Shown: positions 1-64,000 of the stretch, piece by piece
Position numbering within the stretch: position 1 is the stretch's first letter
Layout of the letters: each line of letters starts with the position of its first letter
NCBI RefSeq assembly: GCF_009905535.1
Contig: NZ_JAAALA010000007.1
Location: 62,001-126,000, forward strand
DNA: 64,000 nt
From: Caulobacter sp. SLTY
Lineage (GTDB): Bacteria > Pseudomonadota > Alphaproteobacteria > Caulobacterales > Caulobacteraceae
Direction of reading: 5' to 3'
Position numbers and translations under genes: made by a program
The notes under the pieces: generated by a model
The model's database searches: none
What the model was told of the DNA's origin: nothing
What the model saw: only the letters and a program-made list of their open reading frames with translations

Positions 1-69
1 CTTTCGTTCGGCCTCGTCGGGTGGGGTCAGGTCGAAACCGAGGGCGGAGCGGGTGGCGGTCTGGGTCAT
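1..69 (-). CDS. Truncated N-terminus, possibly methionine sulfoxide reductase B
   Basis: An ATG at 69 on the minus strand opens a frame that runs off the left edge of the window, so only 23 codons are visible. They include [11 protein letters not shown], which resembles the start of some alphaproteobacterial MsrB proteins, but no catalytic motif is in view. It is divergent from the YbjQ-family gene. The function is a guess from the N-terminus alone. Confidence 0.35.
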
Positions 70-129
70 GACCACCAATCTAAGGCGTGCGGGCCCGTCC
101 GCAATCATACCTTAGGGAGAGACTTCGCC

Positions 130-450
130 GTGATCACCTCCACCACCCCCACCGTCCCCGGCCGCGAGGTTGTCGAGAGCCTGGGTGTCGTTACCGGCGA
201 GGCCATCATCGGCGCCCACATCTTCCGCGACTTCTTCGCCGGGATCACCAACATCATCGGCGGCCGCGCCGGCGGCTATGAGAAGGCCTTGCGGCAGGCG
301 CGCGACATCGCCATCCAGGAAATGTGCGATGAAGCCCGTTCGCGCGGGGGCGAAGCGGTGATCGGCGTCGATCTCGACTATGAGGCGCTGGGGACTGACA
401 ACGGCATGCTGATGGTCAGCGCCAGTGGCACGGCCGTTAGACTCGGTTAG
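130..450 (+). CDS. YbjQ/UPF0145 family protein
   Basis: A 106-residue protein with the whole-length pattern of the YbjQ (UPF0145, so-called heavy-metal-binding) family: [14 protein letters not shown] near the N-terminus, the central [11 protein letters not shown] segment and the [13 protein letters not shown] strand. These small proteins form homo-pentamers in solved members; no biochemical role is established. The start is GTG at 130, preceded by a good GGGAG ribosome site about 11 bases upstream. It lies 88 bases before pccA on the same strand and may share its transcript. Confidence 0.85.
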
Positions 451-538
451 GCTCACCTAGCGTCGCCGTTGCCAAGGCCGTCCGGGCGGTCTAACCCCCA
501 CGCGCAAGAATGATGCGCGCAAGGGGTTCATCGGCCTG

Positions 539-2509
539 ATGTTTTCGAAGATTCTGATCGCCAACCGCGGCGAGATCGCCGTCCGTGTCATCAAGACCTG
601 CCGCCGGATGGGCATCAAGACCGTGGTGGTCTACTCCGAGGCTGACGCCGACAGCATGGCTGTCGAGATGGCCGATGAGAGCGTCTTCATCGGTCCGGCG
701 CCCGCCGCCCAGTCCTATCTGGTGGCCGACAAGATCATTGCCGCCTGTCGGGAGACCGGCGCGGAAGCCGTGCACCCCGGCTTCGGCTTCCTGTCGGAGA
801 ACGCCGGCTTCGCTCAGCGCTGCGCCGATGAGGGCATCGTCTTCATCGGCCCCAACCCCGGCGCCATCCAGGCGATGGGCGACAAGATCGAGAGCAAGAA
901 GTTCGCCCAGGCGGCCGGCGTCTCCTGCGTGCCTGGCCATATCGGCGAGATTGACGATACCGAACACGCCGTCCGCATCTCCGAGGAGATCGGCTATCCG
1001 GTGATGATCAAGGCCTCCGCCGGCGGCGGCGGCAAGGGCATCCGGGTGGCGCATAACCGCAAGGATGTCGAGGAAGGCTTCCCGGCCGTGCGCGCCGAAG
1101 CCAAGGCCAGCTTCGGCGACGACCGCATCTTCATCGAGAAGTTCATCGTCAGCCCGCGCCATATCGAGATCCAGGTGCTGGGCGACAAGCATGGCAACGT
1201 TGTCCACCTGTTCGAGCGGGAGTGCTCGATCCAGCGGCGGAACCAGAAGGTTATCGAGGAGGCCCCCTCCCCGCTGCTCGACCAGAAGACCCGCGACGCC
1301 ATGGGCGCCCAGGCCGTGGCGTTGGCGAAGGCGGTGAACTACGACAGCGCCGGGACGGTGGAATTCGTCGCCGGCCAGGACAAGAGCTTCTTCTTCCTGG
1401 AAATGAACACCCGCCTGCAGGTGGAGCATCCGGTCAGCGAGCTGATCACCGGGCTGGACCTGGTCGAGCAGATGATCCGCTCGGCCTATGGCGAGGCGCT
1501 GGCCTTCAAGCAGAAGGACCTGAAGATCAACGGCTGGGCTATCGAAAGCCGGATCTACGCCGAAGACCCCTATCGCAAGTTCCTGCCCTCGATCGGGCGG
1601 CTGGTCCGCTACGACCCGCCGGTCGAAGGCGAGCATGACGGCTATGTCGTGCGGAACGACGCCGGGGTGCGCGAGGGCGACGAGATCTCGATGTTCTACG
1701 ATCCGATGATCTCCAAGCTCTGCACCTGGGGCAAGACGCGGGAAGCGGCCATCGACGGCATGGGCCGGGCGCTGGAAGATTTCCACATCGAGGGACTGGG
1801 CCAGAACGTGCCGTTCCTGGCTGCGGTCATGGACCATCCCCGGTTCCGGTCGGGCAAACTGGCCACCAGCTTCATTGCCGACGAGTATCCCGAAGGCTTC
1901 CTGGGCGCGCCGCCGAGCGACGAGACGCTGGACGTCCTGACCGCCGCCGCTTCGGCGATGCACCAGATCCAGGTGTCGCGGATCGGCGCCAGCAAGCGCG
2001 GCGACTGGGTGGTGGTGATCGGTCATCGGCAGATCCCCATCCGACTGGACGCCACCGACGATGGCATGACCATCGCCCTGGGTGATCGCAGCCTGGAGCT
2101 GACCGACCTGGCCTGGCGTCCGGGACAGCCGCTGCTACGCGGTAAGCTGGACGGCAAGGCCTTCACCGTGACGGTCAAGCCGGCAGCCGAAGGGTTCGTC
2201 ATCCGTCACCGGGCGACCAGCACGAAAGTACTGGTGCTGACCCCCCGCTCGGCCGAGCTGCACACCAAGCTGCCGGAGCGCAAGCCGGCCGACACCTCCA
2301 AGATGATCATCAGCCCGATGCCGGGCCTGGTGGTATCGATGGACGTCGAGCTGGGCCAGCAGGTGCGCGAGGGTGAGGTGGTCTGCGTCATCGAGGCGAT
2401 GAAGATGCAGAACATCATCCGCGCCGAACGTGACGGGGTGGTCAAGGCCGTCTCGGCCAAGGGCGGCGACAGCGTGGCGGCCGATGAGGTGCTGGTGGAG
2501 TTCGCCTGA
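539..2509 (+). CDS. pccA: Propionyl-CoA carboxylase, biotin-containing alpha subunit
   Basis: A 656-residue biotin-dependent carboxylase subunit. It starts with KILIANRGEIAVRVI, typical of the biotin carboxylase fold, followed by the ATP-grasp domain with the glycine-rich loop KASAGGGGKG (about residues 160-170), a middle BT-like linker domain that docks onto the beta subunit, and a C-terminal biotinyl domain with EAMKMQN. The biotinylated lysine is K622, 35 residues from the end, the standard distance. It should carboxylate biotin with bicarbonate and ATP and, with PccB (3 kb downstream, opposite strand), turn propionyl-CoA into methylmalonyl-CoA. Length and linker favour PCC over acetyl-CoA carboxylase AccC (about 450 residues) or methylcrotonyl-CoA carboxylase. 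Confidence 0.9.
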   Translation: MFSKILIANRGEIAVRVIKTCRRMGIKTVVVYSEADADSMAVEMADESVFIGPAPAAQSYLVADKIIAACRETGAEAVHPGFGFLSENAGFAQRCADEGIVFIGPNPGAIQAMGDKIESKKFAQAAGVSCVPGHIGEIDDTEHAVRISEEIGYPVMIKASAGGGGKGIRVAHNRKDVEEGFPAVRAEAKASFGDDRIFIEKFIVSPRHIEIQVLGDKHGNVVHLFERECSIQRRNQKVIEEAPSPLLDQKTRDAMGAQAVALAKAVNYDSAGTVEFVAGQDKSFFFLEMNTRLQVEHPVSELITGLDLVEQMIRSAYGEALAFKQKDLKINGWAIESRIYAEDPYRKFLPSIGRLVRYDPPVEGEHDGYVVRNDAGVREGDEISMFYDPMISKLCTWGKTREAAIDGMGRALEDFHIEGLGQNVPFLAAVMDHPRFRSGKLATSFIADEYPEGFLGAPPSDETLDVLTAAASAMHQIQVSRIGASKRGDWVVVIGHRQIPIRLDATDDGMTIALGDRSLELTDLAWRPGQPLLRGKLDGKAFTVTVKPAAEGFVIRHRATSTKVLVLTPRSAELHTKLPERKPADTSKMIISPMPGLVVSMDVELGQQVREGEVVCVIEAMKMQNIIRAERDGVVKAVSAKGGDSVAADEVLVEFA

Positions 2510-2627
2510 CGGGCGATCTGTGGCGGCCGGGTAACAGGCCGCGACAACCTGCCGCGACTGTCGGCTACCCTCCTGATCAAAAGCCCCGGTTCCGCGTTAT
2601 TGTGAATAGGCAGGCGGGGTTGAGGCG

Positions 2628-3038
2628 ATGGGCGTTCCACATCTCTACAGTCTGGAGGGACGGATCGGGCGACGCGAGTTCGCGCTGACCGTGATCGGCA
2701 TCCTGTTCGCCACCTACTTCGCCACCTTCCTGCTGATCGTGATCGGCGGCGCCGGGTTCGCCAGCATGACCGGCGTGCGGGGCCTGGGCGAGGCGGCGGC
2801 CAAGCTGGCCGGCTGCCTGGTGGCGGCCCATGCGCTGTGGACGCTGAACGCGGCGGCCGTGAAGCGCTGTCACGACCGTGGCCTGTCAGGCTGGATGCTG
2901 ATGTTCGCCATGCCGCCGCTGATCGGCCAGATCTGGCTGTGCCTCAGCCTGATCACCGGACCGGGGGATGCCGAGGACAACCGCTTCGGCGAACCGCCGC
3001 GCAGCGCCGACCTTTCCCGCGACCCCGCCCTCGCCTAG
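2628..3038 (+). CDS. DUF805 membrane protein (copy 1)
   Basis: 136 residues with the DUF805 signature: GRIGRREF at the N-terminus, three or four hydrophobic helices, the KRCHDRGLSGW motif after the second helix, and a DNRFGEPP tail. DUF805 proteins (such as E. coli YhaH) are small inner-membrane proteins of unknown function. It is followed after 31 bases by a second DUF805 gene, so the two look like a tandem duplication that has diverged. Confidence 0.85.
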   Translation: MGVPHLYSLEGRIGRREFALTVIGILFATYFATFLLIVIGGAGFASMTGVRGLGEAAAKLAGCLVAAHALWTLNAAAVKRCHDRGLSGWMLMFAMPPLIGQIWLCLSLITGPGDAEDNRFGEPPRSADLSRDPALA

Positions 3039-3069
3039 ATAGGACAGGAGCGGCCGAAGGGCCTGGCGG

Positions 3070-3477
3070 GTGAGTCGGATGAACGGGCAACTGAACTTCG
3101 CGGAGCTGTTCTTCTCCTCGACCGGACGGTTGGGGCGCACGCCCTTCGTGATCGCCGGCGCGGCGGTCCTGGCCATTGCCTACCTCTACCTGTGGATCGT
3201 GCCCGGCGTGGTTCAGTGGTTCACCGGCTGGGTCGTCTATCCCGCCCTGCTGATCGCCGGCTGTTGCCTGTTGGCCAAGCGGTTGCATGACCGGGGTCGG
3301 TCGGGTTGGTGGGCCGGCATCGTGATTGTCGCCTTCGTGGCTGTCTGGCCGTTGCCAGAACACTTCTTCGACTTCATCTTCGCGGCCATTGTGGTCTGGG
3401 CGGTGGTCGAGCTGGGCGTCATGCCCGGCGAGGCCGGCGCCAACCGCTTTGGGCCGAGCCCCCTCAAAACAGCCTGA
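3070..3477 (+). CDS. DUF805 membrane protein (copy 2)
   Basis: 135 residues with the same DUF805 layout as its upstream neighbour: STGRLGRTPF, hydrophobic helices, KRLHDRGRSGWW and a final ANRFGPSP. Translation may start at the GTG at 3070 or at the ATG at 3079; the choice changes only three residues. The two copies share the motifs but little else, so the duplication is old. Function unknown. Confidence 0.85.
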   Translation: MSRMNGQLNFAELFFSSTGRLGRTPFVIAGAAVLAIAYLYLWIVPGVVQWFTGWVVYPALLIAGCCLLAKRLHDRGRSGWWAGIVIVAFVAVWPLPEHFFDFIFAAIVVWAVVELGVMPGEAGANRFGPSPLKTA

Positions 3478-3494
3478 TCTTTGGAGCTTAATCG

Positions 3495-3851
3495 ATGCGT
3501 TTCGTCCTGATCCCCGCCCTGGCTCTCGCCCTGGCCGCCGGCGCCGCTGTCGCCGCTGACCCGCTGAGCCCCGAGGCCGAAGCCGGCCTGGCCATCGCCA
3601 AGCAGTACGCCAAGTCCGACAAGATCAAGTTCCGCAAGGTGAAGGTCGGCGCCGACGGCAACGTCTGCGGCCTAGCCAGCATCGGCAGCGACCGCGACAC
3701 CGAGTTCATGGTCAACCCGACCGAACAGACCCTCTGGATCTATGAAGACGCCAAGGAGCCCTATTCGGACTTCGGCTATGGCGAAAAGATCCTCCGCAGC
3801 GCCGACCGTCCGGCGTTCGGCAAGTGGAAGGCCTGCCAGTCCGGCAAGTAA
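3495..3851 (+). CDS. Small secreted protein of unknown function
   Basis: 118 residues with a clear Sec signal peptide (MRFVLIPALALALAAGAAVA, cleavage expected after the AVAA region) and a mature part of about 95 residues with two cysteines that could form a disulfide. The mature region contains KIKFRKVKVGADGNVCG and a final FGKWKACQ. I do not recognise the family. It follows the DUF805 pair by 17 bases and is convergent with lipB, three bases away. Confidence 0.75.
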   Translation: MRFVLIPALALALAAGAAVAADPLSPEAEAGLAIAKQYAKSDKIKFRKVKVGADGNVCGLASIGSDRDTEFMVNPTEQTLWIYEDAKEPYSDFGYGEKILRSADRPAFGKWKACQSGK

Positions 3852-3854
3852 GGC

Positions 3855-4577
3855 TCAGATCGGCGCCGCCGTCTCGGCGACGGCGCCGAACACCTTCTCG
3901 AAACTCCGCTTCAACGCCGCATCGGCCTCGTCCATCGTCACCGGCAGGCCGAGGTCGACCAGGCTGGTCACCCCGTGCTCGGTCACACCGCAGGGCACGA
4001 TGCCGTCGAAGTGCGACAGGTCGGGTTCGACGTTCAAACTGATGCCATGGAAGCTGACCCAGCGGCGCAGCTTCACCCCGATGGCGGCGATCTTGTCCTC
4101 TCGCGCCCAGCCCGGCCCCTTGCGCTCGACCCAGACGCCGACGCGGCCCTCGCGCACTTCTCCCTCCACGTTGAAGGCGCCAAGCGCCCCGATCACCCAG
4201 GCCTCCAGCGCCGCCACGAAGGCCCGCACGTCGCGTTTGCGGTGGGTAAGGTCAAGCATCACATAGGCCACCCGCTGGCCAGGCCCGTGATAGGTGTACT
4301 GCCCTCCCCGGCCGCTCTCGAACACCGGGAACCGCTCGGGCTCGATCAGGTCCGAGGCCTTGGCCGAAACCCCGGCGGTGTAGAGCGGCGGATGCTCCAG
4401 CAGCCAGATCAGTTCGCTCGCCGTCCCATCGGCAATGGCCGCCGCGCGGGCTTCCATCGCGGCGACCGCCTCGGCATAGCCCACCGGCCCGCGCGACACC
4501 GCCCAGCCCGCAGGCGCGCCGTCGTCGCGTCCGAAAATCGGCGCCGAAACCTCGGGACTTAACAGGTGATCAAGCAT
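3855..4577 (-). CDS. lipB: Octanoyltransferase (lipoate biosynthesis)
   Basis: 240 residues of the LipB family. It transfers octanoyl groups from acyl carrier protein to lipoyl domains of 2-oxoacid dehydrogenases and the glycine cleavage H protein, in the cytoplasm. Visible signatures are the substrate loop [12 protein letters not shown], the catalytic lysine K169 in IAAIGVK and the catalytic cysteine C196 in GIVPCGV. Length is typical. It is divergent from the FliN-like gene, with 53 bases between the starts. Confidence 0.95.
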
Positions 4578-4630
4578 GTTCCCGTCAATGTGGGGGCTGC
4601 GCGGACTTCGCGCGAGGGATTGGGCGTTCT

Positions 4631-4882
4631 GTGAGCCAGGTCAAGTCGGTCAACGTTGAGATTTCCGTGGTCCTGGGCCGCTCCCAGCTGCCTATGGCCC
4701 AGCTGTTGCGCATGGGCCGCGGCGCGGTCATCCCCCTGGACGCCAAGGCAACCGACGAAGTCTGGATCCTGGCCAACAATCACCCGGTCGCCCGCGGCGA
4801 AATCCAGATCAACGAAGACAAGATCAGCATCGCCGTGACGCGGGCCGCGGATGTTTATGACTTTATGGCCGGTGGTGGGTAA
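4631..4882 (+). CDS. fliN: FliN/SpoA-domain flagellar motor switch protein
   Basis: 83 residues that are almost entirely a SpoA domain: [15 protein letters not shown], then [13 protein letters not shown] and [15 protein letters not shown], the standard FliN beta-strand pattern. FliN forms the base of the flagellar C-ring and binds FliM and the export apparatus. The start is GTG at 4631. It is short for FliN (usually 100-140 residues) and stands alone, away from other flagellar genes, so it may be a second FliN-like protein rather than the main one. Its last 28 bases overlap the 3' end of the convergent vapC gene. Confidence 0.8.
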
Positions 4883-5265
4883 GCCGCCCTTATGTCCGTG
4901 AGGGCAAAGTCATTGCCCTTGTAGAGCAATGGTCCATTGAGAGTTTTCGCTGTGGCGTAAGCAAAGCAATCGCCCATGTTCAGGGCTGCGGGATGGCGAC
5001 CTTTTCCGAAGCGCCGCCAAGCTGCCCAAGCTAGCTCCAGTTCCAGCGGGCCGACGGGAGCGATCCTGACAGCGCCAGCATCGAGGAGATCCTCCAAAAC
5101 TGAACTGGCCTCTGGCAGACGGCGCGCGACTGTAACCCTCGCCTCCCAAAGGTTCAGCGCTGAAATGGAGGTATTCGCCTCCGCCAAAAGCAGGTTCCGA
5201 TAGTCCTCGCCTTCAGACTCTCTGAGGCAGATTGCGCACAGCGCCGAGGCATCGACGACCATCAC
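4855..5265 (-). CDS. vapC: PIN-domain ribonuclease toxin, VapC type
   Basis: 136 residues with a PIN-like fold. The four acidic metal-binding residues expected for an active nuclease are present: D5 in MVVDAS, E41 in LWEAR, D99 in NMGDCFAYA and D119 in KGNDFALTD. VapC toxins cut tRNA or rRNA when released from VapB. The start overlaps the end of the antitoxin gene by 4 bases (translational coupling). The 3' end runs 28 bases into the convergent fliN gene, which suggests insertion of the module by the side of an older gene. Confidence 0.9.
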   Translation of the reverse strand: MMVVDASALCAICLRESEGEDYRNLLLAEANTSISALNLWEARVTVARRLPEASSVLEDLLDAGAVRIAPVGPLELELAWAAWRRFGKGRHPAALNMGDCFAYATAKTLNGPLLYKGNDFALTDIRAAYPPPAIKS

Positions 5266-5519
5266 GCTGGAAGACCATCCTCGTCATAAAGCTCGTCGAT
5301 CAGCTCGTTACAGGAAGGGCCGGACGGAACCTTCAGTCGATCAATCCGAGCGAAAACGGCCTTCAGACGGGCTTCTCGCTCGTCCTGCTCCGATGGCGTT
5401 GCCTTCGCCGCGTAATCTTCCAGCGCCGCTCTCACCACTTCGGTGATGGGCTTGCGATGTCGAGCCGCGAGTTCGCGAGCGAGCTTGTCCGTATCGGGAT
5501 CGCGAATGCTGAGGGTCAT
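5262..5519 (-). CDS. vapB: VapB-type antitoxin
   Basis: 85 residues resembling the Rv0623/VapB antitoxin family: an N-terminal ribbon-helix-helix region (MTLSIRDPDTDKLARELAARH, with KPITEVVRAALEDY as the helical part) and an acidic C-terminus (NELIDELYDEDGLPA) that would wrap the VapC active site. It is first in the vapBC operon and should autorepress it. It starts 55 bases after the end of pccB on the same strand. Confidence 0.88.
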   Translation of the reverse strand: MTLSIRDPDTDKLARELAARHRKPITEVVRAALEDYAAKATPSEQDEREARLKAVFARIDRLKVPSGPSCNELIDELYDEDGLPA

Positions 5520-5574
5520 TGTATGACTCCGAACGAAACGAAGTCATACAGATAGCATCTCGGCCCCCAAATCG

Positions 5575-7107
5575 CTACAGCGGGATGTTGTCGTGCTTCT
5601 TCCAGGGGTTGGACAGCTCCTTGCCCCGCAAGCTGCGGAACGCCCGCACCAGTCGCCGACGTGTGCCGTGCGGCATGATCACGTCGTCGATGTAGCCGCG
5701 GCTCGCCGCCACGAATGGGTTGGCGAAGCGGGCTTTGTAGTCGGCTTCCTTTTCGGCGATCTTTTCCGGGTCGCCGATGTCGGCGCGGAAGATGATCTCG
5801 ACGGCCCCCTTGGAGCCCATGACGGCAATCTCGGCGGTCGGCCAGGCGTAGTTGACGTCGCCGCGCAGGTGTTTGGAGCTCATCACGTCGTAGGCGCCGC
5901 CGTAGGCCTTGCGGGTGATCAGCGTGACCTTCGGGACGGTGGCTTCGGCGTAGGCGAACAGCAGCTTGGCGCCGTGTTTGATCAAGCCGCCGTACTCTTG
6001 CTTGGTGCCCGGCATGAAGCCCGGCACGTCGACCAGGGTCAGGATCGGGATGTTGAAGGCGTCGCAGAAGCGGACGAAGCGGGCCGCCTTGCGGCTGCTG
6101 TCGATGTCCAGGACGCCGGCCAGGACCTGCGGCTGGTTGGCGACGATGCCGATCGTCTCCCCGTCCATGCGGGCGAAGCCGCAGACGATGTTCTTGGCCC
6201 ACTCACTTGAAATTTCGAAGAAATCGGCCTCATCGACAATCTTGAGGATCAATTCCTTGATGTCGTAGGGCTTGTTCGGGTTGGCCGGCACCAGGGTGTC
6301 GAGGCTGGGTTCAGCCCGGTCGCCCGGATCGAAGCTTTCGCGGATCGGCGCATCCTCGCGGTTCGAGGAGGGCAGGAAGTCGATCAGGCGGCGAACCTGG
6401 GTGAGGGCCTCCAGGTCGTTGTCGAACGCCCCCTCGGCGACGCCGGACTTGGCGGCATGGACACGGGCGCCGCCCAGGTCCTCGTGGCTGACCGTCTCGT
6501 TGGTGACCGTCTTCACCACGTCCGGGCCGGTCACGTACATGTAGGAGGTGTCCTTCACCATGAAGATGAAGTCGGTCATAGCCGGCGAATAGACGTCGCC
6601 GCCCGCGCAGGGGCCCATGATCACGCTGATCTGCGGGATCACGCCGCTGCTGAGCACATTCTCGAGGAAGATGTCGGCATAGCCGGCCAGGCTGTCGACA
6701 CCCTCCTGGATGCGGGCGCCGCCGGCGTCGAACAGGCCGATGATCGGGGCGCCGACCTTGGCCGCCTGGCGCTGGACCTTGACGATCTTCTGGGCGTGGG
6801 CGCCCGACAGCGAGCCGCCGAAGACGGTGAAATCCTTGGAGAAGACGAAGACCACCTTGCCGTTGATGGTGCCCCAGCCGGTGACCACGCCGTCGCCGGC
6901 GATCTTCTGGTCCTGCATGCCGAAGTCGTGGCTGCGGTGCTCGACGAACATGTCGAACTCTTCGAACGAATCCTCATCGAGCAGCAGGTCGATCCGCTCG
7001 CGGGCGGTCAGCTTGCCCTTGGCGTGCTGGCTGGCGATGCGGCGCTCGCCGCCACCGGCCCGGGCCTGTTCGCGCCGACGCTCAAGCTCTTCGAGGATGT
7101 CCTTCAC
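5575..7107 (-). CDS. pccB: Propionyl-CoA carboxylase, carboxyltransferase beta subunit
   Basis: 510 residues, the normal PccB length, with two crotonase-like carboxyltransferase halves. Visible signatures are [20 protein letters not shown], the acyl-CoA pocket segment [14 protein letters not shown], the oxyanion segment [13 protein letters not shown] in the first half and [15 protein letters not shown] and [15 protein letters not shown] in the second, ending [11 protein letters not shown] as in other PCC beta chains. With PccA it makes methylmalonyl-CoA for propionate and odd-chain or branched amino acid breakdown. It is convergent with pccA and not in the same operon; the ATP12-like gene lies upstream on the same strand. 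Confidence 0.95.
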
Positions 7108-7191
7108 GCGCCCATCTCCATCAATCTGTCAGGGCACGGGTTAAAGGGCGCACGGGTACGGCGCAAGCGTCCCGCTAGGTCAGCCGAAAGG

Positions 7192-7920
7192 TCAGCGAAG
7201 GGCCGCGAACCAAGCGCCGATCATGGCGGCCTCGGCGCGCAGCTTCTGGGTCCGCTCGGCGGCCTCCTCGTCGACGCCCCACTGGCTTTCCTGCCAGGCT
7301 TCATCGAGACGGGAGAGGTTGTAGGCCTGCTCTCCGGTCAACTCACCCCGCTGCACCGCCAGGGCCAGAAGGGCCGAGCCGAACAGGGGCGTGGCATGGG
7401 CCACGCCGATCAGGTGGAAGTCGTCGAGAGCAAGGGCGTGGGTCTTGATCGTCGACAGGGTCTGCGGATCCTGTGGGCAATGAACGATCCCGGTCGCCCG
7501 CTTCATCTGCACGCCCAGCTCCCGCTCCGCCCATTGAAGCATCGGCTCCCAGGCCGCCGTCTGCTGGGCAAACAGCTGGGCCGGCGCATCGGCGAAGTAG
7601 CAGAGGACGTCGGAGCCGGCATATCGGGCCACCTCATCGGCGAGGCCCTCGCGCGCCGCCGCCGCCTTTTCAATGGCGGTGAAGGCGAGGCGCGTCGCCG
7701 GCATCGCGGCCAGCAGGATGAACTCCCCCTGCCCCGCCCATTCGGCCGCCGTCAGTTCGGCCAGGCCCTGGGTCGGCAGCACCAAGGGAAAGCCGCCAGG
7801 GCTCTTGGGCGAGCGGCCGTCCAGGCGCACCGCGAAGCCTTCCTCTGCGGCCTCAACCGTGACGGACTTGTAGAACCGCCTCGCGGTCTGCACGGTGTCA
7901 TCGGGGCCCTTCAGCGCCAT
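7192..7920 (-). CDS. ATP12-family F1-ATPase assembly chaperone
   Basis: 242 residues starting at the ATG at 7920 (MALKGPDDTVQTARRFYK). The sequence follows the ATP12 family: RRFYKSVTVE, the RLDGRSPKSP motif, LAELTAAEWAGQ, and DVLCYFADAPAQL. ATP12 assists assembly of the F1 alpha subunit; alphaproteobacteria keep a homologue of the mitochondrial protein. An open frame continues upstream, but its extra N-terminus overlaps the divergent DUF1800 gene and lacks family similarity. It precedes pccB by 84 bases. Confidence 0.88.
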   Translation of the reverse strand: MALKGPDDTVQTARRFYKSVTVEAAEEGFAVRLDGRSPKSPGGFPLVLPTQGLAELTAAEWAGQGEFILLAAMPATRLAFTAIEKAAAAREGLADEVARYAGSDVLCYFADAPAQLFAQQTAAWEPMLQWAERELGVQMKRATGIVHCPQDPQTLSTIKTHALALDDFHLIGVAHATPLFGSALLALAVQRGELTGEQAYNLSRLDEAWQESQWGVDEEAAERTQKLRAEAAMIGAWFAALR

Positions 7921-8005
7921 GCTTGCTCCTTCATCGCGACGGAAGCGCGCCGCGAGGGCGTGGAAGTGGGGCAAGCCGGCGTTTGTTGCAAGGAGGCGAA
8001 AGCCC

Positions 8006-9418
8006 TTGGCCCTTTCCAAAGAGATGCGAGCGGCGATCGCGGCCACCCGGTTCGGCCTCGGCGCCCGGCCCGGCGAACTGGCCGAGGCGGCCGGCGATCC
8101 CCAGGGCTGGCTGGCGGGCCAGATCGTCGGTCGGGGCGCGGACCTGGCCCTTCCCAACACCGACCTCAGCGCCAGGCGGGTTCACGACCTGCGCGAATTT
8201 CGCCAAGACCGCCGCCAGATGCGCCAGCAGGAAGCCGGCATGGGCGAGGACGACGTCTCGCCCGAACGCGATCCGGTCCGCCGCGCCGGCCGGATGATCC
8301 GTGAAACCGGGGCGGAAGACTTCCTCGAACGGGCCCGCCTGGCCGCCACCACACCGGCATCGTTCCGGGAGCGTTGGGCCCTGTTCTGGTGCAACCACTT
8401 CACGGTGTCGGGGATCAAGCTGGCCACCGCCACCACGGTCGGCCCCTTTGAACGGGAAGCGATCCGTCCGCGGGTATTCGGTCGCTTCGAGGACATGCTG
8501 ATCGCCTCGACCGCCCATCCGGGCATGCTGCTCTACCTCGACCAGGCCCAGTCGATCGGCCCCAACACCCAGGCCGCCAAGTTCATGAGCCGACGGCCGC
8601 AAGCCCAGCGCCTGGGCGGCCTGAACGAAAACCTGGCCCGGGAGATCCTGGAACTGCACACCGTCGGTGTGAACGGCGGCTACACACAGGCCGACGTCAC
8701 CGAGTTCGCCTATTGCCTGACCGGCTGGAGCGTCGGCGGTCCGCGCGAGCGTCAACGATCCGGCTACTTCGTCTTCCGTGAGGCGGCCCACGAACCCGGT
8801 CCCCGCACGGTGTTGGGCAAACGCTATCCGGACGACGGGGTGAACCAGGCCGCGGCGGTGATGAAGGACCTGGCGGCGCACCCGAAGACCGCCCGCTTCG
8901 TCTGCACCAAGATCGCCCGCCACTTCGTCTCCGACACTCCCTCCCCGGCCCTGGTCGCCGACCTGGAGAAGGCCTGGCTGGCCACTGGCGGAGACCTGGC
9001 CCAGGTGGCCCGCGCCCTGATCGCCTCGCCCCCCGCCTGGGCCCCCGAGCCGTCCAAGTTCAAGACGCCCTATGAGTTCGTCATCTCCAGTTACCGCGCC
9101 ATCGGCGGCCAGCCGGCGGCCATCGAGCACCTGGGCATGCTGGCGGGCCTCGGCCAGCGGCCCTTCGCCCCGCCCTCTCCCAAGGGCTGGCCGGACGAGG
9201 CGGCGCACTGGGCGGCGCCGGACGCCATCGTCAAACGGATGAACTGGGCCGAAGCCTTCTCCGCCGTGATCGCCCCGACCCGCGACCCTGACGCCATCGC
9301 CAGACTGGCCCTCGGGCCCAGGCTGACCGAGCCCGTCGCCAAGGCCGTGGCCCGCGCCGAATCGCGGCCCGAGGCCATGTCCCTGCTTCTGATGTCTCCG
9401 GAGTTCCAGCGCCGATGA
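8006..9418 (+). CDS. DUF1800 family protein
   Basis: 470 residues of the DUF1800 family, recognised by ATRFGLGARPGEL at the N-terminus, FWCNHFTVS, LYLDQAQSIGPN, and the block LNENLAREILELHTVGVNGGYTQADVTEFA. I place the start at the TTG at 8006 because it has a perfect AAGGAGG ribosome site at 7990-7996, nine bases upstream, and brings the family N-terminus to residue 2; upstream starts overlap the divergent ATP12 gene. DUF1800 genes are almost always paired with DUF1501 genes, as here (ATGA overlap at 9415-9418). The function is not established. Confidence 0.9.
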   Translation: MALSKEMRAAIAATRFGLGARPGELAEAAGDPQGWLAGQIVGRGADLALPNTDLSARRVHDLREFRQDRRQMRQQEAGMGEDDVSPERDPVRRAGRMIRETGAEDFLERARLAATTPASFRERWALFWCNHFTVSGIKLATATTVGPFEREAIRPRVFGRFEDMLIASTAHPGMLLYLDQAQSIGPNTQAAKFMSRRPQAQRLGGLNENLAREILELHTVGVNGGYTQADVTEFAYCLTGWSVGGPRERQRSGYFVFREAAHEPGPRTVLGKRYPDDGVNQAAAVMKDLAAHPKTARFVCTKIARHFVSDTPSPALVADLEKAWLATGGDLAQVARALIASPPAWAPEPSKFKTPYEFVISSYRAIGGQPAAIEHLGMLAGLGQRPFAPPSPKGWPDEAAHWAAPDAIVKRMNWAEAFSAVIAPTRDPDAIARLALGPRLTEPVAKAVARAESRPEAMSLLLMSPEFQRR

Positions 9419-10638
9419 GCACGCTCAATCTCGATCGCCGCGCCCTGCTCGCCTCCGGCCTGGCGCTGAGTTTTCTGGGCGCCGGTGCGCGCGCGGCCGA
9501 GCCGGCCGGCAAGAAGCTGGTCGTCGTGGTCTGCCGGGGCGGCATGGACGGCCTCAGCGTCAGCCCACCGGTGGGCGACCCGGAGTATGAGGGCCTGCGC
9601 CGCGCCATCGCCATTCCGGGCGATGCGACGCTGGAGCTCGACTCCACCTTCGGCCTGCACCCGGCCCTGGCGGGGATGCACGCCCTGGCGATGAAGGGCG
9701 AGGCCCGCATCGTCCCGGCCCTGGCCAGCCCCGACCGCGCCCGCTCCCACTTCGAGGCCCAGGACGTGCTGGAGACCGGTGCGGCGGGCGTCTATTCCAC
9801 CGACAGCGGCTGGCTGAACCGCGCTGTCCAGGCGATGAACGCCGACCGCAAGACCGGCGCCCTGTCGGTCGGCGCCACGGCCCCGCTGATCCTGCGCGGC
9901 CCCGCCCAGGCCGGTTCCTGGTCGCCGGGCCGCGTCGGCGAGGGCAGCCCGCGCCTGCCCAGCCTGTTGAGCGACCTCTACGCGTCCGACCCCCTGCTGG
10001 GGCCCGCTTTCGCCCGGGGGCTCGAGACCGAGGCGATGGCCGAGACCGCTACCGGGGGCATGGCGGTCCAGGGAGGTGGCGGGATGTACGGCGGCGGCGG
10101 GGCTGAGGGGCTCGTCCGCCAGGGCCAGACCGCCGCCAAGGGTATCGGCAAGGCTGTGGCTGGCTTCATGACCCAGGCCGGCGGGCCGCAGGTCGTCGCC
10201 CTGTCGGCCGACGGCTTCGACACCCACGCCAACCAGGGCGCCGCCCAGGGCCAGTTGGCCAACCGCCTGCTCTATCTCGACGCCCTGGCTGATGGGATGC
10301 GCGAGGGGCTGGGCGCGGACTGGTCCAACACCATCGTGGTCTTCGCCACCGAGTTCGGTCGAACCGCCCGCGTCAACGGCACCAACGGCACCGACCACGG
10401 CACCGGCTCCACCGGCCTGCTGATCGGCGGGGCGTTGAAGAAGGGCGGCATCGTCGGCGACTGGCCGACCCTGAAGGCCGCCAGCCTCTACGAGGGTCGC
10501 GACCTGCGCCCGACGGTCGACAGCCGGGCGCTCTTCAAGGGCCTGTTGCTTGACCACATGGGTGTCGACCGCCGTGTGCTGGACGCCAAGGTGTTCCCGG
10601 ACAGCGCCGCGGTCGCCCCGATCGCCGGTCTCGCCTAG
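9415..10638 (+). CDS. DUF1501 family secreted protein
   Basis: 407 residues of the DUF1501 family, related to sulfatase/alkaline phosphatase-type folds. The N-terminus LDRRALLASGLALSFLGAGARA has the paired arginines and hydrophobic stretch of a Tat signal. Family segments include VVVVCRGGMDGLSV, the region SDGFDTHANQGA and VFATEFGRTARVNGTNGTDHG, which carry metal-ligand-like Asp and His residues. It is translationally coupled to the DUF1800 gene, so the two very likely act together outside the cytoplasm. The end overlaps the next, convergent gene by 4 bases. Confidence 0.9.
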   Translation: MSTLNLDRRALLASGLALSFLGAGARAAEPAGKKLVVVVCRGGMDGLSVSPPVGDPEYEGLRRAIAIPGDATLELDSTFGLHPALAGMHALAMKGEARIVPALASPDRARSHFEAQDVLETGAAGVYSTDSGWLNRAVQAMNADRKTGALSVGATAPLILRGPAQAGSWSPGRVGEGSPRLPSLLSDLYASDPLLGPAFARGLETEAMAETATGGMAVQGGGGMYGGGGAEGLVRQGQTAAKGIGKAVAGFMTQAGGPQVVALSADGFDTHANQGAAQGQLANRLLYLDALADGMREGLGADWSNTIVVFATEFGRTARVNGTNGTDHGTGSTGLLIGGALKKGGIVGDWPTLKAASLYEGRDLRPTVDSRALFKGLLLDHMGVDRRVLDAKVFPDSAAVAPIAGLA

Positions 10639-12434
10639 GCCGGAACCACATCGAAGGCGATCGTCAGGCGCGGCTCGTCTCCGTCGAACGCATCGGTGCC
10701 GTGCCACATGTAGGCGGGGAACAGGGCTAGCAGGCCGGGCTGCGGCCGGACGCGGTGTTCCGCCTCCAGCTCGGGCCGGGTCGGGGTGCCGGGCATGCCG
10801 AAGCGCAGGGCGCCCTGGTCGCCGTCCGACACCTTCGTCGGCACCGACACGTAGAAGGCCGAGGAGATCCAGCCCTTGTGGTGCAGGTGGTCCACATGGT
10901 GGCCGCCCGGTCGCAGGCGGATCGACCAGGAGCCGGCCAGCCTGTAGCCGTCGGTGATCCGGCTGCGGACCGGATCGTCGCCCTGGCCCAGCGCGGCGAT
11001 ATAGGCGCGGATCGGCGCGTCCACGGCCTTGAAGAACGCCTTGATGGCCGGATGCTCGCTGCGCTCCAGCCGCACATTGGTCTGGGTGCCGCCGCGCAGG
11101 GACTGGCCGATGGGGTGGGCCTCGTGGCCGTGCAGGGCGGTCAGCGCCTCCGTCAGGTCGGCCAGGTAGCTGGCCAGGTCCGGCCAGCCCTCCGGCGTGT
11201 CGATCACGGCGGTGCGAACCAGGGAGTCGTAGTCGTGCAGCGGGCGATACCGCGGGTCGTCCTTCAGCCGCCAGGCCGTGGCTTGCAGCGCCAGGCCGTG
11301 CTGGTCGAGCGGGGCCAGCTTGCGGATGCGGCCGGCGGTCAGCTCGGCGCCGTCGATGTCGCCTGCGGCCAGCTGGGCCTGGGCCAGGGTGGCCAGGCCG
11401 AAAGTGTCGCGGGGGGCGCGGCCCACGGCCTGGGCGGCCAGGGTGGCGGCCTGCAGCCGGTCAGAGCCCAGCAACACCTGGGAGGCGGCGCAGAGCATGT
11501 AGTTGGGTGCGCCCGGCAGGTTGGCCGCCTCGCCCAGCACCTTGCGGGCGCCGTCGAGGTCGCCAACGTATTCCAGCAGCTTGCCCTTGACCACGGTCAG
11601 CGGTGAGAACCCCTGCGCCTTCGACAGAGCCTCTTCGACCCGCGCCAGGGCGGCGCCGACATCGCCGGTGCGCATCCAGATCAGTTGCGACAGGTCGCGG
11701 TGGGCGCCCGGGTGCTGCGGATCGTGGGTCAGGGCGGTTTCAAAGGCTTGCTGGGCCTCGGCCAGGGCGTCGCGGGCGACCAGGGCCTGGCCCAGCACCT
11801 GCCAGAGCGATGGCGAATTGGGTTGCAGCGCCAGCGCCTCGCGCGCCGCCGCCTCGCCCGCCTCGATATCGCCGGCGATGACCAGGGCCAGGGCCAAGTT
11901 ATGGATCGCCTGGGCCGAGCCGTTCGAGGCGGCCACCGCCTCGCGATAGTCGGCCAGGGCCGCCGGCGTGTCGCCAAGCTCGGTGTTGGCCTGGGCGCGC
12001 ATGGTCGAGAGGCCAGGCTCACGGCCCCCGGCCAGGCCACGATCGAGCACCGGAATGGCCTCGGCCGACTTGCCGGTGTCGATCAGATACTGCGCCAGGC
12101 TCATGGTCGAGGGCAGGAAGTGCGGGTCGCGCCCATGCGCCTCGCGCCAGGCGGCGGCGGCTTCATCCACCCTGTCCAGCTCGTACAGCAACTCGCCGAG
12201 CGCGGCCAACGGCTGCGGCCCGGCAGGATCGACGGCGGCTGTGCGGCGCAGGGCCGTCTCGGCGCTGGCGGTGTCGCCGCGCATCTGGGCGATGGTGGCG
12301 CGATACCACCAGACGCGCGGCGCGTCGGGCAGCTCGCGGGCCACCCGCTCCAGCACCTCGGCCGCTTCGGCCGCGCGTCCGCCCTGCAGGTGATATTCAA
12401 CGGTGTTCAGAAGGCGGGCCTGATCGGGCGTCAA
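10635..12434 (-). CDS. TPR protein with C-terminal 2OG-Fe(II) oxygenase domain (copy 1)
   Basis: 599 residues. The first 350 or so are tetratricopeptide repeats (repeated A-x3-L/A helix pairs with PxxP spacing), a protein-binding scaffold. The last 200 form a putative 2OG-Fe(II) oxygenase: SWSIRLRPGGHHVDHLHHKG supplies the H-x-D iron ligands (about residue 512), and LFPAYMWHGT the distal histidine (about 577), with a C-terminal arginine in PRLTIAF that could bind 2-oxoglutarate. The VGQSLRGGTQTN segment is shared with the paralogue at 13851-15530. It overlaps the rlu gene by 4 bases. The substrate is unknown. Confidence 0.85.
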   Translation of the reverse strand: MTPDQARLLNTVEYHLQGGRAAEAAEVLERVARELPDAPRVWWYRATIAQMRGDTASAETALRRTAAVDPAGPQPLAALGELLYELDRVDEAAAAWREAHGRDPHFLPSTMSLAQYLIDTGKSAEAIPVLDRGLAGGREPGLSTMRAQANTELGDTPAALADYREAVAASNGSAQAIHNLALALVIAGDIEAGEAAAREALALQPNSPSLWQVLGQALVARDALAEAQQAFETALTHDPQHPGAHRDLSQLIWMRTGDVGAALARVEEALSKAQGFSPLTVVKGKLLEYVGDLDGARKVLGEAANLPGAPNYMLCAASQVLLGSDRLQAATLAAQAVGRAPRDTFGLATLAQAQLAAGDIDGAELTAGRIRKLAPLDQHGLALQATAWRLKDDPRYRPLHDYDSLVRTAVIDTPEGWPDLASYLADLTEALTALHGHEAHPIGQSLRGGTQTNVRLERSEHPAIKAFFKAVDAPIRAYIAALGQGDDPVRSRITDGYRLAGSWSIRLRPGGHHVDHLHHKGWISSAFYVSVPTKVSDGDQGALRFGMPGTPTRPELEAEHRVRPQPGLLALFPAYMWHGTDAFDGDEPRLTIAFDVVPA

Positions 12435-13414
12435 CGCTTGGGTCTCCGAGTAAAGGGGTCGTCTTCGGCCTCAGATTCATGGAAGCCGAACCGCTCGAAG
12501 CCGAGGCGCAGCTCGGCGCTGATCGGGGCGGTGATGTCGAGCAGGCCGCCGCTGGGGTGCGGGCAGACCAGCCTGCGAGCGTGCAGCTGCAGCTTGATGC
12601 CGTTGCTCAGCTCGGCGCTTTTCTCGTTGCCGTACTTGGGATCGCCCAGGATCGGGTGGCCGATGGCCTGCATATGAGCGCGCAGTTGGTGGGTGCGGCC
12701 GGTGTGGGGGCGCAGGGCCATCCAGGCGGCGCGGTGAGCGGCGCGGGACAGGGTGACGTATTCCGTCTCGGCGGGGTCGGCGCGAGGGTCCTTGGGATCA
12801 GCGGCGACCACCAGCTCGCGGTCGCCGACGCCGGTCTTCATCAGGGGCAGTTCGATGACACCCTCGGCCGGCTTGGGATTGCCGACCACAACGGCCCAGT
12901 AGGTCTTCTTCGCCTTGCGCCGGGCGAAGGCGCCCGACAGCTTGGCCGCCGCGCCGGGGCTCTTGCCCAGCACCAGCACCCCTGAGGTGTCCCGGTCCAA
13001 CCGGTGGACCAGGCGTGGCCGCTCCAGCCCCTCGCCCCAGGCCGACAACAGCCGGTCGATGTGATGCGGCGTCTTGGTGCCGCCCTGCACGGCCAGGCCG
13101 GCCGGCTTGTTCAGGGCGATGACCTCGTCGTCTTCGTAGAGGACCAGGCTGCGCACATAGCTGGCGTCGCGGTCGCTGATCTTCTTCTTTTCGCCGGGAT
13201 CAGGCGCGTCGGGCAGCGGAGGCACACGCACGATGGCCCCGGCGCTCAGCCGGCTGTCGGCCTTGGCCCGGGCGCCGTCGACGCGGATCTGGCCGGTACG
13301 GGCCAGCTTCTGGATCTGCACCTGGCCAAGGTGCGGCCAACGGCGGCGCAGCCAGCGGTCCAACCGCGTGCCGTCCTCGCCGTCGGCGACCACCAGGGTT
13401 TTGACTTCCTTCAT
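12431..13414 (-). CDS. rluC: RluA-family 23S rRNA pseudouridine synthase
   Basis: 327 residues: an N-terminal S4 RNA-binding domain (GTRLDRWLRRRWPHLGQVQIQ) followed by the RluA catalytic domain with HRLDRDTSGVLVLGKS, in which the aspartate of RLDRDTSG is the nucleophile. Later family motifs include LRPHTGRTHQLRAHM and HPILGDPKYG. The S4 domain and length point to RluC/RluD type enzymes; RluC is my preferred assignment but the target uridines cannot be read from sequence. It overlaps crcB and the downstream TPR-oxygenase gene by 4 bases each, so the three are one operon. Confidence 0.9.
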   Translation of the reverse strand: MKEVKTLVVADGEDGTRLDRWLRRRWPHLGQVQIQKLARTGQIRVDGARAKADSRLSAGAIVRVPPLPDAPDPGEKKKISDRDASYVRSLVLYEDDEVIALNKPAGLAVQGGTKTPHHIDRLLSAWGEGLERPRLVHRLDRDTSGVLVLGKSPGAAAKLSGAFARRKAKKTYWAVVVGNPKPAEGVIELPLMKTGVGDRELVVAADPKDPRADPAETEYVTLSRAAHRAAWMALRPHTGRTHQLRAHMQAIGHPILGDPKYGNEKSAELSNGIKLQLHARRLVCPHPSGGLLDITAPISAELRLGFERFGFHESEAEDDPFTRRPKR

Positions 13415-13794
13415 CCCGCCAGTCTCCGCGCCAGGGCGAGCCCCGCGAACAACGCCGACACCGACAGGATCACCGAGGCCAGCACATAGAAGAAGGCGTC
13501 GGCCAAAGCCCGCCGTTCGATCATCAACGCCGCCTCCAGGGAGAAGGCGGAAAAGGTGGTGAACCCGCCCAGGAATCCGACCCCGATCAGCAGGCGCACC
13601 TTATCCTGGTCCGCCCCGCCGCGATGCGCCAGCACCCCGACCAGGAGCCCCATCAGCAACCCGCCGACCACATTGACGATCATCGTCCCCCAAGGCCAGC
13701 CGCCGCCCGCCCAGCGCATGGCCGCCAGACCGGTCAGATACCGGGCCGCCGACCCCACCGCCCCGCCGGCGGCCACCAGAAGCAGCTTGTCCAT
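13411..13794 (-). CDS. crcB: Fluoride ion channel
   Basis: 127 residues starting at the ATG at 13794 (MDKLLLVAAGGAVGSAARY). Four membrane helices and the family motifs GTMIVNVVGG and GFLGGFTTFSAFSLE identify CrcB/Fluc, which forms dual-topology dimeric fluoride channels that export toxic fluoride. A longer open frame runs upstream into the preceding gene and is not needed: the chosen start gives the usual family length. Its end overlaps the pseudouridine synthase start by 4 bases. No clear fluoride riboswitch was found in the 56 bases upstream. Confidence 0.93.
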   Translation of the reverse strand: MDKLLLVAAGGAVGSAARYLTGLAAMRWAGGGWPWGTMIVNVVGGLLMGLLVGVLAHRGGADQDKVRLLIGVGFLGGFTTFSAFSLEAALMIERRALADAFFYVLASVILSVSALFAGLALARRLAG

Positions 13795-13850
13795 CGGCGC
13801 CTTATAGCCGAGGACGCCGCCAACGCATCCCTTCACTGATGGTCCGCGCC

Positions 13851-15530
13851 TCATAGTGGATCGACGTCGAACGCGATGGTCAGCCGTTCCTCCCCAGCCT
13901 CGAACGGCTCGGTGCCGTGCCACATGTAGGCGGGGAACAGAGCCAGCAGGCCGGGCTCCGGCTTGACCCAGTGCTCCGCCTCCACCGGCGGGCTGGTGGC
14001 GATGCCCGGCTTTCCAAACCGCAGCCAGCCGGCGCGTCCGCCCGCCTCCACCTCGGCCGGAAGCGCGACGTAGAAGGCCGAGGAGATCCACGCCTTGTGC
14101 ATGTGATCGACATGCCGTCCGCCGGGACTGAGCCGCACGGACCAGGAGCGAGCGATGCGGTGGGGGGTCGCCGCCGTCCTGCCCTCGCGGGCGTCGAGCA
14201 TGGCGACGTGGGCGGCGATAGGGGCCTGCACGGCCTGGAAAAAGGCGCGGATGGCCGGCTCGTCGCTCTCGGACAGGGTCTTGTTGGTCTGGGTGCCGCC
14301 GCGCAGGGACTGGCCGACGGGGTGAGCCTTGCCGTCGTGCAGTCCCCGCAGGGCCGCCGCGAGGTCGGCGAGATAGGCCTCAAGGCTGGGCCAGCCCGGG
14401 GGCGTGTCGATCCGCCGCGTCGAGACCAGGCCTGGGTAGTCGTAGGCGTCGCGATAGCGGAGATCGTCGGTCAGTCGCCAGACCAGCCGCTGGAGCGAGC
14501 GGCCGTGCTCGTCTTCCGGCGCCAGGGCGAGCAACTGTTCGACGGCGTCCCGCGCCTCGTCCGGCCGGCCATCGGCCAGCAGGGCCTCGGCCAGGGCCGA
14601 CAGGGCGAACGGGTCGTCAGGCTGGGCGGCCAGCGCCCTTCTGGCGAGATCAGCGCCTTCGCGGGGCGGAGCCAGCCGGGCGGCGGCGCTGAGCACCAGG
14701 GACGGCGCGTCCGGCCGGGCGGCGGGCCCAGCCAGCACCGCCGCGGCGGCCTCAGGCTGCTGAGCGTATTCCAGGAGCCGCGCCTTCAACACCAGCAGGC
14801 CAGGCTGGCCCGGCGACCTGGCCAAGACCGCGTCGATGGCGGCGGTTGCGGCGCCCACGTCCCCGGTTCGCGCCCAGACCAGATAGCCCAGCTCGCGGTG
14901 GAGGCCTTCATGGTCCGGCCAATGCGCCAATCCCTCGCGGAACGTCGCCTCCGCCGCATCCAGTCTCCCCTGGACCCTTTGGCCGTGGCCGATCAGCAGC
15001 TGTACCTCCGGACGTCGCAGGCCGGCGGCCAGGGCCCGGCGGGCGGCCCCTTCCGTCTCCGGCCCGCGATTGAGGCTGCCGGCCGCCATGGCCAGGTCGT
15101 ATTCCAGACCGGCGACGCCCGGCGTTGCCCGCGCCGCCTCGGCGAAGTCGTCGGCCGCCGCCTCCATCCGCCCCAGCGTGCGCCATACCCGCCCTCTCGT
15201 CGCCAGCAGCCGTGGGTCGCGCCGCGCCGCCAGGACCGGCTCCAGCATGGCGATGGCCTCCTCGCCTCGATCGAGCGAGGCCAGCAGATCGGCCAGGGCC
15301 GCCCAGCCGTTGGGCCGCTCGGGGTCCAGCCGGGCCACCTGCCGAAAGGCCGCCTCGGCGCCGCCTGCGTCACCGGCCATGCCGTAGGCGTTGCCCAGCG
15401 CCCACCAGATCGCCGGATTGTCGGGAACCGCCGCCGCCAGTGGGCGCAGGATGGCCAAGGCCTCTCCGGGCGCTCCGGCGCGCAGGCGGCCCTCGGCCCG
15501 CTCGAAACCGCGCTTCTGGTCAAGATTCAT
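13851..15530 (-). CDS. TPR protein with C-terminal 2OG-Fe(II) oxygenase domain (copy 2)
   Basis: 559 residues with the same build as the gene at 10635-12434: about 330 residues of TPR repeats, then a 2OG-Fe(II) oxygenase domain with SWSVRLSPGGRHVDHMHK (iron ligands near residue 472), LFPAYMWHGT (about 537) and the ERLTIAFDVDPL end. The catalytic halves are much more alike than the TPR halves, suggesting duplication followed by change of partner specificity. It is the first gene of the minus-strand set that continues with crcB 56 bases on. It is divergent from the gene at 15621. Confidence 0.85.
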   Translation of the reverse strand: MNLDQKRGFERAEGRLRAGAPGEALAILRPLAAAVPDNPAIWWALGNAYGMAGDAGGAEAAFRQVARLDPERPNGWAALADLLASLDRGEEAIAMLEPVLAARRDPRLLATRGRVWRTLGRMEAAADDFAEAARATPGVAGLEYDLAMAAGSLNRGPETEGAARRALAAGLRRPEVQLLIGHGQRVQGRLDAAEATFREGLAHWPDHEGLHRELGYLVWARTGDVGAATAAIDAVLARSPGQPGLLVLKARLLEYAQQPEAAAAVLAGPAARPDAPSLVLSAAARLAPPREGADLARRALAAQPDDPFALSALAEALLADGRPDEARDAVEQLLALAPEDEHGRSLQRLVWRLTDDLRYRDAYDYPGLVSTRRIDTPPGWPSLEAYLADLAAALRGLHDGKAHPVGQSLRGGTQTNKTLSESDEPAIRAFFQAVQAPIAAHVAMLDAREGRTAATPHRIARSWSVRLSPGGRHVDHMHKAWISSAFYVALPAEVEAGGRAGWLRFGKPGIATSPPVEAEHWVKPEPGLLALFPAYMWHGTEPFEAGEERLTIAFDVDPL

Positions 15531-15620
15531 CGCCGCCTTTTAGCCGAGTCCGGCAAGTCCCGTCAGGCGGTTAACCTCAACAGCCCATATTGAGGGCATA
15601 CACCCGCTGTTAAGCGGAGA

Positions 15621-16886
15621 ATGCCGATACTGCGACAAGTTGTCATTGCTGCCGCTTTGAGCCTGTCCCGAGTGCCCCCTCCCCAAGACCGCATCGCCGC
15701 CACCGATGTCGCCTCCATCCTAGAACGGGTGGCCGGGGCGGAATTGGCCGCGCGCGGCGCGATCAACATCATCAGTGTCGAGGCGGTCCGCGCCGAGCTC
15801 GGCGAACGCTGGGAACGCAACCGCGCCGGCGTCTGGTCCTATGTCCAGAAGCGGATGGCCGAGCACCTTCAACCCGGCGATCTGTTCCAGCGGATCGGCG
15901 ACACCGAATTCCTAGTCGCCATGACCAGCGAGGAGGGCGCAGCCGCCCAGGGGCTGACCTTGCGCATCCTCGAAGAAGTGCTGACCCACTTCCTGGGCGA
16001 GGCCTCGCCGGCCCATATGCGGATCCGCACGGTCACCTCGATCACCGGGGAGGAGCTGCATTGCGCGCCCCTTGATCCACAATCCGTTGCCGCCCCACGC
16101 CGCAAGGAGCCGGCGGCGACCCAGGTCGCCACGGTGATCAGCCCGATCGAGGAGGCCAGGCGCAACCCCGTCAGCTTCGTCACCGCAAACGGCGCCCGGC
16201 TCGAAATGAGGTTCGCGGTCGAGCAGGTGGTCAGCCTTCGCCATCAGGTGACCGCTGCCCTTCGCATCGAACCGACGGTCACCGACCTGTCTTCTGGGCG
16301 CGTGATCCCGTCCCGCGCCCTGTCCAAACTGACTGACGCGGAACTGAGCCGCATCGACGAAGCGACCATCGACTACGGCGCCCTGTACCTGGCGGCGACC
16401 GCCGAGCGATCCCGCACCCCGCTGATCCTGCCCGCCTCCTATCGGACCATGATGGCCAGCAAGGGCCGGGGCCTGCTGATCGCCGCCGCCGCCAAGGCGC
16501 CGGACAGCATCCGCACCGGACTGTTGGTCGAGCTGGTCGATGTCGATCGCGGCACGCCGCACGGCCGCCTGATCGAGATCGTCGGCCTGCTGCGCACCCT
16601 GACGCGCGGGGTCTTCGTGCGCGGAGGTCTGGCCAAGGACACCCTGGAGCCGCTTCGCGGCGCACGCCTGGCCGGGGTGACACTGGACGCCAGCGACATG
16701 GCGGGCGAGCCCTCGCGGCTGGCCGGCGCCCTTATCGACTTCGGCCGCCAGGCCAAGGGGCTGGCCCCCGCCCTGGCCTGCCAGGGACTCCCCAGCTCGG
16801 ACTATTTCCCGGTCGCCGAGGTGGCGGGGATGACCCATGCGGCGGTGCGGGTGGAGCCCGTCACGCCGGCTCGGTCTGCCGCCTAG
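15621..16886 (+). CDS. Possible degenerate GGDEF-EAL type protein
   Basis: 421 residues, not assigned to a named family. Residues about 30-160 look like a worn GGDEF/nucleotide-cyclase fold: an ERVAGAELAARG helix, then PGDLFQRIGDTEFLVAM where active enzymes have a GGDEF loop after an R-x-G-D-E-F pattern. From about residue 195, MRFAVEQVVSLRHQVTAALRIEPTVTDLSSG resembles the start of an EAL domain, but the E-A-L triad and metal ligands are not visible. If correct it would be an inactive c-di-GMP-related sensor or scaffold. The protein is soluble; a short hydrophobic stretch at the start is not a convincing signal peptide. This assignment is an inference. Confidence 0.5.
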   Translation: MPILRQVVIAAALSLSRVPPPQDRIAATDVASILERVAGAELAARGAINIISVEAVRAELGERWERNRAGVWSYVQKRMAEHLQPGDLFQRIGDTEFLVAMTSEEGAAAQGLTLRILEEVLTHFLGEASPAHMRIRTVTSITGEELHCAPLDPQSVAAPRRKEPAATQVATVISPIEEARRNPVSFVTANGARLEMRFAVEQVVSLRHQVTAALRIEPTVTDLSSGRVIPSRALSKLTDAELSRIDEATIDYGALYLAATAERSRTPLILPASYRTMMASKGRGLLIAAAAKAPDSIRTGLLVELVDVDRGTPHGRLIEIVGLLRTLTRGVFVRGGLAKDTLEPLRGARLAGVTLDASDMAGEPSRLAGALIDFGRQAKGLAPALACQGLPSSDYFPVAEVAGMTHAAVRVEPVTPARSAA

Positions 16887-16943
16887 AGCGCGTTCCGATG
16901 AGTGGAAACCGGTAATCGGGTCGACCGCGCGACCAGCAAGACC

Positions 16944-18098
16944 CTAGAGTAGGCTGCCCCGGCCGCTGGTGACTTCGCTGTAACGGTGCACGCGGGTGGA
17001 GAGCACCAGTCCGAAGCCAATCATGACGGTCAGCATCACCGTGCCGCCATAGCTGAGCAGCGGCATCGGCACGCCGACCACCGGCGCCATGCCCATCACC
17101 ATTGCGCCGTTGATCAGCACATAGAGGGCGAAGGTTGCGGTCACTCCCGCCGTGCCCAGCCGCCCGAAGTGGCTGTGACTGGTCGAGGCGATGCGCAGGG
17201 CCATGAAGATCACACCGGCGTAGAGCAGCAGCACCGCCCCGGCGCCGACGAAACCGAGCTCCTCGGACAGGGCAGCGAAGATGAAGTCGGTGTGCTTTTC
17301 AGGCAGGTAGTTGAGCTGGCTCTGCGACCCCAACCCAAGCCCCTTGCCGAGGAAACCGCCTGACCCCAGCGCGATCTTGGACTGCAGGATGTGGTAGCCG
17401 TCGCCCATCTTGTCGGCTTCGGGGTTCAGAAAGGTCAGGATCCGTTTTCGCTGATAGTCGTGCAGCACGAACATGATGAAGGGCGGCAGGGCGATCAGGA
17501 TGGCCAGCACCCCGGCCCCGATCAGCCGCCAGCTCAATCCCGCCAGCACCATGATGGCCACGCCTGTGGCGCCGATCAGGATGGCGGTGCCCAGGTCGGG
17601 CTGGTGGGCGACCAGCAGGGTCGGGGCCCCGATCATCGCCAGGGGGATCAACAGCCACCAACTCTCGCGCGCGCTGTCGGCGCTAAGGCCATGGTAGAAC
17701 CGCGCCAGGGCCAGCACGATGCCGACCTTCATCACCTCGGAAGGCTGGAAACGCAGCGGCCCGATGTCCAGCCAGCGGGTCGCGCCCTTGGCCGTCGCCC
17801 CCATGAACTCGACGAGAACCAGCAGGATCAGGCCGACGGCGTAGATCGGATAAGATGCCTCGAACCACCATCGGATCGGAGTCATCGCCAGGACGATCAT
17901 GACCACGAAGACCGCCCCGAAGCGTAGCAGGTGCTGAGCCGCCCAGGGGGTCCAGGAGCCGCCCGCCACCGAGAACATGATCAGACCGCCGGCCCCGGCG
18001 ATGAGGATCAGCATCAGGCAGAAGACCCAGTCGATCTCCAGGAACTTGTTCAGTGGCCGGTCGCGTTCGCCGGGGCGGGAGAGGGCCGAGACGCTCAT
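16944..18098 (-). CDS. rodA: SEDS-family peptidoglycan glycosyltransferase of the elongasome
   Basis: 384 residues from the ATG at 18098 (MSVSALSRPGERDRPL). About ten membrane helices and SEDS signatures: RWLDIGPLRFQPSEVMKVG, LVAHQPDLGTAIL, the LGSGGFLGKGLGLGSQSQL loop and PEKHTDFIFAALSEELGF. RodA polymerises lipid II during side-wall growth and works with PBP2 (MrdA), whose gene overlaps it by 4 bases. An upstream extension of the frame lies inside mrdA and is not used. It is the last gene of the mre operon. Confidence 0.95.
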   Translation of the reverse strand: MSVSALSRPGERDRPLNKFLEIDWVFCLMLILIAGAGGLIMFSVAGGSWTPWAAQHLLRFGAVFVVMIVLAMTPIRWWFEASYPIYAVGLILLVLVEFMGATAKGATRWLDIGPLRFQPSEVMKVGIVLALARFYHGLSADSARESWWLLIPLAMIGAPTLLVAHQPDLGTAILIGATGVAIMVLAGLSWRLIGAGVLAILIALPPFIMFVLHDYQRKRILTFLNPEADKMGDGYHILQSKIALGSGGFLGKGLGLGSQSQLNYLPEKHTDFIFAALSEELGFVGAGAVLLLYAGVIFMALRIASTSHSHFGRLGTAGVTATFALYVLINGAMVMGMAPVVGVPMPLLSYGGTVMLTVMIGFGLVLSTRVHRYSEVTSGRGSLL

Positions 18099-20101
18099 TC
18101 TTCCACCATCGGTCCTGGCGGCGGCGCCTCGCCCGCGGCGGCCGCGGCGGCGTCGCGCAGGTTGTCGCCGTCCTCGAACTCTTCGCCCTCGGACAGGTCG
18201 GGCGCCGGCAGCGGCTTTTCGATCCGCGCGCGCAGTTCCGGATCCTTGAGCAGCGCCACCCGCATGATTTCCCGCGCCTTCGGGGCGGCGGCGATCGAGC
18301 CGCCTTGGCCATGCTCGACGATCACCGAGATGGCGTAGCGCGGATCGTCGAAAGGGGCGAAGGCGATGAACAGGCCGTGGTCGCGGAAACGCCATGGCTT
18401 GCCGGTGTTCTTGCGGTCGATCCCCTTGTAGCCCCGCACCTGGGCGGTGCCGGTCTTGCCGGCCATCAGGATGTCGCCCAGGCCCAGTTGGCTGGCGCGG
18501 AAGGCTGTGCCGCCGGCGGCGGCCACGGCGGCCATGCCGGAGCGGACGTAGTCGAGGTTTTCCTTCTTGAACGGCAAATCGGGTACGTCAGACCCTTTGG
18601 GCTGTTCGACCCCGCCGATCGAACGGATCAGCCGGGGATTCAGGGCCTTGCGGGCGTTTGCCAGCCGAGCGGTGGCGACGCAGAGCTGCAGGGCGTTGAC
18701 CAGCAGAGCCCCCTGGCCGATCGCATAGCTGGGGGTCTCGCCGGCGAACCACTTGGTGTTCCGCGGGTTGCGCGTCTTGTAGTACTCGGCCTTCCAGGCG
18801 GTGGACGGCACCAGCCCCTTACTCTGACCGCCCTTCAGGCCGATGTCGAAGGTCTGGCCGAAGCCCAGCGCCTTCGCCGCAGCCGCGATCCGGTCCGGAC
18901 CCAGCCGCAGCGACATCGTATAGAAATAGATGTCGCAACTGTTCTTGATGGCGTCGTGCAGGTTCTGCGACCCATGCGTCTTGTGGCACCGCATGGTCGT
19001 GTTGCCGATCCGCCAGGCCCCACCGCAGTGGACCCGCTCCTCCGGGTTGATGCCATACTCCAGGCAGGCCATAGCCGTGACCGGCTTGAACGTCGAGCCG
19101 GGCGGATAGACGCCCAGCATGCACTTATCCAACAGCGGCTTGCGCTCGTAGTTGGCTAGCGCCCGGTACTCCGGCCCGGTCAGGCCGCGCACGAACCGGT
19201 TGGCATCGAAACTGGGGGCCGAGGCCATGCACAGGATGTCGCCTGTGCGGATGTCCATGACCACCGCGCCGCCACTGTCCTCGCCGAACACCTCCAGCGC
19301 CCGCTGCTGGACGTCGGCGTCCAGCGTCAGCTGGATTTCGTCTCCGGGTCGGGCCGGAATGTCGCCGCCGATGTCTTCGGCGACCACCCGTCCGCGGGCG
19401 TCGACCTCGACCTTCTTGCCGCCGGCCTCGCCCCGCAGCCTCTCGTCGAAGGCCTTCTCGATCCCCTGCTTCCCGATCCGGAAGCCGGGGTTGTAGAACA
19501 ACGGTCCTACCGGCTCGCCTTTCTCCTTGATGGCGTCGATGTCGTCGGAATTCACCTTGGCCACATAGCCGACCACATGTGCGAAGGCGCCGCCCCAGGG
19601 ATAGACCCGCACCTCGGCCATCTCTGCGGTGACCCCGGGCAGCTCGGGCGCGCGGACGTTGACGCGGGAGAACTCCTCCCAGGTCATGTCCTCCATCACC
19701 GGCACCGGCGCCTTGGGGGCCGCGCGCTTGATGTCCTTGATCAGGCGCGGAACGCGATCCTCGGGGATCGGCACCAGTTCGCACAGGTTGCGGACCAGGC
19801 CGTCAACGTCGGTTTCCTTTTCCCGCGCCACCATCAGGCGGAAGTTCGGACGGTTCGAGGCCAGAACCACCCCGTGGCGGTCCAGCACCCGGCCACGCGG
19901 AGGCGGGACCAGGCGGAAATTGAATTGGTTGGAAGCCGCCAGCTTCTCGTAGCGCTGCGCCTCGACCGCCTGAAGGATGGCGAGGCGGCCACCGAGGATG
20001 CCCAGGCCGAGGCCGGTGATGCCGCCCAGCAGGAAGGCGCGGCGATTGAACCCGCCCTGGCGCTGGTTGACCTCGCTGAAGAAGATGGACGGTTCGCTCA
20101 T
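18095..20101 (-). CDS. mrdA: Penicillin-binding protein 2 (elongation transpeptidase)
   Basis: 668 residues: a cytoplasmic tail and single membrane anchor (RAFLLGGITGLGLGILGG), a PBP dimerisation domain, and a class B transpeptidase domain. The active-site motifs are STFK in PPGSTFKPV (serine near residue 335), S-C-D in KNSCDIYFY, and KTG in MAGKTGTAQV (near residue 547). It crosslinks peptidoglycan during elongation with RodA. The C-terminal tail is acidic and Ala/Pro-rich. It overlaps both mreD and rodA by 4 bases. Confidence 0.95.
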   Translation of the reverse strand: MSEPSIFFSEVNQRQGGFNRRAFLLGGITGLGLGILGGRLAILQAVEAQRYEKLAASNQFNFRLVPPPRGRVLDRHGVVLASNRPNFRLMVAREKETDVDGLVRNLCELVPIPEDRVPRLIKDIKRAAPKAPVPVMEDMTWEEFSRVNVRAPELPGVTAEMAEVRVYPWGGAFAHVVGYVAKVNSDDIDAIKEKGEPVGPLFYNPGFRIGKQGIEKAFDERLRGEAGGKKVEVDARGRVVAEDIGGDIPARPGDEIQLTLDADVQQRALEVFGEDSGGAVVMDIRTGDILCMASAPSFDANRFVRGLTGPEYRALANYERKPLLDKCMLGVYPPGSTFKPVTAMACLEYGINPEERVHCGGAWRIGNTTMRCHKTHGSQNLHDAIKNSCDIYFYTMSLRLGPDRIAAAAKALGFGQTFDIGLKGGQSKGLVPSTAWKAEYYKTRNPRNTKWFAGETPSYAIGQGALLVNALQLCVATARLANARKALNPRLIRSIGGVEQPKGSDVPDLPFKKENLDYVRSGMAAVAAAGGTAFRASQLGLGDILMAGKTGTAQVRGYKGIDRKNTGKPWRFRDHGLFIAFAPFDDPRYAISVIVEHGQGGSIAAAPKAREIMRVALLKDPELRARIEKPLPAPDLSEGEEFEDGDNLRDAAAAAAGEAPPPGPMVEE

Positions 20102-20613
20102 CGGAATCTCACGTCCGCGTCGTCAAAGCGGTCGATCAGTCGGTGGGCGAACGGGTACAACAGACTTGTGGCCAGAAGTTGCCAGATCACCGCCAGCACG
20201 TTGGGCGAATGCTGAAACGCCAGCATGGTGAAGAGATATCCCGCCAGTTGCACCACCGCGCAGACACCCGCGTACCAGGCCCACATCATCATCCGGCTCT
20301 GGCCCAGCATCATCGCCCGCATCGACAGGGTCAGGCCATAGCCGACCAGCATCGATAGGCCCCAGAGGCCGAGGGGTCCGCCCCACAGCAGGTCCAGGAC
20401 GATGCCGATGAGCAGGATGACGATCGGGGACAGGATCGAGGGCCGGATCACCGCCCAGGAGAAGACGCAGATCATCGGAAACACCGGCTCGGGCAGTTGC
20501 AGGCCCAGCAGTCGGAACGGTAGACCCAGCAACAGCGTAGCGCCCAGGCAGATCAGCGCCGGCGCCCCCATCCAGCGCCAGGGATCGAGTGGCCGGGCAG
20601 CCTGGAAGCTCAC
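20098..20613 (-). CDS. mreD: Rod shape-determining membrane protein MreD
   Basis: 171 residues with five or six predicted membrane helices and the MreD-like segment FSWAVIRPSILSPIVILLIGIVLD followed by LWGGPLGLWGLSMLVGYG. MreD is an integral membrane member of the elongasome that links MreC and the PBP2/RodA synthase. Sequence conservation in this family is low, and the position between mreC and mrdA, with 4-base overlaps on both sides, supports the call. Confidence 0.9.
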   Translation of the reverse strand: MSFQAARPLDPWRWMGAPALICLGATLLLGLPFRLLGLQLPEPVFPMICVFSWAVIRPSILSPIVILLIGIVLDLLWGGPLGLWGLSMLVGYGLTLSMRAMMLGQSRMMMWAWYAGVCAVVQLAGYLFTMLAFQHSPNVLAVIWQLLATSLLYPFAHRLIDRFDDADVRFR

Positions 20614-21740
20614 GGCGGGCCTCCGGTCGGCGCGGCTTGGGCCGGGGCCTTGGCGGCCGGCGGCGGCGCTGGCTTGGGCTGGACCGGCGCGGCGGCCTTG
20701 GGCGCCGGCGGTGTCGCGGCCTTCGCGGGCGGCGTCGCCGTCTTTGGGGCCGGCGTCACCCCGGCGGGCGGGCTCGCGGTCTTCGGAGCCGGGGTGGCGG
20801 TTTGCGGCACGGCGATGGTGCGCGACCCCCTGGCGGCGGGATCCTCGGTCTTGACGTCGGGCAGGACGCCGCTGGTCATGTCGGCCCCGCCCTCGATCTG
20901 GGAGAAGTCCTCGAACTGGATGATCCGCACCCAGTCCATCGGCGCGGTGTCGCTGTCCAGCGCCACCCGCCAGCGGCCATCCAGCCCCTTCACCGCCCGC
21001 CCGACCGGCAGGCCACGCGGGTAAATCCCGCCATCGCCGCTGGTCAGCACCTTGTCGCCCTCTCGCACCGGATCGGCGCCGCGCAGGTTCTCCAGGCGGG
21101 GATTGTCCCCGCCGTCACCGGTCAGGATGGCGCGGGCGTTGCTGCGGGCGATCATCACCGGCGTGCGCGAGGAGACGTCCTTGAGCAGCAGGATGCGGCT
21201 GGCGTTCGGCGACACCGCCACGACCCGTCCGATCACCCCCCGCTCGCTGATCACCGGAAAGCCGATCTTCACGCCCTTGCCGCTGCCCGCATTGGCCAGT
21301 TGGGCGCGGCGGTAGGGTCCGCGACCGTCGAACACCACGCGGGCGGTGACCATCGGCATGGCAGGGTCGGTCGCCACCTTCAGCATGGTGCGGAGCCGGG
21401 CGTTCTCGAGCGCCAGCGCCGTGGCGCGGTCCTCGACCCGCCTGGCCTCCATCAGCTCGGTTTTCAGCCGACGGTTCTCGCCGGCGGCGTTCCAGTAGCT
21501 GCCGAGCCAATCGAAGGCGCCGCTTAGCCAGCGACCCGGCGTGGAGATCACATCGCCGACCGGCGCGGCGACGGTATCCACCGCCTGCTGGGTCGATTGG
21601 TGGACACTGCTTTCCACCGTGCCCCGACGGTCGGACAGGATCAGGGCGACGGCAATGACCACGCACACGATCAGGGCCACCGCCGCCGTCCAGGCCAGTG
21701 GGACTTTAAGCTCGCCGAACGAGTCCTGGCGAAACGCCAC
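20610..21740 (-). CDS. mreC: Rod shape-determining protein MreC with long Pro/Ala tail
   Basis: 376 residues: one N-terminal membrane helix (TAAVALIVCVVIAVALIL), a coiled coil around residues 70-110 (RRLKTELMEARRVEDRATAL), then the two beta-barrel domains of MreC with VTARVVFDGRGPYRR and GVIGRVVAVSPNASRILLL. The last 90 or so residues are a low-complexity stretch of Pro, Ala, Lys and Thr built from repeats such as TPAPKTA, which is absent in most MreC proteins outside this group. MreC is periplasmic and activates PBP2. It overlaps mreD by 4 bases and follows mreB by 43. Confidence 0.95.
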   Translation of the reverse strand: MAFRQDSFGELKVPLAWTAAVALIVCVVIAVALILSDRRGTVESSVHQSTQQAVDTVAAPVGDVISTPGRWLSGAFDWLGSYWNAAGENRRLKTELMEARRVEDRATALALENARLRTMLKVATDPAMPMVTARVVFDGRGPYRRAQLANAGSGKGVKIGFPVISERGVIGRVVAVSPNASRILLLKDVSSRTPVMIARSNARAILTGDGGDNPRLENLRGADPVREGDKVLTSGDGGIYPRGLPVGRAVKGLDGRWRVALDSDTAPMDWVRIIQFEDFSQIEGGADMTSGVLPDVKTEDPAARGSRTIAVPQTATPAPKTASPPAGVTPAPKTATPPAKAATPPAPKAAAPVQPKPAPPPAAKAPAQAAPTGGPP

Positions 21741-21783
21741 CCGAGTGCTCCGCTGGGACCCTCAGGGTCCCGATTCGAGAATT

Positions 21784-22827
<1,044 letters not shown>

Positions 22828-23021
22828 TCAGTGCCTTGCGGTCAGGAGCAAATCGGGACGGGCGAAACATGCCCTGCAAGCCGTTGACCAAGACGAGATC
22901 AGCCCCCGGGGCCCCCGAATCTCGCAGGTTGGTCATAGGCGATGCGGAACAGACCGCGTTTGCCCCGCGAACGTGTTGAATTCAAGGTCTAAACGCGTGG
23001 TCGGCTGACAGGCTTTCGAGG

Positions 23022-23258
23022 TTACGGATAGGGCCGGGTTTCCAGCCGCGCCGTTCCCGCGCTGGAGAACAGGCTGTGGGGCCCTTCCGCCACGTGAATC
23101 TGCCAGCGCGGATAAGGCTCCAGCCGGAAGGCGGCCGCGCCCTCGGCGCCGCTCCAGGGCTTCCGGCCGGGTCGACAGTCTATCACCATCGCGGCTTTTT
23201 CCGGCCGCCCGACGCACCAGAACTCCGCCTCCAGCTGGCCGTCGCGGCGCATCACCAT
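23022..23258 (-). CDS. Downstream part of a probably frameshifted secreted protein
   Basis: 78 codons opening at an ATG whose A is the last base of the preceding gene's TGA. The frame reads smoothly upstream of that ATG as QSAAWLMVMRRDGQ, so this looks like the C-terminal third of the gene at 23258-24007, separated from it by one missing base in the G-rich tract around 23278-23286. The protein contains AEFWCVGRPEKAAMVIDC and ends RLETRPYP. Alternatively it is a separate, translationally coupled gene. Family unknown. Confidence 0.45.
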   Translation of the reverse strand: MVMRRDGQLEAEFWCVGRPEKAAMVIDCRPGRKPWSGAEGAAAFRLEPYPRWQIHVAEGPHSLFSSAGTARLETRPYP

Positions 23259-24007
23259 CAGCCAGGCGGCCGACTGCCCTCCCCGCCAGCCGGCCCCTGA
23301 TAGTCAAAAGACCAGCGCGCTGGGACCAACGGCGAGCGCCCTCCCCGGTCGGGCCACACGGTCCGCTCCAGAACGAAGTCGAGGCCCCGCACATCCTTCA
23401 CCCAGAGGTCCGAGGCGAACCAGTCCCCGGCCCCGCTCGACCCGCCGCCCAGCCCGCCCTTCTCATGCCCCGCCAGCTGCGCCAGCGCGTCGGCCACAAC
23501 CGCCGGCGCGCCAGGCCCGACCCCCGGCGGCCGGCTCGGGTCCAGACCGGCCGGCGAGAACACCGTCCGCTCCTCGCTGCGGACAGAGGTCCGCACCGCC
23601 CGCACCCCGTCAGCCCCGATCGTGAACTCGAACGTAAACACCGGCGGCCGGATCGCCGCCGCCAGCAGGTCGGACGGCCGTGAGCAGGCGATCTCCAGCC
23701 GCTCGGCAGTTCCCCCGCTGCTGCAAATGACGTCCAGCGGATCCTGCGGCTGCTCATCCCAGTGCGGCTTGCGCGGCGGCTCGGCCGGATGGAACCGGAA
23801 GGTCTCCGCCCGCCCCGCACCCCAGGTCAGCCGCAAGGCCCCGTCCGCCTCGACCGCGAGCCGTGCCCGACCGCTCGGCGGCCCCAGGTTCTGGGAAACC
23901 CGAAGGTCCTGTGGCCCCATCGCCTTCAGCCGCGAGACAAAATCCTCCGGCGCCGCAAACGCGCTGCCGGGCAGCAACAGGGCAAGGACGAGGACCATGG
24001 CGCGCAT
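23258..24007 (-). CDS. Secreted protein of unknown function, probably cut short by a frameshift
   Basis: 249 residues with a signal peptide (MRAMVLVLALLLPGSAFA). The mature part contains paired cysteines (DVICSSGG and EIACSRPS) and a beta-rich pattern, but I do not recognise the family. Its natural frame seems to end in WSFDYQGPAGGEG, after which it hits a stop within seven residues, while a second frame continues the protein. It lies 51 bases after the DMT transporter gene on the same strand, possibly in one operon. Confidence 0.6.
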   Translation of the reverse strand: MRAMVLVLALLLPGSAFAAPEDFVSRLKAMGPQDLRVSQNLGPPSGRARLAVEADGALRLTWGAGRAETFRFHPAEPPRKPHWDEQPQDPLDVICSSGGTAERLEIACSRPSDLLAAAIRPPVFTFEFTIGADGVRAVRTSVRSEERTVFSPAGLDPSRPPGVGPGAPAVVADALAQLAGHEKGGLGGGSSGAGDWFASDLWVKDVRGLDFVLERTVWPDRGGRSPLVPARWSFDYQGPAGGEGSRPPG

Positions 24008-24058
24008 GGCCCAACCTCACCCGCGGAATTCATCCGCGCACCCCTCAAACCGGGGGCT

Positions 24059-24937
24059 TCAGCCCAGAGCCGCCAGCAGCACACCCAACGCCGTCGCCCC
24101 GCCGAACAGCCATTGCCAGCGGCTGACGTGCTCCTTGAAAAGCCGCCGCCCGGCCAGCGCCGCCATCGGCATCTCAACCACCCCCACCGCCCGAACCAGG
24201 CCCGCCGGCGCGAGCGCCAGGGCGATGAACCATCCCGCCGAGGCCAGTGCTCCGAACAGCCCGGCCCCCAACGACACCCGCCCCGACCGCAGGACCACCA
24301 TCAGACTGGGCCGGTTGAACACCGCCATCCAGGCGCCCAGCGATCCTGCCTGGATCGCCTGCACGATGGCCACGGTAACCAGCGCCGCCGGCACGGCATG
24401 GCCCGGATCGAGCGCCAGGGCCGCCTGCCGGAACGCGTTGGCCGAGACGGCGAAGCTGGCGCCCGAGAGCGTCCCCAGGCCAGCCGCCGACCAGTCTCTC
24501 GGCCCCTCGATCCGCCGCGGCCAGCTGAGCGCCGTCAGCCCCGCCGTGGCCAGCAGGATGCCGATCCAGGCATGGGCCGACAGCCCGTCGCCGAACACCA
24601 GCAGCCCGATGATCGCCGCGAAGGGCAGCCCGCTCTGCTGGAAAGCCGTGCCCAGCGCGAAGGACGACCGCTGCATGGCGACCAGCAACGCCGCCGTGGC
24701 GCCCATCTGGGCGAACGCGCCCAGCGTCGCCCAGCCGAAGAAGGCCGGGGAGAAGCCGATCGCGTGCGGCAGCATGGACAGCGCCACGGCCACGAACACA
24801 CAGCTGAACGGCAAGCCGAACAGGAACCGCACCAGCGTCGCGCCCCAAGGCCCAGCCCCAGTCATCAGGCTCCGCTGGGCAGCGTTCCGCGCCACCTGGA
24901 AGGCGGCGGCGGCGATTGTGGCGGGGATCCAGAGCAT
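24059..24937 (-). CDS. DMT-superfamily (EamA-type) transporter
   Basis: 292 residues with ten predicted membrane helices arranged as two EamA halves, each of five. The first half contains RNAAQRSLMTGAGPWGATLVRF and the second GLGTLSGASFAVSANAFRQAAL. DMT proteins export or import small metabolites such as amino acids or nucleotides; the substrate cannot be told from sequence. It could be co-transcribed with the unknown secreted protein downstream. Confidence 0.88.
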   Translation of the reverse strand: MLWIPATIAAAAFQVARNAAQRSLMTGAGPWGATLVRFLFGLPFSCVFVAVALSMLPHAIGFSPAFFGWATLGAFAQMGATAALLVAMQRSSFALGTAFQQSGLPFAAIIGLLVFGDGLSAHAWIGILLATAGLTALSWPRRIEGPRDWSAAGLGTLSGASFAVSANAFRQAALALDPGHAVPAALVTVAIVQAIQAGSLGAWMAVFNRPSLMVVLRSGRVSLGAGLFGALASAGWFIALALAPAGLVRAVGVVEMPMAALAGRRLFKEHVSRWQWLFGGATALGVLLAALG

Positions 24938-25010
24938 GGGTGCGCTTAGGCTCCTGGCAATCGGAAGGGAAAGGTTGATTCAGCAGGTGAACCCGCCCCT
25001 CCCCCATCCG

Positions 25011-25136
25011 TCATCCTCGGGCTCGTCCCAAGGACCCGTGGTTGGGCCAGGTGCGAACGCCGCCGCAGAGGACGCGGATGATCACCGCGGGTCGTGCGAA
25101 CGGACGAATGGGTCCTCGGGACAAGCCCGAGGATAA
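25011..25136. repeat. Inverted repeat of the GTCCTCGGG-type intergenic element
   Basis: The left arm at 25011-25037 (TCATCCTCGGGCTCGTCCC and following) is repeated in inverted, slightly diverged form at 25110-25136 (GGGTCCTCGGGACAAGCCC and following), about 70 bases apart, with a smaller palindrome (CGCGG...CCGCGG) between. Elements with this core are scattered between genes in Caulobacterales genomes. It sits in the convergence-free space between the DMT transporter start and the leuA end. Confidence 0.7.
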
Positions 25137-25148
25137 CGAGGGTGTGGG

Positions 25149-26711
25149 TTAAAACCCGCTGGCGATCGCCGTTTCCGGCCGGCTCTTTTCCTTGCGGGAG
25201 AAGAGGTTGTTCAGCGCGTTCACATAGGCCTTGGCGCTGGCCGTCAGGGTGTCGGTGTCCGCTGCCTGGCCGGTGGCGATCCGGCCATCCTCCTCGAGCC
25301 GCACCGAGACCTGCGCCTGGGCGTCCGTGCCCTCGGTCACCGCATGCACCTGGAACAGCCGCAGCGCCGCGCCGTGCGGCACGATGGCGTGGATGGCGTT
25401 GAACACCGCGTCGACCGGGCCGTCGCCCGTGGCCTCGGCCGTGCGCTCTTCGCCGTCGACGTCCAGGGTCAGCTCGGCAGACTGGCCGTCCGTCCCGGCG
25501 ACCACCCGCAGCTTGGCCACGCGGATCTTCTCAGAACCCCGCGCCAGGGCGTCGTCCACCAGGGCGATGATATCGTCATCGAAGACGTGCTTCTTCTTGT
25601 CGGCCAGTTCCTTGAACCGCACGAACGCCTCGTTCAGCGCGTTCTGGCCCAGCTCGTAGCCCAGGGCCTTCAGCTTCTCGCGGAACGCATGACGGCCCGA
25701 ATGCTTGCCCATCACCAGGTTGGTGGCGCCCTGCCCGACGTCCTCGGGCTTCATGATCTCGTAGGTCTCGGCGTTCTTCAGCATCCCGTCCTGGTGGATG
25801 CCGCTCTCGTGGGCGAAGGCGTTCTTGCCGACGATGGCCTTGTTGAACTGCACCGGGAAGCCCGTGATGGCCGAGACGTAGCGGCTGGCGCGGGTGATGT
25901 GCGAGGGATCGACGCCGGTATCGAAGCCCAGGTCCTCGCCCCGTACGCGCAGGGCCATGACGATCTCTTCCAGCGCCGCGTTGCCGGCCCGCTCGCCGAT
26001 GCCGTTGACGGCGCACTCGACCTGCCGCGCCCCGCCCTGGATGGCGGCGATGGAGTTGGCCACCGCCAGGCCCAGGTCGTTGTGGCAGTGGGCGCTGAAC
26101 ACCACCTCATCGGCGCCGGGCACCTTGGCGATCACGTCGCGGAACATCGCCCCGTATTCCTCGGGATACGAATAGCCGACCGTGTCGGGCAGGTTGATGG
26201 TCGTCGCCCCCGCCCGGATCGCCGCCTCGACGCAGCGATACAGGAACTCGCGATCAGTGCGGGTGGCGTCTTCGGCCGACCATTCGACGTCGGCGCAATG
26301 GTTGCGAGCTCGCGACACAGAAGCGGTCACCGCCTCCAGCACCGCTTCGGGCTCCATCTGCAGCTTCCACTTCATATGGACCGGGCTGGTCGAGATGAAG
26401 GTGTGGATGCGGCCCCGCGCCGCCGGCCGGATGGCCTCGGCGCAGCGGTCGATGTCGGCGGCGGCGGCGCGGGCCAGGCCGCAGACCGTGCTCTCGGTGA
26501 CGATCTTGGCGATGGCGCGGACGGCCTCGAAGTCGCCGTTGGAGGCGATCGGGAAGCCGGCCTCGATGACGTTGACCCCCATCTCCTCGAGGATCTTGGC
26601 CAGCTCCAGCTTCTCGTCGAAGCTCATGGAGGCGCCGGGCGATTGCTCGCCATCACGCATGGTGGTGTCGAAAATGACGACGCGGTGCGCGTCAGGTACG
26701 GTCACGGACAT
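25149..26711 (-). CDS. leuA: 2-isopropylmalate synthase
   Basis: 520 residues from the ATG at 26711 ([20 protein letters not shown]). It carries the HMGL-like catalytic domain with [13 protein letters not shown] near residue 15, the metal-site histidines in [16 protein letters not shown] and the NGIGERAGN motif, plus a C-terminal leucine-binding regulatory domain. It condenses acetyl-CoA with 2-ketoisovalerate, the first committed step of leucine synthesis, and should be feedback-inhibited by leucine. The frame is open farther upstream but the extra codons cover a leader region containing a Leu-rich peptide (26792-26863), so the internal start is preferred. Confidence 0.95.
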
Positions 26712-26757
26712 GGGGTAAAATCTTTCATCGCGGGTCGGTTTGGCGGGTGGAGCTTTT

Positions 26758-26825
26758 TGCCCCTGGGCGTCCCGCCGCGACGAAGGCGCAGCTAGGCGGA
26801 CATCCAGGGGCACCTAAGCCCCAGG
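26758..26825 (-). promoter_or_regulatory. Candidate leuA attenuator: competing hairpins
   Basis: Three segments on the minus strand can pair alternatively: A, CCTGGGGC (26818-26825, inside leader codons 13-16); B, TGCCCCTGG (26804-26812); and C, CCAGGGGCA (26758-26766). A can pair with B through GGGGC/GCCCC, while B and C form a perfect 9-base stem, extended by GTCCGCC with GGCGGGAC. A and C therefore compete for B, as in peptide-controlled attenuators. The B:C stem is followed by A residues, not U residues, so it is not a standard terminator; control may act on translation or through Rho. Confidence 0.5.
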
Positions 26826-26863
26826 CGGCCGAGAAGAAGCAGGCTGTCGCGCTGACGATCCAT
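26792..26863 (-). CDS. Leucine-rich leader peptide of leuA
   Basis: A 23-codon frame 81 bases upstream of leuA on the same strand, starting ATG at 26863 and ending TAG at 26792. It begins MDRQRDSLLLLGRLGL: four consecutive leucine codons (8-11) and two more at 14 and 16. Such peptides sense charged tRNA-Leu by ribosome stalling. The downstream codons overlap segments able to form competing hairpins. The ribosome site is weak (GGCGG). The recognition rests on the Leu run and position, not on a database match. Confidence 0.65.
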   Translation of the reverse strand: MDRQRDSLLLLGRLGLRCPWMSA

Positions 26864-26920
26864 GCCGCCGATGTACCGATTCAACGCGTTTGGCGCAAGA
26901 GTTTTGCGTCGCATGCGACT

Positions 26921-27538
26921 TTAGACCGCCTGCTGAGCAAGAACCTTCCGCACCGCAGGCCGCGCCCGCACCAGTTCGCAGTGATCATGAACCCTGGGGA
27001 AGCGGCGGGGGTCGATGTTCACCGTCTCCAGCCAGTCGGCCATGACGAACAGATAGACGTCGCAGAGACTGAAATCGTCGCCCAGCACCCAGGGGCCCTC
27101 CAGCATCTCCGCCTCGATGACCGCGAAACAGTCGGCATACCGCTCCGGCGCCACAGCCCGCAGATGCTCGATGCAGGCCGGATCGTCGGCCCAGCGATAG
27201 GCCCGCCTCCAGTGGGCGTAGGCGACATGCACTGTCGTGGCCAGATAGGCGTTGAACGCCTGCATCCGCGCAAAGCCGAAGGCGTCGTCCGGCGCCAGCC
27301 CCGCTTCCGGAAAGCTCTGGGCGATCCAGCCCAGAATGGCGACGTTCTCGGTGATCACCCCCTCGTCGGTGACCAGGGCCGGCACCCGGCCCTTGGGATT
27401 GATGGCCAGGTACTGCGGCTGACGCTGCTCATCCTTCGAAAAATCGACCCGCAAAGCCTGATAGGTCGCGCCCGCCTCCTCCAGCGCGATCCGCGCCACA
27501 TCGGATGCGGAACCGGGTTGATAGAACAGGGTCAGCAT
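26921..27538 (-). CDS. Glutathione S-transferase family protein
   Basis: 205 residues with an N-terminal thioredoxin-like domain (MLTLFYQPGSASDVARIALEE, then the cis-proline motif NPKGRVPALVTDEG and the glutathione-binding ITENVAIL) and a helical C-terminal domain with the capping-box region WVLGDDFSLCDVYLFV. The LFYQPGSAS start is like beta-class GSTs, where a serine or cysteine lies at the active site. It is 57 bases upstream of the leuA leader on the same strand. Substrate unknown. Confidence 0.88.
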   Translation of the reverse strand: MLTLFYQPGSASDVARIALEEAGATYQALRVDFSKDEQRQPQYLAINPKGRVPALVTDEGVITENVAILGWIAQSFPEAGLAPDDAFGFARMQAFNAYLATTVHVAYAHWRRAYRWADDPACIEHLRAVAPERYADCFAVIEAEMLEGPWVLGDDFSLCDVYLFVMADWLETVNIDPRRFPRVHDHCELVRARPAVRKVLAQQAV

Positions 27539-27560
27539 CGCGTGTCCTCCACGCTGTCCC

Positions 27561-29507
27561 CTACTCCGGCCGCGTCACGATCGGGAAGTCTCCTTTCGGT
27601 GCATCGAACCAGCCGACCATCCTGGCCAGCACTCCGATATCCCCCTCCACCTTGGCCTCGCCCGCGGCCACCTTGGCCGCCAGCGGCTGGCCGCTGAACA
27701 AGGACTGTAGGAACAGAGCCCGCGGCAGGGTGATGGTGGCGTCTGCCTTGGCCCCCTCCGCCGCCGGCCGGGCGACCAGCACCTGGTTGCGCACCGTCAC
27801 CAGATACCGCTCCTTCCGCTCAGGGAAGACGAACAGAACCGCCGCCCTGCCCTCACCCACCTTGGCCGGGTTCAGCCGCACCGCCATCAGGTCGAAGAGC
27901 ATCGGTGTCGGCAGGTTGACGATGAAGTCGGCGCTGCCGCTTACCGGCGAGGCTTCCGGCGTTCCGCTCCGCAGCTCGCTGGCGCCCGACAGATAGATGT
28001 TCCGCCACAGCGAACTCTCCGCCTGCCAGCCCATCTGGTCATAGGTCCTGGCCAGCCGCGCCCGCGCGTCGGCGTCGGCCGGATCGGCCAGCACCGCCTT
28101 GTTCAGCAGGTTGGACGCCCAGCGATAGTCGCCCTTGTCATAGGCCGCCTGCGCCAGCGCCTTGACCCGGTCCGGCCCGCCCATCGCCTCGACGTAGCGC
28201 ACCGCCTCCTCGGCCGGCGGCATGGCGGCCAGGCTGACCGGATTGGCGTCGTACCAGCCCATGTAGCGCTGATAGACCGCCCGGCTGTTGAAGCTCATCG
28301 TCCCGTAGTAGCCGCGATTGAACCACTGCCGCGCCAGCGCCGGCGGCAGGGTCAGCCGGTCGGCGATCTCGCTTCCGACATAGCCCTGGTTCATCAACCG
28401 CACCGATTGGTCGTGCAGGTACTTATAGGCGTCCCGCTGGCCGCTGAGGTGCTCGCTCACCGTCTCGCGGCCGAACCTCGGCCAGCCGTGGCTGGTGAAC
28501 AGGGTGTCGGTCCGTTCCCCATACAGCTCCGCCGCCTCGGTCAGGGCGTCGGCCCAGGCCTTGGCGTCCCGAACCAGCGCCCCGCGCGGGGTAAGCACGT
28601 TGTGGAGGGTCGGGCTGGCGTTCTCCGCCATGCACAGCACCCGCCAGGCCGGGAAGTAGAGGTTCATCTCCGCCGGCGCCTCGGTGTTCGGCGTCATCTG
28701 GAATTCGATGGCCACGCCGTCGACCGTCAGGGTCTCGCCGGTCCGGGTGACGGTCTCGGTGGGCGGAACCAGCGAGGTCGTCCCCCGGGAGACCGCCTGC
28801 CCGATGCCGACGCTCATCTGCCCCTCGGGACCGGGCGTCAGCGGATAGCCGAATTGATAGGTCGCCCGCCGCCCCATGGCCGGCCCGGCGATGACGTTCT
28901 CCGATACCGCCTCCTCCAGAAAGCCGTGCGGCGCGATGATCCGCACCTGTCCCACTGCCAGCCGCGCCGGGTCGATCACGCCGCGCGCGCCGCCGAAGTG
29001 GTCGATGTGGCTGTGGGTGTAGATCACAGCAACCACGGGACGGGCGCCAAGCGTCTCGTTGGCCAGATCCAGCGCCGCCTTTGCGGTCTCGACGCTGGTC
29101 AGCGGGTCGATGACGATCCAGCCGGTGTCGCCGGCCACCAGGGTCATGTTGGCCGCATCGAAACCGCGCACCTGCCAGACCCGATCGGAAACCTTGAACA
29201 GCCCGTGGATAGCCAGCAGCTGCGACTGTCGCCACAGGCTGGGGTTCACCGTCTCCGGCGCCTCCCCCTTGAGGAAGTCGTAGGCCGACAGATCCCAGGC
29301 GACGCCCCCGTCGGCCCGACGGATGACCGGGTCCTTGCGGGTGGCGACAAACCCTCGCCGCGCGAAGTCGAAGTCCTGTCGATCGGCGAACGGCAGCTCC
29401 GCGCGAACCTTCGCCTGCGCCGCCCGCGTGGCCGCAGACGCCGGCTCACCCGCCTGAACCGGGGTCGCCAGAGCTAGGGCCACGATCACCGCCACCAATC
29501 CACGCAT
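27561..29507 (-). CDS. Alkylsulfatase of the metallo-beta-lactamase fold
   Basis: 648 residues: a signal peptide (MRGLVAVIVALALATPVQA), a metallo-beta-lactamase catalytic domain with the zinc motif THSHIDHFGG (about residues 163-172), an alkylsulfatase dimerisation domain with the segment GYVGSEIADRLTLPP, and a C-terminal SCP2-like domain. This is the architecture of SdsA1-type periplasmic linear alkylsulfatases, which hydrolyse detergents such as dodecyl sulfate to the alcohol and sulfate. Close relatives act on other sulfate esters, so the substrate is an inference. It is 22 bases before the GST gene. Confidence 0.9.
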   Translation of the reverse strand: MRGLVAVIVALALATPVQAGEPASAATRAAQAKVRAELPFADRQDFDFARRGFVATRKDPVIRRADGGVAWDLSAYDFLKGEAPETVNPSLWRQSQLLAIHGLFKVSDRVWQVRGFDAANMTLVAGDTGWIVIDPLTSVETAKAALDLANETLGARPVVAVIYTHSHIDHFGGARGVIDPARLAVGQVRIIAPHGFLEEAVSENVIAGPAMGRRATYQFGYPLTPGPEGQMSVGIGQAVSRGTTSLVPPTETVTRTGETLTVDGVAIEFQMTPNTEAPAEMNLYFPAWRVLCMAENASPTLHNVLTPRGALVRDAKAWADALTEAAELYGERTDTLFTSHGWPRFGRETVSEHLSGQRDAYKYLHDQSVRLMNQGYVGSEIADRLTLPPALARQWFNRGYYGTMSFNSRAVYQRYMGWYDANPVSLAAMPPAEEAVRYVEAMGGPDRVKALAQAAYDKGDYRWASNLLNKAVLADPADADARARLARTYDQMGWQAESSLWRNIYLSGASELRSGTPEASPVSGSADFIVNLPTPMLFDLMAVRLNPAKVGEGRAAVLFVFPERKERYLVTVRNQVLVARPAAEGAKADATITLPRALFLQSLFSGQPLAAKVAAGEAKVEGDIGVLARMVGWFDAPKGDFPIVTRPE

Positions 29508-29578
29508 GCGCCGCTCCCATATTGGTTGGTGGGAGCTTGTCGGTGATCGACCTATAGGATTGTAACCTGGGTGGCTTT

Positions 29579-29869
29579 CTAGACTTCAGGTTCCGGCGGC
29601 CACTGCTGTGCGCCATAAAGCACCCTAAGAATGTTCAGGTCGCCGGCATGGAGTCGGTAGACGATCAGATAGGGGGTTCCCGGAATGACTCGCTCTCGTG
29701 TGCCTTCCACTCTTCCAACCCTGCCCATCAACGACTCGTCCGAAAGGCGATCGGCACGGGCGTAGATTGCTCGCACCATCTTGGCGGCTGCGCCGAGATT
29801 GCGATCAGCGAGATAATCGCCGATCTTCAGTACGTCGCGTCGCGCGGCGCTGGACCAGATTGTCCTCAT
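29579..29869 (-). CDS. ParE/RelE-superfamily toxin
   Basis: 96 residues with the ParE layout: IWSSAARRDVLKIGDYLADRN (helical hairpin), MGRVGRVEGTRERVIPGTPYLIVYRL (beta sheet) and the final ILRVLYGAQQWP. The VLYGAQQWP end is typical of ParE, which poisons gyrase, rather than of RelE ribonucleases. It overlaps the antitoxin by 4 bases. It is the second toxin-antitoxin module in the window. Confidence 0.88.
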   Translation of the reverse strand: MRTIWSSAARRDVLKIGDYLADRNLGAAAKMVRAIYARADRLSDESLMGRVGRVEGTRERVIPGTPYLIVYRLHAGDLNILRVLYGAQQWPPEPEV

Positions 29870-30126
29870 CCGGCCGGCGGAGCGCCTTTGTCCCGCAGAA
29901 GCGTCTCGAGCGACTCGACAACTTCATCATGGGTGAAGGTCCGCCCCGCCTCGATATCATCAATGCCTTCCTGCACCGCAGCGACCCAGGCATCCGGGCC
30001 TCGAAAGGCGCCCAAATCCGCAGACTCGACCAGCAGTTCCGACAGAGTAATTTGCCGCCGTTCGGCCTCCGCATCCAGCCGGGCCTTCTGTTCTTCGGTC
30101 AGTTCAATGGTGACTTGGACGGTCAT
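29866..30126 (-). CDS. Antitoxin partner of the ParE-like toxin
   Basis: 86 residues with an N-terminal ribbon-helix-helix DNA-binding region (MTVQVTIELTEEQKARLDAE followed by ITLSELLVESA) and a longer C-terminal part with GIDDIEAGRTFTHDEVVESL, the usual toxin-binding segment of ParD/CopG-type antitoxins. It is first in the operon and probably autorepresses it. The module lies between the alkylsulfatase and TVP38-type genes, all on the minus strand. Confidence 0.85.
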   Translation of the reverse strand: MTVQVTIELTEEQKARLDAEAERRQITLSELLVESADLGAFRGPDAWVAAVQEGIDDIEAGRTFTHDEVVESLETLLRDKGAPPAG

Positions 30127-30140
30127 GCCGCGAGGCTAAC

Positions 30141-30977
30141 TCAAGACGCCTTGTCTTCCAACTCGGCCGCCCCTTCCGCCGCCTCATGCGCCTTCAGCCA
30201 GCGGCGGGCGTACCAGCCCACCCCGATCCAGACCGCAGCGACCGCCGCCATGGTCAGGTAGTGGAACCAGCTGCCCTGGCCCTTGAGGCTCTGGACGATC
30301 GAGTTGCCGGCGAAGGCCGTCAGCGCGATCTTCGGGATGATCCCCAGCGCCGTGCCGGCCGTGAAGTGGCGCATCCGCATCGGGGTGACGCCGGCGGCCA
30401 TGTTCACCACGATAAAGGGCGCGGACGGGACCAGCCGCACGATCAGGCTGGCCAGGAAGCCGTTCTGCCCGATCAGCTTCATGAATCGGTTCACGCCATT
30501 GCCGCTGAGGTCGCGCAGCAGCCGGGCCCCGAACATCCGCCCCATCCAGAAGCCGACCTGCGCGGAAACCAGGGTGCCGACCCAGCTGTAGAACATCCCA
30601 AGCCAGGGGCCGAAGGCCACCACGGCCGCGGCGATCAGCACGATCTGCGGCACCCCCAGGAAGGCCAGCACCGCGAAGGCGCCCACCGCCACCGGCAGGC
30701 CCCAGAAGCCGTGCACCGAGCCCAGCCAGCCCTCGACCGTGGCCTCGCCGTCCAGCCCCATCAGCGGCGCGCCGAACAGGAACACCACGCCCACCCCGCC
30801 GAACAGCAGGAAGCTGACCGCCACCGCCCGCCAGGCTTTGGCGTCCATGTTCAGGACGAAGTTGATGAAGGCCTTCATACGGGCGAAGGCCTCGCCGATT
30901 GCGGCGAACGGGTCAAGGCCGGCCGACGGCGCGGCGCGACGGGCCGGGGACTGAATGTGGTTGGCGTAGGTCATCAC
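30141..30977 (-). CDS. TVP38/TMEM64 (DedA-like) membrane protein
   Basis: 278 residues. After a soluble N-terminus of about 45 residues come membrane helices and the SNARE-associated (VTT) domain: PQIVLIAAAVVAFGPWLG, then GFWMGRMFGARL, RLVPSAPFIVVNMAAGVTP and GIIPKIALTAF. The family includes lipid scramblases in eukaryotes and DedA transporters in bacteria; the exact role here is unknown. Two ATGs lie at the start (30977 and 30974). It is divergent from the FMN reductase gene with about 100 bases between. Confidence 0.87.
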   Translation of the reverse strand: MMTYANHIQSPARRAAPSAGLDPFAAIGEAFARMKAFINFVLNMDAKAWRAVAVSFLLFGGVGVVFLFGAPLMGLDGEATVEGWLGSVHGFWGLPVAVGAFAVLAFLGVPQIVLIAAAVVAFGPWLGMFYSWVGTLVSAQVGFWMGRMFGARLLRDLSGNGVNRFMKLIGQNGFLASLIVRLVPSAPFIVVNMAAGVTPMRMRHFTAGTALGIIPKIALTAFAGNSIVQSLKGQGSWFHYLTMAAVAAVWIGVGWYARRWLKAHEAAEGAAELEDKAS

Positions 30978-31078
30978 TCCTCCGGCTCAGAGCCCAAAGA
31001 ATGAGTCCGTCCGCTGACGGTTCCTGCCTCGCCGGTTTGTGAGTGCGTCCCTGTGGCCGCGCCGCTACGCTCCCGGTC

Positions 31079-32955
<1,877 letters not shown>

Positions 32956-33056
32956 AAACGGGCGCGGGTGAAGGCCTGGATGTTCGGCGGTGACGGGGCC
33001 TTCCAGGACCCGTTGGGTCCCCGCCGCAACGGCATCTGACGAACGTTGAAATCCCA

Positions 33057-33226
33057 TTGATCAAAACTGGCGACGTCAACGAGACCTTGAGCCTCGTCGG
33101 CGCCATCAACGGAACTGCGGGCCCGATAACCGTGAGCTTCGCCGGAGGGATTGCCACCGTCCTGCCGACTATCGCCTGCGAATCAACGGCGACGTGCGGG
33201 CAGACACCGCCGGCTGGGCGCTGTGA
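33057..33226 (+). pseudogene. Decayed C-terminus of an RTX protein
   Basis: The frame from 33057 reads ETLSLVGAINGTAGPITV and SFAGGIATVL, matching the C-terminal module of the two intact RTX proteins downstream (SIVGAFNGTSGQMTLTFAGG in the first). A deletion removes the LDVDGDRT equivalent and shifts the frame at about 33163; in the new frame the text resumes as ADYRLRINGDVRADTAGWAL and stops at TGA 33224-33226. No repeats or upstream part remain. This is a third, dead copy of the same secretion-domain module, just before the intact island. Confidence 0.75.
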
Positions 33227-33494
33227 CATCCGGCTACGGCCGCCGAGGCTAGAGCCGTCGGCGGTCATGCAGGCGACAGCTCCGGCTCGCCGATACCCGG
33301 CGTCTTGCCCAAAACCCCCGTTTTACGGTCCGTTAGCGGGCATCGCAGTAGGGTGACAGTCGCTCCTGGATCGGGGGGCGCCGGGGTTCCGCGACAAATC
33401 ATCGTCGTAAACGCTTCTACAACGAACTGACGGCTAGGTTTCACTTCACGTTACGGTTGGGTAACCAACTTACATCAATCAAAGAAGGTGAGAC
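33227..33494. other. Gene-free stretch before the first RTX gene
   Basis: No coding feature supported. Near its end, GTTAC (33450-33454) and GTAAC (33461-33465) form an inverted pair around GGTTGG, and GTTGG-GTAA-CCAAC overlaps it at 33456-33469, a candidate operator for the RTX gene. A ribosome site GAAGGTGAG lies just before the ATG at 33495. No sigma factor boxes were identified with confidence. Confidence 0.4.
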
Positions 33495-36401
33495 ATGGCG
33501 GATTTCACGGCAGTCGTTGCGCTGACCTCTCTTGACGGCACGACCGGGTCCCAAATCACCGGCGAGGCCGCGTCCCACTACACGGGCCAGTCGATAGCCA
33601 ATGTCGGCGACATCAACGGCGACGGCATCGACGATTTCGCCATCGGCGCCAATGGAGTCGGCGGCGCCAGCCAGGGCGCGGTCTACATCGTGTTCGGCAC
33701 CGCTTCGGGCTTCGGCGCCAACTTCAGCCTGACCAGCCTCAACGGAACCAACGGTTTCCAGATCAACGGCGGCGAGTACGCCCAGGACCTTGTCGGCATG
33801 TCGGTCGCCGGCGCGGGCGACGTCAACAATGACGGCATCGACGACCTGCTTTTCGGCGCCTGGGGCGCCGACCCGGACGGCGGCGGCTCCGGCGCGGCCT
33901 ACGTCCTGTACGGCAAGAACACGGCCGTTGACGGCAATTTCGCCAGCGACATCGCCACCTCCAGTCTGACCGGAACGACCGGCTTCCAGATCAGCGGCAC
34001 CAACGGCGGTGACGGCCTCGGCTTTTCGGTCGCCATGGGCGATTTCAACGGCGACGGCATCGAAGACATGCTGGTCGGCGCCAATCAGGCCGACAGCTAC
34101 CGCGGCGCTGGCTATGTGATCTTCGGCAAGGACACCGCCGTCAACGGCGCCTTTGCTGGTAACATCGACGTAGCGACCCTGAATGGCTCCAACGGCTTCA
34201 AGATGCCGGCCATCAACGTCTACGATTATGCCGGAACCTCGGTGGCGAACGCCGGGGACGTGAACGGCGACGGCATCGACGACATCATGGTCACCGCCAT
34301 CGGCGCTGACCCCAACGGCTCGAACTCCGGCGCCGCCTACATCGTCTTCGGCAAGACCACCGGCTTCACCGCCTCGGTCAGCCTCAGCGCCCTGAACGGC
34401 GCCGACGGCTTCCGCATCTCCGGCCTCGCGGCGGGCGACCAGACCGGCATCAGCTCCGCGGGCATCGGCGACGTCAATGAAGACGGCATCGACGATATCC
34501 TCATCGGCGCCAACGGCCTGACCAACAATGGCGGCGCCTTTGTCATCTTCGGCCGAAACGCCGCCCTGAACGGCAACTTCAGCAGCAACGTCAACGTCTC
34601 GACCCTCAACGGAACCAACGGCTACCGGATCGACGGCGAGGCCTTGGGCGACAACCTGGGCATCCGCGTCGCGGGCACGGGCGACGTCAACGGGGACGGC
34701 GTCAACGACTTCATGATCGGCTCCACCGGCAAGGACGACGGCGGCATCAACGCCGGCGCGGCCTATGTCATCTTCGGCGGCAGCACCGTGGGCAGCACGG
34801 GTACGGTCACCCTTTCCGCGCTGACTGGAACCAACGGCTTCCAGATCAACGGCGAGGCCGCCGGCGACAACTTGAGCCGCGTCGGCGGCTGGGGTGATTT
34901 CAATGACGACGGGACGATGGACATCCTCGTCAGCACATCGTTCCACGACGCGGGCGGCAACAACAGCGGCGCGGCCTGGATCCTCTACGGCCTGCCGGGC
35001 GATACACTGGTCGGAACCACGGGCGATGACGACCTGACGGGCACCGGCATTGACGATACGGGCGACGGCGGGGATGGCTCGGACATCCTTCGCGGTGAAG
35101 GCGGCGAAGACACCCTCTCCGGCGGCGCGGCCAAGGACTACCTTTACGGCGGCGCGGACAACGACGCGCTGGATGGCGGCGCGGGCGGCGACCTGATGGA
35201 TGGCGGGACCGGCGCCGACAGCATGGCCGGTGGGATCGGCGACGATACCTACATCGTCGATGACATCGGCGACCTCGTCACCGAGGCCGGCGGCGCGGGC
35301 ACGGACCGGATCCGGACCAGCATCACCCTGACCCTGGCCGCCAACGTCGAAAACCTGGAGCTGACCGGCTCCGGCGACATCGGCGGCACAGGCAACAGCC
35401 TGGCCAACCAGATCACCGGCAACAGCGGCGCCAACGTCATCGACGGGGGCGATGGAAATGACGTCATCCGGGGCAACGGCGGCTCGGACGATCTGAGCGG
35501 CAATACCGGTGTGGACCAGCTGCTCGGCGGCGACGGGGACGACACCATCTACGGCGGGGACGCCAACGACATCCTGCAAGGCAACGCCGACAGCGACACC
35601 CTGTACGGTGGGGCCGGCGTCGACAGCGTCGACGGCGGGACCGAGAACGACTTCCTCTACGGCGAGGCCGGTAACGACAAGCTGCTGGGCGGGGATGGCG
35701 ATGACCAGCTCTTCGGCGGGGCCGACAACGATCAGCTCACCGGCGGCGCCGGGGCCGACACCCTCACCGGCGGAACCGGCGACGACACCTACATCGTCGA
35801 TGATTTCACCGACACTCTGGTCGAGGCTTCCGGCGAAGGCAGCGATATCGTTCGGTCTACCGTCACCTGGACGCTGGGCGACAACTTCGAACGGTTGATC
35901 CTCGACGGCTCCGACATCATCGACGGAACCGGCAACGCCCTGGCCAACCAGATCACCGGCAACGGCGCGCGCAACCGCCTTGACGGCGGGGCCGGCGCGG
36001 ACATCCTGAACGGCGGCCTGGGCAACGACACCCTGATCGGCGGGCTGGGCAACGACACCCTGATCGGCGGCGGCGGGTCGGACGTCTTCGAAATCTATCA
36101 GGAGTCGGTCTTCACCAGCAGCAATCCTGGTGGCCGATCGATCGAGACCGACAGTATCAGCGACTATGTCGTCGGCCAGGACTCGATCGACTTCTCGGAC
36201 ATCGACGCCAGAACCAACGCCGGCGGCAACAACAGCTTCAGCATCGTCGGCGCCTTCAACGGAACGTCCGGCCAGATGACCCTCACCTTCGCCGGTGGGA
36301 TCACCACGGTCCTGCTGGATGTCGATGGCGACCGCACGGCCGACTACCGCCTGCGCATCAACGGCGACGTGACCGGCGATACCGCCAGCTGGTTGCTCTG
36401 A
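33495..36401 (+). CDS. RTX protein with seven-bladed FG-GAP propeller
   Basis: 968 residues, no Sec signal. Residues about 35-495 hold seven FG-GAP repeats, each with a DxNxDGxxD calcium loop (GDINGDGIDDFAIG, GDVNNDGIDDLLFG and so on), the count of an integrin-like beta-propeller. Residues about 495-870 are RTX nonapeptide repeats (GGxGxDxLx, e.g. GGDGDDTIYGGDANDILQG), broken by two VENLELTGSGDIGGTGN-type spacers. The last 100 residues are a serralysin-like C-terminal module ending in YRLRINGDVTGDTASWLL. The build is that of a calcium-folded type I secretion substrate, probably an adhesin or surface protein. No exporter gene is in the window. Confidence 0.88.
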   Translation: MADFTAVVALTSLDGTTGSQITGEAASHYTGQSIANVGDINGDGIDDFAIGANGVGGASQGAVYIVFGTASGFGANFSLTSLNGTNGFQINGGEYAQDLVGMSVAGAGDVNNDGIDDLLFGAWGADPDGGGSGAAYVLYGKNTAVDGNFASDIATSSLTGTTGFQISGTNGGDGLGFSVAMGDFNGDGIEDMLVGANQADSYRGAGYVIFGKDTAVNGAFAGNIDVATLNGSNGFKMPAINVYDYAGTSVANAGDVNGDGIDDIMVTAIGADPNGSNSGAAYIVFGKTTGFTASVSLSALNGADGFRISGLAAGDQTGISSAGIGDVNEDGIDDILIGANGLTNNGGAFVIFGRNAALNGNFSSNVNVSTLNGTNGYRIDGEALGDNLGIRVAGTGDVNGDGVNDFMIGSTGKDDGGINAGAAYVIFGGSTVGSTGTVTLSALTGTNGFQINGEAAGDNLSRVGGWGDFNDDGTMDILVSTSFHDAGGNNSGAAWILYGLPGDTLVGTTGDDDLTGTGIDDTGDGGDGSDILRGEGGEDTLSGGAAKDYLYGGADNDALDGGAGGDLMDGGTGADSMAGGIGDDTYIVDDIGDLVTEAGGAGTDRIRTSITLTLAANVENLELTGSGDIGGTGNSLANQITGNSGANVIDGGDGNDVIRGNGGSDDLSGNTGVDQLLGGDGDDTIYGGDANDILQGNADSDTLYGGAGVDSVDGGTENDFLYGEAGNDKLLGGDGDDQLFGGADNDQLTGGAGADTLTGGTGDDTYIVDDFTDTLVEASGEGSDIVRSTVTWTLGDNFERLILDGSDIIDGTGNALANQITGNGARNRLDGGAGADILNGGLGNDTLIGGLGNDTLIGGGGSDVFEIYQESVFTSSNPGGRSIETDSISDYVVGQDSIDFSDIDARTNAGGNNSFSIVGAFNGTSGQMTLTFAGGITTVLLDVDGDRTADYRLRINGDVTGDTASWLL

Positions 36402-36520
36402 GGCCCTGGACCCGCCGCCGGGGCTCCTGAGCCGCGGCGGCGATCCACCTTAAAAAGTGCAATGTGCCGTCCCCATTCTGGGGGGCAGTATCCGCCCCGG
36501 ATTAAGGGAGGGCGGAAGCC

Positions 36521-39500
36521 ATGACGGCTCCAATCATCACGGGCCTCGCGCCGCGTTTGCAGATCGCGTCGCTCGTCTCCGGCACGCCGACACTGCTGGA
36601 CGCCGATGTCACCGTCACGGACACCGAAGAGGACTTCGACGGCGCCACCCTGCGCGTGGCGGGCCTCAATCCGACGGACATCGTGGCGATCCGTGACCAG
36701 GGCGCGGGCCCGACCAACATCACCTATGACGCCATGGCCGGCACGGTGTTCTACGGCGGGGTCCTGATCGGCTACGTCCAAGGCGGCGAAGGCGGCGACC
36801 TGGTGATCACCTTCACCGCCGACGCCACCAACGCGGCCATTGAGGCGCTGATCGAGAACCTGACCTTCTCAACCAGCAATCCGGCGCCGGGCGAAATCTA
36901 TCTGACCATCACCCTCACCGACGCGGCCGGGGAATACAATTCCAGCGGCTCCGGTGTCGCGTTCACCCAGAACGCCAACCTCGGATCAGTCGCGATCTAT
37001 ACCCAGACCTCGGCGGCCTTCATCGACTACGACGCGGACGGCGACTTGGACATGGTGGTGGGGGGCGCCGAACACGCCGGCCTGATCCTCTACAACAACC
37101 TCGGCGACGCCAACGCCCCGCTGTTCGTCGAGGCCGACCCCCTCACCAGTCCGTTCGCCGAGGCGACGTCCGCCCGCGCCTCCCCCCTGTTCCACGATGT
37201 GGACGGCGACGGCGACCTGGACCTGGTGATCGGCACGGCCGCCGGCACGATCGACTATCTGGAACAGACCTCGGCCGGGGTCTGGGAAGCGCGCACCGGC
37301 GCCGCCAACCCCTTCGACGGCATCTCGGTGGCCAGCGGCAACGCCGTGGCCGCCCTGGCCGACATGGATGGAGACGGGCTGCTCGACATGCTGGTCGGCG
37401 GCAACCTGATGGACCTCGTCTACTACAAGGGGACCGGGACCGTCGCCGACCCCGAGTGGACGATCCAGCTCGCCTCCAACGGCGACATCGACTGGTTCGA
37501 CGGATTGCAGAACGGCGTCTGGGACCGGGCCCCTACCCTGGCTGACTTCGACGCAGACGGAGATATCGACCTGATCCTGGGGGGCTACCTCGCGGGCCCG
37601 GCCTACTTCGAAAATGTCGGCACAACCAGCCAGCCGATCTTCAGCGTCCCGGTCGTCGATCCTTTCGAGGGCATCAGCGACTACTATCACCAGGTCACCC
37701 TGGCGGATCTGGATGGCGATGGTGACCTGGACGCGGTGGTGGGCGGCGGTTTCGGCGTCGACTTCTATGAGGCCGTGCTGCCGCCGGGCGCGCCGCTCAC
37801 CGTCGAGATCACCTCGAATCTGCCCAGCATCAGCGGCCTGCCGGGCGCGGTCACCGTCGCCGAGAACAACGGCGAACAGGGGCTGGGGCTGGACATCGAT
37901 GTCTTCGACGGCCTGGACGGCATTCCCGGCGGCAGCCTGACGATCACCGGCCTGCTGGCCCAGGACAGCCTGACCATCGTCGATGTGCCCGGCGCCATCG
38001 AGGTCAATGACACGTCCGGCGAGGTGACCTTCAACGGCGTGGCGATCGGGGCAGCGAGCGGAGGCCTGAACGGCGCGGACCTGGTGATCGCGTTCACCGG
38101 TGCGGCGGACGCCGCCGCCGTCGAGGCGCTGATCGAACAGCTGGCCTTTCGCAACGACGAGACCAATCCGGCCCTGGCCCGCACCCTCACCCTGCTACTG
38201 GCCGACTCCAACGGCGAGGTCGTCGGCGACGCCTCCGAGTTCCAGATGGCCGGGGATGAGATCGGCGGGATCGGCTTCATCCAACCCAATTACGGCTCAC
38301 CCGCGCTCGGCGACCTGGATGGGGACGGCGACCTCGACATGCTGGTCGCCGACGCCGCCGGCGACGTCTACTTCTACCTCAACGTCGGGACCGCCGAGGC
38401 GCCCGACTTCCGGCAACAGCCGCTCGAAACCGACTTCTTCGGCCTGACCAACTTCCCGGCCGGCTATGCGAACCCGGCGCTCGGCGACCTGGATGGCGAC
38501 GGCGACCTCGACCTCATCGTCGGGGATGACGATGGAAATCTTCTGGCCTTCGAAAACCAGCGTGGCGGCGCCGAAGGGCCCCTGTTCCAGGCCTTCGCGA
38601 TCGATCCCTTCGACGGGGCCACGACCCCGCCGGTCGGCGGCCTCGCTATCGCCGACATCAACGGCGACGGCCTGCAGGACGTGGTGGTCGGCACAAGCTC
38701 CGGCAGCCTGCGCTTCTATCTAAACACCGGCACGGCGTCGGAGGCCGTCTTCGAGCGCCAGACTGGCGGCGCCAACCCGTTTAGCGGGATCACCGGCACG
38801 GGCTTCGTCGCCCCGATCCTGGGCGACATCGACGGGGACGGCGATATTGACCTGCTGTTCGGCAGCTACGACGCGCTCCAATTCTATGAAAACACCGGCG
38901 ACGCCCAGAATCCGGTCTTCACCGCCGCGGACTCTCCCGTCCCGGACTATCCCGGACAGGTCGTACGCGGTGCGCTCGGCGACATCGATGGGGATGGCGA
39001 TCTCGACCTGATCGGCGCCGATATCGACGACATCGTCCTCTTCACACAAGGCAGCCAAGGCTACAGCCTGCAGGTCAACATCGACCCAGAGTACGAACCG
39101 GCCACGCTGACCCTGACCACCAACAGCTTCACCTTCGACGAGAACGCGGTCAACGACGCCCCTGCCCTGCTGACCCTCGGCGCCGCCTTCAATCATCCGG
39201 ACGGCATGTCGCCGATGTCGGTGCTCTACATCGACCGCGTTCTGCCGGAGGAGACCATCTCCATCCGTAACCAGGGCACGGCCTCGGGCCAGATCGGCTA
39301 TGACGAACTGACCGGCGACATCACCTATGAGGGCGTGCTGATCGGGAACTTCTGCGGCTGCAGCGGAGGCGACGTCTCGGTGGAGTTCTCCGCCGGGGCG
39401 ACCAGCGCGGCGGTCCAGGCGCTGCTCAACAACTTCACCTATTCCAACAGCTCTGACACCCCCACCGCCATCCGGGAGCTCATCGTCGGCTTCACTGACG

Positions 39501-41980
39501 GTAACAACATCCCGTTCGACGGGCCAACCATTCCCGACTTCCTGAACGTGACCGGCGGCATCCCCTTGCTGGACGGCGTCGACATCGGTTCCAACGCCAC
39601 CCCCATGACCATCGACGTCGACGAGGACGGCGATATGGACCTGGTGGTCCGCGACAGCAGCGGCTTCCTGCATGTCTTCGAGGCCAGCGTATCGGGCCTG
39701 GAACAGCTGGACTCCGTGGCCAACCCGCTGGCCGGCGCCGGCGACGCCATCCCCAACGACGGCGGCTACCTGCTGTTCGACGGCGATTCCGACAACGACC
39801 TGGACCTGCTTGTCGTCAGCTCGGGCATCCTGCGCGGCTGGACCAACAATGGCGACGGAACCTTCACCCTGGGCGGTGTCGGGCTGGGCGCTGAGCTTGA
39901 CGGCTTTGACGTCACGGGCGTCCGTAACCTGGTCCAGCTCGACGAGGACAACATCGTCATGGGCGCCACGGACGGCACGATCCGCCTGCTCCAGTACAAC
40001 GTCATCGACATGGCCTTCGTCGAGATCACCGGTCCGGCCAACCCGTTCAGCGGCATCGATGTAGGAACCAACGCCGCCCTTGCCTTTGGCGATATCGACC
40101 GGGACGGCGACCAGGATCTGATTGCTGGCGGCAACGACGGCCTGCTGCGCCTCTATGTCAACGAGGCCGGCGCCTATGTAGAGGCCACAGGGGCCAGTAA
40201 CCCCTTCGACGGCTTCAGTGTCGGGACAAACGCCGCCCCGGCTCTGCTCGACCTCGACGGCGACGGCTTCCCCGACCTGCTGTTCGTCGGCAATGGCGAT
40301 GGGACCTTCAGCACCTTCCTCAACACCTCCACGACCGGCCTGATCGTCACCATTACGGTCAACGCCGAAGCCGAAACCGCGGTGGACGACAGCTTCGCGG
40401 CGATGGAGAACCAGACGGTCAACGGCGACCTGCTGGCCGACAATGGTTCCGGCATCGACGAGGACGGCGCCGCCATCACCCATATCAACGGCCTGGTCTT
40501 CACATACGGGGCGCCCATCACCCTGCCGTCCGGCGCCCGGCTGACCGTCAATCTCGACGGGACCTTCAGCTACAATCCCAACGGCCGCTTCAACGGCCTG
40601 GCCGCCCCCGGCAGCGGCGCCGCCAACACCACCGCCACCGACAGCTTCACCTACGCCACCGCCACCGGCGGCCTGGCCACTGTGACCGTCAATCTGACCG
40701 GCGTGGACAGCGGCTCCGACGTCGTCCAGGGCACGCCTGGAGATGACGTGCTCGATGGCGGCATAGGCGGTGACGTGCTCAACGGCGGCACAGGCGCTGA
40801 CGACATGACCGGCGGGGCGGGAGACGACACCTTTGTCGTCGATGACGCCGGGGACGTGACCCGCGAACTGACCGGCGGTGGCAATGATCGCGTCCGCTCG
40901 ACCGTCAGCATCACCCTGGCCGACTTCATCGAAAACCTGAACCTGGAGGGCACGGCCGAGATCGACGGAACCGGCAACGGCCTGGCCAACCAGATCAATG
41001 GCAACGAGGGCGCCAATGTGCTCAGCGGCGGCGGTGGCCGCGACCTCATCAAGGGTGGCCTCGGTAACGACACCCTGAACGGGGACGACGATATCGACCA
41101 GCTGCTCGGCGAAGGCGGAAATGACATCCTGAACGGCGGCGCCGGCGCCGACCGTCTCGACGGCGGCGTCGGGCTCGACACCCTCGACGGTGGAGACGGG
41201 GCGGACATCCTGGAGGGCGGCGCAGACGCCGACACCCTGTTCGGCCAGGCCGGCGCCGACCAGCTGCTGGGGGGAGACGGGAATGACGAACTCGACGGCG
41301 GGGCGGACCACGACATCCTCAATGGCGGAGCCGGCGCCGACGAGATGATCGGCGGCCTCGGCGACGACACCTTCTTCGTCGACGACCTCGGGGACACCAC
41401 CATCGAGACCTCCGGCCAGGGCACGGACACCGTCCGCGCCAGCCTGAACTGGACCCTGGCCGACCACATCGAACGCCTGACCCTCGAGGGCGGCAATGAC
41501 CTCGAGGGTCAGGGCAATGGCCTGGCCAACCTGATCACCGGCAACAGCGGCCACAACACCCTGTACGGCATGGCCGGCGCCGACACCCTCAAGGGCGGAC
41601 TCGGTAATGACACCCTCGTCGGCGGGACCGGCAACGACATCCTGGTCGGCGGCGACGGCGCGGACGCCTTCGTGGTGCTACAGGAGTCGATCTCCCTCAG
41701 CGGCGGGCTGGGCCAGGTGCTGGACGTGGACTCGGTCAGTGACTTCAGCTTGCTGCAGGGCGACACCATCGACCTGTCGGCCATCGACGCCATAGCCGGC
41801 GGCGGGGACGACGCCTTCGCCATCGTGTCGAACTTTACCCGCGCCGCCGGCCAGATGACCCTGATCTTCAGCGGCGGCGTCACCCTGCTGGCGCTTGATG
41901 TCGATGGGGACGCCAAGGCCGACTACCGGATGAGTATCAACGGAGACGTCCGGTCGGAAACCGGGATCTGGGTGCTCTAA
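36521..41980 (+). CDS. Giant RTX protein with three module-plus-propeller units
   Basis: 1819 residues, no Sec signal. It is built from three tandem units, each a beta-sandwich-like module (about residues 20-160, 440-590, 866-1020, sharing patterns such as GGVLIGYVQGGEGGDLVITF) followed by five FG-GAP/VCBS repeats with LADLDGDGDLDAVVGG-type calcium loops. A bacterial Ig/cadherin-like module follows at about 1287-1405, then RTX repeats to about 1720, and the same C-terminal module as the neighbouring RTX protein (YRMSINGDVRSETGIWVL). Predicted type I secreted surface protein. The ATG follows a GGGAGGGCGG ribosome site. The stop codon overlaps the convergent regulator-like gene by 4 bases. Confidence 0.88.
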   Translation: MTAPIITGLAPRLQIASLVSGTPTLLDADVTVTDTEEDFDGATLRVAGLNPTDIVAIRDQGAGPTNITYDAMAGTVFYGGVLIGYVQGGEGGDLVITFTADATNAAIEALIENLTFSTSNPAPGEIYLTITLTDAAGEYNSSGSGVAFTQNANLGSVAIYTQTSAAFIDYDADGDLDMVVGGAEHAGLILYNNLGDANAPLFVEADPLTSPFAEATSARASPLFHDVDGDGDLDLVIGTAAGTIDYLEQTSAGVWEARTGAANPFDGISVASGNAVAALADMDGDGLLDMLVGGNLMDLVYYKGTGTVADPEWTIQLASNGDIDWFDGLQNGVWDRAPTLADFDADGDIDLILGGYLAGPAYFENVGTTSQPIFSVPVVDPFEGISDYYHQVTLADLDGDGDLDAVVGGGFGVDFYEAVLPPGAPLTVEITSNLPSISGLPGAVTVAENNGEQGLGLDIDVFDGLDGIPGGSLTITGLLAQDSLTIVDVPGAIEVNDTSGEVTFNGVAIGAASGGLNGADLVIAFTGAADAAAVEALIEQLAFRNDETNPALARTLTLLLADSNGEVVGDASEFQMAGDEIGGIGFIQPNYGSPALGDLDGDGDLDMLVADAAGDVYFYLNVGTAEAPDFRQQPLETDFFGLTNFPAGYANPALGDLDGDGDLDLIVGDDDGNLLAFENQRGGAEGPLFQAFAIDPFDGATTPPVGGLAIADINGDGLQDVVVGTSSGSLRFYLNTGTASEAVFERQTGGANPFSGITGTGFVAPILGDIDGDGDIDLLFGSYDALQFYENTGDAQNPVFTAADSPVPDYPGQVVRGALGDIDGDGDLDLIGADIDDIVLFTQGSQGYSLQVNIDPEYEPATLTLTTNSFTFDENAVNDAPALLTLGAAFNHPDGMSPMSVLYIDRVLPEETISIRNQGTASGQIGYDELTGDITYEGVLIGNFCGCSGGDVSVEFSAGATSAAVQALLNNFTYSNSSDTPTAIRELIVGFTDGNNIPFDGPTIPDFLNVTGGIPLLDGVDIGSNATPMTIDVDEDGDMDLVVRDSSGFLHVFEASVSGLEQLDSVANPLAGAGDAIPNDGGYLLFDGDSDNDLDLLVVSSGILRGWTNNGDGTFTLGGVGLGAELDGFDVTGVRNLVQLDEDNIVMGATDGTIRLLQYNVIDMAFVEITGPANPFSGIDVGTNAALAFGDIDRDGDQDLIAGGNDGLLRLYVNEAGAYVEATGASNPFDGFSVGTNAAPALLDLDGDGFPDLLFVGNGDGTFSTFLNTSTTGLIVTITVNAEAETAVDDSFAAMENQTVNGDLLADNGSGIDEDGAAITHINGLVFTYGAPITLPSGARLTVNLDGTFSYNPNGRFNGLAAPGSGAANTTATDSFTYATATGGLATVTVNLTGVDSGSDVVQGTPGDDVLDGGIGGDVLNGGTGADDMTGGAGDDTFVVDDAGDVTRELTGGGNDRVRSTVSITLADFIENLNLEGTAEIDGTGNGLANQINGNEGANVLSGGGGRDLIKGGLGNDTLNGDDDIDQLLGEGGNDILNGGAGADRLDGGVGLDTLDGGDGADILEGGADADTLFGQAGADQLLGGDGNDELDGGADHDILNGGAGADEMIGGLGDDTFFVDDLGDTTIETSGQGTDTVRASLNWTLADHIERLTLEGGNDLEGQGNGLANLITGNSGHNTLYGMAGADTLKGGLGNDTLVGGTGNDILVGGDGADAFVVLQESISLSGGLGQVLDVDSVSDFSLLQGDTIDLSAIDAIAGGGDDAFAIVSNFTRAAGQMTLIFSGGVTLLALDVDGDAKADYRMSINGDVRSETGIWVL

Positions 41981-42936
41981 ATCCCGAGAGCCACCATAGT
42001 CTCCCGTCCGGCTCCGATGGTCTGGGCGTAGGTACTGGCGTAGAAATAGACCAGACGCTCGCGCAGCATGGGGGTCAGCAACAGCTCGCGGCCCCCAGGC
42101 GGTCGCTCGAAGAAGCCGGCCCTCTCGCCGATCTCGATAAATCGGGCCACGTGGGTTCGCGACACATCGAATGCCCTGGCCAGCGCATTCATCGACAGCG
42201 GCACCGGCAGGCAGGGGGGATAGTTGTCTTCCGGACGCGTGCCGGCCAGCAGCTTCATCAGCAACAGGGGTCCGGCATGGCGCTCGTAGAGCACGGCCAG
42301 TCCGCTTGGGTGATGCTGATAGGAGGCGGCGATGGTCAGGGAGTCCCGCCCGTGAACAGCCATGAAGGCGTTGAAAACCTCCGGCTTGTCCCACCTCTCC
42401 AGCAGACGGTTCAGGGAAGGGTCGACCTGCGCCGTGGCCTCAAGCTCCAACCTGAAACGTGCGCGGAAATTTTCCCAGAGCCCCCTGCTGGGCGCCAGCA
42501 CCAGGGATCGGCGGTCCGCCTGCTCGGGCGCCTGCTCAAAGAGCCCGATATCGCGCATGTAGCCCAGCAGCGCCTCGGCGGCTGTGGCGCTGATGAAGGA
42601 TGACTGGTTGCAGAGGCCCTTCAGGCGGGTCAGCGTCAATCCCCCTGGAGTCACATGAAGGTGCATGCAGAGTGCCCCCACGTAGAACCGCCCCAGGTCC
42701 TTGAACACTGCCGAGAACGCCGGCTCGGCGTCATAGTGGCTAAGCGCGCCGATGGTGGATTGCTTTAGCGCCTTGGAGAAGCCCGGGTGGGCAATGATAC
42801 CGCCGATGTTTTCGGGACCGAATCGCTCGTAGAACCAGAGGACCAAGGCCTCTCTGGAACGGGCTTCCGCCAATGATTCTGCCAACGCCACCATTTTGAG
42901 GTGATGGTAGGCTGAGCGAACAACGATCTCAAACAA
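41977..42936 (-). CDS. Putative winged-helix DNA-binding protein next to the RTX genes
   Basis: 319 residues, no signal peptide or membrane helix. Two helix-turn-helix-like regions can be seen: LTLTRLKGLCNQSSFISATA with GYMRDIGLFE (about residues 100-140) and LSMNALARAFDVSRTHVARF with GERAGFFE (about 248-285), each followed by a short wing-like strand. The second matches the MarR/GntR-type pattern well. I do not recognise a named family. It converges on the large RTX gene with a 4-base overlap, so it could regulate the island, but this is only suggested by position. Confidence 0.6.
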   Translation of the reverse strand: MFEIVVRSAYHHLKMVALAESLAEARSREALVLWFYERFGPENIGGIIAHPGFSKALKQSTIGALSHYDAEPAFSAVFKDLGRFYVGALCMHLHVTPGGLTLTRLKGLCNQSSFISATAAEALLGYMRDIGLFEQAPEQADRRSLVLAPSRGLWENFRARFRLELEATAQVDPSLNRLLERWDKPEVFNAFMAVHGRDSLTIAASYQHHPSGLAVLYERHAGPLLLMKLLAGTRPEDNYPPCLPVPLSMNALARAFDVSRTHVARFIEIGERAGFFERPPGGRELLLTPMLRERLVYFYASTYAQTIGAGRETMVALGI

Positions 42937-43003
42937 CCGGTGGGAGACTGGAAAGAGAGTTCGCGTCCGACAACCCCAGGAGCCGCCGGACGCGCTATCC
43001 CTG

Positions 43004-43240
43004 CTAGTGCTTTTCGCGCCAGGCCGCCTTGGCGGCGTCGGCGGTCAGGTTCAGCTTGACCTTGTCGTCCTCGACGAAGTCGACCCAGCTGAGCGGGATG
43101 AGGTGGTGTTTGAACCCGCCGGCGATATCCAGCTTGGCCAGTTCGATGTCGGTTCCCAGCACATGGTCGACGCGGCCGACATGTTTGTCGTCCGAGCCGA
43201 TGACTTCCATGTGTTCGCGGATGGCGGTGGTGTCGGTCAT
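43004..43240 (-). CDS. DUF2171 family protein
   Basis: 78 residues from the ATG at 43240 (MTDTTAIREHMEVIGSDD). The pattern IREHMEVIGSDDKHVGRVDHV followed by HHLIPLSWVDFVEDDKV is that of DUF2171, a PRC-barrel-like small cytoplasmic family of unknown role. A longer frame exists upstream, but the family begins at this methionine. It is divergent from the DUF4169 gene with 105 bases between the starts. Confidence 0.88.
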   Translation of the reverse strand: MTDTTAIREHMEVIGSDDKHVGRVDHVLGTDIELAKLDIAGGFKHHLIPLSWVDFVEDDKVKLNLTADAAKAAWREKH

Positions 43241-43345
43241 TTGAAGCTCACTCCAGGCGTTACAGGGGCCCCGTCCCGAGGCCATCTCAACGGCTCTGGA
43301 GCCGGTCGGTTTCCCCAAGATGCTGAGAACGGCTAGGCTCGGGAC

Positions 43346-43528
43346 ATGGCCGACGTGATCAATCTCAACAAAGCCCGCAAAGCCCGCGCCAAAACCGCCG
43401 GCAAACAGGCGGCCGTCGAGAACCGCGCGAGGTTCGGCAGAACCGGCGCGGACAAATCACTGGAAGCTGCCCGCAAGGCCAAGGCTGACCAGACGCTGGA
43501 CGGCGCGAAACTGACGCCGGAGGAGTGA
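43346..43528 (+). CDS. DUF4169 family protein
   Basis: 60 residues, very basic and alanine-rich: MADVINLNKARKARAK at the start, then NRARFGRTGADKSLEAARK and a final KLTPEE. This is the DUF4169 pattern, a short alphaproteobacterial family with no known function, predicted to be helical. The 43555-43577 hairpin lies shortly after its stop. Confidence 0.82.
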   Translation: MADVINLNKARKARAKTAGKQAAVENRARFGRTGADKSLEAARKAKADQTLDGAKLTPEE

Positions 43529-43554
43529 GCGCTTCACCCACGCCTAGCGCCGCT

Positions 43555-43729
43555 CTCCCCCATCGCAGATGGGGGAGTGGCTTTGGCGAGCGCTGCAAGC
43601 GAGCCAATCCGAGGGGGTCCCATCCGCCGGTTCAGGAGGAACCTCCCAACCGCCGGCGCTGCCCCGCCTCCTGGTCCGTCGCTCACGCTCCGAACCGTCC
43701 TCCGCCCCCTCGCGGGAGCGGAGAGCAAG
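43555..43729. repeat. Palindromic intergenic element
   Basis: It begins with a perfect 10-base stem with a 3-base loop, CTCCCCCATC-GCA-GATGGGGGAG (43555-43577), followed by GCTTTGGCGAGCG and several shorter palindromes up to the gatB stop at 43730. The part GCCGGCGCTGCCCCGCC recurs in the element at 47731-47922, so the two belong to a related set. Such elements are typical of Caulobacterales intergenic regions. It separates DUF4169 from the convergent gatB. Confidence 0.6.
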
Positions 43730-45223
43730 CTACTCCACCCCAAGCTTCGCCTTCAGGATGGCGTTCACCGCCGCCGGATTGGCCTTGCCGGCCATCTCCT
43801 TCATCACCTGGCCCACGAACCAGCCGATGGCCTGAGGCTTGGCCTTCACGGCTTCCGCCTGGCCCGGATTGGCCGCGATCAGTTTCTCGACCACCGCCTC
43901 GATCGCGCCGGTGTCGGTCACCTGGACCAGCCCGTGCTTCTCGACGATCGCCGCCGGCGCGCCTTCGCCGGCCCACATCAGCTCGAACACCTGCTTGGCG
44001 ATCTTCGAGCTGATCGTCTCCTTCTCGATCAGCTCGACCAGCGCCGCGATATCCGACGGCGGGATCGGCGAGGCGTCGAACTCCAGCCCGTCGGCCGACA
44101 GCTTCGCCGCCAGCTCGTTGGTCGTCCAGTTGGCGACCAGCTTGGCGTTGCGCCCCACCGCCGCCGCCTCGAAGTAAGCCGACAGCGCCGCATCCCCGGT
44201 CAGCACACCGGCGTCATAGGCCGAAAGCCCATACTGGCTCTGCAGCCTCGCCTTCTTGGCGTCCGGCAGTTCGGGCAGACCCGCTTCGATTTCCTTCACC
44301 CAGGCCGCGTCCAGCACCAGCAGCAACAGGTCCGGGTCGGGGAAGTAGCGATAGTCGTGCGCGTCCTCCTTCGACCGCATCGACCGGGTCTCCATCTTCG
44401 TCGGGTCGAACAGCCGGGTCTCCTGGTCTATCTTGCCCCCGTCCTCGAGGATTTCGATCTGCCGCCGCGCCTCGTACTCGATGGCCTGCTGGATGAACCG
44501 ATAGGAATTGACGTTCTTGATCTCGCACCGCGTCCCCAGGTGCTTGAAGTCACCGCTCTCCCGGAACCGCTCATAGTCCCCCGGCCGGCACACCGACACG
44601 TTGACGTCAGCCCGCAAGTTGCCCTTCTCCATGTCCCCGTCGCAGGTGCCCAAGGTCACCAGGATCGCCCGCAGCTTCTTGACGTAAGCCGCTGCTTCTT
44701 CAGCAGTTCTCATGTCCGGCCGCGAGACGATCTCCATCAGCGCCGTGCCCGACCGGTTCAGGTCGACATAGGTGGCGTTCGGATCCAGGTCGTGGATCGA
44801 CTTGCCCGCATCCTGCTCCAGGTGCAGCCGCTCGATCCGCACGGTGAAGCTCGAGCCATCGGCCCGCTCCACCAGCACCTCGCCCTCGCCGACGATCGGC
44901 TGGTCGAACTGGCTGATCTGATAGCCCTGCGGCAGGTCGGGATAGAAGTAGTTCTTCCGGTCGAACCGGCTCTTCAGATTGATTTGCGCCTTGAGTCCGA
45001 GGCCCGTCCGCACCGCCTGCTCGACGCAATAGCGGTTCAGCACCGGCAGCATTCCCGGCATCGCCGCATCGACCAGGCTCACCTGCTCGTTCGGCCCCGC
45101 GCCGAAGCCCACGGCCGCCCCGCTGAACAGCTTGGACTTCGACGCCACCTGCGCATGAACCTCCAGGCCCAGCACCATTTCCCAGTCGCCGGTGCGACCC
45201 TTGATCGTCTTGCCGTCGCTCAT
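43730..45223 (-). CDS. gatB: Aspartyl/glutamyl-tRNA amidotransferase subunit B
   Basis: 497 residues from the ATG at 45223, which shares its A with the gatA TGA. GatB signatures: [20 protein letters not shown], the [19 protein letters not shown] block, [10 protein letters not shown] and a C-terminal tRNA-binding YqeY-like tail ending [13 protein letters not shown]. GatB holds the kinase site that activates misacylated Glu-tRNA-Gln or Asp-tRNA-Asn before amidation by ammonia from GatA. An in-frame start nine bases upstream is possible. Confidence 0.96.
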
Positions 45224-46695
45224 CACCACCACCGCTCCGCCCGGGTCTTGAACACGGCGGCCTTTTCAATCGCCCCAGCCACCGAGAACACCGTCCCCTC
45301 GTCCAGCGCCCGCCCGATCAACTGCAGCCCCAGCGGCAGCCCCTGGGCGTCGAGCCCCGCCGGCACGCTGATCGACGGCAGGCCGGCCAGGTTGGTGGTC
45401 ACCGTGAACACGTCGTTGAGGTACATGGCGATCGGATCGGCGTTCCGCTCGCCCAGCGCAAAGGCCGCCGACGGCGCGGTCGGGGTCAGCAGCACGTCGC
45501 ATTGCTCCCAAGCCTTGTCGAAGTCCTCGGCAATCCGCCGCCGCACTTTAAGCGCCTTCAGATAGTAGGCGTCGTAGTAGCCCGCGCTCAGCACATAGGT
45601 GCCGATCAGCAGGCGCCTTTTCACTTCCGCCCCAAAGCCTTGCGCCCGCGTGTTCTCGTAGATCTCGGTGAGGTTCGCCCCCTCGGCCCGGTAGCCGTAC
45701 CGCATGCCGTCATAGCGGGCGAGGTTGGAGGACGCCTCGGCCGGGGCCACGATGTAGTAGGCCGGCAGGGCGTATTTGGTGTGCGGCAGCGACACCTCGA
45801 CGATCTCGCAGCCGGCTTCGCGCAGCCAGGCGATGCCGTCTTCCCACAGCTTCTCGATCTCGGGCGGCATGCCGTCGACCCGGTATTCTTTGGGCACCCC
45901 CACCCGCAGCCCCTTCACCGACTGGCCGACAAAGCTCGCGAAATCAGGGGTTTCGACGTCCAGGCTGGTGCTGTCCTTGGGATCGTGGCCGGCCATGCTG
46001 GTCAGCAGGATGGCCGCATCCTCAACCGTCTTGGCGATCGGCCCGGCCTGGTCGAGCGAACTGGCGAATGCGACCACCCCCCAGCGCGAGCACCGCCCAT
46101 AGGTCGGCTTGATCCCCACCGTGCCGGTGAACGCCGCCGGCTGGCGGATCGACCCGCCGGTGTCGGTCGCCGTGGCGCCCAGGCACAGGTCCGCCGCCAC
46201 CGCCGCCGCCGAGCCGCCCGATGAGCCGCCGGGAGTGAGGGTCTGGTTGCCGCCCTTGACCTTCCACGGGTTGGAAACCGGCCCGAAGGCGCTGGTTTCG
46301 TTGGACGAGCCCATGGCGAACTCGTCCATGTTCAGCTTGCCCAGCATCACCGCCCCGTCCCCGAACAGGTTGGCGGTCACCGTGCTCTCGTATGGCGGCT
46401 TGAAGTCGCCCAGGATCTTCGAACAGGCCGTCGCCCGCACACCCTCGGTGCAGAACAGGTCCTTGATCCCCAGCGGCGCCCCTTCCAGCGGCCCGGCGTT
46501 CCCCGCCGCGATCCGCGCGTCCGAGGCGGCCGCCATCTCCAGCGCCTTCTCCGGCGTCTCCAGCACGAAGGCGTTCAGCGGCCGCGCCGCCTCCACCGCC
46601 GTCACATGCGCCTGGGTCAGCTCGACGGCGGAAAACGCTTTGCTCTTAAGCCCTTCCAGGGCGCCCTTAAGCGTGAGGGAAGTCAGCGCGCTCAT
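45223..46695 (-). CDS. gatA: Aspartyl/glutamyl-tRNA amidotransferase subunit A
   Basis: 490 residues of the amidase signature family. The Ser-cisSer-Lys triad is complete: K78 in GIKDLF, S158 in PGGSSGGSA and S182 in [10 protein letters not shown], with the spacing of other GatA enzymes. GatA frees ammonia from glutamine and channels it to GatB. It follows gatC with no gap and runs into gatB through a TGATG junction, so the three subunits are tightly coupled. Confidence 0.97.
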
Positions 46696-46983
46696 CTATT
46701 CCACCACTTTCGGCACGACGAAGAAGCCGTCGGCGGACTTCGGCGCGTTCAGCACCACCTTCTCGACACAGGCCCCGTCGGTGACCACGTCCTCGCGCAG
46801 CGGCGCCACCGCCGCCACGGCCGAGGTCATCGGCTCCACCCCGTCGGTGTCGACCTCCTCCAGCTGCTCGATCCACTGCAGGATGCCATTGATCTCCCCG
46901 GCCATGGGTTCGAGCTGCGCCTCTGGCACGGCGATCCGAGCCAATCTGGCGACCTTGCGCACGGTGGCGGCGTCAACGGCCAT
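46696..46983 (-). CDS. gatC: Aspartyl/glutamyl-tRNA amidotransferase subunit C
   Basis: 95 residues: [21 protein letters not shown], then [26 protein letters not shown] and a final [14 protein letters not shown], the full GatC pattern. It wraps around GatA and stabilises the complex. First gene of the gatCAB operon; divergent from yqgF. The promoter should lie in the 46984-47243 region, which also carries a palindromic element. Confidence 0.95.
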
Positions 46984-47090
46984 GGGGCCTTTTCTCCAGT
47001 CAAAACAGAGGCGGTGGTTAGCCGCCGGGGGGGCGTTCTGGCAAGGATAACCGGTGGATTTGGCGCATTCCGCTGCAAGTTGCTCTCCCT

Positions 47091-47195
47091 TCGGGGGAGC
47101 TGTCAGCCGCGCAGCGGCTGACTGAGGGGGTCCTCCACCATCGGAGCGGACCCCCTCCGACCGCCCCTACGGGGCGCCCACCTCCCCCGAGGGGG
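47091..47195. repeat. Palindromic intergenic element between gatC and yqgF
   Basis: Contains a perfect 9-base hairpin GTCAGCCGC-GCA-GCGGCTGAC (47101-47121), a 10-base inverted pair GAGGGGGTCC (47123-47132) and GGACCCCCTC (47147-47156), and outer arms TTCGGGGGAG and CTCCCCCGAG. Composite elements of this type are frequent between genes in Caulobacter relatives. It lies in the divergent promoter region, so it could influence either gene. Confidence 0.65.
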
Positions 47196-47243
47196 GAGGA
47201 TCTGACGTTTGACGGGCCCTCCCCCCGCGCCTACAGCCCGCCC

Positions 47244-47711
47244 ATGGCCATCCTCGATCTCCTCGACCTGCCGGCCGCCCTGCCGCAATACGCCCCCCTC
47301 GTCGGCCTCGACCCGGGGGAGAAGACCATCGGGGTGGCGGTCTCCGACATCACCCGCACCGTCGCCAGCCCCCTTGACGTCATCCGCCGCGAGAAGTTCA
47401 CCCAGGACGCCGAAGCCCTGTTCAAGTTGATGGAGAGCCGGGGCGCCAAGGGGATCGTCATCGGCCTGCCCGTCAACATGGACGGCACGGAAGGCGTCCG
47501 CTGCCAGTCCAACCGCGCGTTGGCGAGGAACCTCCTTCGTCTGCGCGACATCCCCATCGCCTTCTGGGACGAGCGGCTTTCAACGGCGGCGGTCACCCGC
47601 GTCTTGATCGATGAGCACGATGTGAACCGGAAGCGGCGCGGCGAGGTGGTCGACAAACTCGCCGCCACCTGGATTCTGCAGGGCGCCCTCGAACGCCTCC
47701 GCAACGCCTAG
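47244..47711 (+). CDS. ruvX: YqgF/RuvX pre-16S rRNA nuclease
   Basis: 155 residues with the RNase H-like YqgF fold: VGLDPGEKTIGVAVSD supplies the first catalytic aspartate, GIVIGLPVNMDGTEG the second strand region, and FWDERLSTAAVTR the DER motif. YqgF matures the 5' end of 16S rRNA and has been described as a putative Holliday junction resolvase. Translation starts at the ATG at 47244. Confidence 0.93.
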   Translation: MAILDLLDLPAALPQYAPLVGLDPGEKTIGVAVSDITRTVASPLDVIRREKFTQDAEALFKLMESRGAKGIVIGLPVNMDGTEGVRCQSNRALARNLLRLRDIPIAFWDERLSTAAVTRVLIDEHDVNRKRRGEVVDKLAATWILQGALERLRNA

Positions 47712-47730
47712 GACTCGCGAATCTCCGCAG

Positions 47731-47922
47731 TTCCGCCCCCTCTGGGGGCGGGGGACCGCGCGCGAATACGCGCGTGGTGGTGGGGGCAGCGCCAGCCGTT
47801 CAGGACAGATCGCGTTCTGGCGCGGACATCGACTTCGGCATTCATGGTCAACCGGAAACGCCGGCGCTGCCCCCACCACCACCGCCTTCGGCGGCGGTCC
47901 CCCGCCCCCAAAGGGGGCGGAA
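47731..47922. repeat. Large inverted-repeat element (MITE-like)
   Basis: About 190 bases with matching arms at both ends: TTCCGCCCCCTCTGGGGG at 47731 against CCCCCAAAGGGGGCGGAA ending at 47922, and inner arms GTGGTGGTGGGGGCAGCGCC (from 47774) against GGCGCTGCCCCCACCACC (47863-47880). The centre is unrelated unique sequence of about 70 bases. It fills the space between the convergent ruvX and oxidoreductase genes. No coding frame and no clear target-site duplication were seen. Confidence 0.7.
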
Positions 47923-47940
47923 TTGCCGTTGGTTGGCGCC

Positions 47941-48939
47941 CTACCCCGCCACCCTCACTATCCGCTTCCCGACATTCTCCCCGGCCAGCAACCCGATCAG
48001 CGCTCCCGGCAGGCTCTCCAGCCCCTCCAGCACATCCTCCTGCACCTTCAGCTGCCCGCTCGCCGCCCAGGCCTGCAGGTCGGCCATCGCCTGGTCGTTC
48101 TGGTCCGCGAAGTCGCTGACGATGAACCCCCGCAGCCGCAGCCGCTTGGTGACGATCAGCCCCGGCACCCCGCGCGGCCCGAACGGCGCCGCGTTCTCAT
48201 ACTGCGACACCGCCCCGCAGCAGGCGATCCGACCATTCACGTTCATCTGGAACAGGCAGGCCTCCAGGATCTCCCCGCCGGTATTGTCGAAATAGACGTC
48301 GATCCCGCCCGGCGCCGCCGCCTTCAGGTCCTTGAACAGGTTGCCGCCCTTGTAGTCGACCGCCGCGTCGAACCCGAACTCATCGACCAGCATCTGGCAC
48401 TTGGCCGCGCCGCCGGCGATACCGACCACCCGGCAGCCCTTGATCTTGGCGATCTGGCCGACGAACAGCCCGACCGAACCCGCCGCCGCCGACACCGCGA
48501 CCGTCTCGCCGGCCTTGGGCATGCCGCACTCCAGAAGGCCGAAATAGGCCGTCAGCCCGGCCACGCCGAACACGCTGATCAGGTGGGTCTGCGGCTCCAC
48601 CCGCGGCAGCTTGGCCAGGTGCTTGGCCTTGAGCACCGCATACTCCTGCCAACCGGTATCGGCGAACACCAGGTCGCCCACGGCCAGGTTCGGCGCGTTC
48701 GACTCCACCACCTCGGCCAGCGCACCGCCGGCCATCACATCCCCGGCCGCCAGAGCCGAGCGGTACGTCGCCCCCTGCATCCAGGCCCGGTTGGCCGCGT
48801 CCAGGCTGACGTACAGCACCTTCAACAGCACCTCCCCCTCACCCGGCGATCCACGCTCCCCCTCGCTCAACCGGAAATGCTCCGGCCCCAGTTTGCCCTT
48901 GGGCAGGTCGGCAAGGACGATCTGGCGATTGGCGGTCAT
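47941..48939 (-). CDS. CurA-type NADP-dependent oxidoreductase (MDR family)
   Basis: 332 residues from the ATG at 48939 (MTANRQIVLADLPKGKL). Zinc-free medium-chain dehydrogenase/reductase: YVSLDAANRAWM near residue 45, the FGVAGLTAYFGLLECG and VSAAAGSVGLFVGQIAKIKG segments of the NADP-binding Rossmann domain, and YFDNTGGEILEACL. This is the pattern of leukotriene B4 dehydrogenase/CurA-like enzymes, which reduce alkenal/one double bonds. An upstream open extension overlaps the divergent transporter gene and is not coding. Confidence 0.9.
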   Translation of the reverse strand: MTANRQIVLADLPKGKLGPEHFRLSEGERGSPGEGEVLLKVLYVSLDAANRAWMQGATYRSALAAGDVMAGGALAEVVESNAPNLAVGDLVFADTGWQEYAVLKAKHLAKLPRVEPQTHLISVFGVAGLTAYFGLLECGMPKAGETVAVSAAAGSVGLFVGQIAKIKGCRVVGIAGGAAKCQMLVDEFGFDAAVDYKGGNLFKDLKAAAPGGIDVYFDNTGGEILEACLFQMNVNGRIACCGAVSQYENAAPFGPRGVPGLIVTKRLRLRGFIVSDFADQNDQAMADLQAWAASGQLKVQEDVLEGLESLPGALIGLLAGENVGKRIVRVAG

Positions 48940-48970
48940 GGAATGGCTCTCCCTGAATTTTCGCCAACTT

Positions 48971-49052
48971 GGCGCCCCAAGCCCCCGCTCCGCAATGGGG
49001 ACCGGTTGCGCGCGAAGCGGGCAACCGGTCCCCAAGACGGCGCCCCTTCGGG
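48971..49052. repeat. Hairpin element in a divergent promoter region
   Basis: A perfect 13-base inverted pair, GGGGACCGGTTGC (48997-49009) and GCAACCGGTCCCC (49021-49033), with an 11-base spacer, flanked by GGCGCCCC copies at 48971 and 49039. It lies between the starts of the CurA-type gene and the AEC transporter and might act as an operator, though its GC-rich form resembles the other intergenic palindromes here. Confidence 0.55.
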
Positions 49053-49074
49053 GAATCCCTGTAAGGGCCGCTGC

Positions 49075-49995
49075 ATGAGCGCAATCCTCCTCGGCGTCCT
49101 GCCCGTCTTCGCGATGATCGCGCTCGGCTGGGCCCTCAAGGCCTCGAAGTTCATCCCCGAAGAACACTGGCCCGCCATCGAGCGGATCACCTACTTCGTC
49201 TTCTACCCGGGCTTCCTGATGCCGGCGGTGTGGAAGGCCGACTTCTCCGCCCTGTCGGCCGGCCCCTTGGCCATCGGCACGATCGGCGGCATGGCCGCCG
49301 TCGCCCTCGCGGTCCTGGCCGCCAAGCCCCTGTTGCGCATCCCCGACCCCGCCTACACCTCGGTGTTCCAGGGTTCGCTCCGCTGGAACACCTTCGTCTT
49401 CCTGCCGCTGGTGGCCGTGGTCTACGGACCGGCCGGCGCGGGCCTGGGCGCGATGATCATGGGCGCCCTGATCCCGGCCATCAACGTGATCGCCGTGCTG
49501 GTTATGAGCCGCTGGGGCGAGGGCCAGGGCGGCGGCCTGAAGACCGCCCTGCGCGGCCTGGTCCAGAACCCGGTCCTCTGGGGCTGCGGCGTCGGCGCCC
49601 TGTTCAACATCCTCCATGTCCCCAAGATCCCGGCGGTGATGAGCTCACTCGACCTGCTCTCCGCCGCCGCCCTGGCCCTGGGCCTGGTGGTCGCCGGCGC
49701 CGGGCTGAACTTCGCCTACGTCCGCCGCCGCCAGCTGCTGATCGCCTCGGTCAGCGCGGTAAAGCTGCTGATCCTGCCCGTCCTGATGTGGACCTTCACT
49801 GGCCTCGCCGGCGGCGATGAGACCGCCAAGGGCATCGCCCTGCTGGTCGGCTCCGCCCCCGGCGCCGCCGCCTCCTACGTGCTCGCCCGCCAGATGGGCG
49901 GGGACGCCCCGCTGATGGCCGGAATCGTCGCCTTCACCACCGCCGCCAGCCTGGTCACCATCCCGGCGCTGCTGATCCTGTTCCACCTGCCTTGA
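49075..49995 (+). CDS. AEC-family (auxin efflux carrier-like) transporter
   Basis: 306 residues from the ATG at 49075 (MSAILLGVLPVFAMIALGWA). Ten membrane helices in two halves, the segment SLRWNTFVFLPLV typical of bacterial AEC proteins, and a C-terminal GSAPGAAASYVLARQMGGD loop. Bacterial members carry malate, malonate or other acids; the substrate is unknown here. It is divergent from the oxidoreductase, across a palindrome. Confidence 0.88.
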   Translation: MSAILLGVLPVFAMIALGWALKASKFIPEEHWPAIERITYFVFYPGFLMPAVWKADFSALSAGPLAIGTIGGMAAVALAVLAAKPLLRIPDPAYTSVFQGSLRWNTFVFLPLVAVVYGPAGAGLGAMIMGALIPAINVIAVLVMSRWGEGQGGGLKTALRGLVQNPVLWGCGVGALFNILHVPKIPAVMSSLDLLSAAALALGLVVAGAGLNFAYVRRRQLLIASVSAVKLLILPVLMWTFTGLAGGDETAKGIALLVGSAPGAAASYVLARQMGGDAPLMAGIVAFTTAASLVTIPALLILFHLP

Positions 49996-50042
49996 CCTGA
50001 CCCGCGCCCGCACCCCATCGTCCCCACCGGGAGGCAAACCTC

Positions 50043-50705
50043 ATGGAATCTCTTGCCGGCGCCGCCGTGCTTACCCTCGGCCTGGCCGCCCTGGCCGGGT
50101 ACCTGCTGGGTTCGATCCCCTTCGGCTTCATCGCCGCAAAGATGGCCGGGATCGACATCCGCACGGTCGGCTCGGGCAACATCGGGGCGACGAACGTCCT
50201 GCGCACCGGGCGCAAGGACCTAGCCTTGGTCACCCTGATCGGCGACTCCGGAAAGGGCGCGGCCGCCGTGGGCCTGGCCTACGCCTTCGGCCGCTGGCAG
50301 CAGATGGGCGAGCCCACCACCCAGCTGATCATGGCCATTGCGGCCGCCGGCGCCTTTACCGGCCACCTGTTCCCGGTCTGGCTGAAGTTCAAGGGCGGCA
50401 AGGGGGTCGCCACCTTCTTCGGCACCATGCTGGCCCTGGTCTGGCCGGCGGCCCTGCTGGCCGGCGCCACCTGGCTGGCCATGGCCTTCCTGTTCCGGAT
50501 TTCCTCGCTCGCGGCGCTGACCGCTGTGGCCCTGGCCCCATTCTTCGTCCTGGCTACCGAGGGGGGCCATCCGGCCATGGTCGCGGCCATCTTCATGGCG
50601 GTGCTGGTCTATATCCGCCACGCCGACAACATCCGCCGCCTGCTCAAGGGCGAGGAGCCGAAGATCGGGGCCAAGAAGGCCGCCGCCGCCGAACCAAAAG
50701 AATGA
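50043..50705 (+). CDS. plsY: Acyl-phosphate:glycerol-3-phosphate acyltransferase
   Basis: 220 residues, a typical PlsY with five or six membrane helices. The three cytoplasmic motifs are present: [14 protein letters not shown], the [12 protein letters not shown] loop, and the [18 protein letters not shown]-terminus. It makes lysophosphatidic acid from acyl-phosphate (supplied by PlsX) at the inner membrane, the first step of phospholipid synthesis. It overlaps dprA by 4 bases. Confidence 0.95.
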
Positions 50706-51778
50706 CCGACGAGGAGCGCCTGGCCTGGCTGCGCCTGGCGCGCACCGAACAGGTCGGTCCGGTCACCTTCGACCAGCTGCTGCGCCGCTACGGCTCGGCC
50801 GCCGCCGTGCTTGAGGCCCTGCCGAACCTGGCCCAGCGCGGCGGCCGAAACGGTCCCCTGCGGATCCCCAGCCTCGATGACGCCCGCCGCGAACTCGACG
50901 CCGGCGACCGCATCGGCGCCCATCTGCTCTGCGCCACCGAGCCGGCCTTCCCGCAACAGCTCGCGGCCCTCGACCCGCCCCCGCCCCTGCTCTGGGTGCT
51001 CGGCGACCTGAGCATCGCCAACCGGCCCACGGCCGCGATCGTCGGCGCACGCGTCGCCTCGGCGTCCGGCCAGACCTTCGCCAGGGGCCTCGCCGCCCAA
51101 CTCGGCGCCGAAGGGGTGACCATCGTCTCCGGCCTGGCGCGAGGCATCGACAAGGCGGCGCACGAAGGCTCCCTGGCCACCGGCGCCATCGCCGTCCTCG
51201 GCGGCGGACCGGACGATATCTACCCGCCCGAGCACCGCGACCTACACCGCCAGATCGCCGAGCGCGGCGCCGTCGTCTCAGAGAGCCCGCCCGGCTATCG
51301 CGCCCAGGCCCGCGACTTCCCCCGCCGCAACCGCATCATCTCCGGCCTTTCGCTCGCGGTGGTCGTGGTCGAGGCCGAGCTGAAGTCCGGGTCCCTGATC
51401 ACCGCCCGCCTGGCCGGTGAGCAGGGGCGCGAGGTGCTGGCCGTCCCCGGCTCGCCGCTCGACCCCCGCGCCAAGGGGACCAACAACCTGATCCGCCAAG
51501 GCGCCGCCCTCTGCGAAGGCCCGGAGGACGTGCTGGAAGCCCTGCGGCAGGTCTCCGTCCGCGAGCCTGACCACCGCTGGCAGGGCCCGGCTGACGATGT
51601 GGACATCGATGCGGTCCGCGACCGCCTAGCCGCCCTCCTCTCCCCCACGCCGGTATCCCGCGACGACCTGGTCCGCGCCGTCGGGGAACCCGCCCCGGTG
51701 GTCCTCGCCGCGCTTACCGAGCTGGCCCTGGCCGGCCGCGCCGAGCTGTTGCCAGGCGGCATGGTCAGCTCGGCCTGA
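50702..51778 (+). CDS. dprA: DNA-processing protein DprA
   Basis: 358 residues: an N-terminal SAM-like helical domain, the Rossmann domain with [16 protein letters not shown], the [17 protein letters not shown] motif, [20 protein letters not shown] and [15 protein letters not shown], and a C-terminal winged-helix domain ([20 protein letters not shown]). DprA loads RecA onto incoming single-stranded DNA during transformation. The plsY-dprA order is conserved in this group. Confidence 0.95.
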
Positions 51779-51864
51779 AATCGTACCCCATTTTCGAATT
51801 GCCCCCGCCCGTCCCCATCCGCCATGATGCGGGTAACGAACCAAAAGACGGGAGAAGAACGCCG

Positions 51865-53097
51865 ATGGACGCCCAATCGAACTGGACCGGCCTGGACGCC
51901 GCCCGCCTGGAGCGGATCGGCGAGCATCTGACCCGCAACTACATCGAGCCCGGCAAGATCGCCGGCTGCCAGATCGCCGTCAGCCGCCACGGCCACCCCG
52001 CCTACAACGCCGTCTTCGGCAGCATGGACCTCGAGCGCAACAAGCCTATGCGCGAGGACACCATCTTCCGCATCTATTCGATGACCAAGCCCATCACCTC
52101 GGTCGCCCTGATGACCCTGTTCGAGCGCGGCTTCTTCCAGCTCGACGACCCGGTCCACCGCTTCTTCCCCGAGTGGAAGGCCCAGCGGGTCTGGGTCTCG
52201 GGCGAGGGCGAGGACATGGTCACCGCCCCCCTCGACCGTCCGGTCAGCATCCGCGACGTGCTGACCCACATGAGCGGCCTGACCTACGGCGGCGGCCTGC
52301 CCGGCGTGGGCATCCAGCACCCGGTCGACAAGGTCTATCGCGCCCTGAAAATCCGCAGCCTCGGCGCCGCCGACAGCCTGCCCGAGTTCATGGCCAAGCT
52401 CGGCCAGGTGCCTCTGCTTTTCCAGCCGGGCACGAAGTGGATGTACTCGCTCGCCACCGACGTCTGCGGCGCCCTGGTCGAGCGCATCAGCGGCGTACCC
52501 TTCGACAAATACCTGCAAGACGTCATCTTCGACCCGCTGGGCATGATCGACACCAGCTTCCAGGTCGCGCCGGAAAAGGCTGACCGCTTCGCCGCCAACT
52601 ATCAGCGCAACCCCGACAAGACCCTCGGCGTGATCGACGATCCCGGCGCCAGCGCCTACCTGCAACCCGCCAAATTCCTCTCAGGCGGCGGCGGCTTGAC
52701 CGGCACCTGCGCCGATTACATGCGCTTCTGCGAGATGCTCCGCCGTGGCGGCGAGCTCGACGGCCACCGTATCCTCGGCCCCCGCACTCTCGACCTGATG
52801 ACCCGCAACCACCTGCCCGGCGACCAGGACCTGACCGACATCGCGCTGGGCACCTTCTCCGAAACCACCAACCGCGGCGTCGGCTTCGGCCTCGGCTTTG
52901 CCAGCACCATGGACGTGGTCACCACCGGCGCCCTCGGCGAAGGCGACTACTATTGGGGCGGCGCCGCCTCGACCATCTTCTGGGTCGACCCGCACGAGGA
53001 CCTCTGCGTGGTGTTCATGACCCAGCTGATGCCGTCGGGGACGTTCAACTTCCGGGGCCAGCTGAAGAACATCATCTATTCGGCGATGGTGGACTGA
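51865..53097 (+). CDS. Serine hydrolase of the beta-lactamase/esterase EstB family
   Basis: 410 residues from the ATG at 51865. No signal peptide, so probably cytoplasmic. The catalytic serine and lysine are S72 and K75 in IYSMTKP, and the tyrosine is in MYSLATDVCG. The segment LLTHMSGLTYGGGL-like VLTHMSGLTYGG and the final YYWGGAASTIFWVDP are common in EstB-type esterases and 6-aminohexanoate-dimer hydrolases rather than true class C beta-lactamases. The substrate is unknown. Confidence 0.9.
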   Translation: MDAQSNWTGLDAARLERIGEHLTRNYIEPGKIAGCQIAVSRHGHPAYNAVFGSMDLERNKPMREDTIFRIYSMTKPITSVALMTLFERGFFQLDDPVHRFFPEWKAQRVWVSGEGEDMVTAPLDRPVSIRDVLTHMSGLTYGGGLPGVGIQHPVDKVYRALKIRSLGAADSLPEFMAKLGQVPLLFQPGTKWMYSLATDVCGALVERISGVPFDKYLQDVIFDPLGMIDTSFQVAPEKADRFAANYQRNPDKTLGVIDDPGASAYLQPAKFLSGGGGLTGTCADYMRFCEMLRRGGELDGHRILGPRTLDLMTRNHLPGDQDLTDIALGTFSETTNRGVGFGLGFASTMDVVTTGALGEGDYYWGGAASTIFWVDPHEDLCVVFMTQLMPSGTFNFRGQLKNIIYSAMVD

Positions 53098-53100
53098 GCC

Positions 53101-53754
53101 CTATTTGTCCCCGTCGCGCACCCAGCGGGTGGCCTCGCCCCTGGGTTCGCTCAGTTCGTAGCGTTCCGACAGCTTGGCCGCGCCGGTCAGCGCCGCCTTG
53201 CTGGACGGAGTGCAGCCTGACTGCTGTTCGTCCATCACCATACCCGGCGACGGTTCCAGCGTCCCGAAGCGGGGCTGGCCGTCTTCGCGCTTGGAATCCT
53301 TCGGCGGCGGAGGACCGCACTGCACGATCCAGCCCGTGTATTCGATGATCCGACCCTCGCCGTCGCTTTTCACCGGCTTGACCCCGATGTACATGAACAA
53401 CTTCGGCCCATCGCCCTTTTCCTGCAGCTCGATCTGCATCACGCGCGGATCGCCCGCGGCCAGCACGAAGGGAACCTTGAATGGCTGGCCGTCGTCTCCG
53501 ACGCCGGTCATCGCGCCGTCCTTGACCACGATCCAGCCGGCGCACTCGGGCCATTCGGTCGCCGGCTTCTTGAGGTCCACGTCGCAGCCCTTCTCGACGC
53601 TGACCCATAGGCCGTCCTTCATCGCCGGCGCCCCGGCGGCGTCGGCGGCCGTGTAGGTCGGCTCGGTGGTGATCACCAGGTTGCAGGCGCTCAAGCCGGC
53701 GGCCAGCGCCAGGCCCGCGGCGCCCCTTAAAACCCACTGGCCAAGTCGACGCAT
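53101..53754 (-). CDS. Predicted lipoprotein of unknown function
   Basis: 217 residues from the ATG at 53754. A lipoprotein signal peptide is clear: MRRLGQWVLRGAAGLALAAG followed by the lipobox LSAC. The mature part has a GLWVSVEKGCDVDL segment and several cysteines; no recognised domain. It ends three bases from the convergent serine hydrolase gene and is divergent from bolA. Confidence 0.78.
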   Translation of the reverse strand: MRRLGQWVLRGAAGLALAAGLSACNLVITTEPTYTAADAAGAPAMKDGLWVSVEKGCDVDLKKPATEWPECAGWIVVKDGAMTGVGDDGQPFKVPFVLAAGDPRVMQIELQEKGDGPKLFMYIGVKPVKSDGEGRIIEYTGWIVQCGPPPPKDSKREDGQPRFGTLEPSPGMVMDEQQSGCTPSSKAALTGAAKLSERYELSEPRGEATRWVRDGDK

Positions 53755-53825
53755 CGCGATCCCCCTTTGCAACATGGTAAGGGATACCTTGCACCGTCTG
53801 CTCGACAAACCGGAGTCTGATTCCC

Positions 53826-54062
53826 GTGCCCATGCCCGCCGCCGAACTGGACCGCCGCCTGCGCGAGGCCTTCCCGGACGCCGAGGTGACCATCACCGAC
53901 CTGGCCGGCGACGGCGACCACTACAAGGCCCGTATCGTTTCGCCCACCTTCGCCGGCCTGACGCGGGTGCGCCAGCATCAGCTCGTCAACCGCGCCCTGG
54001 AGGATGTGCTGGGCACGGTGCTGCACGCCCTGGCCCTCGAGACGGCCGTCCCGGACGCCTAG
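53826..54062 (+). CDS. bolA: BolA-family protein
   Basis: 78 residues with the BolA class II KH-like fold: LREAFPDAEVTITDLAGDGDHY and the FAGLTRVRQHQLVNRAL helix with the conserved RVxxHxxVNxAL pattern. BolA proteins bind monothiol glutaredoxins and [2Fe-2S] clusters. The start is GTG at 53826 (GGAG 11 bases upstream) or ATG two codons later. It is three bases before the AKR-like gene and about 900 bases before grxD. Confidence 0.93.
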   Translation: MPMPAAELDRRLREAFPDAEVTITDLAGDGDHYKARIVSPTFAGLTRVRQHQLVNRALEDVLGTVLHALALETAVPDA

Positions 54063-54065
54063 GCC

Positions 54066-54899
54066 ATGCGCTACCGCCCGTTCGGCGCCACCTACGGCAT
54101 GGCCGTTTCCACCGTCTCCCTGCTGCTGGAGGACCGGCGGCTGATGTCGGCGCGCGACTGGCGCGATCTGCTCAACGCCGCCATGACCGCCGGCATCAAC
54201 TGCTTTGAGCTGGTCGGCTCCAGCGAGGCCCTGATCGACGGCCTGCGGCAGGCCCTTGCCGGCGTCGAGCGCCGCCTGGTTTTCCTGGCCTGGCAGGCCC
54301 CGCCCATCGGCGATCCGGCCAGGGCGGCCGGCCAGGTGATAGGTCAGCTTGAGATCGACTACCTCGACCTGCTGATCCTGCTGGACCCCTCGCGGGCGCC
54401 GCAGGTCCAGTCCCTGCGTCAGGATCGGCTGGTCCGTCAGGTCGGCGTCTGTGGCGAGGGCGAGGTCGCCGATCAGGCTCTGACGATGACCGGAGTCGAC
54501 GCCCTGATCACCCCCTACAGCCTGACGTCCGGCTGGAAGGAGCGGCACCGGTTGAAGGTGGCGTCCGAGCGGAACATGGCGGTGATCGCCTATGACATCT
54601 GCCCCGTCGCCCTGACCGGAGACGACAAGCCCAGCTTGATCCCCAAGGGCTGGTTCAAGAAGAAGAAGGCCGCCGACAGGAAGGGGCCCTACCAGTTCCT
54701 CAACGAGGCCCATGGCTGGACCGCCGAGGAAATCTGCCTGGCGTTCGCCCTGTTCGAGCCGGCGGTGACCTCGGTGCGCATCGAGGCCGACAGTGTCGAG
54801 CGCATTGCCAAGCTGGCGACCGTGCCCGAGCGCGACCTGCCCACCGGCGTGGCGGCCCAGATCGAGATGGCCCGGTTCTCCGCCGACGGCCGCCGCTGA
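54066..54899 (+). CDS. Aldo/keto reductase-fold protein lacking the catalytic tetrad
   Basis: 277 residues. The start RYRPFGATYGMAVSTVSLLL and the path ARDWRDLLNAAMTAGINCFE and IDYLDLLILLDPS follow the (beta/alpha)8 fold of aldo/keto reductases. However, where active enzymes have D-T-A-x-x-Y this one has ELVGSS, where they have a lysine it has FLAWQAP, and where they have the histidine it has LLD. All four catalytic residues appear to be lost. It is three bases after bolA and before grxD, so it is probably a binding or scaffold protein in that context. Confidence 0.7.
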   Translation: MRYRPFGATYGMAVSTVSLLLEDRRLMSARDWRDLLNAAMTAGINCFELVGSSEALIDGLRQALAGVERRLVFLAWQAPPIGDPARAAGQVIGQLEIDYLDLLILLDPSRAPQVQSLRQDRLVRQVGVCGEGEVADQALTMTGVDALITPYSLTSGWKERHRLKVASERNMAVIAYDICPVALTGDDKPSLIPKGWFKKKKAADRKGPYQFLNEAHGWTAEEICLAFALFEPAVTSVRIEADSVERIAKLATVPERDLPTGVAAQIEMARFSADGRR

Positions 54900-54961
54900 C
54901 CTTGACCTTCGCCGCCCCGGCGCCTAGCTGTGGCCTTGGTTTCTTTTGAGGATTTGCCCCC

Positions 54962-55302
<341 letters not shown>

Positions 55303-55306
<4 letters not shown>

Positions 55307-55719
55307 GCCGAGCTCTGACGCCGCCCGACGGCCAACAGACCTTCACCTTCGATTTCGCCCCCCAGGATCGCGACATCGACGAGAACGGCCACGTCAACAA
55401 CGTGGTCTACCTGGCCTGGATGCAGGACCTGGCCACCGGCCACTGGCGGGCTCGCCTGCCGGCCGAGGAACAGTCGAAGTGGGCCTGGGTCGCGCTGCGC
55501 CATGAACTCGACTACCGCCGCGCCCTGCTGCCGCACGAGACGGCGGTCGGCGTCACCTGGATCGGTGACCGGCGTGGCCCGCGGATGGACCGCTTTTATC
55601 GCATCGACGGCCCCGACGGCGAAATGTGCGCCCAGGGCCGCTCTGAATGGTGTCTGATCGACGCCGGCACGCGCAAGCCCGTCCGCGTACCGGACTGGAT
55701 GTCGGAGATGTTCCGCTAG
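55303..55719 (+). CDS. Acyl-CoA thioesterase of the hotdog fold
   Basis: 138 residues starting at the GTG at 55303. The segment DIDENGHVNNVVYLAWMQDL carries the catalytic aspartate region of 4-hydroxybenzoyl-CoA thioesterase-like enzymes, with RHELDYRRALLPHETAVG as the following strand pair. It hydrolyses an acyl-CoA thioester; the chain is unknown. It is translationally coupled to grxD. Confidence 0.88.
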
Positions 55720-55763
55720 CGGGCCGCGCCGGCGAGGGTATGATCCCCAACGAGGGGGACACC

Positions 55764-56510
55764 ATGCGCCGCGCCATCCTGATCGCCTTGGGCCTGACCG
55801 CCGCCTTCGCGGCCGCCGTCCCGGCAGCAGAGCCGCTTCAGCCCTGCGCCTCCGGAGCGGAGTCCGACGGGGTTCCGGTCTCGTCGGAACGCCGGCACAT
55901 CCCCGCCATCGGCGAGGACGCTGAGGTGACGGTCGGTCAGTCGCTGATCCGCGAGGAGACCCACGGCGTCTATCCCTACAGCGTTGAGATCTTCGACGAC
56001 CTGACCTTCGTTGGGAAACTGGAGGGCGCGCGCGGCCTGACCCTGTTGGTGCCGAAGGGCGTCTACACCCAGCCCCTCACCTCGACCTATGGCGACAGCT
56101 ACGCCATCCCCGATGGTCGAATTATCAAGACCCGCAGCCCCGGCCGCGAGTATCCCGGCACGGTCAGTCTCTCGGTCAGCCGAACCGAGGGCGCGCCGGT
56201 AACGGCCTACCTGAAGTACAACAATCGCCGAGGCTCCGTGAGCATGCCGGCCCGCTACAAGGTCAGCTACTGCCAGGCCCTGGCCGCGCCGAGCGTAACG
56301 CGCCAACTGATCTATACAGGGGTGGCCGCCAACATCGTCAGCTTCCAGTATCGCGAAACCTCGCGGGTCGCCGGTGTCGCGCCGACGATCCAGGAACTGC
56401 GCTACGACCTCAACCACGGCTCGGAAATCGGCTATCAGGGCCTGAGGATTCAGATCGTCAAGGCGGCCAACGCGACCATTCGCTATCGGGTGCTCAGCCC
56501 GTTGGATTAG
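55764..56510 (+). CDS. Secreted protein of unknown function
   Basis: 248 residues from the ATG at 55764, after a GAGGGGG ribosome site. The N-terminus MRRAILIALGLTAAFAAAVPA is a Sec signal peptide. The mature protein is beta-rich with two cysteines and contains RETHGVYPYSVEIFDDLTF and SQYGDSYAIPDG-like segments. I do not recognise a family. Its end overlaps the convergent lipoprotein gene by 4 bases. Confidence 0.7.
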   Translation: MRRAILIALGLTAAFAAAVPAAEPLQPCASGAESDGVPVSSERRHIPAIGEDAEVTVGQSLIREETHGVYPYSVEIFDDLTFVGKLEGARGLTLLVPKGVYTQPLTSTYGDSYAIPDGRIIKTRSPGREYPGTVSLSVSRTEGAPVTAYLKYNNRRGSVSMPARYKVSYCQALAAPSVTRQLIYTGVAANIVSFQYRETSRVAGVAPTIQELRYDLNHGSEIGYQGLRIQIVKAANATIRYRVLSPLD

Positions 56511-56860
56511 CGCCCCGCCAGCGGATTGACGATCGCCACCGCCTGTCCGGGCTTGAGCCCCAGCTCGTCGTAGGTGAACGCGATCTCCATCGGCCGGGGC
56601 GCGGCCTTGCAGTGGTCCATCTTCTTGCGGCCGAACGCGACGGCGACCCGATCTCCCTTGCGTTCGACGAAGAAGGCGAAGTCTTCCTTGGCGGTGCAGC
56701 CGGTGGAGGTGACCCGGATCACCAGCGCATCTGCCCGAACCTCGGCGCTAAGCAAGGGCTCCAGCTCGACCATTCCGGCATCGGGGGAAGAATAGACGGC
56801 CTTGGTCGCACAGGCGGAGACCAGCAGCAGGGCGGCGAGGAGGGCGTGGCGGCGTGTCAT
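56507..56860 (-). CDS. Small predicted lipoprotein
   Basis: 117 residues with a lipoprotein signal (MTRRHALLAALLLVSAC, lipobox VSAC). The mature part contains TGCTAKEDFAFFVERKGDRV and ends GQAVAIVNPLAGR. No recognised family. It is divergent from the second serine hydrolase gene. Confidence 0.75.
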   Translation of the reverse strand: MTRRHALLAALLLVSACATKAVYSSPDAGMVELEPLLSAEVRADALVIRVTSTGCTAKEDFAFFVERKGDRVAVAFGRKKMDHCKAAPRPMEIAFTYDELGLKPGQAVAIVNPLAGR

Positions 56861-56923
56861 GCGATGAGCAAAGACACAGCCTCCGCCCTTGTCTAGCCTT
56901 GGCGGGTTTTCGGGGAGTCACCC

Positions 56924-58093
56924 ATGCGTCTTGCCGTCCTTGCCATCGCTGCCGTCCTGCTCGCCGGCCCTGCCGTCGCAGTACCGCCGGAAGAACCGCC
57001 CCCACCGCCCTGGGAGCCCTTCGCGCCGAACCAGGCTAAGCGGGTTATGGACCAGACGGGCGCGCGCGGCCTGGCCATGGCCCGGATCCACAAGGGCAAG
57101 GTGCAGTGGGTGCGGGCCTTCGGCGAGCGCAACGCAAAGGGCGAGCCGCTGACGCCTCAGACGGTGATGTACGGCGCCTCCCTGACCAAGGCCGTATTCG
57201 CCTACACGGTGCTGCAGTTGGTCGATGAGGGGAAACTCGACCTCGACGCGCCGATCTCCCGATACCTGACCCGGCCGCTGCCGGAGTATGCCGGCTTCGG
57301 CGACGCCTACGCCCCCTATGAGACCCTGAAGGACGAGCGCTGGCGGTCGATCACCCCGCGCATGCTGCTGACCCACAGCGCCGGCTTCAGCAACTTCTAC
57401 TGGGACAATCCGGGCGAGCAGCTGGTCATCCATTTCGATCCGGGCAGGCGGTACGCCTACAGCGGTGACGGCCTGATCCTGCTGCAGTTCGTGCTCGAGA
57501 AGGGCCTGGGCCTGGACCTTGGCGCGGAGATGCAGCGGCGGGTGTTCGATCGCTTCGGCATGAAGAACACCAGCATGAAGTGGCGGCCCGACTTCGCCGC
57601 CAATCTGGCGGATGGATGGGACGAGAACGGCAGGCCCGAGCCGCACGACGAGCGCAGCCGGGTCCGCGCCGCCGGCTCGATGGACACCACCATCGAGGAC
57701 TTCGCCCTGTTCGCCGCCGGCATGGTGCGGGGCGAGGGCCTGTCGCCCGCCTCCCGCCGCGAGATGACCCGTGGCATCTTGCCGATCACCACCGCCAGCC
57801 AGTTCCTGACCCTCCAGCCAGAGCTTCCCCCCGCCGAGCGGCGCAAGGACCTGGCGGCGGGCCTGGGCGTAGTCGTGTTCGACGGCCCCATGGGACCTGG
57901 CTTCTTCAAGGGCGGCCACAACGAAGTCACCGCCAACACCTGGGTCTGCGTCGAGCGCGAACAGGACTGCCTGGTCATCCTAGCCAACGACGTTAGGGCC
58001 GAGAAGGCGTTTCCGGAATTGGTCGGCTATCTGCTGGGCAAGACCGGCGCGCCCTATGACTGGGAATACGGCTTCCGACCCAACGCCAAATAG
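56924..58093 (+). CDS. Periplasmic serine hydrolase, class C beta-lactamase-like
   Basis: 389 residues with a signal peptide (MRLAVLAIAAVLLAGPAVA) and a short proline-rich spacer. The serine and lysine of the active site are S86 and K89 in ASLTKAVF; the second motif is YSGDG, where true class C beta-lactamases have Y-A-N, so it is more likely an esterase or peptidase. The C-terminal part contains FFKGGHNEVT in place of the KTG motif. It faces rpsD, with a shared terminator region. Confidence 0.88.
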   Translation: MRLAVLAIAAVLLAGPAVAVPPEEPPPPPWEPFAPNQAKRVMDQTGARGLAMARIHKGKVQWVRAFGERNAKGEPLTPQTVMYGASLTKAVFAYTVLQLVDEGKLDLDAPISRYLTRPLPEYAGFGDAYAPYETLKDERWRSITPRMLLTHSAGFSNFYWDNPGEQLVIHFDPGRRYAYSGDGLILLQFVLEKGLGLDLGAEMQRRVFDRFGMKNTSMKWRPDFAANLADGWDENGRPEPHDERSRVRAAGSMDTTIEDFALFAAGMVRGEGLSPASRREMTRGILPITTASQFLTLQPELPPAERRKDLAAGLGVVVFDGPMGPGFFKGGHNEVTANTWVCVEREQDCLVILANDVRAEKAFPELVGYLLGKTGAPYDWEYGFRPNAK

Positions 58094-58098
58094 AAAAA

Positions 58099-58122
58099 GG
58101 GCCCCGGATCGCTCCGGGGCCC
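58099..58122 (-). terminator. Intrinsic terminator of rpsD
   Basis: A perfect 10-base stem, GGGCCCCGGA and TCCGGGGCCC, with a 4-base loop. On the minus strand the stem is followed directly by five T residues, giving a classical intrinsic terminator for rpsD, 26 bases after its stop codon. On the plus strand the following sequence has few T residues, so termination of the convergent serine hydrolase gene is expected to be weaker. Confidence 0.85.
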
Positions 58123-58147
58123 TCGATCTCTTGGTCGGGTTCTACGC

Positions 58148-58765
58148 TTACGAGGCGTAGAATTCGACGACCAGGTTCGGCTCCATCTTCACCGGGTACG
58201 GCACTTCGGCCAGTTCCGGGGCGCGGACGAAGGTCGCCGCGAAGGAGCGCACGTCAACGGTGACGTAGTCGGCGAAGTCCCGCTCGGACGAGCCCAGGGC
58301 TTCAAGCACCAGCGCCATGCTGCGCGACTTCTCACGCACGGAGACGACGTCACCCGGCTTGACCCGGTAGCTGGCGATGTTCACCCGCTTGCCGTTGACC
58401 AGCACGTGGCCGTGGTTGACGAACTGACGGGCGGCGAACACGGTCGGCACGAACTTGGCGCGGTAGACGATGGCGTCCAGGCGGCTTTCCAGCAGCGCGA
58501 TCAGGTTCTCGGAGGTGTTGCCCTTGCGACGGGCGGCCTCGGTGTAGGTCTTGGCGAACTGCTTCTCGGTCAGGTTGCCATAGTAGCCCTTGAGCTTCTG
58601 CTTGGCCTTCAGTTGCAGGCCGAAGTCGGAGACCTTGGACTTGCGGCGCTGGCCGTGCTGGCCGGGGCCGTACGAACGCTTGTTGACCGGGGACTTCGGG
58701 CGACCCCAGATGTTTTCGCCCATCCGGCGGTCGATCTTGTACTTGGCGCTCTGGCGCTTGGACAT
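58148..58765 (-). CDS. rpsD: 30S ribosomal protein S4
   Basis: 205 residues: the start [21 protein letters not shown], the [20 protein letters not shown] segment of alphaproteobacterial S4, the S4 domain [14 protein letters not shown] with [15 protein letters not shown], and a C-terminus ending [10 protein letters not shown]4 nucleates assembly of the 30S body. It is a single gene with its own candidate promoter at 58894-58922 and a strong terminator. Confidence 0.98.
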
Positions 58766-58893
58766 AAGTCACTCTTCAATTGTCGACCCGGGCCGGCGAC
58801 CCCGTCAGTGGGGCCACGATCTCAACGGCGGCTTCGGATCACCCGTCATGTAATCCACCACCGTCCGGCAAGCCGGCGGCGTGGAAGGCGCGG

Positions 58894-58922
58894 TGTATGA
58901 CGGCGCGGGACCGGTAAGTCAA
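58894..58922 (-). promoter_or_regulatory. Candidate rpsD promoter
   Basis: On the minus strand, TTGACT (-35, 58917-58922) is followed by 17 bases and CATACA (-10, 58894-58899), a spacing that fits a housekeeping sigma promoter. The rpsD ATG lies about 120 bases downstream, which leaves a leader. The -10 box is only a partial match. Confidence 0.5.
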
Positions 58923-58994
58923 CCGTTGTGGGTTGCCCCAAGGGCACGGGCTGGCGATGGTGTCGCTGGATTCGCCTGAGGCCGCAGGACCCGA

Positions 58995-60443
58995 ATGCCC
59001 GATCTCTCGACGTCTCCCGCCCGAACCATCGCCATAGTCGGCGGCGGGTTCAGCGGGACCTTGCTCGCCTTGAAGCTGACGGCCGCGCGGCCGGAGTGGC
59101 GCGTCCTGCTGATCGACCCCGCCGTCCGGGCGGGGCGCGGCCTAGCGTACGGGGCCTGTGAGCCCTACCACCTGCTCAACGTGCCCGCCCACCGGATGGA
59201 GACCGGCCTCACGCCGCCCTTCCAGGCCTGGCTGGCCGGGGCCGGCGTCCACCTCGACGACGCCCTGGCCGAGAGTGACGGGGTTATGGCCGACGCCTTC
59301 CTGCCCCGCGCGCTGCTGGGCGACTATCTGCAGCAAAGACTGGAAGACGCCCGCTCGACCGACCCCGCGCGCGGCCTCCATACGGTCCGGGGCGAAGCCG
59401 TCGGCCTCCTCGATGCGCCGCGCCGGGGTGTGCGGCTGCTGGACGGGCGGGAGATCGTCGGCGACCTGCTGGTCCTGGCCACCGGAAACCTGCCGCCCCG
59501 TGCGCCGCTGCCGGGTGATTCCTGGCTGCACGACCATCCGTCTTTCATACCTGACCCCTGGGCGCCGCGCGCGCTCGAGGGCGGGGATCCCGAGGCGCCC
59601 GTCCTGATGCTCGGCACCGGCCTGACCATGGTCGACATCGCCCTGAAGCTGGCCGCCGAAGGTCAGAAGGGGCCGATGTACGCCGTCTCCCGCCGGGGCC
59701 TGCTGCCCACCGCCCACAAGGCCGGCGGCGCCTGGTCGCCGTTCGTAGCCCCCCTCCTCCCCGCTTCGCCCCTGGCCCTGAGCCGCGCCATCCGCGCCGC
59801 CGCGCGCCAGGCGGAGCGGCAGGGCACGCCCTGGCAGCGGGTGATGGACGCGGTGCGGCCGGCTATTGCTCGTGTCTGGGAAACCTGGACGCCGTCCCAG
59901 CGCCGCCAGTTCCTGCGGCACCTGCGGCCCCGCTGGGACGTCCACCGCCACCGCATGGCGCCGCGTGTCGCCGCCCGTCTCGACGCCCTGCTGGAAAGCG
60001 CCGCCCTCACCGTGCTCGGCGGCCGGGTCACCCGCTGGGAGCGGGCGGAGGGGGGTGTGCGCGCCCACCTTCACCTGCGCGGCCTGAATGCCGAGCAGAG
60101 CCTTCGCGCGGCCCGCGTCATCAACTGCACCGGCCCGCGCAGTGACCTGGACCGCCTGGCCAACCCGCTGTTCGCCGATCTCGCCCGCCGCCGGCTGATC
60201 CGGCCCGACCCCTTGGGCCTGGGCCTGGAGACCACCGACTGCGCGGTTCAGGACGCCGACGGCCGCGTCTCCGACTGGCTCTACGCCGTGGGGCCCCTCA
60301 CTCGCCCCGCCCTCTGGGAAGTCACCGCCGTGCCGGAGATCACCGCGCAGATCGACCGGCTCAGCCACGAACTGGCCCAGGACGCCGAACGGCCCAGGGC
60401 CGCGTTGGCCGAGGTGTTCATCGACATGGGCGCGGGGATTTAA
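58995..60443 (+). CDS. FAD/NAD(P)-binding protein
   Basis: 482 residues. The N-terminal AIVGGGFSGTLLALKL is a Rossmann dinucleotide motif, followed by the LLIDPAVRAGRGLAYG segment and YHLLNVPAHRM, the pattern of the FAD-NAD(P)-binding family (PF13454, YdhS-like). A second nucleotide motif, MLGTGLTMVDIALKLA, lies near residue 215, and INCTGP near 377. Likely an oxidoreductase; the substrate is unknown. Its end overlaps the convergent fghA gene by 4 bases. Confidence 0.87.
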   Translation: MPDLSTSPARTIAIVGGGFSGTLLALKLTAARPEWRVLLIDPAVRAGRGLAYGACEPYHLLNVPAHRMETGLTPPFQAWLAGAGVHLDDALAESDGVMADAFLPRALLGDYLQQRLEDARSTDPARGLHTVRGEAVGLLDAPRRGVRLLDGREIVGDLLVLATGNLPPRAPLPGDSWLHDHPSFIPDPWAPRALEGGDPEAPVLMLGTGLTMVDIALKLAAEGQKGPMYAVSRRGLLPTAHKAGGAWSPFVAPLLPASPLALSRAIRAAARQAERQGTPWQRVMDAVRPAIARVWETWTPSQRRQFLRHLRPRWDVHRHRMAPRVAARLDALLESAALTVLGGRVTRWERAEGGVRAHLHLRGLNAEQSLRAARVINCTGPRSDLDRLANPLFADLARRRLIRPDPLGLGLETTDCAVQDADGRVSDWLYAVGPLTRPALWEVTAVPEITAQIDRLSHELAQDAERPRAALAEVFIDMGAGI

Positions 60444-61273
60444 CCCAGCTTCGCGGCGTGCCAGGCGATGTGATCGGCGATGAAGCTGGTCATGAAGAAG
60501 TAGCTGTGGTCGTAGCCGGGCTGGCGGCGCAGGGTCAGCTTCTGGCCGGCGGCAGCGCAGGCGGCCTCCAGCAATTCGGGCTTCAGCTGGCCTTCGAGGA
60601 ACTGGTCGCCGAGGCCCTGATCGACCAGGATGTCATCGAACTTCGCCGCGCCGGCCTCGATCAACAGGCAGGCGTCGTGCGCCGCCCAAGCAGCGCGGTC
60701 CTCGCCCAGGTAGGCCGTGAACGCCTTTTCGCCCCAGGGACAGCGGGTGGGCGAGACGATCGGGGCGAAGGCCGAGACCGACTTGAACAGATCGGGGTGG
60801 CGCAGGGCCAAGGTCAGGGCGCCGTGGCCGCCCATGCTGTGGCCGAACACGCCGCGCCGGACCGGATCGGTCGGGAAGGCGCCGTCCACTGCCGCTAGCA
60901 GATCGCCGGTGATGTAGCTTTCCATCCGGAAGTGCGGCGCCCACGGCGCCTGGGTGGCGTCGACATAGAAGCCAGCCCCCTGCCCCAGGTCGTATGCCGG
61001 ATCGTCGGCCACGCCCTCGCCGCGCGGGCTGGTGTCCGGAGCGACGATGATCACGCGGTGCTGGGCTGCGGCGCCATTGGCGCCGGCCTTGGTGGTGAAG
61101 TTATCCTCGGTGCAGGTCAGGCCCGACAGCCAGACAAGCACTGGAAACGGACCATCGCCTGGAGGCACGAAGACGCTGAATTTCATCGTCGTGCCGGTGG
61201 CCACACTTTGGTGGCGGCAGTAGCTGAGGGCGCCACCGTGGACGCGGTGGGTCTGTGTGATCTCGACGCTCAT
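60440..61273 (-). CDS. fghA: S-formylglutathione hydrolase
   Basis: 277 residues of the esterase D family: HRVHGGALSYCRHQS at the start, VWLSGLTCTEDNFTTKAG, the nucleophile in GHSMGGHGAL, the aspartate in DQGLGDQFLEGQ, and the histidine in GYDHSYFFM. It hydrolyses S-formylglutathione to formate and glutathione, the second step of glutathione-dependent formaldehyde detoxification. The partner AdhC gene is not in the window. Confidence 0.95.
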   Translation of the reverse strand: MSVEITQTHRVHGGALSYCRHQSVATGTTMKFSVFVPPGDGPFPVLVWLSGLTCTEDNFTTKAGANGAAAQHRVIIVAPDTSPRGEGVADDPAYDLGQGAGFYVDATQAPWAPHFRMESYITGDLLAAVDGAFPTDPVRRGVFGHSMGGHGALTLALRHPDLFKSVSAFAPIVSPTRCPWGEKAFTAYLGEDRAAWAAHDACLLIEAGAAKFDDILVDQGLGDQFLEGQLKPELLEAACAAAGQKLTLRRQPGYDHSYFFMTSFIADHIAWHAAKLG

Positions 61274-61593
61274 GACCGACCCTTAGCCGCCCAGCGCGAC
61301 AATCCCAACAGCAGCCACGAAAGTTGGATGTCTATGACCGTCCGACACAGGTAAACGCGACAGAGCAATCGCCGCTCTGGCCCAGGCTGACAAAGCCCTG
61401 GCCCTCGTCGTCCAGGCGGCAACCATTCAAAGGCTACCCAACGGCGCGGGTCGGGCGGCCCAGCAAGCATTCAGGCGCTGGCAGTGAGGTGGCATGATCC
61501 AGCGCTCCACCACGGGGCGCTCCAAACGGTCGGCCGTGCCCCGCTCTGATCCACTCGCTGATAGCGGACCATCAGCTCTGATGCCGATAGCAA
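61274..61593. other. Gene-free stretch upstream of fghA and downstream of tonB
   Basis: About 320 bases in which no gene can be supported. On the minus strand one 30-codon frame ending at about 61336 reads like a protein end with spaced cysteines (GDCSVAFTCVGRS) but has no start or upstream continuation. It may be a gene remnant. The right end adjoins the tonB terminator. Confidence 0.4.
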
Positions 61594-61621
61594 AAGGCCC
61601 CGGAGTCGCCTCCGGGGCCTT
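61594..61621 (-). terminator. Intrinsic terminator of exbB-exbD-tonB
   Basis: An 11-base stem, AAGGCCCCGGA and TCCGGGGCCTT, with a 6-base loop, ends 24 bases after the tonB stop codon. On the minus strand it is followed by TTGC after the stem's own TT, giving a short T run. Confidence 0.75.
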
Positions 61622-61644
61622 CGCTGGTTTCAACTCGGAAATCG

Positions 61645-62259
61645 CTACTCTTCGGCAGGCGAGAAGGAGAGCGGGATCCGAACGGTGGCGCCACCGACCG
61701 GCTGTCCGTCCGCGGTTTGAGGCCGCATCTTGAACTGCCGGCTGAGCCGGAGGGCCGCTTCACCGAAGCCGTAGTCCGCGGGATTTTCCGAGACCACCGA
61801 GCAGGCGCTGACCGTACCGTCGGAGTTGACGGTGCAGGACAGGGTCACCCGGCCCCCGACGTTGGCGCGCTGGGCGCGGTCGGGATAGGCGCGGTTCACC
61901 GCTTCACCGCTCGGCTTGCGCACCCAGTCCGGTCGTTGGATGACCGGGTTGCGGGGCGGCGCAGGCGGCGCCGGAGGCGCAATCTGCGGCGGAGCCGGCG
62001 GCTGCTCAACCCGCTTCTCCACCGGAGGCAGAGGCAGCGGCGGCGGCGGCGGCTTGATCAGCTGGGTGTCCAGCTTCTCATCCACGAACTCCCGCTCCTT
62101 GATCACGAACTTGGCGCCGTAAAGGTACCAAGCCAGGATCCCGTGGAGGCCGATAACCACCGAGATGGCGACAATCCAGGCGACAGGGCTCGCCTTGGGC
62201 TTGGGCGCGTCGAACGGATTGTGGATCGGATGCGCCAGATCTGCTGTTTGTTCTGACAT
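61645..62259 (-). CDS. tonB: TonB energy-transducing protein
   Basis: 204 residues from the ATG at 62259. A short cytoplasmic tail and one membrane helix (VAWIVAISVVIGLHGILAW) are followed by a periplasmic proline-rich spacer (PPPPPLPLPPVEKRVEQPP) and the C-terminal TonB domain with YPDRAQRANVGGRVTLSCTV and SRQFKMRPQTADG. It carries energy from ExbB-ExbD to outer membrane receptors. A GTG at 62271, overlapping the end of exbD, is an alternative start. Confidence 0.93.
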   Translation of the reverse strand: MSEQTADLAHPIHNPFDAPKPKASPVAWIVAISVVIGLHGILAWYLYGAKFVIKEREFVDEKLDTQLIKPPPPPLPLPPVEKRVEQPPAPPQIAPPAPPAPPRNPVIQRPDWVRKPSGEAVNRAYPDRAQRANVGGRVTLSCTVNSDGTVSACSVVSENPADYGFGEAALRLSRQFKMRPQTADGQPVGGATVRIPLSFSPAEE

Positions 62260-62263
62260 ATCG

Positions 62264-62704
62264 TTACCCACCCGCCGCGTCCTGGCCGATGAGGGCCACG
62301 CTGTAGAAGCCGTTGTCCTGCAGCGCGTTCATGACCTGCATGAAATCGCCGTAGCGGACTTCCTTGTCACCCCGGATGAAAATCCGTTCCTTGCTCGGGT
62401 CGCGTCGGCCAACCTGCTTGCGCAGATCGTCGCCAAGCGCGTCCGTCGAAGTGGCGAAGTCACCGATGAAGACGCTGCCGTCCTTCGTGATCGAAATGTA
62501 GATCGGCTTTGGCGGGTTCGGTCGAGGTTTGGCCACCGCGTCGGGCAACTTCACTTCAACCGAGACGGTCGCGAGCGGCGCCGCCACCATGAAGATGATC
62601 AGGAGAACCAGCATAACGTCCACGAAGGGCGTAACGTTGATCTCGCTGTTCTGTTCGACCTGGTACCTGTTGCCGCCGCCGGAGCCTGCGAGTTTGGCGG
62701 CCAT
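62264..62704 (-). CDS. exbD: Biopolymer transport protein ExbD
   Basis: 146 residues with one membrane helix containing the conserved aspartate (NVTPFVDVMLVLLIIFMV) and a periplasmic domain with VKLPDAVAKPRPNPPKPIYI and IFIRGDKEVRYGDFMQVMN. It forms the proton-driven motor with ExbB. It lies between exbB (5 bases) and tonB (4 bases). Confidence 0.95.
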   Translation of the reverse strand: MAAKLAGSGGGNRYQVEQNSEINVTPFVDVMLVLLIIFMVAAPLATVSVEVKLPDAVAKPRPNPPKPIYISITKDGSVFIGDFATSTDALGDDLRKQVGRRDPSKERIFIRGDKEVRYGDFMQVMNALQDNGFYSVALIGQDAAGG

Positions 62705-62709
62705 GGACC

Positions 62710-63597
62710 CTATTTCCCCTTATCCAGATCACGCGAGATAGCGTTCATCAGTTCAGCGGTGAAGCCGTCCGTCCGCACGCCGAAGGCGGAGACTTGGGTT
62801 TGGAAGTAGTTGTAGAACACCACGGCCGGGATAGCGGCGAAGAGGCCGATACCGGTGGCGAGCAGCGCTTCGGCGATACCGGGAGCGACGACGGCCAGGT
62901 TGGTCGTGTTGGTGTTCGCGATACCGATGAACGAACGCATGATCCCGTAGACGGTGCCGAACAGACCGATGAACGGACCGGACGAACCGACGGAGGCCAG
63001 GAACTGCATGCCGCCCGAGAGGCGCTTGGAGAGGGTCGATTGCACGGCGCCGACCGCGGTCTGAGCGCGAGCGATGGTCGACTCACGGTGCGTACCGTGG
63101 ATGTCGAGGCCAGCCTGACGGCTCAGCTCGACTTCGGAGGCGGCCGCGGCGGCCATGTCGGCCAGCGGGTTGCCTTCGAACTCTTCCGAGATGGCGATAC
63201 GGCCCATGTCGTTGATCGACTTGGCGCCGCGGAAGGCTTCCACGAAGCGGTCCGACTTACGGCCCAGAGCGCCGAACTCGAACAGCTTGGTGATCAGCAG
63301 CACCCAGCTGAAGACCGAGGCCAGAACCAGGCCGATCATGACGACCTTCACGACGATGTCCGCTTCGAAGAACATCCCCATGATGGTCAGCTCGCCGGAA
63401 TGGCCGCTGGCCTTCTCTTCGGCGGGGGCTTCGGCCGGAGCCGGGGCCGGAGCCGGGGTAGCGGCGGCCGGAGCCGCGGTGGTGGCTTCGGCCGGAGCCG
63501 GCGTAGCGGCCTCCTGGGCGAAAGCGGGGGCGGTCGCCATCAGCGCCACGGCGCCGATCATAGCGATGAGGGGGGTCTTTCGTTTGTTGTCGAGCAT
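62710..63597 (-). CDS. exbB: Biopolymer transport protein ExbB with N-terminal extension
   Basis: 295 residues. A signal peptide (MIGAVALMATAPAFA, about residues 13-27) and an Ala/Pro-rich periplasmic stretch of about 40 residues precede the ExbB core, whose three membrane helices include VVKVVMIGLVLASVFSWVLL and the paired segments GSSGPFIGLFGTVYGIMRSF and GIAEALLATGIGLFAAIPAV. The core is typical of ExbB/TolQ proton channels. The extension is a known feature of some alphaproteobacterial ExbB proteins. First gene of the exbB-exbD-tonB operon. Confidence 0.95.
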   Translation of the reverse strand: MLDNKRKTPLIAMIGAVALMATAPAFAQEAATPAPAEATTAAPAAATPAPAPAPAEAPAEEKASGHSGELTIMGMFFEADIVVKVVMIGLVLASVFSWVLLITKLFEFGALGRKSDRFVEAFRGAKSINDMGRIAISEEFEGNPLADMAAAAASEVELSRQAGLDIHGTHRESTIARAQTAVGAVQSTLSKRLSGGMQFLASVGSSGPFIGLFGTVYGIMRSFIGIANTNTTNLAVVAPGIAEALLATGIGLFAAIPAVVFYNYFQTQVSAFGVRTDGFTAELMNAISRDLDKGK

Positions 63598-63921
63598 CTT
63601 TCGCCAGTTCCTGCTTGGTCTAGCACTTATTGGACCGAAGGGTCGTCGCGCGAGCGTCTACCCTAGACTAAATGTTGCCCAAGCGCGATCCGAATGGACC
63701 TGCCCGAGACGCTTCGCTGCGCCCGACCCGCGACACCGGCCATCAGCCCTGCGGGCGTAAGACGGCGTTTCGAAGGCGCATGGAAAACACGAGGTATGGA
63801 AACCCCGTATCCTCACCACCAAGTTAGACTTGGCGCAGTGGCCCTTTGGCAACCCCTTTCTGCATCGTCAAGGGTCCATCTGCACATGAATGTTCCACGA
63901 AACCTCCCGTTCCGGCACATA
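63598..63921. other. Gene-free stretch upstream of exbB
   Basis: About 320 bases with no supported gene. It should contain the exbB promoter on the minus strand and perhaps the promoter of a gene to the right of the window. No Fur-box-like sequence or clear sigma boxes were recognised. Confidence 0.4.
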
Positions 63922-63938
63922 ATGCTGCGATGCAGCAT
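63922..63938. promoter_or_regulatory. TGC-rich palindrome, possible PhaR operator
   Basis: ATGCTGC-GAT-GCAGCAT, a perfect inverted repeat of 7 bases with a 3-base spacer. It contains CTGC-N3-GCAG, the site described for the polyhydroxybutyrate regulator PhaR of Paracoccus. The inverted copy ATGCTGCATCGCA lies at 63988-64000 at the window edge. PhaR controls phasin genes, so a phasin gene may follow beyond the window. Confidence 0.4.
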
Positions 63939-64000
63939 AGAGAATGCCTGACCGTTCGAAGGATTTTCCCTTTCCGAGGGAAAGTGCATGCTGCATCGCA

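Follow-up and report, generated by a model that had tools for sequence, protein, structure and literature searches.

Conserved leucine-codon leader and RNA stem upstream of leuA in Caulobacteraceae and other Alphaproteobacteria, with a possible output at translation initiation

The window, a stretch of 64,000 nucleotides from Caulobacter sp. SLTY, carries the leuA gene on its minus strand, and the encoded 2-isopropylmalate synthase is 93% identical to LeuA of a Caulobacter sp. assembly. Upstream of leuA lies a leader open reading frame too short for common gene callers (Table 1). As the preliminary description had proposed, this frame comprises 23 codons with four consecutive leucine codons and two more, and it overlaps segments A and B, A overlapping leader codons 13-16; the distance to leuA, given there as 81 bases, is in fact 80 nt (26791-26712). 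A second short frame encoding ATGAAAGATTTTACCCCATGTCCGTGA (26728-26702), which overlaps the leuA start, was rejected, since L083-L087 and L089 lack an ATG at the corresponding site. Immediately before the leader lies a glutathione-transferase-like gene (GST_N, 26921-27538, minus), with the predicted leader promoter inside the 57-nt gap. It is preceded on the same strand by a gene for a metallo-beta-lactamase-fold alkyl sulfatase of 648 aa (27561-29507; PF14863, PF14864, PF00753) and by two overlapping small frames (29579-29869 and 29866-30126) corresponding to a ParE-type toxin (PF05016, 1.5e-16) and, probably, to an antitoxin of the ribbon-helix-helix kind, whose RHH_1 match falls just below the cut-off.

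Table 1. Coordinates of leuA and of the leader features in the window
Feature	Coordinates	Strand	Description
-35 box	26898-26893	minus	TTGCGC, read from sequence; TTGC at -36..-33 favoured in 118 aligned leaders
-10 box	26875-26870	minus	TACATC (-12..-7), 17-nt spacer to -35; prediction only
Leader ORF	26863-26792	minus	23 codons + TAG, encodes MDRQRDSLLLLGRLGLRCPWMSA; homologous leaders in relatives
Leader start and stop codons	ATG 26863-26861, TAG 26794-26792	minus	Read from sequence
Leucine run	26842-26831	minus	CTG CTT CTT CTC, four consecutive Leu codons in the leader ORF
Further leucine codons	CTG 26824-26822, CTT 26818-26816	minus	Two further Leu codons of the leader
Segment A	26825-26818	minus	CCUGGGGC; can pair over 5 bp with B
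Segment B	26812-26804	minus	UGCCCCUGG; conserved, compensatory changes against C
Nested hairpin P2	26792-26787 with 26779-26774, loop 26786-26780	minus	Drawn by eye; starts at the leader stop codon
Segment X	26784-26775	minus	UUCGUCGCGG; proposed anti-RBS strand in the loop and 3′ arm of P2
Segment C	26766-26758	minus	CCAGGGGCA; 9 bp with B
Inner part of proposed OFF hairpin	CGGG 26774-26771 with CCCG 26747-26744; C:D GGGGC 26763-26759 with GCUCC 26753-26749	minus	
Segment Y	26733-26724	minus	CCGCGAUGAA; 13-22 nt before the leuA ATG, overlaps GAAAGA
Probable leuA ribosome-binding site (RBS)	26726-26721	minus	GAAAGA, purine-rich; inferred identity, similar purine tracts here in relatives
leuA, 2-isopropylmalate synthase	25149-26711, ATG at 26711	minus	NCBIfam NF002087 1.5e-258 and TIGR00973 8.2e-209, both above cut-off

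For the comparison with relatives, 259 loci were considered, five of which had no LeuA core motif (L002, L142, L240, L254 and L255) and four more fewer than 250 bases before it. The label Caulobacteraceae type rests on close similarity of leuA together with the search group and implies no check of taxonomy; the loci so named include assemblies titled only uncultured Alphaproteobacteria (five), Proteobacteria (one) and Caulobacterales (one). A strict motif (CUUA or close, CCCCUG, CAGGGG) was present in 152 of the 156 close loci, which represent 126 distinct ones, and in 51 of 94 other loci, chiefly from other Alphaproteobacteria; removal of duplicates left 119 Caulobacteraceae-type and 51 other leaders. 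Among these 51, of which a similarity filter kept 36, are ten loci (L196-L206 except L200) that belong to the same family as the window and carry a divergent leuA. Many of the 43 other loci missed by the strict motif carry leucine-rich frames and other stems; they were not counted as positive. The ribosome-masking tests and an own-partner comparison of X with Y were run on 67 leaders, and the tree-based test on 84 leaders with a full leuA.

The conservation of the leucine codons, proposed earlier as a check, was borne out: by one rule, 81 of 88 close loci have a leucine-cluster frame before leuA, its tail mostly reading LGLSRPWA or a near variant. An in-frame leader ATG was found in 118 of the 119 distinct Caulobacteraceae-type leaders, which had been chosen by motif. 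The codon CTT accounts for 376 of the 705 leucine codons in leaders, against 33 of 3084 in the leuA coding sequence examined.

The perfect stem announced between B and C holds over all nine base pairs, and the hairpins A:B and B:C compete as suggested, being mutually exclusive; A:B has 5 bp in the window and, judged by sequence only, is weaker in the C. vibrioides clade. Folding of the single leader sequence was only weakly unusual (z -1.86, with 9 of 200 shuffles as stable), but conservation settles the matter against a chance origin of leader and stem. The B:C element is present in all 156 readable close loci, in 152 by the strict motif and in the remaining four (three distinct) by matched stem changes, CCCCCG facing CGGGGG with both strands altered. 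Changes in the B:C core, both these and those of the second leuA type described below, were read by eye. Covariation was tested on a 49-row alignment of divergent leaders. In that alignment, which leaves out L230, rows were picked by a motif fixing the inner 6 bp of B:C, so that the four outer pairs are the informative ones. The extended stem accumulated 21 two-sided changes there, versus 3.4 in shuffles, a value reached by none of 500, and 93.6% of its cells were paired versus at most 65.7% when the strands were slid. The number of pairs with a two-sided change, four, was reached by 36 of 500 shuffles, and the remaining four covariation measures by 0 to 3 of 500. RNAalifold predicted B:C as the sole stem of this alignment. 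The covariation sought in the preliminary description is thus found, and these comparisons indicate that B:C is a real RNA stem with compensatory changes. We consider it almost certain that leader and B:C element alike are genuine, conserved and linked to leucine.

A further pairing is possible between UGGGGCUU in A and AAGCUCCA just after C (span 26825-26748, minus), which would enclose B:C. It appears when the whole leader is folded to minimum energy and would constitute a third state.

A covariance model, R1, gave 57 matches at E 1e-3 or better in 191 alphaproteobacterial genomes, with at most 26 candidates scored per genome, and all 57 lie before isopropylmalate synthase genes. Fifty-four are within 500 nt upstream of a same-strand leuA match. 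A leuA match of this kind was present in 98 genomes, 54 of which gave the leader at this threshold and 58 at E 0.1. Of the other three matches, two are cut by contig ends and one belongs to a second leuA type. In the window's own genome, this leader is the only match below E 0.1. As R1 was built from leuA leaders, many of them from the genomes then searched, those matches arise by construction, and the absence of strong matches elsewhere is the informative part. A known RNA family was rejected as an identity for the leader, since Rfam at gathering thresholds gave no match in the window or in 20 related loci; the four weak matches (up to E 10) at 26600-27000 were far below gathering scores, and Leu_leader was not among them. 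The analysis adds a conserved leader and an RNA element that no Rfam family matched at the loci examined.

Regarding the promoter, alignment of 118 leaders on their ATG revealed a -10 block rich in A and T at -13..-8, shifted by one base from that of the window, and a C at -1 in 90% of them. From this conserved spacing relative to the leader ATG, the predicted first transcribed base is the A of that ATG (26863), which would make the mRNA leaderless. A sigma-70 consensus scan of the window stretch found no promoter at the leader, so the prediction rests on conservation and spacing. A start downstream of 26863 had been named as an observation that would speak against the leader; the conserved promoter instead points to 26863. 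Leaderless starts are described as common in C. crescentus, with 375 mapped (PMC4117421).

The absence of a U-run after B:C, noted from the start, was confirmed, the nearest run of at least four being UUUU at 26720-26717. A terminator-like hairpin with a U-rich tail was found in 1 of the 119 Caulobacteraceae-type and 4 of the 51 other leaders by a scan allowing loops of 3-8, and a run of at least five U between C and the leuA ATG, a count that also covers longer hairpins, in 1 of 119 and 2 of 51. No intrinsic terminator is conserved before leuA. At the level of sequence comparison, the leader frame with its rare leucine codons, the B:C stem and the promoter spacing are consistent across relatives, as is this lack of a terminator. 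Classical attenuation, by an intrinsic terminator that the scans missed, would fit the layout of leader, A, B and C, which copies the classical one, and the window does hold a terminator-like hairpin at 26694-26678, within the first leuA codons. We nevertheless consider this reading very improbable, given the rarity of terminators before leuA and the position of that hairpin in conserved leuA codons. Only 6 of 119 relatives including the window show a terminator-like site in the interval from the leuA ATG to the conserved core, and with only five counterparts the hairpin was rejected as an intrinsic terminator. The UUUU alone is present at the first-codon site in 33 of 119, as part of conserved codons.

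Complementarity of leader strands to the ribosome-binding region of leuA, taken as the stretch from 24 to 4 nt before its ATG, was scored for each leader's own pair versus permuted pairs, a comparison made throughout without GC-content control. In the 119 Caulobacteraceae-type leaders, it peaked at the loop and 3′ arm of the nested hairpin P2, at -12.0 kcal/mol for own versus -10.3 for permuted pairs (z -9.2, 0 of 1000 permutations, relatedness ignored), with no excess at the leucine codons (z -0.4 to +0.5, b-24..b-12). In the 51 other leaders, it was strongest at the last leucine codons (z -4.3, 0 of 1000), with the windows beside them also raised and little signal near C (z about -1.7). The 36 less redundant leaders retained the leucine-codon signal (z -4.2, 0 of 5000); c-24 (z -3.0) and adjacent windows were raised there too. 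In sequence terms, the excess complementarity to the RBS thus lies at different places of the leader in the two groups. A hairpin equivalent to P2 is present in relatives, and the minimum-energy fold of the window draws its inner part slightly differently.

A second peak was observed in the Caulobacteraceae type about 42-30 nt before B, near the leader start (b-42, z -6.4, 0 of 1000); it is not explained by the model proposed below, and the tree-based test gave it no support at b-45..-27 (p 0.23). Since the permutations ignore relatedness and this peak exists, the permutation z-values overstate the case. With tree-independent pairs from the 84 leaders, own partners were better at P2 in 17.8 and crossed partners in 7.2 of about 35 pairs, the median p of 0.043 being uncorrected, the best of 17 scan windows and from a window drawn after earlier results were known. 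Own-partner complementarity of X and Y also exceeded that of permuted partners in the 67-leader comparison. At X(-2), the pair with Y reads U:A in 40 and G:C in 33 of the 119 leaders, versus U:C in one and G:A in nine (six from one clade), with 36 other or unassigned. This corresponds to about four independent contrasts, 2.7 going the same way and none the opposite, which is not significant, and per-position covariation on the tree was too sparse. Examples of complementary strands are CTTCGCGGG with CCCGCGAAG in L036, CGTCGCGG with CCGCGACG in L084 and, outside the family, UCCUUCGA with UCGAAGGA in L230. The X:Y register is absent in several leaders (L003, L007, L016, L094-L096, L107), and in the clade of C. 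vibrioides DSM 9893 (L006) the core helix has about 6 bp and folding proceeds mostly without a switch.

These results bear on two other outputs. The main rival and next-ranked explanation is Rho-dependent transcription attenuation, in which leader translation and B:C would decide Rho loading on a C-rich spacer. Judged within these leaders themselves, the spacer of the 119 Caulobacteraceae-type leaders, with 40% C and 19% G, would resemble a Rho-loading site, and the lack of a conserved intrinsic terminator agrees with this. However, the bias is slight in the 51 others (31% C, 25% G) despite the same leader and stem, and Rho leaves the excess of leader-RBS complementarity unexplained; we regard it as unlikely. 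Leucine starvation could also be sensed as proposed but act mainly on mRNA stability, a stalled ribosome or B:C protecting the leader from decay. This would suit a stem so highly conserved without a conserved terminator and has an analogy in ermB, for which mRNA stabilization is given as one believed mechanism (PMC9178857), but nothing in it leads one to expect RBS complementarity whose location differs between the two groups, and we judge it improbable.

As for the output, for which the preliminary description had left Rho or ribosome access as candidates, ribosome access is likelier than transcription termination, because the outer 10-bp stem X:Y extends into the leuA ribosome-binding region on its upstream side. 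The weaker C:D hairpin (GGGGC-AAAAA-GCTCC) that the preliminary description had offered as the alternative state does exist, but we read it as the mere apex of a longer hairpin whose outer stem is X:Y, 10 bp in the window including one G-U. X:Y, CGGG:CCCG and C:D together give a hairpin of -25.4 kcal/mol in the window; its inner helices were not seen as such in most relatives examined.

Folding of the window leader with the ribosome modelled gave an X:Y probability of 0.91-0.94 for a ribosome at the stop codon, 0.39 with A masked and 0.00 for the unmasked whole leader, where B:C dominates; a fold begun at 26814 already favours X:Y. Pairing of the RBS was 0.60-0.80, 0.55 and 0.48, respectively. 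In this model, two states of similar stability compete in the window, and the position of the ribosome could decide between them; the switch proposed below builds on this competition, which does not prove it. Across 67 leaders, a first masking test revealed no switching of RBS accessibility (amplitude -0.002 for natural versus 0.032 for shuffled sequences). Because this mask cut into strand X, the footprint past the stop was shortened from 12 to 9 nt in a second test, in which pairing was scored to X specifically. Pairing between X and the RBS was then 0.089 in the stalled state and 0.348 at the stop for natural leaders, compared with 0.025 and 0.260 for shuffled spacers, and at the stop the natural value exceeded the shuffled one in 47 of 67 leaders. 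Total RBS pairing in the same test changed little, from 0.422 stalled to 0.461 at the stop, the latter not above that of shuffled spacers (0.487). Together with the b-42 peak, this last value weakens the permutation and folding evidence for a translational output. In the other leaders, pairing of the RBS with the leucine codons was 0.293 versus 0.134 in shuffled sequences (p 0.002), and masking these codons did not open the RBS significantly more than in controls (p 0.17).

The best-supported explanation, to which we give slightly less than an even chance, is a leader-peptide attenuator that responds to leucine and most likely acts on the initiation of leuA translation, through occlusion of the leuA RBS. 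Three parts of this model are inferred: that ribosomes stall, which way the switch works and that translation is what it controls. Transcription would begin at or next to the leader AUG, giving a leaderless mRNA from which the leader would be translated. Under a shortage of charged Leu-tRNA, the ribosome would stall on the rare leucine codons and cover A, leaving B to pair with C while P2 holds X, so that the ribosome-binding region of leuA would stay free (ON). With ample leucine, the ribosome would reach the stop codon next to the P2 5′ arm and cover both B and that arm; C and X would be released, and the X:Y hairpin would close over the ribosome-binding region on its upstream side (OFF). 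The other Alphaproteobacteria share this leader and the B:C stem, but there the strand complementary to the RBS is formed by the last leucine codons, and a stalled ribosome would free the RBS directly.

The leaders of the two groups also differ in where translation ends. In 47 of the 51 others the stop codon UGA lies inside B, where the Caulobacteraceae type reads UGG in 114 of 119, its peptide running past B to a stop next to P2. The UGA inside B may be the older state. A wider reading of the translational model is possible but doubtful: an alphaproteobacterial leucine element would control leuA translation without a terminator, and the anti-RBS role would have moved from the leucine codons, as in most orders, to P2 in Caulobacteraceae, along with the shift of the stop from UGA in B to just before P2, so that the terminating ribosome would expose the new anti-RBS strand. 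If the RBS is the target, this would represent a ribosome-driven RNA switch in which sensor and core stem are retained and the strand used for output differs from lineage to lineage.

The sequence just before B also varies, reading GGGCUUA in 81 of the 119 Caulobacteraceae-type leaders, and CGACUUA in 28 and CUCCUUA (Arg to Leu) in 11 of the 51 others. CGACUUA, an Arg and a Leu codon just upstream of CCCCTGA (for example in L220, L230 and L249), is strikingly kept at the nucleotide level outside Caulobacteraceae, beyond what leucine sensing alone explains. It would be accounted for if the leader tail, often L-R-L-x-R-P-stop in these groups, sensed leucine directly, as an arrest peptide or as the target of a protein or metabolite, RBS pairing being secondary, and the recurrence of CGACUUA in several second-type leaders with different stems agrees with this. 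Yet the Arg codon is replaced by Leu in the CUCCUUA leaders and by Gly in the GGGCUUA ones, the peptide is not strictly kept, and the richness in leucine codons fits tRNA sensing, which makes such a tail quite improbable as the sensor.

Leader-peptide control of amino-acid genes has mostly been described as transcription attenuation. In erm and cat translational attenuators, a leader frame is combined with an alternative hairpin that hides the downstream RBS, as proposed here; in the leuA leader, unlike in these, the signal would be uncharged Leu-tRNA and not an antibiotic, the gene is biosynthetic and the leader is predicted to be leaderless. Classical attenuators such as E. coli leuL (Rfam Leu_leader; PMC6123439) share the regulatory leucine codons and mutually exclusive stems, whereas the present leader has no conserved intrinsic terminator and no Rfam match; on our reading, the place of the terminator is taken by a hairpin over the RBS. 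Among alphaproteobacterial amino-acid leader peptides, S. meliloti trpL, described as leaderless (PMC10117765) as is predicted for the leuA leader, and the C. crescentus ilv leader (PMC4117421) are comparable, but both are described as transcription attenuators, unlike a leuA leader without a conserved terminator.

The nearest described case is the LEU element of actinobacterial leuA, in which the leader leucine run pairs with the leuA Shine-Dalgarno box and for which a pseudoknot and a binding protein were proposed (Seliverstov et al. 2005, PMC1262725). Both systems place a leucine-run leader before leuA, no terminator being reported in that account, and the form outside Caulobacteraceae, with leucine codons pairing with the RBS, resembles its layout. 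The LEU-type base stem between leucine codons and Shine-Dalgarno box is supported statistically in these other leaders but not in the Caulobacteraceae type, where the RBS partner is the nested hairpin; the bacteria also differ, as does the stem, here CCCCUGA/UCAGGGG. If the RBS is the target, the present leader would support a design held in common with the LEU element. A leuA leader has also been attributed to C. glutamicum (PMC4046766). A review places putative leader peptides and terminators before branched-chain genes of various Gram-negatives, this case being unnamed in the portion consulted (PMC6123439), and another paper mentions an ilvB leader peptide in Alphaproteobacteria, with no "leuA" in the corresponding portion (PMC1273637). 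Among the top-ranked open-licence PMC papers, no identifiable description of an alphaproteobacterial leuA leader was found; Vitreschak et al. 2004, on proteobacterial attenuators, may mention it. A widespread leucine leader apparently acts without a terminator here, which is directly testable in a model bacterium.

A second type of leuA, represented by L277, which matches TIGR00970 and NF002991 above cut-off, is found among the loci. No such leader was seen by eye in L289-L307, and L279 was unreadable, while about ten loci (L280-L288, L308) have one by the same reading. In these and L277, a frame with Arg-Leu near its end is followed by a B:C-like hairpin that keeps its location and changes its sequence, CCCUUGGG/CCCAAGGG in L277 and GCUGUCGGG/CCCGACGGC in L284.
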